Below, piece after piece: positions 1 through 29,036 of a stretch of DNA of 29,036 nt. Position numbers and translations under genes: made by a program. This stretch comes from a virus. The stretch covers positions 1 through 29,036 of IMG/VR virus record IMGVR_UViG_3300049914_000074. The stretch is one strand, 5' to 3'. Under the pieces are notes generated by a model. The model made no database searches. It was not told the DNA's origin and worked only from the letters and a program-made list of their open reading frames with translations. Within the stretch, counting starts at the first letter, position 1. The number at the start of each line of letters is the position of its first letter.

Positions 1-84
1 AAACAGTACAACGCCCCCAACAACCGCAAAGATCAGCACGATGGCCACTCCAGTCAGGATCATCGACGCGCGCAAGACGGTCAT
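1..84 (-). CDS. Small membrane protein, C-terminus off the left edge
   Basis: A start codon at 84 overlaps the stop of the upstream DUF7352-like gene in an ATGA arrangement. The reading frame then stays open to the window edge, giving 28 visible residues (MTVLRASMILTGVAIVLIFA, followed by VVGGVVLF). Apart from one arginine near the start this is a single hydrophobic segment, so the product is probably membrane-anchored. The C-terminus is outside the window and no family can be assigned. The overlap and orientation put it in the same transcript as the genes to its right. The call rests on the overlap, the open frame and the coherent transmembrane segment. Confidence 0.5.
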   Translation of the reverse strand, partial: MTVLRASMILTGVAIVLIFAVVGGVVLF

Positions 85-353
85 ATTGGGCTCTCGGCAA
101 ATACATGAAAGACAAATTCACCGCCCTTAGCTTGATAGGTTCCGATCCAAGCCACCGACAGTGGGAGGTCTGCCGCCTGGCCTGTTCCGCGCGTATAGAC
201 CTCTCTAATTTTCCTCGGGGCATTACTGTCTACGAGCGCCCAAATACAGGGTTCATCGTGTTGCATTTGAACCGTCAGAATTTGCGCGTTCTCTGGCATC
301 AGCAACTTCTGGAAATCAACTATCTCAAGGGGAAATTTCCAAACCGTCTTCAT
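81..353 (-). CDS. DUF7352-like phage protein
   Basis: A 90-residue protein beginning MKTVWKFPLEI and ending in a GEFVFHVFAESPI-type motif. From memory this start and this end characterise a widespread small phage family (DUF7352) of unknown function; the name was not checked. It is rich in beta-strand-like segments (ILTVQMQ, CIWALVDS, FVFHVF), suggesting a compact beta fold. I chose the ATG at 353 rather than the longer upstream frame because a GAGG Shine-Dalgarno sequence lies upstream and the extra N-terminal 49 residues overlap a better small gene. Its stop overlaps the next membrane protein by 4 nt, and its start overlaps the stop of the membrane protein at 350-481, so all three are probably translationally coupled. 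Confidence 0.75.
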   Translation of the reverse strand: MKTVWKFPLEIVDFQKLLMPENAQILTVQMQHDEPCIWALVDSNAPRKIREVYTRGTGQAADLPLSVAWIGTYQAKGGEFVFHVFAESPI

Positions 354-481
354 AGAAGCGGCCTCAGAAAGTGATAAATGACCCATCCAATCCCGAAGAT
401 CAAAACCCAGACCAGGATCGAGAGGAGGATGCCGGCCAGGATCATGAACACGCGCCAGGCGAGACGGCGAAGGGAAATCAC
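350..481 (-). CDS. 43-residue single-pass membrane protein
   Basis: A GTG start at 481 overlaps the stop of the 478-1242 gene (GTGA), and its own stop overlaps the ATG of the DUF7352-like gene (ATGA). The product starts MISLRRLAWRVFMILAG and continues through about 24 hydrophobic residues to a short basic end (FLRPLL). The Arg-rich N-terminus followed by one long hydrophobic stretch suggests an N-in single-pass inner-membrane protein. No family is recognised. Exact 4-nt overlaps on both sides and a clean transmembrane profile are the reasons for calling so short an ORF. Confidence 0.6.
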   Translation of the reverse strand: MISLRRLAWRVFMILAGILLSILVWVLIFGIGWVIYHFLRPLL

Positions 482-1242
482 TTTTTGGCCCCATACACAT
501 AGAGATCGCCGTTCACGTCACACAGGAGTCCATATCCCTTCTGCCAGACGCGCCAACGGTCTCGTGCATGTTTGATGTGCTTTGAATCTATCTTTAGACC
601 GCCGCAGATGATCGTAACTTTCAGGAATAAGGCTGCGTCCCTGGCTGCGTCCCAGGCTGCGGCCCTGGCTGCGGCCCTGGCTGCGGCCCTGGCTGCGTCC
701 CTGGCTGCGTCCCTGGCTGCGTCCCTGGCTGCGGCCCTGGCTGCGTCCCAGGCTGCGTCCCAGGCTGCGGCCCTGGCTGCGTCCCTGGCTGCGTCCCTGG
801 CTGCGTCCTCGGCTGCGTCCCAGGCTGCGTCCCTGGCTGCGGACAAATCCGGCTTCAGATAAATTTTCCAGGATTTGATTGGCCTGCCATCGGGTTTGAA
901 CCATCGAATAGAGGAGAGGTCACGCAGAAAAGAATCAACACCGCGAAAAATCTTCGGCCAAGTTTTCACGGAGAATTTTTTCCTGAGGGCTTCTCGCGTG
1001 CGCCGCTCGGTTTCAGCGGCGTCGTGCCATTCCGGCAGGAGATCCTGATCAACGTTGTAAGACCATGACTTCAGATCGCCCCACGACTTTTCAGGAAAGA
1101 TTTCAACGCGGACGATGTTGACACGGCCGCCGTCTCCGCTTTCATGCAACCTGTGACTGCGGATAATATCCTCGTGTGAATTTGAATTATCGCAGAAGAA
1201 AATCTGGTCTTTTGTGAGTACGAATGATGCAAATTTACACAT
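478..1242 (-). CDS. Phage protein with alanine-rich AAxD/A repeat tract
   Basis: A 254-residue protein. Residues 1-133 form a mixed-charge, globular-looking domain beginning MCKFASFVLTKDQIFFC. Residues 135-202 are seventeen tandem four-residue units (AARD, AAWD, AARA, one AAED). Residues 203-254 resume a non-repetitive sequence ending VNGDLYVYGAKK. The N-terminal opening resembles uncharacterised phage proteins I recall, but I cannot name a function. The repeat would form a long helix with Arg/Trp/Asp on one face, perhaps a rigid spacer or an oligomerising rod between the two ends. The ATG at 1242 follows a strong AAAGGAG site. Because the repeat is 12 bp, copy-number change alters length without breaking the frame. 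The stop overlaps the next small membrane gene by 4 nt. Confidence 0.75.
   Translation of the reverse strand: MCKFASFVLTKDQIFFCDNSNSHEDIIRSHRLHESGDGGRVNIVRVEIFPEKSWGDLKSWSYNVDQDLLPEWHDAAETERRTREALRKKFSVKTWPKIFRGVDSFLRDLSSIRWFKPDGRPIKSWKIYLKPDLSAARDAAWDAAEDAARDAARDAARAAAWDAAWDAARAAARDAARDAARDAARAAARAAARAAAWDAARDAALFLKVTIICGGLKIDSKHIKHARDRWRVWQKGYGLLCDVNGDLYVYGAKK
637..840 (-). repeat. Coding minisatellite, 17 x 12 bp
   Basis: Seventeen head-to-tail 12-bp units lie within the 478-1242 gene. The minus-sense consensus is GCAGCCAGGGAC, with substitutions mainly in the Arg/Trp and Asp/Ala codons. Each unit encodes AARD, AAWD, AARA or AAED. The unit contains no stop in several frames, so long spurious ORFs appear on both strands across it. 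Confidence 0.95.
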
Positions 1243-1293
1243 AAATCTCCTTTCGTGTGTCTTCTATTATTTTCCACGGTCCTGGTGTGTGAC

Positions 1294-1827
1294 TCAAGAT
1301 ACCCTCCTCTTCCCTTCCCTGCGTCCTGCAGGGATCATCCCAATACTCCTGAGAGCCTCGCCGATTGTGGCTTGCGCGGCTTGGAGCTTTTCTGCAATCT
1401 TTGGTGTACCGCACGACAATGTACGTACACCTGATTGATCCTCAAGGTGTCCCATGATCCAATTGCATATCAGTTCGGAGCGACTGATGCGAAGAGAGCG
1501 AGCCCGATCATTCAGCCAGCTTTCAATATGGCCCGGAAGCGCGATGGTCACCCTCGCGTCCTTCTTTGTGTATTCCATCGGAAGCTGTCTCATGACTCGC
1601 GCTCCACCACAGGCGGCTGTGCCTTTGGCTCTGATCAGGTGAAATTGACCGCATTCGCAATAGAGAGTCGATGTTTTCTTTGCAAAGCAGGCCGTGTCAT
1701 ATTCGTTCGCTGCATGGCCGCAATCGGCATCAATTTCCCGGCAGGCGCAGAGTTGCCGGTGAGATCGGTATTGATGGCCACATTCGCAAAGGTCATTTGG
1801 TTTCGGCCTTTCATGGCGGCGGGTCAT
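1294..1827 (-). CDS. Cys/His-rich plus ribbon-helix-helix-like protein
   Basis: A 177-residue protein of two parts. Residues 14-73 contain a dense set of possible metal ligands (C14, C16, H18, H23, C27, C29, C36, H38, C47, C57, C59, H63, C73), with repeated C-x-C-G-x-[HF] spacing suggesting two zinc ribbons. Residues about 91-130 (ARVTIALPGHIESWLNDRA, then SRSELICNWI) look like a ribbon-helix-helix DNA-binding unit: a short beta strand followed by two helices. The basic tail (RREGKRRVS) would also suit nucleic-acid binding. The ATG at 1827 overlaps the stop of the HTH gene upstream by 4 nt, so the two are co-expressed from the 2043-2072 promoter. I infer a phage regulator; no exact family is recognised. 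Confidence 0.7.
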   Translation of the reverse strand: MTRRHERPKPNDLCECGHQYRSHRQLCACREIDADCGHAANEYDTACFAKKTSTLYCECGQFHLIRAKGTAACGGARVMRQLPMEYTKKDARVTIALPGHIESWLNDRARSLRISRSELICNWIMGHLEDQSGVRTLSCGTPKIAEKLQAAQATIGEALRSIGMIPAGRREGKRRVS

Positions 1828-2033
1828 GAGGCGTGTTCCCCTTCAACGATGAGGCCTTCCAGTTCAAGGCCGAGGGCGTCGGCGACGCGCTTCCAGGTGG
1901 ACGGGCTGTTTGTTTTTCCGGCTTCGATATTGCTGATGGTGGCCTGCTTAACGTCGGCGATTGAGGCGAGCCTTTCCTGGGTCCATCCTTTTGTCAGCCG
2001 CGCTCTCTTTACCTTTGTAGCATCGTACTTCAT
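1824..2033 (-). CDS. XRE/Cro-type HTH regulator (short)
   Basis: A 69-residue protein that is essentially one HTH_3 domain: KVKRARLTKGWTQERLASIA (helices 1-2), then KQATISNIEAGK (recognition helix) and two C-terminal helices. It is Cro-like in size. It is transcribed leftward, divergently from the second XRE gene (2106-2513), as in lambdoid cI/cro switches. A TTGACA/TAGTAT promoter sits immediately upstream. The predicted transcript start falls only a few bases before the ATG and no Shine-Dalgarno sequence is visible, so the mRNA may be leaderless. The stop overlaps the downstream Cys-rich/RHH gene. Which of the two HTH proteins maintains lysogeny cannot be told from sequence. Confidence 0.85.
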   Translation of the reverse strand: MKYDATKVKRARLTKGWTQERLASIADVKQATISNIEAGKTNSPSTWKRVADALGLELEGLIVEGEHAS

Positions 2034-2042
2034 AGCAACGTC

Positions 2043-2072
2043 ATACTACGTCCACAGCGTTTTTGCTGTCAA
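2043..2072 (-). promoter_or_regulatory. Leftward promoter of the HTH operon
   Basis: On the minus strand, TTGACA (2067-2072) and TAGTAT (2043-2048) are separated by 18 bp, a good sigma70-type match. The implied start is near 2036, three or so bases before the ATG at 2033, giving an almost leaderless message. Confidence 0.65.
2054..2069. promoter_or_regulatory. Candidate operator between divergent HTH genes
   Basis: An inverted repeat, ACAGC-6 nt-GCTGT, lies in the spacer of the leftward promoter, where a bound repressor would block it. A partially repeated GACGT motif overlaps the -10 region. It is the obvious binding site for one or both HTH proteins, but this is inference from position and symmetry. 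Confidence 0.45.
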
Positions 2073-2105
2073 GATAATTCTTTATATTTTTTTATGGGTG
2101 AGATA

Positions 2106-2513
2106 ATGGGACACATGAATGTCGGACAGCGACTCGAATACTTTCGCGCCAAAAAGGAACACACGCACGAATCCCTCGCGAAATCGTCCGGAGTTCACCG
2201 CGTGACTATCTCGGCGATAGAAAATAATCGGCAATCGCCGACGGTCGCCACTCTTGCCGCACTTCTCAGGTCACTTGACATTTCAATTGCTGAGTTTTTC
2301 TTCGACGCCTCGCCCCGTGAAATAAACCCGGAACACTCGGACTTGCACGGCAAACTCCAGGAGATCTTGGAGGGTGATCTAAAGGCCGCCCAGGGAATCG
2401 CCGTGAATATTGAATACATCCACGGAGAAATGCTGAGCAGAATGAGCCGCGCCACAAGAGGGAATGGGAAGAAGAAAAAGGCCGAGGAGGCCAAAACCCG
2501 CCGATTTGGATAA
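2106..2513 (+). CDS. XRE-family repressor-like HTH protein
   Basis: A protein of about 135 residues with an N-terminal HTH_3 domain (residues about 4-65): VGQRLEYFRAKKEHTHESLA, then SGVHRVTISAIENNRQSPT and LAALLRSLDISIAEFF. The C-terminal half is charged and ends in a basic stretch (GNGKKKKAEEAKTRRFG), which may mediate dimerisation or added DNA contacts. There is no S24 peptidase domain, so it is not a RecA-cleavable CI-type repressor. Three in-frame ATGs compete (2094, 2106, 2115); 2106 was preferred because GGTGAG precedes it by a few bases. It is divergent from the short HTH gene and shares its control region, which makes it a plausible lysogeny repressor. Confidence 0.85.
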   Translation: MGHMNVGQRLEYFRAKKEHTHESLAKSSGVHRVTISAIENNRQSPTVATLAALLRSLDISIAEFFFDASPREINPEHSDLHGKLQEILEGDLKAAQGIAVNIEYIHGEMLSRMSRATRGNGKKKKAEEAKTRRFG

Positions 2514-2649
2514 CCGGCCGCCCGCAACCGATCCCCCTCGGGCGGCTGTCGCAAGCATCACGTGCTGGCGGATCGAGCGGCTCATCCGGGCGCACGCCCG
2601 AGAACATGGGATAAAGCTGCCGAAGGGATTCTGGCGGGGGCCGGGATAG
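2464..2649 (+). CDS. Possible small basic protein
   Basis: A 61-residue frame beginning MGRRKRPRRPKPADLDNRPP and ending in a helix-like RIERLIRAHAREHGIKLP segment. It overlaps the last 50 nt of the XRE gene in another frame, and the GAGGGA before the ATG is closer than an ideal ribosome-binding site. No family is recognised. It could be a genuine co-transcribed small gene or a chance frame in GC-rich DNA. It is listed because nothing else explains 2514-2649. Confidence 0.3.
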   Translation: MGRRKRPRRPKPADLDNRPPATDPPRAAVASITCWRIERLIRAHAREHGIKLPKGFWRGPG

Positions 2650-2765
2650 GTCGGGATTCTGGCTTAACCTTTCAAGATTGCGTACGAGCCCCAAGCTGAG
2701 CGGGGGAAAGGGGGAGGTGCAATGCCTCCCCGAAGAAAGATCGTGGCAGGACGGCCCCAGAGCGG

Positions 2766-2963
2766 CTAGGGAATCGGCACGTAGGGCTTGATCAGATTCG
2801 GGTCGAGCGGCTGCCCGGTCTGGGCCTGGTAGGCGGCCAACGCCTTCGAAATGATATCCAGCAGAACCTCGATATCCTGTGGTACGGCGCCGCCGACTTT
2901 CTGTTGTGCCAAGATCGTCAGTGCCGCTTGCGCGATCAGCAAAAGCAATTGCACGGTATTCAC
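2766..2963 (-). CDS. Small phage protein with hydrophobic N-terminus
   Basis: A 65-residue protein starting at GTG 2963 (VNTVQLLLLIAQAALTILAQ) and ending in a TGQPLDPNLIKPYVPIP-like tail. The N-terminal 20 residues form one hydrophobic helix; the middle is a predicted amphipathic helix. I recall similar short proteins near phage lysis modules, but no function is known to me. The GTG overlaps the stop of the upstream lipoprotein (GTGA), so it is probably coupled to it. This is the last late gene on the minus strand before the early region. Confidence 0.65.
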   Translation of the reverse strand: MNTVQLLLLIAQAALTILAQQKVGGAVPQDIEVLLDIISKALAAYQAQTGQPLDPNLIKPYVPIP

Positions 2964-3316
2964 GGTTTCACCCCCAATTTCCGCAAGTCGAGAATGAACT
3001 GGTTTACGGCGATCACGGCAGCGTCGACCGCGGCTTTGGCATTTCCCTTATCCGCTTCAGTCTTCGCGGCCCGATAGCCCAGCCATGCATCTCGGAGTAG
3101 GTTGTAGGATTCCCCGGCCTTGTTGATGATGGCCTTGGCTTCTGCCGGCAGGGCGCCTTGCGCGAACGCAATCTTCGCGCTGTCGAGCACACTCTGGGCG
3201 ACGATCAGGGTATCGTAAGTGGCGCTGTCGAACTGGTCGACGGCTCCGGGATGGATTTTCACCTGGCACCCGTACAGGATGAGCGCCAGAAACAGAATCG
3301 GTATTGCTCGTTTCAT
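2960..3316 (-). CDS. Phage lipoprotein
   Basis: A 118-residue protein starting MKRAIPILFLALILYGC. The basic n-region, hydrophobic core and Cys17 in an LYGC lipobox (Tyr at -2 is unusual) indicate signal peptidase II processing and membrane anchoring. The mature part is helical and Ala-rich (AKAIINKAGESYNLLRDAWL, then AKTEADKGNAKAAVDAAVIA). The ATG at 3316 was chosen over an upstream one because AAAGGAG lies just before it. It sits downstream of the lysis genes, so an outer-membrane-acting lysis role (o-spanin analogue) is possible. However, it is longer than typical Rz1 proteins and lacks their proline richness. Confidence 0.75.
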   Translation of the reverse strand: MKRAIPILFLALILYGCQVKIHPGAVDQFDSATYDTLIVAQSVLDSAKIAFAQGALPAEAKAIINKAGESYNLLRDAWLGYRAAKTEADKGNAKAAVDAAVIAVNQFILDLRKLGVKP

Positions 3317-3344
3317 ACTGCTCCTTTCAGGACAAAGATTTTTC

Positions 3345-3373
3345 TTGACATATCTAACAACGTTTGCTATTAT
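3345..3373 (+). promoter_or_regulatory. Strong sigma70 promoter of plus-strand cassette 1
   Basis: TTGACA (3345-3350), a 17-bp spacer and TATTAT (3368-3373): a perfect -35 and a 5/6 -10. The expected start near 3380 lies about 65 bp upstream of the first cassette gene. It is the best promoter seen in the window. Confidence 0.85.
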
Positions 3374-3444
3374 CATCTCGTAAGCTCACCTAAGAGCTAC
3401 CGGGATCCCCACCCCGAGAGTGGCGGAGGAAAGGCAGATCCAAA

Positions 3445-3951
3445 ATGGCCAGCAAAAAAATCACCGCAGCAGAAGTACACTTTGACGGGCGAGTCTTTGA
3501 GCACATCCTTGCGCAGCATGGCGATGACCTTGTCGCTCACCTTAATGGTTCCCCTGCGGGACAGGCAGCCGGCGGCAATGCCGCCAAAATCCATCGCATC
3601 CTTGATGTCGAGGTAATTGAGTCCCGGCCTTGCACGGGATACGAGGTGCACGATTACAACGGCCTTGTAAGTCGACACCGGTTTGCGCATCGCGCGATTG
3701 CCCGCGCCAACAAAGAGCAGAGCGAGGCCCGCGCCTATGCCTGCACGCCAAACGGACTTAAGCGCATCGGCGAGCGCAAGGGCGATGTGACTGAGGGCAA
3801 CATCTATGACGGTACGCGCTACCTGATCGACGGCAAGCAATATGTGCTGTGTGCCGACAATCATTTTGAGCGTGCGGAGTCCCGTGACACCAAAGGACAG
3901 CTCAATAGTTGGTATACCTACATCGCGGGAGAGGAGGCATCCAATGCGTAG
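3445..3951 (+). CDS. Cassette 1 protein A, unknown
   Basis: A 168-residue soluble-looking protein beginning MASKKITAAEVHFDGRVFEH. It has mixed charge and no transmembrane segment; notable stretches are IYDGTRYLIDGKQYVLCADN and the C-terminal LNSWYTYIAGEE. No known family is recognised. It is the first gene of a plus-strand cassette opposed to the surrounding minus-strand late genes. It has a near-consensus promoter about 65 bp upstream and a GAGGAAAGG ribosome-binding site. Its stop lies 8 nt inside the next gene. An overlapping minus-strand frame is rejected as a shadow. By position it looks like phage cargo expressed during lysogeny. Confidence 0.75.
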   Translation: MASKKITAAEVHFDGRVFEHILAQHGDDLVAHLNGSPAGQAAGGNAAKIHRILDVEVIESRPCTGYEVHDYNGLVSRHRFAHRAIARANKEQSEARAYACTPNGLKRIGERKGDVTEGNIYDGTRYLIDGKQYVLCADNHFERAESRDTKGQLNSWYTYIAGEEASNA

Positions 3952-4303
3952 CACCGTGATCATCCGCAAGCGCGGAGAGGGATACACATCGAATGTCACG
4001 GGCAAATTCGGCGGCGGGCACACCGGAGCTAGGTGTGGACTCACGCCGTTTGATGCGGCCGCACACGCTGCACAACTCATGATCAGGTACAGCCAGAGCA
4101 ATCCCGAGGGCGGCGATTTGATGGCACCGCCTGAAATCTTGGAGCTGGTGCCGGAGCACCTCAGATCGATCGCAGCAAAAACCGAGGACTATTTCCCCTG
4201 CCATCATTGCGACGGATCGGGCAAAATACTCGATGAGAATCACGTGGAGACAGCCGAGCTGTGCTCGTACTGTGATGGCACGGGGCAGGCATCCGACGAG
4301 TAG
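3944..4303 (+). CDS. Cassette 1 protein B, DnaJ-type zinc-finger protein
   Basis: A 119-residue protein. The C-terminus carries two CxxCxGxG motifs, CHHCDGSG and CSYCDGTG, separated by about 19 residues. This pair matches the zinc-coordinating repeats of the DnaJ cysteine-rich domain and would bind one Zn ion. The N-terminal part (STVIIRKRGEGYTSNVTGKF) is beta-like and not recognised; there is no J domain. It may bind a partner protein or nucleic acid through the zinc module. The ATG at 3944 overlaps the upstream stop by 8 nt and follows GAGGAGG, so translation is probably coupled. It belongs to the plus-strand cassette driven from 3345-3373. Confidence 0.75.
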   Translation: MRSTVIIRKRGEGYTSNVTGKFGGGHTGARCGLTPFDAAAHAAQLMIRYSQSNPEGGDLMAPPEILELVPEHLRSIAAKTEDYFPCHHCDGSGKILDENHVETAELCSYCDGTGQASDE

Positions 4304-4311
4304 CAGTTTCC

Positions 4312-4346
4312 TTTTGCCCGCCCGTGGGCCTTGTACGCGGGCAAAA
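4312..4346 (+). promoter_or_regulatory. Perfect 10-bp hairpin ahead of cassette 1 gene C
   Basis: TTTTGCCCGC (4312-4321) pairs perfectly with GCGGGCAAAA (4337-4346) around a 15-nt loop. On the plus transcript the 3' arm reaches the first in-frame ATG and lies next to the second (4352). It could therefore restrict initiation of the following gene. It is not an intrinsic terminator, because the 3' arm ends in A rather than U. Confidence 0.6.
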
Positions 4347-4351
4347 TGCTT

Positions 4352-4504
4352 ATGGACCCCGTAACCAAATACCTCTCCGAACGCGGCAGGATCGCAGGCA
4401 GCGCAAAGAGCCCTAGAAAGACTCGAGCTTGCCGGCGCAACGCGAAAAAGGGCGGCTGGCCGAAGGGACGGAAGCGCGGGCCGCGCAAGGCAAAACCCTC
4501 GTAG
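4352..4504 (+). CDS. Cassette 1 protein C, small basic KKGG protein
   Basis: A 50-residue, very basic protein beginning MDPVTKYLSERGRIAGSAKS and continuing through KTRACRRNAKKGG into a Lys/Arg/Pro/Gly-rich tail. From memory it resembles a broad group of tiny phage and bacterial proteins with KGG motifs and alternating Arg/Lys, presumed nucleic-acid binding. An ATG two codons upstream (4346) is possible, but MDP matches the start of the related protein at 8357 (MKDP). The ribosome-binding site is weak and a hairpin lies immediately upstream, so expression may be controlled. Its 3' end overlaps the minus-strand gene at 4413-4679 tail to tail. Confidence 0.6.
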   Translation: MDPVTKYLSERGRIAGSAKSPRKTRACRRNAKKGGWPKGRKRGPRKAKPS

Positions 4505-4679
4505 TTTTCAGAATACTGGCGATTTCCCCGTCAGAGATGCCAATAACCGACTTACATTTCAAGCATTCCTTGTGCGGGATTCCGTTCAGATCGTAGACCA
4601 CGAGTTCCTCGCCGTCACACTCGGGGAAGATGTCGGGACCGGTGTAAAACACGTCAGCCGGTGGAACGCGGTGCACCAT
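4413..4679 (-). CDS. Small phage protein with CxxC motif
   Basis: An 88-residue frame starting MVHRVPPADVFYTGPDIFPE. The first 60 residues look protein-like (GEELVVYDLNGIPHKECLKC) and contain one CxxC that could bind metal only as half of a site. The last 30 residues lie opposite the plus-strand KKGG gene and have a shadow-like composition, so the real product may be shorter or the C-terminus uncertain. A GGTTGGTGGG ribosome-binding region precedes the ATG at 4679, just after the stop of the upstream lysis-region gene. No family is recognised. Confidence 0.5.
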   Translation of the reverse strand: MVHRVPPADVFYTGPDIFPECDGEELVVYDLNGIPHKECLKCKSVIGISDGEIASILKTTRVLPCAARASVPSASRPFSRCAGKLESF

Positions 4680-4689
4680 GCCCACCAAC

Positions 4690-4980
4690 CTATTTCAGCG
4701 CCGCCTTAATGAAGGCAATCACCTGATCCCCGAGTTGCTGTGCGGTGAGAGGGACGGGGGCCGGTTTGACTTGGGCATTCCACGCCGCGATGAGATCGGC
4801 ATCCGCTGGGAGCGCTCCGGTCTGCTTGTAAACTCCGGTGTAGGCGACCTGAAGAAATGCCTGGAACTCGGCAACCTCTTCGGGAGTGAAGGCCGCGGCA
4901 ATGTCGGCATCTGTTATGCCCTCACCATTTTCTTTCGCCTTGTGCCAAAATTTGTTGATGTAAAGCTCGAATCTGTTCAT
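4690..4980 (-). CDS. Small helical phage protein
   Basis: A 96-residue acidic, helical protein: MNRFELYINKFWHKAKENGE, then ADIAAAFTPEEVAEFQAFLQ, and a C-terminal LGDQVIAFIKAALK amphipathic helix. It has no signal peptide or transmembrane segment. It is encoded between the small proteins downstream of the holin and the CxxC protein, on the late minus-strand transcript. Its ATG (4980) overlaps the stop of the upstream 72-residue gene. No function is recognised; a lysis-accessory or late non-structural role is inferred only from position. Confidence 0.7.
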   Translation of the reverse strand: MNRFELYINKFWHKAKENGEGITDADIAAAFTPEEVAEFQAFLQVAYTGVYKQTGALPADADLIAAWNAQVKPAPVPLTAQQLGDQVIAFIKAALK

Positions 4981-5195
4981 GTTTTCACCTCTGGTTGTAA
5001 TTCAATTAGAAAACCCTGATGGCCACCCTTAACGTGGCAGCCGGATTGCTCCGCTTGAATAGCCATCCTCGTCGCGATCTTCTCAAGACGAGTCAGCATG
5101 CGCTGCTCAAACGGAATTGGCGGATCCACCGTGACCGTCATGGAGATCACGTCTAAGCCCTCTTCCGCCAGGATCAGCGTTATTGTGCGGTTCAC
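4977..5195 (-). CDS. Small phage protein downstream of holin
   Basis: A 72-residue protein from GTG 5195 (VNRTITLILAEEGLDVISMT) to a GFLIELQPEVKT end. It has beta-strand-like ends and an amphipathic middle (MLTRLEKIATRMAIQAEQSG). The GTG overlaps the stop of the holin-like gene as GTGA in the context AAACCGTGA, the same context used for the 2963 start, which supports this start over longer upstream frames. The stop overlaps the next gene by 4 nt. The family is unknown. Confidence 0.65.
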   Translation of the reverse strand: MNRTITLILAEEGLDVISMTVTVDPPIPFEQRMLTRLEKIATRMAIQAEQSGCHVKGGHQGFLIELQPEVKT

Positions 5196-5446
5196 GGTTT
5201 GACCTCTTCTTTTGGCGTGATCGTTGTGGTGGTCTGGACGCTCTGAGTTGAGTCCGTCTGCTGCGTCGTATGCGTGATGCCGCGCAGTAAGGCGCCGACG
5301 AGCCCGGTCACGGCACTTCCGAATATCCCAACGTAGGATGGCTCGGCGTGCCAATGGATAAGTAGCAGGATTACCGCCGAACAAAAGAAAATCATCCCGC
5401 AAAGTACGATCTTCTCGTCAAGCATCCACTCCCAAATGCTTCTCAT
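5192..5446 (-). CDS. Holin-like two-transmembrane protein
   Basis: An 84-residue protein starting MRSIWEWMLDEKIVLCGMIF. Two hydrophobic segments (residues about 13-33 and 38-58) are joined by a short loop (HAEPS). A polar Thr/Gln/Ser-rich C-terminal tail follows, ending PKEEVKP. Small size, two transmembrane helices and a charged C-terminus fit class II holins. The gene lies directly downstream of the GH24 endolysin, sharing ATGA with its stop. The ATG at 5446 follows GGAGGCTGT. Holins are too diverse for a firm name, but size, topology and position agree. Confidence 0.7.
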   Translation of the reverse strand: MRSIWEWMLDEKIVLCGMIFFCSAVILLLIHWHAEPSYVGIFGSAVTGLVGALLRGITHTTQQTDSTQSVQTTTTITPKEEVKP

Positions 5447-5877
5447 ACAGCCTCCTGAAATATTCCAGTTCTGATTTGTTCCGAAAGTCTCAGCGCCCTG
5501 GCTCCTACCTGTTTGGCCCATCTCGAGTCGAGCGCTTCACGGGCGGCCGTCTCCCAATCATCTACGGCGAGAGCTGCGAGCATTCCCCTGAAGCCAGCCA
5601 GCCGAGAGATCCCGAGATTGAACGCCATATTGACCAGCGCGGCCTTCCGCGCATCGTCCAAATCCTTGAAGCAGGGGATTAGGCGCTGACAGTCATCCCA
5701 TGCGGCTGACAGATCGTTTATGAGGAGCTCTGCTGCTTCTGATTCACGGATGCCAACGTCCTGCAGGTTTCGGCCATAGCCTATCGTCTGAACTCCAACG
5801 CTATCGGCATATGGATACTGCCGGAATCCCTCGTCGCGCTTGACCTGCTCAATGAGTCTTTTGGGGATGTCCCTCAT
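5443..5877 (-). CDS. Endolysin, T4-type lysozyme (GH24)
   Basis: A 144-residue muramidase that hydrolyses the MurNAc-GlcNAc bond of peptidoglycan at the end of infection. The GH24 catalytic triad has the T4 lysozyme spacing: Glu16 in RDEGF, Asp25 in YADS, Thr31 in QTIGYG (9 and 6 residues apart, as E11/D20/T26 in T4). The C-terminal LVNMAFNLGISRLAGF and ALDSRWAKQVGARA motifs are also typical. There is no signal peptide or SAR segment, so export to the periplasm would need the adjacent holin. The start overlaps the stop of the upstream two-TM protein and the stop overlaps the holin start, forming a tight lysis cassette. Confidence 0.95.
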   Translation of the reverse strand: MRDIPKRLIEQVKRDEGFRQYPYADSVGVQTIGYGRNLQDVGIRESEAAELLINDLSAAWDDCQRLIPCFKDLDDARKAALVNMAFNLGISRLAGFRGMLAALAVDDWETAAREALDSRWAKQVGARALRLSEQIRTGIFQEAV

Positions 5878-6317
5878 CGTCGCTTTCCTCCATCATCACC
5901 TTCCATCCTGGGTCTCCAGGATTGCCGCTTGAGAAGGTCGTAAAGCATCTTCAGAAGGAGCGCGATCATGCCGGAAATGAGATACCAGATCAGCTTCGAG
6001 AGGCCCGTGACCTCACCCCCCAACGATTTAACTTCTGCCTCTAAGGCTGTAAGCCGCTGCACGGTAGCCAGCGCTTGGGCGACAACCATGTCATTCAGCG
6101 ATCTGATTGCCACGTCCTGCACAAGATCGGCGCGCGAGTGCTCTTCCTTCCATGCCTGCAATCGCGCGACATCCTGATCCCGGCTGCTCTGCGCGTAAAC
6201 GAGCACGACTTCGGCGCCGATGCCGCAGAGGGAGAAAATCACGAGAGCGGAAATCACGATCTCAGCCAGCCTTGCAACGAGAGTTCCTGCGGCGAATCTG
6301 AACTTGAATAGGGTCAT
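5874..6317 (-). CDS. Two-TM coiled-coil membrane protein of the lysis cassette
   Basis: A 147-residue protein. An N-terminal transmembrane helix (about 18-42, LAEIVISALVIFSLCGIG) is followed by a charged coiled-coil-like region (43-100, VARLQAWKEEHSRADLVQDV) and a second transmembrane helix (about 106-127, LIWYLISGMIALLLKMLYDL). The tail is basic. The topology places the coiled coil in the periplasm with both ends in the cytoplasm. Its stop overlaps the endolysin start, so a role in lysis timing or envelope disruption is likely (antiholin- or spanin-like). It matches no family I can name. A GGAGATGACGCC leader precedes the ATG. Confidence 0.7.
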   Translation of the reverse strand: MTLFKFRFAAGTLVARLAEIVISALVIFSLCGIGAEVVLVYAQSSRDQDVARLQAWKEEHSRADLVQDVAIRSLNDMVVAQALATVQRLTALEAEVKSLGGEVTGLSKLIWYLISGMIALLLKMLYDLLKRQSWRPRMEGDDGGKRR

Positions 6318-6333
6318 GGCGTCATCTCCTTTG

Positions 6334-6349
6334 CGCGAGCGTGCTCGCG
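6334..6349. other. GC hairpin in the gap before the lysis cassette
   Basis: CGCGAG, a 4-nt loop and CTCGCG form a perfect 6-bp stem between the stop of the fibre-like gene (6353) and the start of the two-TM gene (6317). No U-tract follows, so it may be an mRNA-stability or weak attenuation element rather than a terminator. Confidence 0.4.
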
Positions 6350-6352
6350 GTG

Positions 6353-7207
6353 TTAAACCTCAATTCCGAACCATTTGTTTACAATGTAGCGAATGTATCC
6401 TTTAACCAGATTCCCGGTCGTGGTCACGGTCGCCGTGAGAGCCTGGGTGTAGATGTGGATCTGGTACGTAATCAGAGCCGCCGTGGTCGCGACTGCGGCC
6501 GTCAGAGCCTGGGTATACAGGCGGAAGACCGATCGAGTCATGGTCGCCGTGGTCACGGAGCTTGCCACCATCGCAAGTGCGTAAAGGAATCCCGTTACGA
6601 TAGAGGCGGTGGTCACGACCGTCGCGATCAGCGTTCGAAAGAATCCTCTCAGGAGATGGGCCGTGATTGTGGAAGTGGCGGTGAGGGTTTTGTAATACAG
6701 GATGAGATCGGCATCGACCCCGCAGCGAACGCACCCGCAACCAAGAGTCGTGTACCCGGACAACGGGAACGGAGTAGGGAAACCTCCAGTATACTCAGCG
6801 GCATCACTATAGAATCCAGTGTAGTCGTCGCCTAAAGAAAGCCAAATATTGTTGCTAACACTATCGCCGTCAGCGGTCATGGCTATCCGATAGGTCATGC
6901 CGCCTACCAGCGTGGCGGGATTTGGCGTGATGTCTCCCTGTGTAAGATGCCCATACCATGCAGCACCGGCACCTACCGCCACTTCGGCAGTGCCTTGCGC
7001 GATCAGTGTGTTTCCGGTAGCGTCGTAAATCGCTACACGTATGTTTGAGGATCCCGTTTTGAGTCGGCAATAGACACTCAGTTCTTTTATGATCTGATTT
7101 CCGGTGCCGGGGCACGTAAAGCTATACCAGACGGGATTGTTCCAAAAAACCAATCCGCCTACTCCATATTCCGTTACCGGAATCTGAAGACCAAAATACG
7201 TCGGCAT
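6353..7207 (-). CDS. Tail fibre-like protein with C-terminal TALTATVTT repeats
   Basis: A 284-residue protein. Residues 1-165 are beta-rich with jelly-roll-like features (LKTGSSNIRVAIYDATGNTL, then MTYRIAMTADGDSVSNNIWL), consistent with a carbohydrate-recognition or virion-decoration domain. Three Cys (157, 159, 162) sit at the junction. Residues 172-276 comprise about five repeats of 21-22 residues (QALTAAVATTAALITYQIHIYT, QALTATVTTTGNLVKGYI and diverged copies). I recall similar TLTATVTTT repeats in phage tail-associated proteins. The repeats are hydrophobic enough to look membrane-like, and their role is unclear. The gene lies just downstream of another fibre-type gene and has an AGGA ribosome-binding site. 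Confidence 0.75.
   Translation of the reverse strand: MPTYFGLQIPVTEYGVGGLVFWNNPVWYSFTCPGTGNQIIKELSVYCRLKTGSSNIRVAIYDATGNTLIAQGTAEVAVGAGAAWYGHLTQGDITPNPATLVGGMTYRIAMTADGDSVSNNIWLSLGDDYTGFYSDAAEYTGGFPTPFPLSGYTTLGCGCVRCGVDADLILYYKTLTATSTITAHLLRGFFRTLIATVVTTASIVTGFLYALAMVASSVTTATMTRSVFRLYTQALTAAVATTAALITYQIHIYTQALTATVTTTGNLVKGYIRYIVNKWFGIEV
6380..6694 (-). repeat. About five diverged 63-66 bp coding repeats
   Basis: These encode residues 172-276 of the fibre-like protein. The clearest pair is offset by 66 bp and encodes YTQALTA-x-V-x-TT-x-x-L twice. Conservation falls toward the N-terminal copies. Confidence 0.7.
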
Positions 7208-7216
7208 CGAGAAATC

Positions 7217-7639
7217 CTAGTCGAACGCTGCCTGTATCGTGAACTGAATCGCGTCGCCCACGTTCAGCGGCACGCCGGTAAAGTTGCCCTTCAGGAACAT
7301 GTTGCCGCCAGCCGCAAGCTGATCGAATAGTCCCGCGTTGGTGATGGTCTTGCCCGCGCCGGCACAGGTGATGGCCCCAACGACCTGGTAGGTATCGTTC
7401 GTGTACGCGGGCGAGGCTGAAGTAACGCGAGAGCTTGTTCCAGCCGTCCGCGCCTCTGCGGCCTCGCTGAACAGCGTGGTGTCAGTTTTTCCGGCGGTGC
7501 CGGCGCCTGTTCCCCACGCTACGTACAGAGGTTCGGTGCCGGCGCCCTTGATCCGGTTGGTCACAATCGCGTCTCCCGCCGAAGTGACTACGGTTGCCCC
7601 AAAAAGACAAACCAGTAACAGCAGCATCAAAATTTCCAT
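7217..7639 (-). CDS. Tail fibre-type protein with signal-like N-terminus
   Basis: A 140-residue protein. Residues 1-19 (MEILMLLLLVCLFGATVVT) form a signal-peptide-like hydrophobic segment. The rest matches a common phage tail-protein pattern that I recognise from memory: GDAIVTNRIKGAGTEPLYVA, a Gly/Ala/Thr-rich middle, TYQVVGAITCAGAGKTITNA, and a terminal DAIQFTIQAAFD strand. ATG 7639 was chosen because GGAGGAAGA precedes it and it overlaps a small upstream gene by 13 nt. A Sec-type leader on an otherwise cytoplasmically assembled virion protein is odd. Either it is a membrane-associated late protein or it is targeted before assembly. Confidence 0.75.
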   Translation of the reverse strand: MEILMLLLLVCLFGATVVTSAGDAIVTNRIKGAGTEPLYVAWGTGAGTAGKTDTTLFSEAAEARTAGTSSRVTSASPAYTNDTYQVVGAITCAGAGKTITNAGLFDQLAAGGNMFLKGNFTGVPLNVGDAIQFTIQAAFD

Positions 7640-7788
7640 TTCTTCCTCCACTGTCTCAACTTCCAAGCGAGACGCTTGAATGGGTTTCGAGAGTAATAAC
7701 TGACCACCCCAAGATCCTCAACCTTGCCACTTGCGCGGATGACGCGGGCGGAGATAGAAGCCTGCCGGACGTTGGATCTGACGATCAC
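7627..7788 (-). CDS. Small basic phage protein (53 aa)
   Basis: Starts at GTG 7788, overlapping the upstream stop as GTGA. It encodes MIVRSNVRQASISARVIRAS, a GKVEDLGVVSYYSRNPFKRL segment and a WKLRQWRKKWKF tail. The first 30 residues look like a beta-hairpin and the tail is strongly basic and aromatic. The 13-nt overlap with the next start also supports coupling. I recall similar short proteins next to phage tail fibre genes, without a known function. Confidence 0.65.
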   Translation of the reverse strand: MIVRSNVRQASISARVIRASGKVEDLGVVSYYSRNPFKRLAWKLRQWRKKWKF

Positions 7789-8318
7789 GCCTGCTCCTTC
7801 GGTTCCTGCGCCTTCGCGGCTTCTTCCAATTGCTTTGCGAGGATGGCCTTTTCCGATCCGCGCTTGTAATGAACTATGACCTTGCCGGCATCATCCACTA
7901 GCTGGCTCTCCATTTGCGGCAGGTTCCACGCCGCCTGTGCGACGACATCAACGCCGTTGGCTGCGTGGAGCCACATCTTGATCTGCTCGAAGTCGAGGAC
8001 CTTGATGTCGTCCAGGCCCCACAGCGCCCAGAAGTGTGCATCCTCTTTACGCGGCTTGTGGAGGCAGAGCTTCGCCGGCGGATACTTCAGGTTGCGATGA
8101 AAGACTCCCTTGCTGTCGACCCCGCCCAGCGAGAACTGAACCTGAAACACTTCATCGTGGCGCGAGAAGAGTATACCGTCGATCTCCACGGTATCGCTCG
8201 CCAGGACCTCAGAGGTTCCCGCTTCTTCATCCACGACTACGGCATGTTTGGCGATGCGGGATTCCGAGAGGATTGCCCCGGTCAAATCGCGCTTCACAAG
8301 TTGGGCTTTAATTCGCAT
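7785..8318 (-). CDS. Conserved-looking phage protein, unknown
   Basis: A 177-residue protein starting MRIKAQLVKRDLTGAILSES. The N-terminal half is beta-rich (VLASDTVEIDGILFSRHDEV), the middle has a Trp-rich patch (AHFWALWGLDDIKV), and the C-terminus is an Ala/Glu/Lys helix (KAILAKQLEEAAKAQEPKEQ). No family is recognised; its place after the tail hub and before fibre proteins suggests a tail-associated or assembly role. The ATG at 8318 follows AGGAG with 9-nt spacing. That leader lies within the control region of the opposing plus-strand cassette at 8320-8356, so the two transcripts start back to back. Confidence 0.7.
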   Translation of the reverse strand: MRIKAQLVKRDLTGAILSESRIAKHAVVVDEEAGTSEVLASDTVEIDGILFSRHDEVFQVQFSLGGVDSKGVFHRNLKYPPAKLCLHKPRKEDAHFWALWGLDDIKVLDFEQIKMWLHAANGVDVVAQAAWNLPQMESQLVDDAGKVIVHYKRGSEKAILAKQLEEAAKAQEPKEQA

Positions 8319-8319
8319 C

Positions 8320-8349
8320 TTGACAAACTCCTATGCGTAGCGCTACGCT
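8320..8349 (+). promoter_or_regulatory. Promoter region of plus-strand cassette 2
   Basis: TTGACA (8320-8325) is a perfect -35 element. A weaker -10 candidate, TACGCT, follows after 18 bp at 8344-8349 and overlaps the 14-bp palindrome. An imperfect -10 under a palindrome is what a regulated promoter might look like. Confidence 0.5.
8335..8348. promoter_or_regulatory. 14-bp perfect palindrome, candidate operator
   Basis: GCGTAGCGCTACGC is a perfect palindrome between the -35 element and the start codon of cassette 2, overlapping the putative -10. CTATGCGT occurs twice around it (8331-8338 and 8348-8355). A dimeric repressor site is the simplest reading. Confidence 0.6.
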
Positions 8350-8356
8350 ATGCGTC

Positions 8357-8491
8357 ATGAAAGATCCAAGTGCCGTTAAATTGGGTCGCAAAGGCGGAAC
8401 CGCCAGAGCGAAGAAGTTATCCAAAAAACAACGTTCTGATAGTGCCCGCAAGGCCGCAAGGGCTCGCTGGGCGAAGAAGAGGAAATCATGA
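8357..8491 (+). CDS. Cassette 2 protein A, small basic GRKGG protein
   Basis: A 44-residue, highly basic protein: MKDPSAVKLGRKGGTARAKK, then LSKKQRSDSARKAARARWAK and KRKS. The LGRKGG-RA-LS-R-AR-AA-ARW pattern is one I recall from many tiny bacterial and phage proteins, presumed DNA- or RNA-binding and never, to my knowledge, characterised. It is the first gene of a two-gene cassette opposed to the minus-strand late operon. Its start lies 9 bp after a perfect palindrome, which suggests possible autoregulation. Its stop overlaps the next start (ATGA). Compare the KKGG protein at 4352. Confidence 0.7.
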   Translation: MKDPSAVKLGRKGGTARAKKLSKKQRSDSARKAARARWAKKRKS

Positions 8492-8955
8492 AAAGAATTG
8501 TTTTGGCTGTGCTCTTTATATTGTGTGCTGACGTGGTTGTGGCACAGGACAATCTCTATTCCGACTTTCAGATGTTCTTTCACGGAGCGGCGATCCTGTC
8601 TCCCGTAGACGGTCCCGCGATTGTCGGTGCGGTCACTGTAGAACGGCAAGAATTGATGGTTGATCTGCCTTATGTTAACTGGTGGAACATCACCATTGCT
8701 CCGGGCTTCGGAAATCTTGAATCCCTTCGCACTCTGGTCGGCAAAAACCTTTCTGTGTTCTATTGCATCCCAAACAAATCCGGCTCTATAAAGATCGTTC
8801 TGGCCGAAACGGATTTGGTCATCATCCCTTCCGTCAAGTCGATTCGGGATCTCTTTGCAAGGCTGGCCGACCGAGAAATCAGCGGTCGAAGATCGGCGAC
8901 CTTGCAAATTGTCGGAGATACAATCGAACTTCATATTTTCCCTATGGCACAGTGA
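8488..8955 (+). CDS. Cassette 2 protein B, secreted protein of unknown function
   Basis: A 155-residue protein with a Sec signal peptide (MKRIVLAVLFILCADVVVAQ; likely cleavage after VVA). The mature part, about 136 residues, is soluble-looking and alternates beta strands and short helices (AIVGAVTVERQELMVDLPYV, then TLQIVGDTIELHIF). It has one Cys, so no internal disulfide. No family is recognised. It is coupled to the small basic gene by ATGA, with GAGGAAATC as ribosome-binding site. Its last 14 nt overlap the end of the tail hub gene tail to tail. A periplasmic cargo protein expressed by a prophage suggests lysogenic conversion or superinfection exclusion, but that is inference. Confidence 0.75.
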   Translation: MKRIVLAVLFILCADVVVAQDNLYSDFQMFFHGAAILSPVDGPAIVGAVTVERQELMVDLPYVNWWNITIAPGFGNLESLRTLVGKNLSVFYCIPNKSGSIKIVLAETDLVIIPSVKSIRDLFARLADREISGRRSATLQIVGDTIELHIFPMAQ

Positions 8956-11900
8956 CGCCGACACCGTTGACCCTTAACCCAAGAGCGTTGATGTCGACGT
9001 AACCAAGCGGGGCACTGAGGGTCAAATTGTGATATGCCGCCAGGGTGCCAACACTGTCGCAGATCGCGATTCCAGAACCGCCGACGCTAAATGACAGATT
9101 TCCAGCCGTGTCATAAATATAGAGAATGCCATCCTTGATTTTTAGTCGAGTGACCGGAGTGGAATCAACGCTGATTAAGCCATCCGTCGCATTCATCTCC
9201 GTACGCGGATTGCTGGCACTAGTGCGGATTGTCGCCCCGGTGATCGTCCCCGCCGTGATCGTCCCGAGGTCCGCAGCGATGCCCGAGAGTTGTGAGAAAT
9301 ATATCTTCCCTGCCACAACGGCATTGGCGTTGAGCTGAGGAGTGTCGACGGCAAGATCCGTTATTTGTGTCCGCACGATCTGCCCGCTGATGATGCTGCT
9401 GTGAACAGTCGTAGAATTGAAGCACGAGACGAAGGTGCCCGCCCCGTTCAGCCCGATCAGAAACCCATCGTTGCCCAAGGCGGGCAGGACCGCAGAGTGC
9501 TGAAAGACGTTCGGGCTCGCCAGTTGCCAGTAGATGAAGACGTCCGCAGTGTTGCCGCCGGTGATCGTGTAGGTGACCTCGCCGTAGTTAACCTCGATGC
9601 CGCTCCAGGCCACGTAATTGGCGCCGGGGCTATTGTTCGTGAACGTCCCCGCGATCACCGATAGAAACTTGCTGGCGTTGATGACGATATCCGAGAGGTG
9701 TTTCTTCAAATCCTCCTGCTTGATCCCCCACAGTGTTCCGGCAACCACAGTCGACCACGGCCCGATGCCCCAACCGTTAAACGCGCTGAGCCGAAAATAA
9801 TATGTCCCCGAAGTGAGCCCGCCGGCGGGAGAGCGAGAGAAGTGACGGAACGGGCCCGGCCCCGACCAGCCGCTGCCGCTCCCCTGGCTCGGCATGGTGG
9901 GCTGGCCGGTCAGGATGCTTACCGCGCGGATGACCTGTTCCCAGGTAGGGACGATTACTTCATAGGCCAGCCGGATCCCGGTGACGCGGATTGGGGAATC
10001 CAGGGTGCAGGAATGCTCGGTGACCGACCTGATCACACCCGTCGAAACGACATGCTGGCCGTCCGCCACGGATCGGTATATCCAGACCGTTCGCCCGATC
10101 CACTCCGAGAGAAAGGTCACGTTGGGATCGGTCAGGATTTTCGCTCCCGCCGTCGCCTGGCCCGTGGTGCCGGCCACTAATAGGGTCCGACTCGGGAACG
10201 TGGCGCTGTCGTTGATCTCCAGGAAATAGCCCCCGATTCCCAGAGCGTTGGTTTCGGGTTCATCCCAATCAACCCTTAATTGGTTTCCGGCAAGCTGGGA
10301 GAGCTCGTCATCATTGTAGATGGTCACGTTTTGCGGGACGCTGGGCACGTCCGTGTCGGGACCCTGTACGGGCTCCACCGGAACGGGATCGGCGGTTACG
10401 TCGGCCGGCTTTGGCCCCGCCGTCAGGTCATACATTTCGTCGACGGTGGTTTGACCCTGGATGTCGATCGAGTAGTCCTTGTTGAGCTTCCACGCCCCAA
10501 CCCGAAACTCTCCGACACCCGCCGGCATATCCGCGTGCGTCATGGAGTCAACCTGTCCCGGCTCCGTGTTTAGAGCCAGAATTGTTGTCCGGAAAGCCAG
10601 TTGCCGGGCCGCCTTCCACTGAGCCGCGTTAATCCCGCCCAACTCCTCGCGGTTGCGTGTTGAAATGTTCCGCGCAGCCTGTGACTTGGTCGAGGTGCCG
10701 GAAAGGTTCATGTTCGATTTCAGGAAGAGCGGCGCCGTCGCGCCCCCGATGAACTTGGCATAATCTTCATCGTAGACACTGATCGAGTTGGCCGCGAAAT
10801 TGAATTCCCCGTCGGCGAAGTTTGCCGTGAGGTGATTGAATGCGGGTTTCAGCGGCGACAACTGCAGACTTCCGAAAAGGATGTTCCCTTCGGTGAAGGC
10901 CTCAACGACCGAAGAGTTCTCGCGGATGCCGAGCTTCAGCTTGCCGAAGGCGAAGGAGTAATAGCCCAGGCAGTTCATCAAGACTTCCTGGATCCAATCC
11001 CGGAGAGGTTTCTCTTCCTGCATCACCCCGGTCCACCTGAACTGCGTCTCTTTGATTGTGAAGGCATATGTACCGTCACCCGGGGAGCTGCTCAGAACGC
11101 CGTATCCGGACGCGGACGATTGAATGTAATAATCGTAGCCTTCAATCGTCAGCGATTGACCGACCGGGTAATTTGTGACGCCATCAATTGTGACGCGGAT
11201 CTCCTCAGTTTCTCCGCTATCCGTCCAGATCGAGCAGGTTCCCGAAGCCAGGCCTACCAGGACTCCCACCCGCTCGTCACAGATGGCCGCGGCGGCGATC
11301 GCGTCGTCGACGATAAAATATTGTTCCGCCACAGTGGCGTCTGCGAAATACAAGCCGCGCGCGCGCAGCATCATGTTGATCGCAATCCAGATCGGATTTG
11401 TCAGGGTCTGCGAGGTGCGGTTGCCTGCCGACGACCAAACCCAGCCGGGCAATCCATAAAGGACGATCGCCTGCATTGCGTGATCGCTGGGGTATGAGAG
11501 TTGCAAGCTTCCCGAGTCCTTGCGCCGAATCTCGAGGAAGGCCAGACCGGCCGAGAAATTGTCTTTCCCGCCGGTGTCATTCTTGCGCCAGTCCCCTCCA
11601 GCGCCGCCGGATTGGCCCAGAGAGAAGGTGTCATAGGTTGATGTTGCCGGATCGTATCCCGAGACTGACCTGAGACCGGATAGTCCGGGGTATCCGTGGT
11701 TGTATTGGTTGTCAAGCGTGTGGCCCACGGACGCGAGCCCGAGCGGACCCTCGCCCACGATCCCGAGGGCGTCATAGAAATCGATCTCCGACCGCCCGGC
11801 CGCGACCTTGCAATTCACCAGCCGGCCCTGGTGGAGTTGACCATTTGCGTCCTTGTAGGTTTCCTGGCTGGTGTATATTTCCGGAACGACCTGGTCGTAT

Positions 11901-13054
11901 ATCGAATCGGCTACAATGGAAACGCTTGTGATCGAAGACCGCCCGAAGCCGAGTGTCCCCGTGGAATTGTCCTTGATCCGCACTCCCTGCGGCTCTGCCA
12001 GGATGCCGCCGAAGTACATCTTCATCCCATGCGCGAGGCATCCATTAGCCGAGTCATAGCTCTTGTCGCATTTTGTGGGGTCGGCGGCCGGGAAGTGGGT
12101 GTAGTCCATCGCACCGTGCGCAGCGTTCGGACAGCCGAGACCGTCGTTGAAGCATTTCCAACACGTGCGCGAGATTTTGCGGGTTGGATAGGGCAGGGTG
12201 AGCTCGTACATGCCGTCGACCGCCGTCACGGAGAACACGGGCCCCGCGTCCAGTTTCCAATCGGCGATCTCGCCCTTCCACAGGTCGAGCTTGATCCCCG
12301 AGCCGACGTGAAAGAGACTGAATTCGATCGAGGCCCGCTTCAGGTCCGTATCCTTGGACAGCTCGGTCATGACGCGATCGGCGTTGCCGAATAGGAATTG
12401 CGCCTGGTCGGACTCATTGCCGATAGACTGGGAAACGCCGTCGGGAGGCTCGAGCAGGCGTGCCAGGTAGAGTTGCGCTCCCACCGTGCAGCGCCGGTCG
12501 GAAACATAGATCGCGGGATATCCGGCTGTCCTGGGTTGGATCTTGATGAGCGGGATGATCTCCTGGACCTGGGAGAGCAGCGCGGTTTTGAGCGCGGAGG
12601 AAGGGAAGCGCGTACAAGTGCTGTTTAATGTATAGGTCGGTGAGGTCGTCGGGATTTCAATCAGGTTGACGCCGATGGAGGATACCGCGTCGGAGAGAAA
12701 TTCCCAGGATAGAGGTTCATTGGCGAAGCGGCAGATAAACGGGGTAGTCCCGGTCGTACCATCGTCATTGGGCGGATAGTAGGTGAACGCCCCGTACGGC
12801 CCGTAGTTGTTCTCCCAGAAATCCCGCAGGGCGACGCGATCAGACTCGCGCATGTTGGATCGGTGAACGGTGAAGCGCTTGGCCCCCGTGCCCAGGAGAA
12901 ATCTTTGCTCCAATTTAGCGTTAGCAGCCCCGAACTGATGGATGACCACGTCGGGCGCGTGAGCACGGCCGTAGCCGTAGTCGCTGACAATGCTGAATGT
13001 GCCACTCGGAAGGATTTCCGGAATGACCACATTACCCAAGTATTCAGCTGTCAT
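8942..13054 (-). CDS. Fused tail hub / host-specificity protein (gpL- and gpJ-like)
   Basis: A 1370-residue tail-tip protein. Residues 1-135 resemble the gpM-like protein encoded next door. Residues about 140-350 include a Cys cluster (C298, C301, C308, C329, C339; CWKCFNDGLGCPNAAHG) like the BR0599/gpL-type domain, where lambda gpL binds an iron-sulfur cluster. Residues about 540-880 look like a hub domain (PLRDWIQEVLMNCLGYYSFA, then FNHLTANFADGEFNF). Residues about 903-1105 are FN3-like (PSVPQNVTIYND, then GTYYFRLSAFNGWGIGPWS). The C-terminus is a beta-rich receptor-binding-like tail with LGTITAGTITGATI repeats. In lambda these roles are split among M, L and J, so this is a compacted tip. 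The ATG at 13054 overlaps the upstream stop. Confidence 0.85.
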   Translation of the reverse strand: MTAEYLGNVVIPEILPSGTFSIVSDYGYGRAHAPDVVIHQFGAANAKLEQRFLLGTGAKRFTVHRSNMRESDRVALRDFWENNYGPYGAFTYYPPNDDGTTGTTPFICRFANEPLSWEFLSDAVSSIGVNLIEIPTTSPTYTLNSTCTRFPSSALKTALLSQVQEIIPLIKIQPRTAGYPAIYVSDRRCTVGAQLYLARLLEPPDGVSQSIGNESDQAQFLFGNADRVMTELSKDTDLKRASIEFSLFHVGSGIKLDLWKGEIADWKLDAGPVFSVTAVDGMYELTLPYPTRKISRTCWKCFNDGLGCPNAAHGAMDYTHFPAADPTKCDKSYDSANGCLAHGMKMYFGGILAEPQGVRIKDNSTGTLGFGRSSITSVSIVADSIYDQVVPEIYTSQETYKDANGQLHQGRLVNCKVAAGRSEIDFYDALGIVGEGPLGLASVGHTLDNQYNHGYPGLSGLRSVSGYDPATSTYDTFSLGQSGGAGGDWRKNDTGGKDNFSAGLAFLEIRRKDSGSLQLSYPSDHAMQAIVLYGLPGWVWSSAGNRTSQTLTNPIWIAINMMLRARGLYFADATVAEQYFIVDDAIAAAAICDERVGVLVGLASGTCSIWTDSGETEEIRVTIDGVTNYPVGQSLTIEGYDYYIQSSASGYGVLSSSPGDGTYAFTIKETQFRWTGVMQEEKPLRDWIQEVLMNCLGYYSFAFGKLKLGIRENSSVVEAFTEGNILFGSLQLSPLKPAFNHLTANFADGEFNFAANSISVYDEDYAKFIGGATAPLFLKSNMNLSGTSTKSQAARNISTRNREELGGINAAQWKAARQLAFRTTILALNTEPGQVDSMTHADMPAGVGEFRVGAWKLNKDYSIDIQGQTTVDEMYDLTAGPKPADVTADPVPVEPVQGPDTDVPSVPQNVTIYNDDELSQLAGNQLRVDWDEPETNALGIGGYFLEINDSATFPSRTLLVAGTTGQATAGAKILTDPNVTFLSEWIGRTVWIYRSVADGQHVVSTGVIRSVTEHSCTLDSPIRVTGIRLAYEVIVPTWEQVIRAVSILTGQPTMPSQGSGSGWSGPGPFRHFSRSPAGGLTSGTYYFRLSAFNGWGIGPWSTVVAGTLWGIKQEDLKKHLSDIVINASKFLSVIAGTFTNNSPGANYVAWSGIEVNYGEVTYTITGGNTADVFIYWQLASPNVFQHSAVLPALGNDGFLIGLNGAGTFVSCFNSTTVHSSIISGQIVRTQITDLAVDTPQLNANAVVAGKIYFSQLSGIAADLGTITAGTITGATIRTSASNPRTEMNATDGLISVDSTPVTRLKIKDGILYIYDTAGNLSFSVGGSGIAICDSVGTLAAYHNLTLSAPLGYVDINALGLRVNGVGVTVP

Positions 13055-13452
13055 GCCAGTTCCACCAAGGCTATATCCACGTCGGCGCGCCCCATTCCAA
13101 CCATCTGCTCCCACGTGCCGGCGAACCGAACCGTGTAGCGCCCGATAGTCGCGACGCCCGTTGAGTCGTAGGAGAACTTCGGGCTCGTCTCCGTGTGGTC
13201 GTAAAAGTAGAAGGGCTGGTGCAATCCCTTCCGAGCATCATAGAAGGCGCGAAAGGTTGCCAGCACGCTCGGGGTCAGACGCCTGGATGTTCGCCAGCTC
13301 TTTCGGCTCGTGGCCACCAGGAGGCTTCTTTGTGACTCGCCATTTTTGTACTCGTTGTCGATCGCCGCATATTCACGCGCATGGGCGAACGTCTTAGACA
13401 AACTCCAAGGCAGCACCGTTGTCGGCGCGGCGTTCAAAACTGAACCGGGCAT
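13051..13452 (-). CDS. gpM-like minor tail protein
   Basis: A 133-residue protein: SKTFAHAREYAAIDNEYKNG, then SQRSLLVATSRKSWRTSRRL, ATFRAFYDARKGLHQPFYFY, and a YTVRFAGTWEQ strand. The pattern of basic/aromatic strand, F-x-x-FY-x-x-x-x-G-x-x-x-x-F-x-FYD and V-R-F resembles lambda gpM and DUF2460-type minor tail proteins at the tail tip. The N-terminal domain of the next gene's hub protein has the same layout. It lies between the tape measure and the hub, the right place for gpM. Its stop overlaps the hub start (ATGA). Confidence 0.7.
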   Translation of the reverse strand: MPGSVLNAAPTTVLPWSLSKTFAHAREYAAIDNEYKNGESQRSLLVATSRKSWRTSRRLTPSVLATFRAFYDARKGLHQPFYFYDHTETSPKFSYDSTGVATIGRYTVRFAGTWEQMVGMGRADVDIALVELA

Positions 13453-13457
13453 TTAGT

Positions 13458-13486
13458 TTGTCATCCAGGAAGAACTGATGTAAGAT
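13458..13486 (+). promoter_or_regulatory. Promoter of plus-strand cassette 3
   Basis: TTGTCA (13458-13463), a 17-bp spacer and TAAGAT (13481-13486). The expected start near 13493 is two bases from the ATG at 13495, and no Shine-Dalgarno sequence is present, so a leaderless transcript is predicted. Confidence 0.5.
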
Positions 13487-13494
13487 GGGCCACA

Positions 13495-13707
13495 ATGACC
13501 GACTGGCCAAAGCTGAAGACATTTCATAAAAAAGAAATTCGGCATTCCGTCCAAGCCCCGATTGAATCGATTATCGTCGAAGGCAATCCCATTGAATGGT
13601 TTGACCCCGATGACTTCCCCGCAGATAAGTTCGAAGTGACAAAAGGATATGATGAAATGGGCAATCTCACGGGCGTTGTTATTTTCCGCAAGATCACCAT
13701 CCATTAA
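13495..13707 (+). CDS. Cassette 3 small acidic protein
   Basis: A 70-residue protein beginning MTDWPKLKTFHKKEIRHSVQ and continuing through IIVEGNPIEWFDPDDFPADK to a beta-hairpin-like end (TGVVIFRKITIH). It has natural-looking composition and no transmembrane segment. It stands alone on the plus strand between two minus-strand tail genes, with a promoter immediately upstream and a hairpin terminator 45 bp downstream, a complete independent transcription unit. The opposing minus-strand frame is a shadow. No family is recognised; by analogy with lambdoid genomes it is a moron. Confidence 0.65.
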   Translation: MTDWPKLKTFHKKEIRHSVQAPIESIIVEGNPIEWFDPDDFPADKFEVTKGYDEMGNLTGVVIFRKITIH

Positions 13708-13751
13708 CCTCTCAACTCGTAAGTGTCCCAGGACTGAGTTGCAAAAATGAA

Positions 13752-13778
13752 AAAGGGCAACCTTGGGAGTTGCCCTTT
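13752..13778. terminator. Bidirectional intrinsic terminator
   Basis: AAAGGGCAAC (13752-13761), a 7-nt loop and GTTGCCCTTT (13769-13778) form a perfect 10-bp stem. On the minus strand it is followed by TTTTTCATTTTTG, a good U-tract. On the plus strand the tract is shorter (TTTCAATTTCT). It ends the plus-strand cassette and would also attenuate minus-strand transcription from the tape measure into the tail-tip genes unless that is antiterminated. Confidence 0.75.
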
Positions 13779-13788
13779 CAATTTCTAT

Positions 13789-13881
13789 GGTTCGAGGTGC
13801 GGCTAACCGGTGAAGGGCCTTACTCACCTTCTTTATTTCCCGACCCAGCAAACCGTGCCTGATTTGCTTCGACCTCGAACC
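13789..13881. other. 93-nt inverted-repeat element, possible three-way-junction RNA
   Basis: GGTTCGAGGT (13789-13798) pairs perfectly with ACCTCGAACC (13872-13881). Inside are two hairpins: GGTGA/TCACC (13809-13813 with 13824-13828) and AGCAAA/TTTGCT (13847-13852 with 13863-13868), each with a 10-nt loop. Together they form a closed three-way junction in the only sizeable gap of the tail operon. It is not a tRNA: there is no 7-nt anticodon loop and no T-arm geometry. It may be a structured RNA on either strand or a small mobile hairpin element. Confidence 0.45.
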
Positions 13882-13900
13882 CCACCTATTTTATCACAAT

Positions 13901-16687
13901 TTAGCTCGTCAGCGTTCCGGGACTCAGTTGCAACGCGGTCAGTTCCCGGCGATTGTAATTCGACCTCGTCGCACTCGTTGCCGCGGATTGCACCACGCGA
14001 GGATTATTTACTATGGTGCTCACAGCCTCGCCCTGCATGATCTTCGTGGTCGCCGGTCCATCGAGCTTGATGTTGAGCGTCATCGAACTGCCGGCAGCCC
14101 CCGCTTTGAGTCCGGTGCCAGGTAGCCCCGGCAGAGTTCCGCCGACCCCAGGCTGAATGGTGCCGCCGGAATAAGTAGGCTGCTGATACAGGCCCCCGCC
14201 GCTCTGAATTAGCGTTGAAGAGGTCATCTGCGCTGGCAGGCCCGCCGTACCCTGCCCCGTGGTCATGGCGTACAGGCGCACCAGGTCGGCAACCTGCTGG
14301 CTACGAATTGCCATGTCGAGGTTGCCTCCGTACCCCTGCTTCGCCATGTCGACGATCTGCTGGAGGACGCCCTTGTCCTTGATGTCCACGCCGTAACAGG
14401 CCTTGATCTTCTCCCGCGCCTTCTCCGTCGCGCCCTTGAAAAGCATTCGGATTAAACCCAATTCAAAACCAAAAACCGCCCCAATTGCCGCACCTTCTGG
14501 ACCGCCAAGGGCCATGCCAATCATCGCTCCACCACCAGAAGTCTTAGCCGCTCCCGTCCATCCACCCTGCCGCAGACCGGAGATAGCCAGCATGGCCCCG
14601 CCCATCATCAGCCCACCAGCTACGGCACTGCCTGCAGTGGACTCCCCGAAGGCGCCCATCTTGCCGCCGAAGGGTTTCAAGCCGCCAAGGAACCCCGTAT
14701 TGCCACTTTTAGCGGTCCCCCCGTACATATCTTCTATCTCACCGCCACCAATGACTTGGCTCATCTTTCCGGTGCTACCGATTATCGGCGGTCCGCCACT
14801 ACCTCTCAGACCGCTTAACCAACCAAAAAGGCCCCCACCGCCACCAGCACTGCCGCCATTTCCAGATGGCGCAAACGGAGGAGTTCCCCAACCTCCACCG
14901 CCTCCGCCTCCGCCTCCTCCGCCTGCGAAGATGCCGCCGAGGATTCCTCCGAAACCTCCACCGCCTCCGCCTCCGGCAGGCACTCCAGCACCTTGTGCCC
15001 TCTGTCCCGTAAAGAGATAGACGGCAAGATGTTGGAATGCCATGCGAACGGGCACGAGAAAGATGTTTTCGAAATCATGCAGAAGATTTTTCCAGGTGTT
15101 CGGACTGTTCGAGCGCAGATCATCCCAGACGCGCCCCGCAGCTTCTCGGATGGTATTTATCCGAGTCAGTGCCTCCTGTTGCTGCGCTTTCCAAATCTCC
15201 GCCGTGGCTTTCTTCTGAACGTCCCCCTCCTCGGTGGCGCGGGAGTCTGCCATCTGCTTCCGTTTCGCGGCGATGACGTCCTGTGTGGTCTGGTCCAACT
15301 CCGTGTCGAGCGGAAGGGCACGGATCAGCGCGTCTATTTCTTTCTGCAGGTTCAGTTCTTCCAACTTGTACTTATTCTTTATCTCCGTCATGCCAAGGTC
15401 CGCTTCCAGGGCGGCTTTGCGTTCGGCGATCATCATGCGCTCCCTGGCATTCGTCCCGACACCCATGGCGTTGATCTCTGTCTCCATTTTTGCGCGCGCG
15501 CTATCAGCCTTGATCTGATCGACGATGATGTCTTCGCCCATCTTCTTGCGGAACTGGTACTCGGTCTCCATGGCGTTGAGATCTTCCGCAGACCTCCTGG
15601 CCATCTCGGCTTCTTGTTCCGATTTGTATTTGTCCCCGGTGGCGGTTCGCTTCCGCCAATCTTCCATTTGGCCAGCGACCATCAATTCAAGGCTTTCCTT
15701 TTGTCCCGCTTTGATGTCCTCCAGTATCTGCAGCCGCAGGCGGTCGGTCACCAGATTGCGCTCGGAAATTGCAGCGATCAGGCCGTAATTGTTCGCGAGG
15801 GCTTCCGCTTTGATCAGTTCCTGTTTTTTGATATCGACCATCAGGGCCGCGATTTCCTTGCCCTTACTCTGCGCATCGATGGAGGTCAAGGACAGTTCGA
15901 TTTTCTTCCGCTCCTGGTTCTCTATAATCTTCCCCTGATCGATCCAGGCCACCTTTTCTGCCTCGCGGACCCTGTCCTGCGCGGCCTGATATTTCTTGCC
16001 CGCCTCCTCGATATCCTTATCTGACACGCCGAACATCGCACCCAGACCACCCCCGATGCCGAGGCCATACATCCCACCAGCTTCCCGTTGTTGTGTCTGA
16101 GCACCCTGCTCCTGTTGTTGCCTCTGCAACTTCTTCAGTTCGCTTCCAAACTCGCCGGCGGCCTTCTTTGCATCCTGGAGCTTTTCTTCTGCCTGACGGA
16201 GTTCGACCGTCATTTTTGTCACTCCACCCAAACCCATCAGTTCGAACTCGTGGCGGATTGTCTTGACGTGCTCGACATACTTCTTCGTTGTCTCCTCGAA
16301 TTCCTTCGTCTGCTCCTTTATTTCTTTGGCGTTTGTGGCCCATTCCCACAGTTTTTCGCCTGCCTTAAATATCGCGACTCCGATCGCGGCGAAAGCAGCC
16401 ACATTGAACGCGCCCATCAGGACCGGTCCCAGGAGTTCGCTTCGAGCCAACATTGTATTGACGGCCCTCGGCAACTTTATGCCGATTTCCTGTTCCAGCA
16501 TCATGGCAGCGCCGCGCGCTTGCCACATGCTCACACCCATCTGATCCATGCCGCCGCCCATGCCCTTGGCGGAAGAGAGGGCCTGGCGCTCCATAGTAGA
16601 CAGACTGGTATTTACGGACCGGATATCACGGTTCGCCCCGGTGGCATCAACGTCGATGACGAGTTGGAGTGTATTGTCAGCGCCCAT
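13901..16687 (-). CDS. Tape measure protein
   Basis: A 928-residue protein that would set tail length and line the tail tube. The N-terminus (LQLVIDVDATGANRDIRSVN, then STMERQA) is typical of tape measure proteins. Hydrophobic segments at about 86-110 (GPVLMGAFNVAAFAAIGVAI) and 700-745 are separated by long coiled coils (about 125-215 and 235-540, rich in Lys/Glu/Gln). A Gly-rich stretch at about 565-640 contains runs of more than ten Gly. The C-terminus is Gly/Thr/Pro-rich. It lies immediately downstream of G/GT, and its ATG (16687) overlaps the end of the frameshifted T frame, as in lambda-like phages. A proline-rich plus-strand frame over the Gly-rich region is an artefact. Confidence 0.93.
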   Translation of the reverse strand: MGADNTLQLVIDVDATGANRDIRSVNTSLSTMERQALSSAKGMGGGMDQMGVSMWQARGAAMMLEQEIGIKLPRAVNTMLARSELLGPVLMGAFNVAAFAAIGVAIFKAGEKLWEWATNAKEIKEQTKEFEETTKKYVEHVKTIRHEFELMGLGGVTKMTVELRQAEEKLQDAKKAAGEFGSELKKLQRQQQEQGAQTQQREAGGMYGLGIGGGLGAMFGVSDKDIEEAGKKYQAAQDRVREAEKVAWIDQGKIIENQERKKIELSLTSIDAQSKGKEIAALMVDIKKQELIKAEALANNYGLIAAISERNLVTDRLRLQILEDIKAGQKESLELMVAGQMEDWRKRTATGDKYKSEQEAEMARRSAEDLNAMETEYQFRKKMGEDIIVDQIKADSARAKMETEINAMGVGTNARERMMIAERKAALEADLGMTEIKNKYKLEELNLQKEIDALIRALPLDTELDQTTQDVIAAKRKQMADSRATEEGDVQKKATAEIWKAQQQEALTRINTIREAAGRVWDDLRSNSPNTWKNLLHDFENIFLVPVRMAFQHLAVYLFTGQRAQGAGVPAGGGGGGGFGGILGGIFAGGGGGGGGGGGWGTPPFAPSGNGGSAGGGGGLFGWLSGLRGSGGPPIIGSTGKMSQVIGGGEIEDMYGGTAKSGNTGFLGGLKPFGGKMGAFGESTAGSAVAGGLMMGGAMLAISGLRQGGWTGAAKTSGGGAMIGMALGGPEGAAIGAVFGFELGLIRMLFKGATEKAREKIKACYGVDIKDKGVLQQIVDMAKQGYGGNLDMAIRSQQVADLVRLYAMTTGQGTAGLPAQMTSSTLIQSGGGLYQQPTYSGGTIQPGVGGTLPGLPGTGLKAGAAGSSMTLNIKLDGPATTKIMQGEAVSTIVNNPRVVQSAATSATRSNYNRRELTALQLSPGTLTS

Positions 16688-17638
16688 TATTCTGTTTGGC
16701 CTTCTCTTCTTCGAATCGGTCCTGCTCTTTTTCGACGACCATCATCGCGTACAGCTCGTCGGCATCGATCTCATCGAGAGTCAAATGGACGCCTGTCTTT
16801 AAAATGGCGCGCAAATCCAAGGCCCTTCGCAGGAGCTGGCCCGCGTCGGAACTGTGCGCCGCATCCAGGCGATTAAGCGGGCAGTGGTCGCAGCGCGTCC
16901 CGTCGCCCGGGGAATCGTCGCAGAGGTTGACGTCGCACAGCTCCTCGCGCCTCAGGGTCCAATAGACGAGAAACCGGAGCGAGGGATTATCCGGCCACTC
17001 GTCCGCTAAAAATTTTCCGATCCGTCATCTCCCAGGAGTATCCGCGTCTGCTCCATCACCTTGGGAACGATGACGGCCTTGTGAACGATGGGGACCTCGC
17101 CGGCATATCCGTCTTTCGACACGGACAGTTTCTGATACGTGTCTGCCGCGGCCGCCAGGTTTATCGTGGTCTTGTTCCGGGATCCGGTGTCGATGGATTG
17201 GGTGATGGATTTTCTATAACGGAATTCTTCTTTGGCGGTGGGCATGCGCTGGGTGTGGGAGGTTACGATTCCAGCCAGCACGCGGAGGATGATTTTGAAG
17301 CAGTCGCCCTCGTGGATGACTTCGATCACTTCCGCCCGTTGCAGGCGGTCGAATATCGAAGAGGCTTCGTAGTTGTCAACCTCTATTCCGTCCTCCCCGA
17401 GGCGGATTTTCTTGAGGAGCTCGCCGTCGATTTCCTCGGTATCGGCAACGGTCGTTTCTGAGGATCGGTCGCCCAAAGATCTCGTGATGATCTGGCGTTT
17501 CGATTGTCTCTCGATCCATTCCTCATCGGTGGGGAATCGAACTGTGATGGTCTGGATACCCTTCGGGGTGCGGACCTTAATTCCGATCGGTCGACTCGCG
17601 TCAAAGACCGGCTTTGTTTCCTTCGTTTCCTCGCTCAT
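16677..17638 (-). CDS. Tail assembly chaperone GT (-1 frameshift product)
   Basis: Joins the G frame (17638 to the slippery site) to a second frame ending at 16677. The heptamer A_AAT_TTT sits one codon before the G stop, TAG. After a -1 slip translation continues as LADEWPDNPSLRFLVYWTLR and on for 110 residues, giving about 320 residues in total. The T frame has an in-frame TGA just upstream of the slip site and no early start codon, so it cannot be translated alone. It has four Cys within 20 residues (CDVNLC, then RCDHC), a possible zinc site, and a charged helical C-terminus. Its stop lies inside the tape measure start. As in lambda gpG/gpGT, the T part would recruit the tape measure to tail tube subunits. 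Confidence 0.85.
16975..17015 (-). promoter_or_regulatory. Programmed -1 frameshift signal
   Basis: Minus-strand slippery heptamer AAATTTT (17009-17015) in phase A_AAT_TTT, directly followed by the zero-frame TAG (17006-17008). From 17005 a stem can form: CGGACGAG with CTCG-c-TCCG, eight pairs with one bulge, ending at 16975. This is a plausible stimulatory structure, though the 3-nt spacer is shorter than usual. Confidence 0.8.
17006..17638 (-). CDS. Tail assembly chaperone G-like protein (zero frame)
   Basis: A 210-residue protein starting MSEETKETKPVFDASRPIGI. The N-terminal half (KVRTPKGIQTITVRFPTDEE, WIERQSKRQI) and the centre (EASSIFDRLQRAEVIEVIHE) are soluble and charged. The C-terminus ends LLGDDGSENF at a slippery sequence. 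Identification rests on position between tail tube and tape measure, size, and the frameshift into a second frame, the hallmark of lambda G/GT organisation. ATG 17638 was preferred over an upstream ATG because GGGAGG lies at good distance. Most ribosomes should terminate here, with a minority making GT. Confidence 0.8.
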   Translation of the reverse strand: MSEETKETKPVFDASRPIGIKVRTPKGIQTITVRFPTDEEWIERQSKRQIITRSLGDRSSETTVADTEEIDGELLKKIRLGEDGIEVDNYEASSIFDRLQRAEVIEVIHEGDCFKIILRVLAGIVTSHTQRMPTAKEEFRYRKSITQSIDTGSRNKTTINLAAAADTYQKLSVSKDGYAGEVPIVHKAVIVPKVMEQTRILLGDDGSENF

Positions 17639-17670
17639 GTTTTGCGCCTCCCTCACGCTCCCAAGGTTAT

Positions 17671-17724
17671 GCGCGGCAGGCCGGTGGGAAGCCGACTTTT
17701 CGGGCCCAGGGACCCTAGCCGCGC
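17671..17724. other. Possible stem-loop between tail tube and chaperone genes
   Basis: GCGCGGC (17671-17677) is complementary to GCCGCGC (17718-17724) across a 40-nt GC-rich interior. It lies in the gap before the chaperone ribosome-binding site. It may be an attenuator or a processing site that reduces expression after the abundant tail tube gene. It has no U-tract. Confidence 0.35.
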
Positions 17725-17731
17725 GGAATCA

Positions 17732-19075
17732 TTATTCAGAAGCCCCGATTCCTGCGGTATTACACTTGGCCACCGCGGTCAGGAGTCCATTGCTCGCGTG
17801 ATACAGCGGCTGAACCGTGACCTGGACTGTCACGATGCCGTCAGTGTCACCCAATTCAACTACGGAGAAACTCACCCGCTGATAGGTGAGGCTCAGGCTG
17901 TTGTTCGTGTCATAGGTCAGCGAGATGACCGCCGTGCCCTCGGTCTGCGATTGGAGTTTGGTGAGTTCGTCGGAGTCTTTGTCAAACCGCCCTATGAGGG
18001 TCAGGCCGAGTTCGCGGTCGCCAACCTCCAAGCGCCCCCGGACCGCTCCTGAAGTCTCGCCGGAGACTGAATTGGCCGTGGTCTCGGCGACGGTCCCAGC
18101 AAGAGTCAGCGTTGTGTTCGTAATGACGGGATGAACAAAGGCCGTGCCGGCGACCTTAGCGGTAAAAATTATCTGTGGACCGCTGCTTGTAATGACAATG
18201 CCCGCGCCGTCGTAATTGGTCGCCCACGAGGTAACAAAATCTCCGGCAGAATCCGTCAGGGAGTCTCCGTACGTTACGACCTTGGTGAGGCTACCGGCAA
18301 GGGTGACGGTTGCGGTGCCGCTCGAGCCCGTCAGTGTGATGGTGTCGACCTGCTTTACTGCTGCGGACTCCTGAAATCCTGAACCCGGGAAGAATCCCGC
18401 ATCGGCCTTCAGGTTGTTTTTCCACGTCGCTTCAAGTGAGACGATGTTTTTATTGGACACATAATTGGTCCCGTTGATCGTGCAGGCAAGCGACGCGGAT
18501 GGGAGCAAATTCTCCAGGTGGACCAAGGGCAGGGTGATGCCGGACGGAACCGTTTGCTTTCCGCATCCTATGAAGTTGCAGGCGAGCTTGCTGTTCGCTC
18601 GACCCGGACCGCTTCCGATGGTGAGCGTCCAATCTTCAATCGCGCACCCCACGGCCATGCGGTTAATGACTGAGGATGCACCGGGTCGGATCTGCTCGAT
18701 GAAGCTGAAGTACGGCAACTCCAAACCGGCTGTCGGATCGAGAGGTGTACAGGTATAGATGTAGTTCGGAAGCGTTCCGCTTGGTGCAACCGTACCCAAA
18801 CCAAAGGCCATGACCCAGGCGGCGAAGTCCGAACTCAAATATTTCTCAATCTGCCCCTTCACGTCCCAGGAGGTTTTGAATACTCTGGTCGCGAACTCGT
18901 GGCCCTTGCCAAGCTCTGGGGCATCGTTCTCGGTGTTGAGCGTCGGGCTGGCATAACTGGCGTTGAGTTTATTGAGCCTCCATATACCAGCTACTGTGTT
19001 GGCTGTCGCGATTGCGGCTTGCTTGGCGAATCCGAAGCCGATCAGAATCTCTCTTGTTTTGGCTGTGGTCCCCAT
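17732..19075 (-). CDS. Major tail tube protein with inserted Ig-like domain
   Basis: A 447-residue protein. Residues 1-235 and 340-447 show tail-tube features (NTVAGIWRLNKLNASYASPT, then FKTSWDVKGQIEKYLSSDFA, and TDGIVTVQVTVQPLYHASNG at the end). Residues about 241-338 form an inserted beta-rich module (VDTITLTGSSGTATVTLAG, then VTSWATNYDGAGIVITSSG) of a type I recall in phage tube and tail proteins, probably exposed on the tube surface. The gene lies between the tail terminator candidate and the chaperone pair. The ATG directly follows the upstream stop (TAAATG). Confidence 0.82.
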   Translation of the reverse strand: MGTTAKTREILIGFGFAKQAAIATANTVAGIWRLNKLNASYASPTLNTENDAPELGKGHEFATRVFKTSWDVKGQIEKYLSSDFAAWVMAFGLGTVAPSGTLPNYIYTCTPLDPTAGLELPYFSFIEQIRPGASSVINRMAVGCAIEDWTLTIGSGPGRANSKLACNFIGCGKQTVPSGITLPLVHLENLLPSASLACTINGTNYVSNKNIVSLEATWKNNLKADAGFFPGSGFQESAAVKQVDTITLTGSSGTATVTLAGSLTKVVTYGDSLTDSAGDFVTSWATNYDGAGIVITSSGPQIIFTAKVAGTAFVHPVITNTTLTLAGTVAETTANSVSGETSGAVRGRLEVGDRELGLTLIGRFDKDSDELTKLQSQTEGTAVISLTYDTNNSLSLTYQRVSFSVVELGDTDGIVTVQVTVQPLYHASNGLLTAVAKCNTAGIGASE

Positions 19076-19579
19076 TTAGTTATCTCCGTTCTCAGTGAAG
19101 GTCATTGAAACTTCGAAATAGTCAACTCCCGCCTGATCCGTCTGTCGGCGCATCGAAGGCGTGTCCATCGGCTGGCAGGCCGGGTGTACCTCTACGTATT
19201 GCATTTGCTGAGGGGCGGCAGCTGTCGGAACCCCCTTGACGATCAACCTGAACAGCTCCCAATAGCCCGAAGGCGTACTCTCGGATCCCTCGCCCGCGCG
19301 ACAAAATATTGAGATCTCGTGTTTCCAGGCCTCGAATCCCCCGAATCTTCCGGGTCCCGATCCCTGCCACACAACCATGATGCCCGGTGCTGGCATCTGG
19401 TATTTCGCCGTCTCCAGGCTGACATTGCTGGGGTAGCGGTCGACGTAGGAGTAAATCCGGTCCTCATCCCCGCCCATGGCAGTCACCAGCTCGGGGATGT
19501 CCCGAAATAGGCTGACGAGCGCACCTATGATGTCCTCTGGATTTACTCCGGCTCCAGCGGTCCAAACAATTGGCCACAT
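19076..19579 (-). CDS. Tail terminator-like protein
   Basis: A 167-residue protein. It opens with a helix (NPEDIIGALVSLFRDIPELV), then strands (APGIMVVWQGSGPG, HEISIFCRAGEGS), a second helix (YWELFRLIVKGVP) and a final strand (YFEVSMTFTENGDN). This helix/strand order and the GVDYFEVSMTF-type end fit tail terminators (gpU-like or minor capsid-tail joining proteins), which sit just upstream of the tail tube gene. The ATG overlaps the stop of the preceding gene (TAATG). The family assignment is by layout, not by a diagnostic motif. Confidence 0.6.
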   Translation of the reverse strand: MWPIVWTAGAGVNPEDIIGALVSLFRDIPELVTAMGGDEDRIYSYVDRYPSNVSLETAKYQMPAPGIMVVWQGSGPGRFGGFEAWKHEISIFCRAGEGSESTPSGYWELFRLIVKGVPTAAAPQQMQYVEVHPACQPMDTPSMRRQTDQAGVDYFEVSMTFTENGDN

Positions 19580-21849
19580 TATGCGGGATCCACTCCTGTG
19601 ATGGGCAGTGCGCCGGCGGTCGTGGTCAAGACGCCAGTCCAGGCGACGGTGACATCATCTTCCTTGTAGATCGTGATTGCGTTGGTCGCAGGATTGATCA
19701 CGACCTTGTTCCGGAGGAAACGCAGCGAATCACCTACGGTCCGGCCGCCGTCGGATCCACCGGCGAGATTGCGCCCGAGCATCTTATCGGCTACCTGTGC
19801 GGTCGTGGGTGCGGTCGCTGAATTCACCGCAGCCCCGAGTGAGAGCGCCGCCGGTGTCTGGTTATCCACGTCGCGCACTGTAGTCGCGATTGTGGCCGCA
19901 CTCGGAGGTGCCGTGTAACCGGACGCCAGTAGGGCACTATTCGTCCCGCGCATGTCGGTATTGGTTGTGCAGGTATCCACCAGGGTAACACGGGCCTGCG
20001 TATCGGCTGGTTTGGTGCGGCTACTAATGGTTGCATCAAGATTGGCAAGTCTGGCATCGCCAAGCGCCGTTAAGCCCGCGCCTGCCGCGCCTATGCGCGT
20101 CATGATTGCATCGGCGGCAGCGATGATCAGACTCTCGTCTGCTGGATCACTCGGGAGATTCGTGGTTTTTCCGTCGATAGAGGAAAGCCGCGTCGAATTC
20201 GAATCCATTTCTGTTCGGATCGCTATTGCCGTCGGTGGAGTACCGTTGTTTGCATCCGCAAGAGCCTTACCAGCGCTGCCAGTGGTCTGATGTCCAGACA
20301 TTGCCTCATCCCAAAGGGCATCAGCCAATACGGACGGATCGACGCCGCCCGATGATGCCGTAGCAAGAGCCAGTCCAGCAGATCCGGCCCCGGCATGGCC
20401 GGATAGAATCTCATCCCACACCTGATCGGCTACTGCTCCCACTGATGGCGGTGCGGTGTAGTTCGCTGCGAGAAGTGCAGAATCCGTCCCGCGCATGGCC
20501 GTACCAAGCGGTTCCGTGTCCCTGATGGCCTGGTTTGAATCAGTCGTTTCGTCGTATGTTCCACCGCCCGCGTTGACCTCGGTTTTGGCCGTCGCATCCA
20601 TGGCGTCCTTGCGGAATAGACCACGGAGCCATTTCGCGAGCAGAGTAATGCCGGTGAGTTGACCCACGAGAGTGGTCACTCCAGCACTGTCTGGAATGCT
20701 TGCCACGGTTGCCGCGACAGTGAACGCGAACGCGCTCAACGTCCTCGTTGCCGCCCCCCATACAGCAGTAGCAACGTCGGCCACCAGAGTGCCATAACTT
20801 GTAACGCTTGCCACTGCACCACCGGCATAGGTTGAGGTCCCCACCACAGCCGGAAATGTGGTCCCGCCCGCATCCACCGTGACACCCTTGGTCTTGATCG
20901 TATTCACGTCAACCTTCTGCGTATCGGGAACCTTCACACAGTTGGCCGCATCCGTGGCGAGTTTGTTGGCTGGAGTCACCAAGAGCAGTGTGGCAGGATC
21001 TTGATTCGCCGCATATCCGCCGATGGTCGCACTGGGTATACTCGCCGCCTTGATTCCAGTCGTCACCAGGAGCGTGTATATTGCTGCGAGTCCGCGAGTA
21101 GCAAATTCATCAATCGCCGCCACGACTGCCTGCACGAAGGTGGAGCTCTTCAGGATCAGATCCGCGCCCGTCGAAGCCAGACTGAATCCAGTCTTATCCG
21201 AGCACGCTATTGACTGCGCTGCCGTAAGATCCACGGTCTGGCTCACCTTGGTCCCGTTCGTGGTTGGCAGTCCACCATTTGCGCCAGGAGCAGCAGCGGG
21301 AAGGGCTAAACCAAGATCCCGAGCGGTCTGAGTCGTTCCACTAACCGCCAGAGCGTTGGCGTCTACCTTACCAGCCGCCGTAAATGTGAGTCCGCTCACT
21401 TTGTCATAGACCTGCTTCGGTGTGTAGGCGTTTGAGGCATCGTTGAGCACCAGACCCGAAACTGTTCCAGCCACCGCAGCCGGAATCGCTCCACCCGATC
21501 CGGTCACAAGTGAATCAAACATCGTCGGAGGCAATACCTGAAAATCCTCCCACACGGGCAGATAGGTCGCCGCCTTGGCAAAGCATACGCGCAATCTTCC
21601 GAGAGTTCCGGTGTCGGTCGCGTCGAGAGTGACAAGCATCATTCCATAGGCATCGGCAACGGATGCGGCGGCAATCCCCTGGTGCCGTATCGCCCCCGTG
21701 CCGCCATTCTTGATCAGAAATATTCCAGTTGTCGCGTGGTCGATATCGGTGATTGTTGTAGCGTCAGTCTTCAGAGCGAGTCCGTCTGCCTTATCCAAAA
21801 ATGGACCCATCGGAATGACGACTTGCGTGGATTGTTTTAGGAATTTCAC
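19579..21849 (-). CDS. Large repeat-rich virion-associated protein
   Basis: A 756-residue protein from GTG 21849. Residues 1-115 form a globular domain (STQVVIPMGPFLDKADGLAL, then LRVCFAKAATYLPVWEDFQV) that I recall as the N-terminus of many phage structural proteins. A long Ala/Thr/Val-rich repetitive central region follows, with repeated VWDEILSGHAGAGSAGLAL and LWDEAMSGHQTTGSAGKAL units and TAPPS segments. The last 50 residues (SLRFLRNKVVINPATNAITI and TAWTG-like strands) form a conserved-looking end module. It is acidic and fibrous in composition, probably a fibre or baseplate appendage. Its place between neck and tail-terminator genes is unusual. The start overlaps the upstream stop (GTGA). 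Confidence 0.75.
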   Translation of the reverse strand: MKFLKQSTQVVIPMGPFLDKADGLALKTDATTITDIDHATTGIFLIKNGGTGAIRHQGIAAASVADAYGMMLVTLDATDTGTLGRLRVCFAKAATYLPVWEDFQVLPPTMFDSLVTGSGGAIPAAVAGTVSGLVLNDASNAYTPKQVYDKVSGLTFTAAGKVDANALAVSGTTQTARDLGLALPAAAPGANGGLPTTNGTKVSQTVDLTAAQSIACSDKTGFSLASTGADLILKSSTFVQAVVAAIDEFATRGLAAIYTLLVTTGIKAASIPSATIGGYAANQDPATLLLVTPANKLATDAANCVKVPDTQKVDVNTIKTKGVTVDAGGTTFPAVVGTSTYAGGAVASVTSYGTLVADVATAVWGAATRTLSAFAFTVAATVASIPDSAGVTTLVGQLTGITLLAKWLRGLFRKDAMDATAKTEVNAGGGTYDETTDSNQAIRDTEPLGTAMRGTDSALLAANYTAPPSVGAVADQVWDEILSGHAGAGSAGLALATASSGGVDPSVLADALWDEAMSGHQTTGSAGKALADANNGTPPTAIAIRTEMDSNSTRLSSIDGKTTNLPSDPADESLIIAAADAIMTRIGAAGAGLTALGDARLANLDATISSRTKPADTQARVTLVDTCTTNTDMRGTNSALLASGYTAPPSAATIATTVRDVDNQTPAALSLGAAVNSATAPTTAQVADKMLGRNLAGGSDGGRTVGDSLRFLRNKVVINPATNAITIYKEDDVTVAWTGVLTTTAGALPITGVDPA

Positions 21850-22658
21850 TGTCGCCGCCTCCTATAAGTTGCCATAAGTAGAGGGACGATTGAACCGCCG
21901 GGAGCCGCCGCCACCGGAATAAACCACGTCCTGCGCGGCTCCACGATCAGGCGCGGGTTGGAGGGGTGCCATAGGGGATGAGCGTGCATCTCCGATATTT
22001 CAGGCGCAGTCAAAGCTCGATTATAGAATGAAATTTCATATATGATTCCATTGAAAAAACTTCCTCCTCCCCCATTTTGCCCGATATATAAAGATGTCGG
22101 TTTTAATACGATATCCACATGCAATGAGGATTTATCGAATACGCCATTGACATATAAATCGGTATCCGTAGTGCCAGTTCCACGTCTGCAGACCTCTACA
22201 GTTGAATCAACACCCTCCGTAACTGTCAACACCGATTTTGCCTGTTCCCCGCCATCGTAAACGGTCAATTGACCGCTAGAGTTTATATACCAGAGCGGAT
22301 TATATGTGTCGAATGCCATGATGCCTGTCGTTCCAAGCGCGGTAAGCCTGAATCGAGCGAAGAACGTATAAGGTCCAGTCCCGATCAAAGGAATCGTCGC
22401 CGCAGTGCATTTTATATGCTGACCCGAACCTGAAAAGTTGAGTCCGTCCCGCGTCCATGTGGGCGGACCCACGCCGGATCGACTTGAAAATGTCTCAAAT
22501 ACGGAGTTTGCCACAAGGTCATAAGCATGAGTCCCGGCACCCTCGTTCAACAACCACGACCCGACCATTCCTTGGTTGAGCGGGTGCCATGGATTGAGCC
22601 TCGGGCGATGCTCATATCGAGGCTTCGCGATAAGTGGATTCCAGATCGGGCTTTGCAT
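21846..22658 (-). CDS. LamG/concanavalin A-like lectin-domain protein
   Basis: A 270-residue protein. Residues about 30-235 fit a LamG-like jelly roll: GMVGSWLLNEGAGTHAYDLV (entry strand with W-x-LNEG), GPYTFFARFRLTALGTTGIM, VYDGGEQAKSVLTVTEGVDS, TDTDLYVNGVFDKSSLHVDI and FNGIIYEISFYNRALTAPEI (the Y-x-R-A-L-T-x-x-E end motif). Such domains bind carbohydrate and are common on phage appendages. N- and C-terminal extensions rich in Pro/His/Arg (PRYEHRPRLNPWHPLNQ, HPLWHPSNPRL) may attach it to the virion. The stop overlaps the next start (GTGA). Confidence 0.82.
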   Translation of the reverse strand: MQSPIWNPLIAKPRYEHRPRLNPWHPLNQGMVGSWLLNEGAGTHAYDLVANSVFETFSSRSGVGPPTWTRDGLNFSGSGQHIKCTAATIPLIGTGPYTFFARFRLTALGTTGIMAFDTYNPLWYINSSGQLTVYDGGEQAKSVLTVTEGVDSTVEVCRRGTGTTDTDLYVNGVFDKSSLHVDIVLKPTSLYIGQNGGGGSFFNGIIYEISFYNRALTAPEISEMHAHPLWHPSNPRLIVEPRRTWFIPVAAAPGGSIVPLLMATYRRRRQ

Positions 22659-23131
22659 TACGGAGCCACCACGTTGTTGTTGTAGGTATAGAGTTCCAGA
22701 AAATTCTCCGCGTCGGTATTTGTAAACCCGTGATTTGTCGGACTCAGAATCAGCGGCGTCACTTTACCAGCGGGAAGCGGAACCTTCTGCATCGTTACGA
22801 TCTGCTGTGTGTTGACCAGACCACACGAGAATATCAGATCGGGCGGACGTGGAGGATGCGTAGCCGCAGCATCGGCACCAGCCGTTCCGGGAACCTCCAA
22901 ATTTGTTCCACCCGCTTTTATCAACAGCCAAACCTGAATGCAATCACCGGCATGGAATACATCCGCACCACGGAAATTGAACTCGAAATCCCCGAGTTGA
23001 TCGCCCGATGAATTATCCCACTCGGTCCCGGCGACAAACGTAGCCGCCGCACAGTTCTTGAGTTGCGCCGACGTGGCAAGGTGAACAACAGAACTTCGTG
23101 CAGACCATTTGGAAGGATATAAAGTTGACAT
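22658..23131 (-). CDS. Beta-rich structural protein, unknown
   Basis: A 157-residue protein: MSTLYPSKWSARSSVVHLAT, then GDFEFNFRGADVFHAGDCIQ, VWLLIKAGGTNLEV and a C-terminal NFLELYTYNNNVVAP. The predominance of beta strands and the absence of a signal peptide or transmembrane segment suggest a virion domain. Its neighbours, LamG and FN3 proteins, suggest a surface decoration or fibre component. The stop overlaps the LamG start by one base (TAATG). No family is recognised. Confidence 0.65.
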   Translation of the reverse strand: MSTLYPSKWSARSSVVHLATSAQLKNCAAATFVAGTEWDNSSGDQLGDFEFNFRGADVFHAGDCIQVWLLIKAGGTNLEVPGTAGADAAATHPPRPPDLIFSCGLVNTQQIVTMQKVPLPAGKVTPLILSPTNHGFTNTDAENFLELYTYNNNVVAP

Positions 23132-23482
23132 TTAATTCACCCCCGTCACTGTCCACGTCGTTCCGTCCCACGAACTTCCATAGTATTGCCACGGGTTGAA
23201 AGATTGCCCGTTCACCTCGGCCTGGAAATCCGTTTGAAGCTGCTGAAGCGTGGCTTTGAGTTGTGCAACTGTCTTCCCGGTGATGACATCGCTTGCGACC
23301 CGTTCAAGGATCTGGCCCGCTCTCAGTGCGGTGATGTCGGCCACGGAGGCATCCTTATATGCGCTGGTCTTGTTCGGGTCCGCAAAGTATACCTGTCGTG
23401 CCGCCGGAACTGTGGCGCGGAGTACATAGGATACAGTTGCAGGATTCACCGACGTTCGCTCAAGAATAATAATCAGTTGCAT
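23132..23482 (-). CDS. Small structural-type phage protein
   Basis: A 116-residue protein. The N-terminal strand pair (MQLIIILERTSVNPATVSYV) is followed by a helical, coiled-coil-like middle (GKTVAQLKATLQQLQTDFQA) and a C-terminal Trp/Tyr-rich end (NPWQYYGSSWDGTTWTVTGV). The terminal GSSWDGTTWT resembles the ends of other phage tail and neck accessory proteins. It directly abuts the next gene. The function is unknown. Confidence 0.65.
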   Translation of the reverse strand: MQLIIILERTSVNPATVSYVLRATVPAARQVYFADPNKTSAYKDASVADITALRAGQILERVASDVITGKTVAQLKATLQQLQTDFQAEVNGQSFNPWQYYGSSWDGTTWTVTGVN

Positions 23483-23489
23483 AGTTGCC

Positions 23490-23834
23490 TCACTGAATCT
23501 TCAAGTTTGTCGGCACCGACGCCGCACCAATGATCGTTGTGCTAACGGCATTGCTGTAATCACTCTCAACCTGCCCGTTCCACGCCGTCACTTGGTACGT
23601 GTGAAAGCCAGGTGTCACATTTGCCACCGTGAATGTGGCAATCGGTTCGGCTACTTCTCCAATCTGTGTATACGTGAAAGGCACCGTGCCTCCAGTGCGC
23701 TCGTAGATCCGAACCTGCTGCCACGGAGTGCCTGTGTTCGCGTCCCAGGACAGTTTGATATCGGCGGCAGATGCGGGTCTCGCGAACGCGGTCACTGCCA
23801 ACAGCAGGAAGAGGGTGAAGAGTAGGCGTTTCAT
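23490..23834 (-). CDS. Secreted-looking FN3-domain protein
   Basis: A 114-residue protein with a textbook Sec signal peptide (MKRLLFTLFLLLAVTAFARP then ASA, cleavage likely after ASA at 23) followed by a single fibronectin type III domain: DIKLSWDANTGTPWQQVRIY, TIATFTVANVTPGFHTYQVT-like strands, AWNGQVESDYSNAVS. FN3 domains are common on phage virions and aid weak carbohydrate binding, but a cleavable signal peptide is unexpected for a particle assembled in the cytoplasm. It may be a periplasmic or released protein. Confidence 0.8.
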   Translation of the reverse strand: MKRLLFTLFLLLAVTAFARPASAADIKLSWDANTGTPWQQVRIYERTGGTVPFTYTQIGEVAEPIATFTVANVTPGFHTYQVTAWNGQVESDYSNAVSTTIIGAASVPTNLKIQ

Positions 23835-23844
23835 GGGGACTCCT

Positions 23845-24357
23845 TTACTTGGTGATGATCAGTTTGTTTTTTACGGCCAGCAAAATCTCTCTGGCCTTCG
23901 CGATTATCGCCTGGCGGTTGATCGGAGAAAAAACAAGCCAGGGTTCACGCTTCTGGTTCAACCAAGCAACGTCCTTGTTGGTTAGAAATCGTTCCTTCTT
24001 GCCCTTTGCGAGCATCTTCTTATTGGTAGTGGCAATCATGCGCTTTTCAGTTCTCGTGTCCGCGCCGACCGAGGCATAGGCACGCCGGTCATTTACGGTG
24101 CGCAGTTTCAGACTTCTGAGCATCTGACCGGTAAAAAACAGGTTGCGCCGATTGCCCTTGCGCATGCGGCTCTTGTACATCGCATAGCGCTTTTTCAGAG
24201 GCATTGCCGGACCATCATTCGGCCCCTGCGCAGCGGCAACGCGCTTGAACACGCTCAGCAAGCCAGTGGATCCGATTTCGACCATGTCGCGCTGCTTGAA
24301 GGTGAGCGGCTCGAGGTGGAGTTTCTTCTTCTGCCAGATCCGGACACTCTGTGCCAT
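23845..24357 (-). CDS. Neck / tail-completion protein (gp10-like)
   Basis: A 170-residue basic protein. The middle carries LFFTGQMLRSLKLRTVNDRR followed by AYASVGADTRTEKRM, and the end carries EPWLVFSPINRQAIIAKARE. The TG-x-ML-x-S pattern, Ala/Gly-V-G strand and R-P/E-P-W-L-x-x-S region before a C-terminal helix are features of HK97 gp10-like and phage virion-morphogenesis proteins that complete the head-tail junction. It lies between the connector-like gene and tail genes. ATG 24357 overlaps the upstream stop by one base (TGATG); a TTG one codon upstream is also possible. Confidence 0.65.
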   Translation of the reverse strand: MAQSVRIWQKKKLHLEPLTFKQRDMVEIGSTGLLSVFKRVAAAQGPNDGPAMPLKKRYAMYKSRMRKGNRRNLFFTGQMLRSLKLRTVNDRRAYASVGADTRTEKRMIATTNKKMLAKGKKERFLTNKDVAWLNQKREPWLVFSPINRQAIIAKAREILLAVKNKLIITK

Positions 24358-24935
24358 CAACTCACCGCTCGATCACGCCTGAGAAGCAGGCTCATGCCTC
24401 TTCCCGCATCCCGGTCGATACGCAGCACCTTATAGGTTGTGGCACTGCTTGATATTTCGTCGCCCTCTTCGGGTGCCGGATCGATATCCGCGCCTTGCAG
24501 CCATAGCATCGCGTAGGTGCTCTCATCGCCGGGCGAGGAATTCTCAAGTTGGACCCCCGCATCCAGGATCGCCCGGATCGAAACAGAATCAGCCGACGGC
24601 GCCGAAACCGCGGGTGTGAAGATAAACTCTTCTCCGAAGGTGGCGAGGCAAATCGTGTTCACGGCATCGATGAGCGCAGCAAAACCGGAAGGCGCCAATG
24701 CCGGCGCCGCGTCATTGGTCAGGTAATTTGCAACCAGCCAATCCCCGGTCACGGGGGGATCGAACATTGTGATGGCCGCGCCGACCCGAGAAAGATGAAT
24801 ATCCTCGTACTGTCGGAACTCCTTCACGTACAGGCGCAGGGTTCCCGCGATCGGAATATAGGCCAGCGTGAACGCAGTATTTCCGCCGCCTATCGTTCCC
24901 GATGGCGTTTCGTTGATGATTGCGGTTGCGGTCAC
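24357..24935 (-). CDS. Head-tail connector / neck protein
   Basis: A 192-residue protein from GTG 24935 (VTATAIINETPSGTIGGGNT). Residues 1-75 form a small beta domain (AGTLRLYVKEFRQYEDIHLS, then TMFDPPVTGDWLVANYL) of a kind common at the N-terminus of phage virion proteins. The rest (FGEEFIFTPAVSAPSADSVS, DAGVQLENSSPGDESTYAML, then EISSSATTYKVLRIDRDAGR) resembles head-tail joining proteins of the gpFII/gp9 type, with the E-F-x-x-T-P start and a Y-x-V-x-x-x-x-x-D strand. The fusion of the two is unusual. The GTG overlaps the stop of the upstream membrane protein. Assignment relies on these motifs plus position. Confidence 0.6.
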   Translation of the reverse strand: MTATAIINETPSGTIGGGNTAFTLAYIPIAGTLRLYVKEFRQYEDIHLSRVGAAITMFDPPVTGDWLVANYLTNDAAPALAPSGFAALIDAVNTICLATFGEEFIFTPAVSAPSADSVSIRAILDAGVQLENSSPGDESTYAMLWLQGADIDPAPEEGDEISSSATTYKVLRIDRDAGRGMSLLLRRDRAVS

Positions 24936-25285
24936 TTCTTCTCCGGCTCCTTCGGCTTCTCGGACTTCACCAGTACAAATACCTTCTGCTCGTAACTCCA
25001 CTGGTACTCATCACCGAGATGCAGTCGGTTCTTTTCGTTCGCTACGGTGAGAGAGTATTTGAGTTCAAGGTTTTCGAGTACCAATTGCACCTGCGGAGAT
25101 ACTTGAACAATTGCAGGTTTCTCGGGCGGCTTCTCCTGCGCTGGTGTGAATGTCTGAGTAGCCCCGGCGGGTTGCATGACTCCGTTCACTATTTGGGGAG
25201 GCTTCTCCTGCCCCGGCGCAAGGCGGACCAGGATCAGGGCGATCAGGATGTAGATGACGATTGCTACTTTCCAGAAGGTTTTCAT
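24932..25285 (-). CDS. Single-TM protein in the head-neck block
   Basis: A 117-residue protein. The N-terminal transmembrane helix (MKTFWKVAIVIYILIALILV) is followed by a proline-rich linker (QEKPPQIVNG, QEKPPEKPAIVQ), a short helical region (VQLVLENLELKYSLTVANEK) and a lysine/glutamate-rich tail (KSEKPKEPEKK). The layout (N-in anchor, Pro-rich stretch, charged end) is somewhat spanin-like, but the gene lies far from the lysis cassette, between a fibre and a neck gene. GAGGA precedes the ATG. Confidence 0.65.
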   Translation of the reverse strand: MKTFWKVAIVIYILIALILVRLAPGQEKPPQIVNGVMQPAGATQTFTPAQEKPPEKPAIVQVSPQVQLVLENLELKYSLTVANEKNRLHLGDEYQWSYEQKVFVLVKSEKPKEPEKK

Positions 25286-25292
25286 TCAGTCC

Positions 25293-26924
25293 TCATTTCC
25301 AAGCCGGAACCCAGAATGATGTTCCGTCAACGTCGATGAACTTCCTCCAACCATTTTGTGCCTGTGTTGCCGGACCACTTGCCACACCGATTGCCTGTGC
25401 TCCGAATGTTGGGATTGACGCACCACCACCCGCAGTAATTAGGGCCGTCGAGAAACCCATTCCACTTGCGTACACTGTCCCTCCCATGAAAATATCGCCA
25501 CCGATGATCTCCGTCAGGCTGAGAGTATCTAGCGTAAACGCCTGTCCAGTAGTCAATGTAGATGTGATCGTGAACGCCCCCGGACTTGCGGCGCTCGTGA
25601 AATAAATTGTGTGTGCTCCTGCGGTCATCGTCAATGCCGCTGTGGCAGAGGCAAACGCAGTGGTGATATTTGCCGTAGGAGTTAGAGCCAATCCGCTTAC
25701 CGTGTAGGTGAATGCATACCGACGCGTTCCCTTACCTGCGATGGCCAGTGTGACCGCCGCTTGGCTGAGAGTGCTGGCCGTACCCGCGCTGAAAGTCCAT
25801 GTTGCGGCGTTTGCGGCAAGGGCACAATCGTTTGTACGACTCCATTCAGCGGGCGGGGCGCCCGTCAATGCGCCGTTCGTGAGGGATTCACCGGCGAGAG
25901 TTCCGGTGTTCTGAAGAGAGAAGTTTCCATCCCAAACTGTAAGTTTTTCAGAAGGCACATAGACATCCGAAAGACTGTAATCTAGACCTGCGATATATCC
26001 AACACCAACATTTCCGTTGGTAGCAACCGTCATCTTCGGAGCGGTGTTATCATAACCTACATTTCCGGTCACAAATTGAATGCTGCTCAGTGATTTAATC
26101 CGAAACGGGGTCGTGACTGATCCAGTTGTCCATATATTAGCCAGAACAGTTTTGTCAAGTGCCGTCCATTCGACCTGATTTACGGATGTCGTGGCATTGC
26201 CTGAAGCGGTAAGCTGAAGAGTCTTCCCTCCTGTATTTGAAATAGTGAACCTTGCCCCAACAGGTGTTATCCCGACACCGACATTTCCACCATACGGATT
26301 CAGGAATAATGTGTTTGTCCCTGTGCCCTCTCGGGATTGTACAATGCCGCCAAAACCTGCACCTCCATCCCACGAGGCACCCAAAACCAAGTTAGTGTTT
26401 GAAGCGGCATTTCCTATTTGCACACTGAAGCCGGTATTGACAGCCGAAAAGTCGACTGGACCGGTAAATGTGGGATTTGCCAACGGAGCCTTCGCACTCA
26501 ATGCAACCGTCTCATCCACGGTCAACGTCTTGCTCGTCGCCCCGCCCGCGATGGTGAAGCCGGTGGCGAGAGGGGAGAGGGAGAGGCCGTTGTAGGTCTT
26601 GCCGGCCAAGGCAGACGCGAGATAGGAGTCTCCAATCGCAGTCCCGTTCCAGATACCGCTAGTGATCGTGCCGAGAGAATTGGCGGTTCCGGTCAGCGTC
26701 AGATTGCCGGTGGCATCGAAAGAAAACGGCGTGATCTTCGTGCTGTAGTCCTTCGCCACCGCCGTGTTCTTTTCGATGGTGAACACGTCGCCATTCACGC
26801 GGATACGCCAGCGCCCGAGAGCGCCAACCGCCCCGGTTTCGGTTATGCGGATCTGGTCGACCACCTGGGCGAATGCTGGGACCGAAACAAGGAGGCATAA
26901 GAGCAAAACGGATATTCTTTTCAT
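25293..26924 (-). CDS. Fibre-like protein with Sec signal peptide
   Basis: A protein of about 543 residues. It starts MKRISVLLLCLLVSVPAFAQ, an excellent signal peptide (AFA cleavage before Q). The mature part is a beta-rich Gly/Thr/Ser/Ala fibre: FSFDATGNLTLTGTANSLGT, TFTGPVDFSAV, repeated NVGVG motifs (GGNVGVGITPVG, ATNGNVGVGYIAG) as in bacterial and phage fibre shafts, a jelly-roll-like segment (SLTNGALTGAPPAEWSRTND), and the end module NGWRKFIDVDGTSFWVPAWK. It resembles tail-fibre or capsid-fibre proteins, but the export signal suggests it could be released or membrane-processed. An ATG at 26933 is an alternative start. A hairpin lies just upstream. Confidence 0.75.
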   Translation of the reverse strand: MKRISVLLLCLLVSVPAFAQVVDQIRITETGAVGALGRWRIRVNGDVFTIEKNTAVAKDYSTKITPFSFDATGNLTLTGTANSLGTITSGIWNGTAIGDSYLASALAGKTYNGLSLSPLATGFTIAGGATSKTLTVDETVALSAKAPLANPTFTGPVDFSAVNTGFSVQIGNAASNTNLVLGASWDGGAGFGGIVQSREGTGTNTLFLNPYGGNVGVGITPVGARFTISNTGGKTLQLTASGNATTSVNQVEWTALDKTVLANIWTTGSVTTPFRIKSLSSIQFVTGNVGYDNTAPKMTVATNGNVGVGYIAGLDYSLSDVYVPSEKLTVWDGNFSLQNTGTLAGESLTNGALTGAPPAEWSRTNDCALAANAATWTFSAGTASTLSQAAVTLAIAGKGTRRYAFTYTVSGLALTPTANITTAFASATAALTMTAGAHTIYFTSAASPGAFTITSTLTTGQAFTLDTLSLTEIIGGDIFMGGTVYASGMGFSTALITAGGGASIPTFGAQAIGVASGPATQAQNGWRKFIDVDGTSFWVPAWK

Positions 26925-26944
26925 GATCGCCATCTCAAATGGAA

Positions 26945-26968
26945 AGAGGGCGGTTTCTGCCGCCCTCT
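26945..26968. terminator. Hairpin between decoration and fibre genes
   Basis: AGAGGGCGG (26945-26953), a 6-nt loop and CCGCCCTCT (26960-26968) form a perfect 9-bp GC-rich stem. On the minus strand only TTTCCATTT follows, so it is a weak or leaky terminator or a stabilising 3' structure for the upstream abundant transcripts. Confidence 0.55.
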
Positions 26969-26994
26969 CGATAGAACCAGCCCAGTGAAACGCG

Positions 26995-27378
26995 TTACGC
27001 CTTGGTCAGGATGCCGTTGGAATCGAAGACGAGCCACTGCACCCCGTCAGAGTAGAGATCGGCGTAGCTACCGAAAGCGCCTGCGATCGTGAGCTTCTCG
27101 TCCGCAACGCCGCTACCGTGGGAGAAGATCTTACTGCCACTCGCGGGCTTCACGACGATGTTTTGCGCGACAGTACACACAAATCTAATCGAACGTCCGG
27201 CCACCGAAGCTGCTGTTGGAAGAGTGTTCTCCTGCGAATCGATGTCGCCAGTGTTCGTATGGATCTTGTCCATGTCAGTCGCGGTCAAAACCGCTCCGGC
27301 GGCGTGTTCTACCACCGTGGCGTTTCCCGGTATCAAAGGCGGCTCCGGCACCAAATAACCCGAACCTGTCGCTGTCAT
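26995..27378 (-). CDS. Decoration-like protein, paralogue 2
   Basis: A 127-residue protein: MTATGSGYLVPEPPLIPGNA, then TDMDKIHTNTGDIDSQENTL, GRSIRFVCTVAQNIVVKPAS and a final YADLYSDGVQWLVFDSNGIL. It is beta-rich and follows the major capsid gene after a paralogue (27430-27819) with the same layout. Position and size suit a capsid decoration protein or capsid fibre. An AAAAGGAGATAGGAAA leader precedes the ATG and hairpins lie on both sides. Confidence 0.7.
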   Translation of the reverse strand: MTATGSGYLVPEPPLIPGNATVVEHAAGAVLTATDMDKIHTNTGDIDSQENTLPTAASVAGRSIRFVCTVAQNIVVKPASGSKIFSHGSGVADEKLTIAGAFGSYADLYSDGVQWLVFDSNGILTKA

Positions 27379-27408
27379 TTTCCTATCTCCTTTTCAATTC
27401 AAGGCCAT

Positions 27409-27432
27409 TAGGTTTCCAGATCAGGAAACCTA
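27409..27432. other. Hairpin between decoration paralogues
   Basis: TAGGTTTCC (27409-27417), a 6-nt loop and GGAAACCTA (27424-27432) form a perfect 9-bp stem. Its upstream arm on the minus strand contains the stop codon of the 27430-27819 gene. There is no U-tract, so it is probably an mRNA-stabilising 3' structure. Confidence 0.55.
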
Positions 27433-27819
27433 TGCCTCCTTGGTGATGATGCCGCTGCTGTTGACGACGTGATAGCGTTCACCGTCGCAGTAAAGTTCAA
27501 CCCAACTGCCAATCGTGGCGGGGATGTTGAGGTACTTCGTGACGACCACGTTGCCGTGGAAGCAGATTGCCTCGCCGGTCGTGGGCAGCAGGCGCGTGAT
27601 CTGAGCGACCGTTTGATAGAAGTGAACACAACGACCTGCCGCGTCCTTAGCGGGTATCAGAGTCAAGACGGCGGTCGCTGCCGACCCGGTGTTGGTGAGG
27701 TTCTTGTCGTAATGCGTGGCAAGCACCAGCGATGCCGTAGCGGCTACTGCGACGACGGTGGCGTTCGGTGCCACAAGCGGCGGTCGGGGAATCAAATATC
27801 CAGAACCAGTTGCAGCCAT
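27430..27819 (-). CDS. Decoration-like protein, paralogue 1
   Basis: A 129-residue protein: MAATGSGYLIPRPPLVAPNA, then ATHYDKNLTNTGSAATAVLT, GRCVHFYQTVAQITRLLPTT and WVELYCDGERYHVVNSSGII. It aligns along its whole length with the next gene (shared M-x-ATGSGYL, NATVV, DK-x-x-TNTG, TVAQ, DG-x-x-x-x-V-x-x-SSGI/SNGI). It is the first gene after the capsid terminator-like hairpin and has a TTAGGAGAATAAAAA leader. A capsid decoration or fibre role is inferred from position. Confidence 0.72.
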   Translation of the reverse strand: MAATGSGYLIPRPPLVAPNATVVAVAATASLVLATHYDKNLTNTGSAATAVLTLIPAKDAAGRCVHFYQTVAQITRLLPTTGEAICFHGNVVVTKYLNIPATIGSWVELYCDGERYHVVNSSGIITKEA

Positions 27820-27837
27820 TTTTTATTCTCCTAAATT

Positions 27838-27866
27838 AAAAGGCCCCGGTCACCCGAGGCCCTTTT
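27838..27866 (-). terminator. Terminator-like hairpin after the capsid gene
   Basis: AAAAGG and CCTTTT arms extend a GC-rich stem (GGCCCCGG with CCGAGGCC, one bulge and one mismatch) around TCAC. On the minus strand it reads into TTTTAATTT. It lies between the capsid stop and the decoration genes and probably reduces readthrough to set capsid-to-decoration ratios. Confidence 0.65.
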
Positions 27867-27904
27867 GGTTGAATTCCGAAATGTCAAAAACCATTCGACG
27901 CCGA

Positions 27905-29036
27905 CTACGCGCCGTTCGAGTACACTATCGATCTCCAGTCAACCGCCTTGGCCGCGAAATCCAAGTAGGCGTAGAACTGAATCCCGAGGATGCCCTGCTC
28001 GTTGTCCTTGCGGATGAACTGCGGGCCTTCCGCTCCCTCCAGGTGGCAGTATTCGACGCAGGGTGCGATGTTCGGGTCGGCCACCATGAAGTAATGGACG
28101 ACGCCCGAGCCGTTGAGATCAAGTTCGCCGTCTGCCACGACTTCCAGACGGCCGGCAAACCAGTTCTGCGAAGCCGGTGCCAGGTTCGGGCCGGTGGCCG
28201 TGGTTACGGCGCGTGCCGTCGACTCGAGGGCTCTCGGCACGATCAGGTATTTCGGCACGAGGTTAAGGACGGTCACACCATCAATGCCGGTCTGGACGCC
28301 CATCAACCCAAACATGGAGTCGAACGCCGTGTTGCCCAGTACCCCAGTATCGGTATTGAAATGATAGGTGCCGTCGATCAGCGCCTTACCGTCCGTGAAC
28401 ACGTACGGAGCAGTTGTGCTGGCCGAATTTGCCAGGATCAAATAGACGACGTGGTTCTCCAACCTGGCCGCCTGCTGCCCGAAGGCACCGATCAAATCGT
28501 TGAAAGCGCCCAGGTCGTCGTTGATGAGCATCTGCCGCGTAAAGGAAACGCCGCGGCCGTAGGTGGCCAGGCTGTAGGTTTCCTTGGTATCTGCCATCAA
28601 GCCGATCGCGATCTGTGCGCCCTCTGCCACGGGCAAAAAGGTCGGCGCTTCGCCGAGCCGAACGCGGGTCATTGACTTGAAGTCGGGAGTGGTCGAAGAC
28701 TTGCACCAGATCCGATAACTCGGAGCGGCCGCGTTGTATTTGTTCAGGAGTTGCTTCCGGGCGGTCGCCTCCAGGACGGACGCGAAGTCCGCAGTCGTCT
28801 GCATGGCGAGGGTCGCCACCTCGTGCATCGGGATCGGACCCCGCACGTTACGCTGCAGCCTGACCGACTCTTCCGCGATCTGCTTAATGGAGAGCCGGCG
28901 GAACGGGTTGTCCGCGATCTGAAGTTTCTCCTTGGGATTCATCATCACGAAAACCGCGTCGGACATCAGTTCGCGCCGGGTATCGACCTCATCACTGACC
29001 AGTCGAATACCGCCAGGGCCGGTGTCGGGTAGGCCC
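27905..29036 (-). CDS. Major capsid protein, C-terminal part of a probable protease-capsid fusion; N-terminus off the right edge
   Basis: The visible frame runs to the window edge without a stop: GLPDTGPGGIRLVSDEVDTR, RRELMSDAVFVMMNPKEKLQ and so on, so the ATG at 28966 is probably internal. Key capsid-like motifs are TTADFASVLEATARKQLLNK, FKSMTRVRLGEAPTFLPVAE, ETYSLATYGRGVSFTRQMLI and NDDLGAFNDLIGAFGQQAAR. These are typical of the Mu-like head subunit in prohead protease/capsid fusion proteins, where a ClpP-type protease precedes the capsid domain. The DNPFRRLSIKQIAEESVRLQ segment corresponds to the linker/delta region. The C-terminus (GILGIQFYAYLDFAAKAVDW) is the usual last beta strand. It forms the icosahedral shell. 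Confidence 0.9.
   Translation of the reverse strand, partial: GLPDTGPGGIRLVSDEVDTRRELMSDAVFVMMNPKEKLQIADNPFRRLSIKQIAEESVRLQRNVRGPIPMHEVATLAMQTTADFASVLEATARKQLLNKYNAAAPSYRIWCKSSTTPDFKSMTRVRLGEAPTFLPVAEGAQIAIGLMADTKETYSLATYGRGVSFTRQMLINDDLGAFNDLIGAFGQQAARLENHVVYLILANSASTTAPYVFTDGKALIDGTYHFNTDTGVLGNTAFDSMFGLMGVQTGIDGVTVLNLVPKYLIVPRALESTARAVTTATGPNLAPASQNWFAGRLEVVADGELDLNGSGVVHYFMVADPNIAPCVEYCHLEGAEGPQFIRKDNEQGILGIQFYAYLDFAAKAVDWRSIVYSNGA

Follow-up and report, generated by a model that had tools for sequence, protein, structure and literature searches.

A putative counter-defence operon with a distant AcrIF5 homologue and a folded leader RNA in an uncultured phage

The analysis points to a modular counter-defence operon, most likely anti-CRISPR and carrying a distant AcrIF5 homologue, at positions 3345 to 4504 of a complete 29,036-bp IMG/VR virus record (the window), with a probability of roughly 0.6. 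The anti-CRISPR reading follows from the AcrIF5 fold and profile match of its second gene, an aca10 neighbour and gpG-adjacent sites among the relatives of that gene, the promoters, the leader RNA and the accessory status of the cassette.

Organization of the cassette

Three plus-strand genes are located within the minus-strand late genes of the window, which encode a capsid protein (27905-28966) of the capsid-protease fusion type (phrog_4523), tape measure and tail proteins, and an endolysin (5443-5877). The cassette is bordered by lysis genes on one side and by a lipoprotein gene (2960-3316, minus strand) on the other; the contig contains no integrase gene. The features of the cassette, all on the plus strand, are as follows.

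3345-3373, plus strand: sigma-70 promoter TTGACA-17-TATTAT, 11/12
3372-3452, plus strand: structured 5′ leader RNA, the window's putative member of a set common to 11 phage loci
3383-3398, plus strand: leader hairpin I, AGCTC-acctaa-GAGCT, whose stem is retained in most loci and whose sequence varies
3406-3427, plus strand: leader hairpin II, TCCCCACCCCGAGAGTGGCGGA, ungapped in 10 loci
3445-3951, plus strand: gene 1, encoding an orphan protein of 168 aa, an anti-defence candidate through its association
3944-4303, plus strand: gene 2, 119 aa, an AcrIF5-like domain plus a zinc module (basis: 14 further members, fold match, hhalign)
3944-4186, plus strand: AcrIF5-like domain (gene 2 residues 1-81; alignment A4, 15 sequences), where the relatives stop
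4193-4294, plus strand: C-terminal 4-Cys zinc module with two CxxCxGxG repeats, found within the gene-2 family in the window member only
4312-4346, plus strand: inverted repeat TTTTGCCCGC/GCGGGCAAAA between genes 2 and 3
4352-4504, plus strand: gene 3, a 50-aa basic protein of GGRP type

A sequence-only reading of the window had proposed three plus-strand frames, one with a DnaJ-type zinc module and one tiny and highly basic, directly behind a near-consensus promoter. The frames are retained with two corrections: genes 1 and 2 share 8 nt, and the most likely start codon of gene 3 is ATG 4352, since its homologue in phage contig L076 starts at the same codon, giving a gap of 48 nt after gene 2. 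The tiny basic protein is the product of gene 3, which overlaps the end of a minus-strand ORF (4413-4676). The zinc module does have two CxxCxGxG repeats, whose four cysteines make up only half of a DnaJ module. The inverted repeat at 4312-4346 was considered as a terminator and rejected, because no T-run follows it.

In comparison with the L076 homologues, synonymous codon changes number 37 in gene 2 and 14 in gene 3, against 12 and 5 nonsynonymous ones, respectively; the codon comparison indicates that both are coding and under purifying selection. The codon usage of gene 1 leaves its strand unsettled, because the plus-strand frame and an antisense frame of 234 aa obtain similar scores. Architecture favours the plus strand: this frame has a leader and a Shine-Dalgarno sequence, shares 8 nt with gene 2 and corresponds in position to a gene of L076.

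Relationship of gene 2 to AcrIF5

The predicted structure and profile comparisons support gene 2 well as a distant AcrIF5 homologue. Its AF2 model (pLDDT 75, with the N-domain mostly above 80) has AcrIF5 (7f45, 7eqg) as its top fold match among 350,542 PDB chains; the alignment to 7f45 has an E-value of 6.4e-4, a probability of 1.00, a TM of 0.76 on AcrIF5 and 23% identity over 78 columns, and the next non-AcrIF5 fold follows at an E-value of 0.08. Further, hhalign aligns the gene-2 family with JBD5 AcrIF5 at a probability of 78-80 (E about 1e-5, 33% identity over 45 columns), compared to at most 5.8 for 350 decoy ORFs and at most 9.8 for 150 shuffled AcrIF5 sequences. The relationship is a distant one, because AcrIF5 is missing from the results of a plain hmmsearch of PDB sequences with the family profile, even at E = 10. 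A HicB-like fold was also considered for gene 2, and the fold search gave it no support.

AcrIF5 is reported to bind to target-bound Cascade (DNA-bound Csy, type I-F) and to block Cas2/3 recruitment (PMC10286901); its matches in the phage collection come only from Pseudomonas phages, plus one record labelled 'Bacteriophage sp.'. Gene 2 resembles AcrIF5 (Pseudomonas phage JBD5 gp36; PDB 7EQG, 7F45) in its ~80-aa domain, predicted fold and profile match, and the gene-2 family shares with it a tight overlap with neighbouring genes and an operon of its own. The gpG-adjacent site is also common to both: JBD5 carries acrIE1-acrIF3-acrIF5-aca1 directly 3′ of a gpG-type gene, and in two Mu-like family members the gene either follows gpG (PF05069) after one small gene (L091) or adjoins it on the opposite strand (PF05069; L087), with position and phage type in each case taken from a short contig end. 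The window member differs in its identity to AcrIF5 of only 23-33% and in its C-terminal zinc module, and its setting differs in the absence of acrIF3 and aca1, in the phage and probably in the host. Fourteen relatives have the stand-alone size of about 80 aa; as the added zinc module takes the window protein beyond it, gene 2 is filed as AcrIF5-like and not as AcrIF5.

In L080, the family gene is overlapped by an HTH gene that matches PDB 7XI5 at E = 7e-17. This structure is that of Aca10, the subject of PMC9410881 as repressor of the acrIC7-acrIC6-aca10 operon of Pseudomonas citronellolis. L080 resembles that operon in its Aca10 homologue, which is paired with the family gene behind a 12/12 promoter; the window operon is without an HTH gene, and the Acr proteins are different ones. 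Overall, an HTH aca gene is directly adjacent in one of 15 loci (L080) and absent from the window cassette, which is therefore not filed as an acr-aca operon; its small acr-type genes do lie behind one promoter. A search of 3317-3444 for inverted repeats, to which an Aca would bind at the promoter, revealed short hairpins only and no repeat of at least 9 nt.

Distribution of the gene-2 family

Residues 1-81 of gene 2 define an undescribed phage family with 14 further members that are 63-84% identical, and Pfam, PHROGs and NCBIfam have no entry for it among those scanned. The first homologue (L073, 81 aa, 65%) came to light when 396 genomes from the phylum of an Acidobacteria MAG were searched with high sensitivity, and a search with the L073-containing alignment then yielded 14 IMG/VR contigs, including the truncated L083. 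The family alignment consists of 15 sequences (the window, 13 contigs and L073), and the relatives are metagenomic. All of them end near residue 80; the window protein alone continues into the two CxxCxGxG repeats. Across 219 genomes from the class of G710 (Methylobacter) and 301 from the phylum of G008, there was either no match or one weak match over the C-terminal part.

The family occurs in unrelated phages and at different sites, next to terminase (L076), in the lysis region (L080, L081 and L095) or by gpG (Mu-like L087 and L091). In the window, L080, L081, L095 and L097, the gene opposes neighbouring minus-strand genes. The partners behind the AcrIF5-like gene include the Aca10-type HTH gene at L080:8239-8499 and a zinc-ribbon protein gene at L079:8230-8394, where the window has a fused zinc module instead. 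The copy at L083:7931-8093 is decayed: its leader runs straight into the final third of the AcrIF5-like gene. The phage with the AcrIF5-like/aca10-like pair also carries a C4 antisense RNA and two tRNA genes (L080:13557-14453).

Similar folds may serve other functions, which counts against the anti-CRISPR reading. The cassette could be a generic moron whose gene-2 family shares the ancestry or fold of AcrIF5 and is directed at something else, such as a defence system other than CRISPR, a host regulator or superinfection exclusion. The moron architecture is solid, the identity of gene 2 to AcrIF5 is only 23-33%, and type I-F Acrs do not usually come with a zinc module or with a gene like gene 3; however, an aca10 gene sits beside the L080 member, the Mu-like members occupy an acr hot-spot position and the profile match is far above the decoys, leaving this explanation unlikely.

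Promoter and leader RNA

The TTGACA-17-TATTAT promoter, which had been recognised from the sequence, is the only site of at least 11/12 on either strand of the window, where shuffled sequences are expected to contain 0.05. Shuffling the 128-bp intergenic stretch produced a site of at least 11/12 in 9 of 20,000 trials. L076 has TTGCTA-17-TATTAT in the same place. Within 700 bp upstream of the family gene, sites of at least 10/12 are present in seven of 14 loci (0.68 in shuffles) and sites of at least 11/12 in four of 14 (0.05 in shuffles), and the L080 gene has a 12/12 promoter.

Between promoter and first gene, eight loci (L077, L079, L082, L083, L091, L093, L094 and L095) have the consensus CCTGATCC..CCAGGAGCG..CGGA..AAGATAGGRG.AACAGATCATG or close variants, and the L080 leader is a variant of it. 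A covariance model was built from eight leaders, with the window and L076 left out; it matches L080 at 39 bits and L076 at 20.1 bits, and its best match in the window is 3372-3452, a weak one at 16.3 bits (E = 0.013). The window leader is a divergent member of the set. No gaps interrupt hairpin II in 10 loci, among them the window and L076, and 95.7% of cells are paired; its covariation of 0.470 compares to 0.142 ± 0.048 in shuffles, none of 500 reaching it, and the signal collapses when the alignment is slid by one column. RNAalifold independently recovered hairpin II and, in the eight typical leaders, also found a 3-bp hairpin around the Shine-Dalgarno sequence with two compensating pairs. 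For hairpin I, sequences are unrelated and the stem is kept in most loci, every single case being weak.

The leader has no match in Rfam, only short chance matches in 50,697 phage records, and two weak, chance-like matches in 254 Pseudomonadota genomes. The window and L076 are nearly identical from the Shine-Dalgarno sequence into the first codons, GGAGGAAAGGCAGATCCAARATGGC, and the genes behind differ (168 and 134 aa); this near-shared sequence before different genes therefore suggests that the leader is a module whose first genes are swapped.

Aca2 bound to acr mRNA controls its translation. That system is similar to the present case in having a structured leader RNA before an acr-type operon, and differs in that Aca2 is absent here and the window leader is unrelated to any Rfam family; Aca2 forms a complex with RNA (PMC11239489). 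In archaeal viruses, strong common regulatory sequences precede diverse anti-defence genes (PMC11065993). The likeness is one promoter and leader module before different small genes, whereas the phages here are bacteriophages with a folded RNA leader and a sigma-70 promoter.

Genes 1 and 3

Gene 1 has no relative in Pfam, PHROGs, NCBIfam, PADLOC or PDB, or among phages, plasmids, and viral or genome contigs. Three weak matches were treated as chance: the first is antisense to a real 294-aa gene (L047), the second lies in an unrelated frame (L062) and the third in an RNA-polymerase-subunit-like frame (L063). Structure prediction, which had been suggested for this 168-residue protein, could be run and gave an AF2 model, made without relatives, that was unusable (pLDDT 47). 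Its slot in the L076 operon is occupied by a different gene, encoding 134 aa. The gene 3 homologue in L076 is 71% identical and directly 3′ of the gene-2 homologue, and further genomes have weaker matches. Relatives of the basic protein lie at L074:3523-3651 and L075:3656-4068, the latter comprising two gene-3-type copies with Cys knuckles (CPNC or CPHC) that adjoin RadC-like and resolvase genes. An NCBIfam scan of the neighbouring small genes found no known Acr.

Accessory status of the cassette

The window phage has capsid relatives in other contigs that are 84-86% identical. Three relatives that cover the corresponding region and have tail genes in common, G001 (28.9 kb), G008 (42 kb) and G009, lack all three cassette genes, and the cassette is therefore accessory (a "moron"); this is the outcome of the presence/absence comparison that the sequence-only reading had called for. 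In G001, the lipoprotein gene is directly 3′ of the lysis-region genes. G009 is a prophage in an Acidobacteria MAG contig, with an integrase followed by host genes; CBS-domain and PAS sensor kinase genes lie on the opposite strand immediately behind its endolysin region (L060/L061, contig positions 39545-41983), a comparable moron slot.

The window also contains a divergent HTH gene pair (1824-2513) with a TTGACA-18-TAGTAT site at 2072 on the minus strand, which is kept as a pair in G008 and is likely to be a lysogeny switch. A temperate life is plausible for the window phage, since the HTH pair is kept in one relative and another has an integrase. Elsewhere in its late genes, a second plus-strand pair (8333-8955) encodes a small K/R-rich protein that resembles phrog_2384 and a protein of 155 aa carrying a signal peptide, with no near-consensus promoter upstream. 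A minus-strand ORF with AARDAAWDAA repeats (478-1242) is open in several frames and matches phrog_8332 and phrog_18326, of unknown function. A 48-aa minus-strand frame (16677-16820), 45-70% conserved in seven relatives and just upstream of the tape measure, is probably the frameshifted portion of the tail assembly chaperone.

It is improbable that the three genes are ordinary early or late phage genes on the other strand by chance. Small unknown genes are common in phages and G001 has early genes just beyond the cassette region, yet these genes are absent in relatives with common capsid and tail genes, the family occupies different sites in unrelated phages, and the cassette has a promoter and leader of its own. 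A toxin-antitoxin or regulatory pair, with HTH or zinc partner genes and antitoxin-like small proteins, is more improbable still: the MqsA/HigA-like HTH in L080 and the zinc-ribbon gene 3′ of the L079 member would fit, but that HTH matches Aca10 far better than MqsA (7e-17 versus 8e-4), no toxin fold was found and no pair is constant.

Proposed mechanism and significance

According to the preferred counter-defence reading, the operon plan would be a strong promoter, a folded leader, a variable first gene, an AcrIF5-like core and a variable third gene. Transcription from the host sigma-70 promoter would be uncoupled from that of the late genes and would yield a short mRNA headed by the folded leader. 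The leader could stabilise the mRNA, as hairpin I sits at its expected 5′ end, or it may control translation near the Shine-Dalgarno sequence, possibly via an RNA-binding Aca by analogy. The gene 2 product would bind to a Cascade-type CRISPR complex and block nuclease recruitment, as AcrIF5 does; both this inhibitor role and the CRISPR type are drawn by analogy. The zinc module may add a second contact or dimerisation, and genes 1 and 3 probably encode additional proteins for anti-defence or regulation.

The cassette had earlier been read as having the architecture of a moron expressed from a prophage, where anti-phage or host-modifying functions are common. It is accessory and independently promoted, and its content points to counter-defence. 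As gene 2 is a distant homologue of an anti-CRISPR protein, it is probably the phage that benefits, against host CRISPR, and not a lysogen that faces other phages.

More tentatively, and at somewhat under even odds, the promoter and folded leader could be a cis-regulatory RNA not described before, a tag for exchangeable anti-defence genes in phages that are unrelated to one another. The genes in first position, the 168-aa orphan among them, and those in third position would then be swapped around the AcrIF5-like core. Because of this swapping, the leader could be used as bait for new anti-CRISPR or anti-defence proteins; a covarying leader before unrelated small genes would give a sequence bait where protein similarity fails. 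Moreover, the leader raises the question of RNA-level control of anti-CRISPR production. A divergent AcrIF5-like family in uncultured phages, one member having a zinc module, would extend the range in which this inhibitor fold is known.
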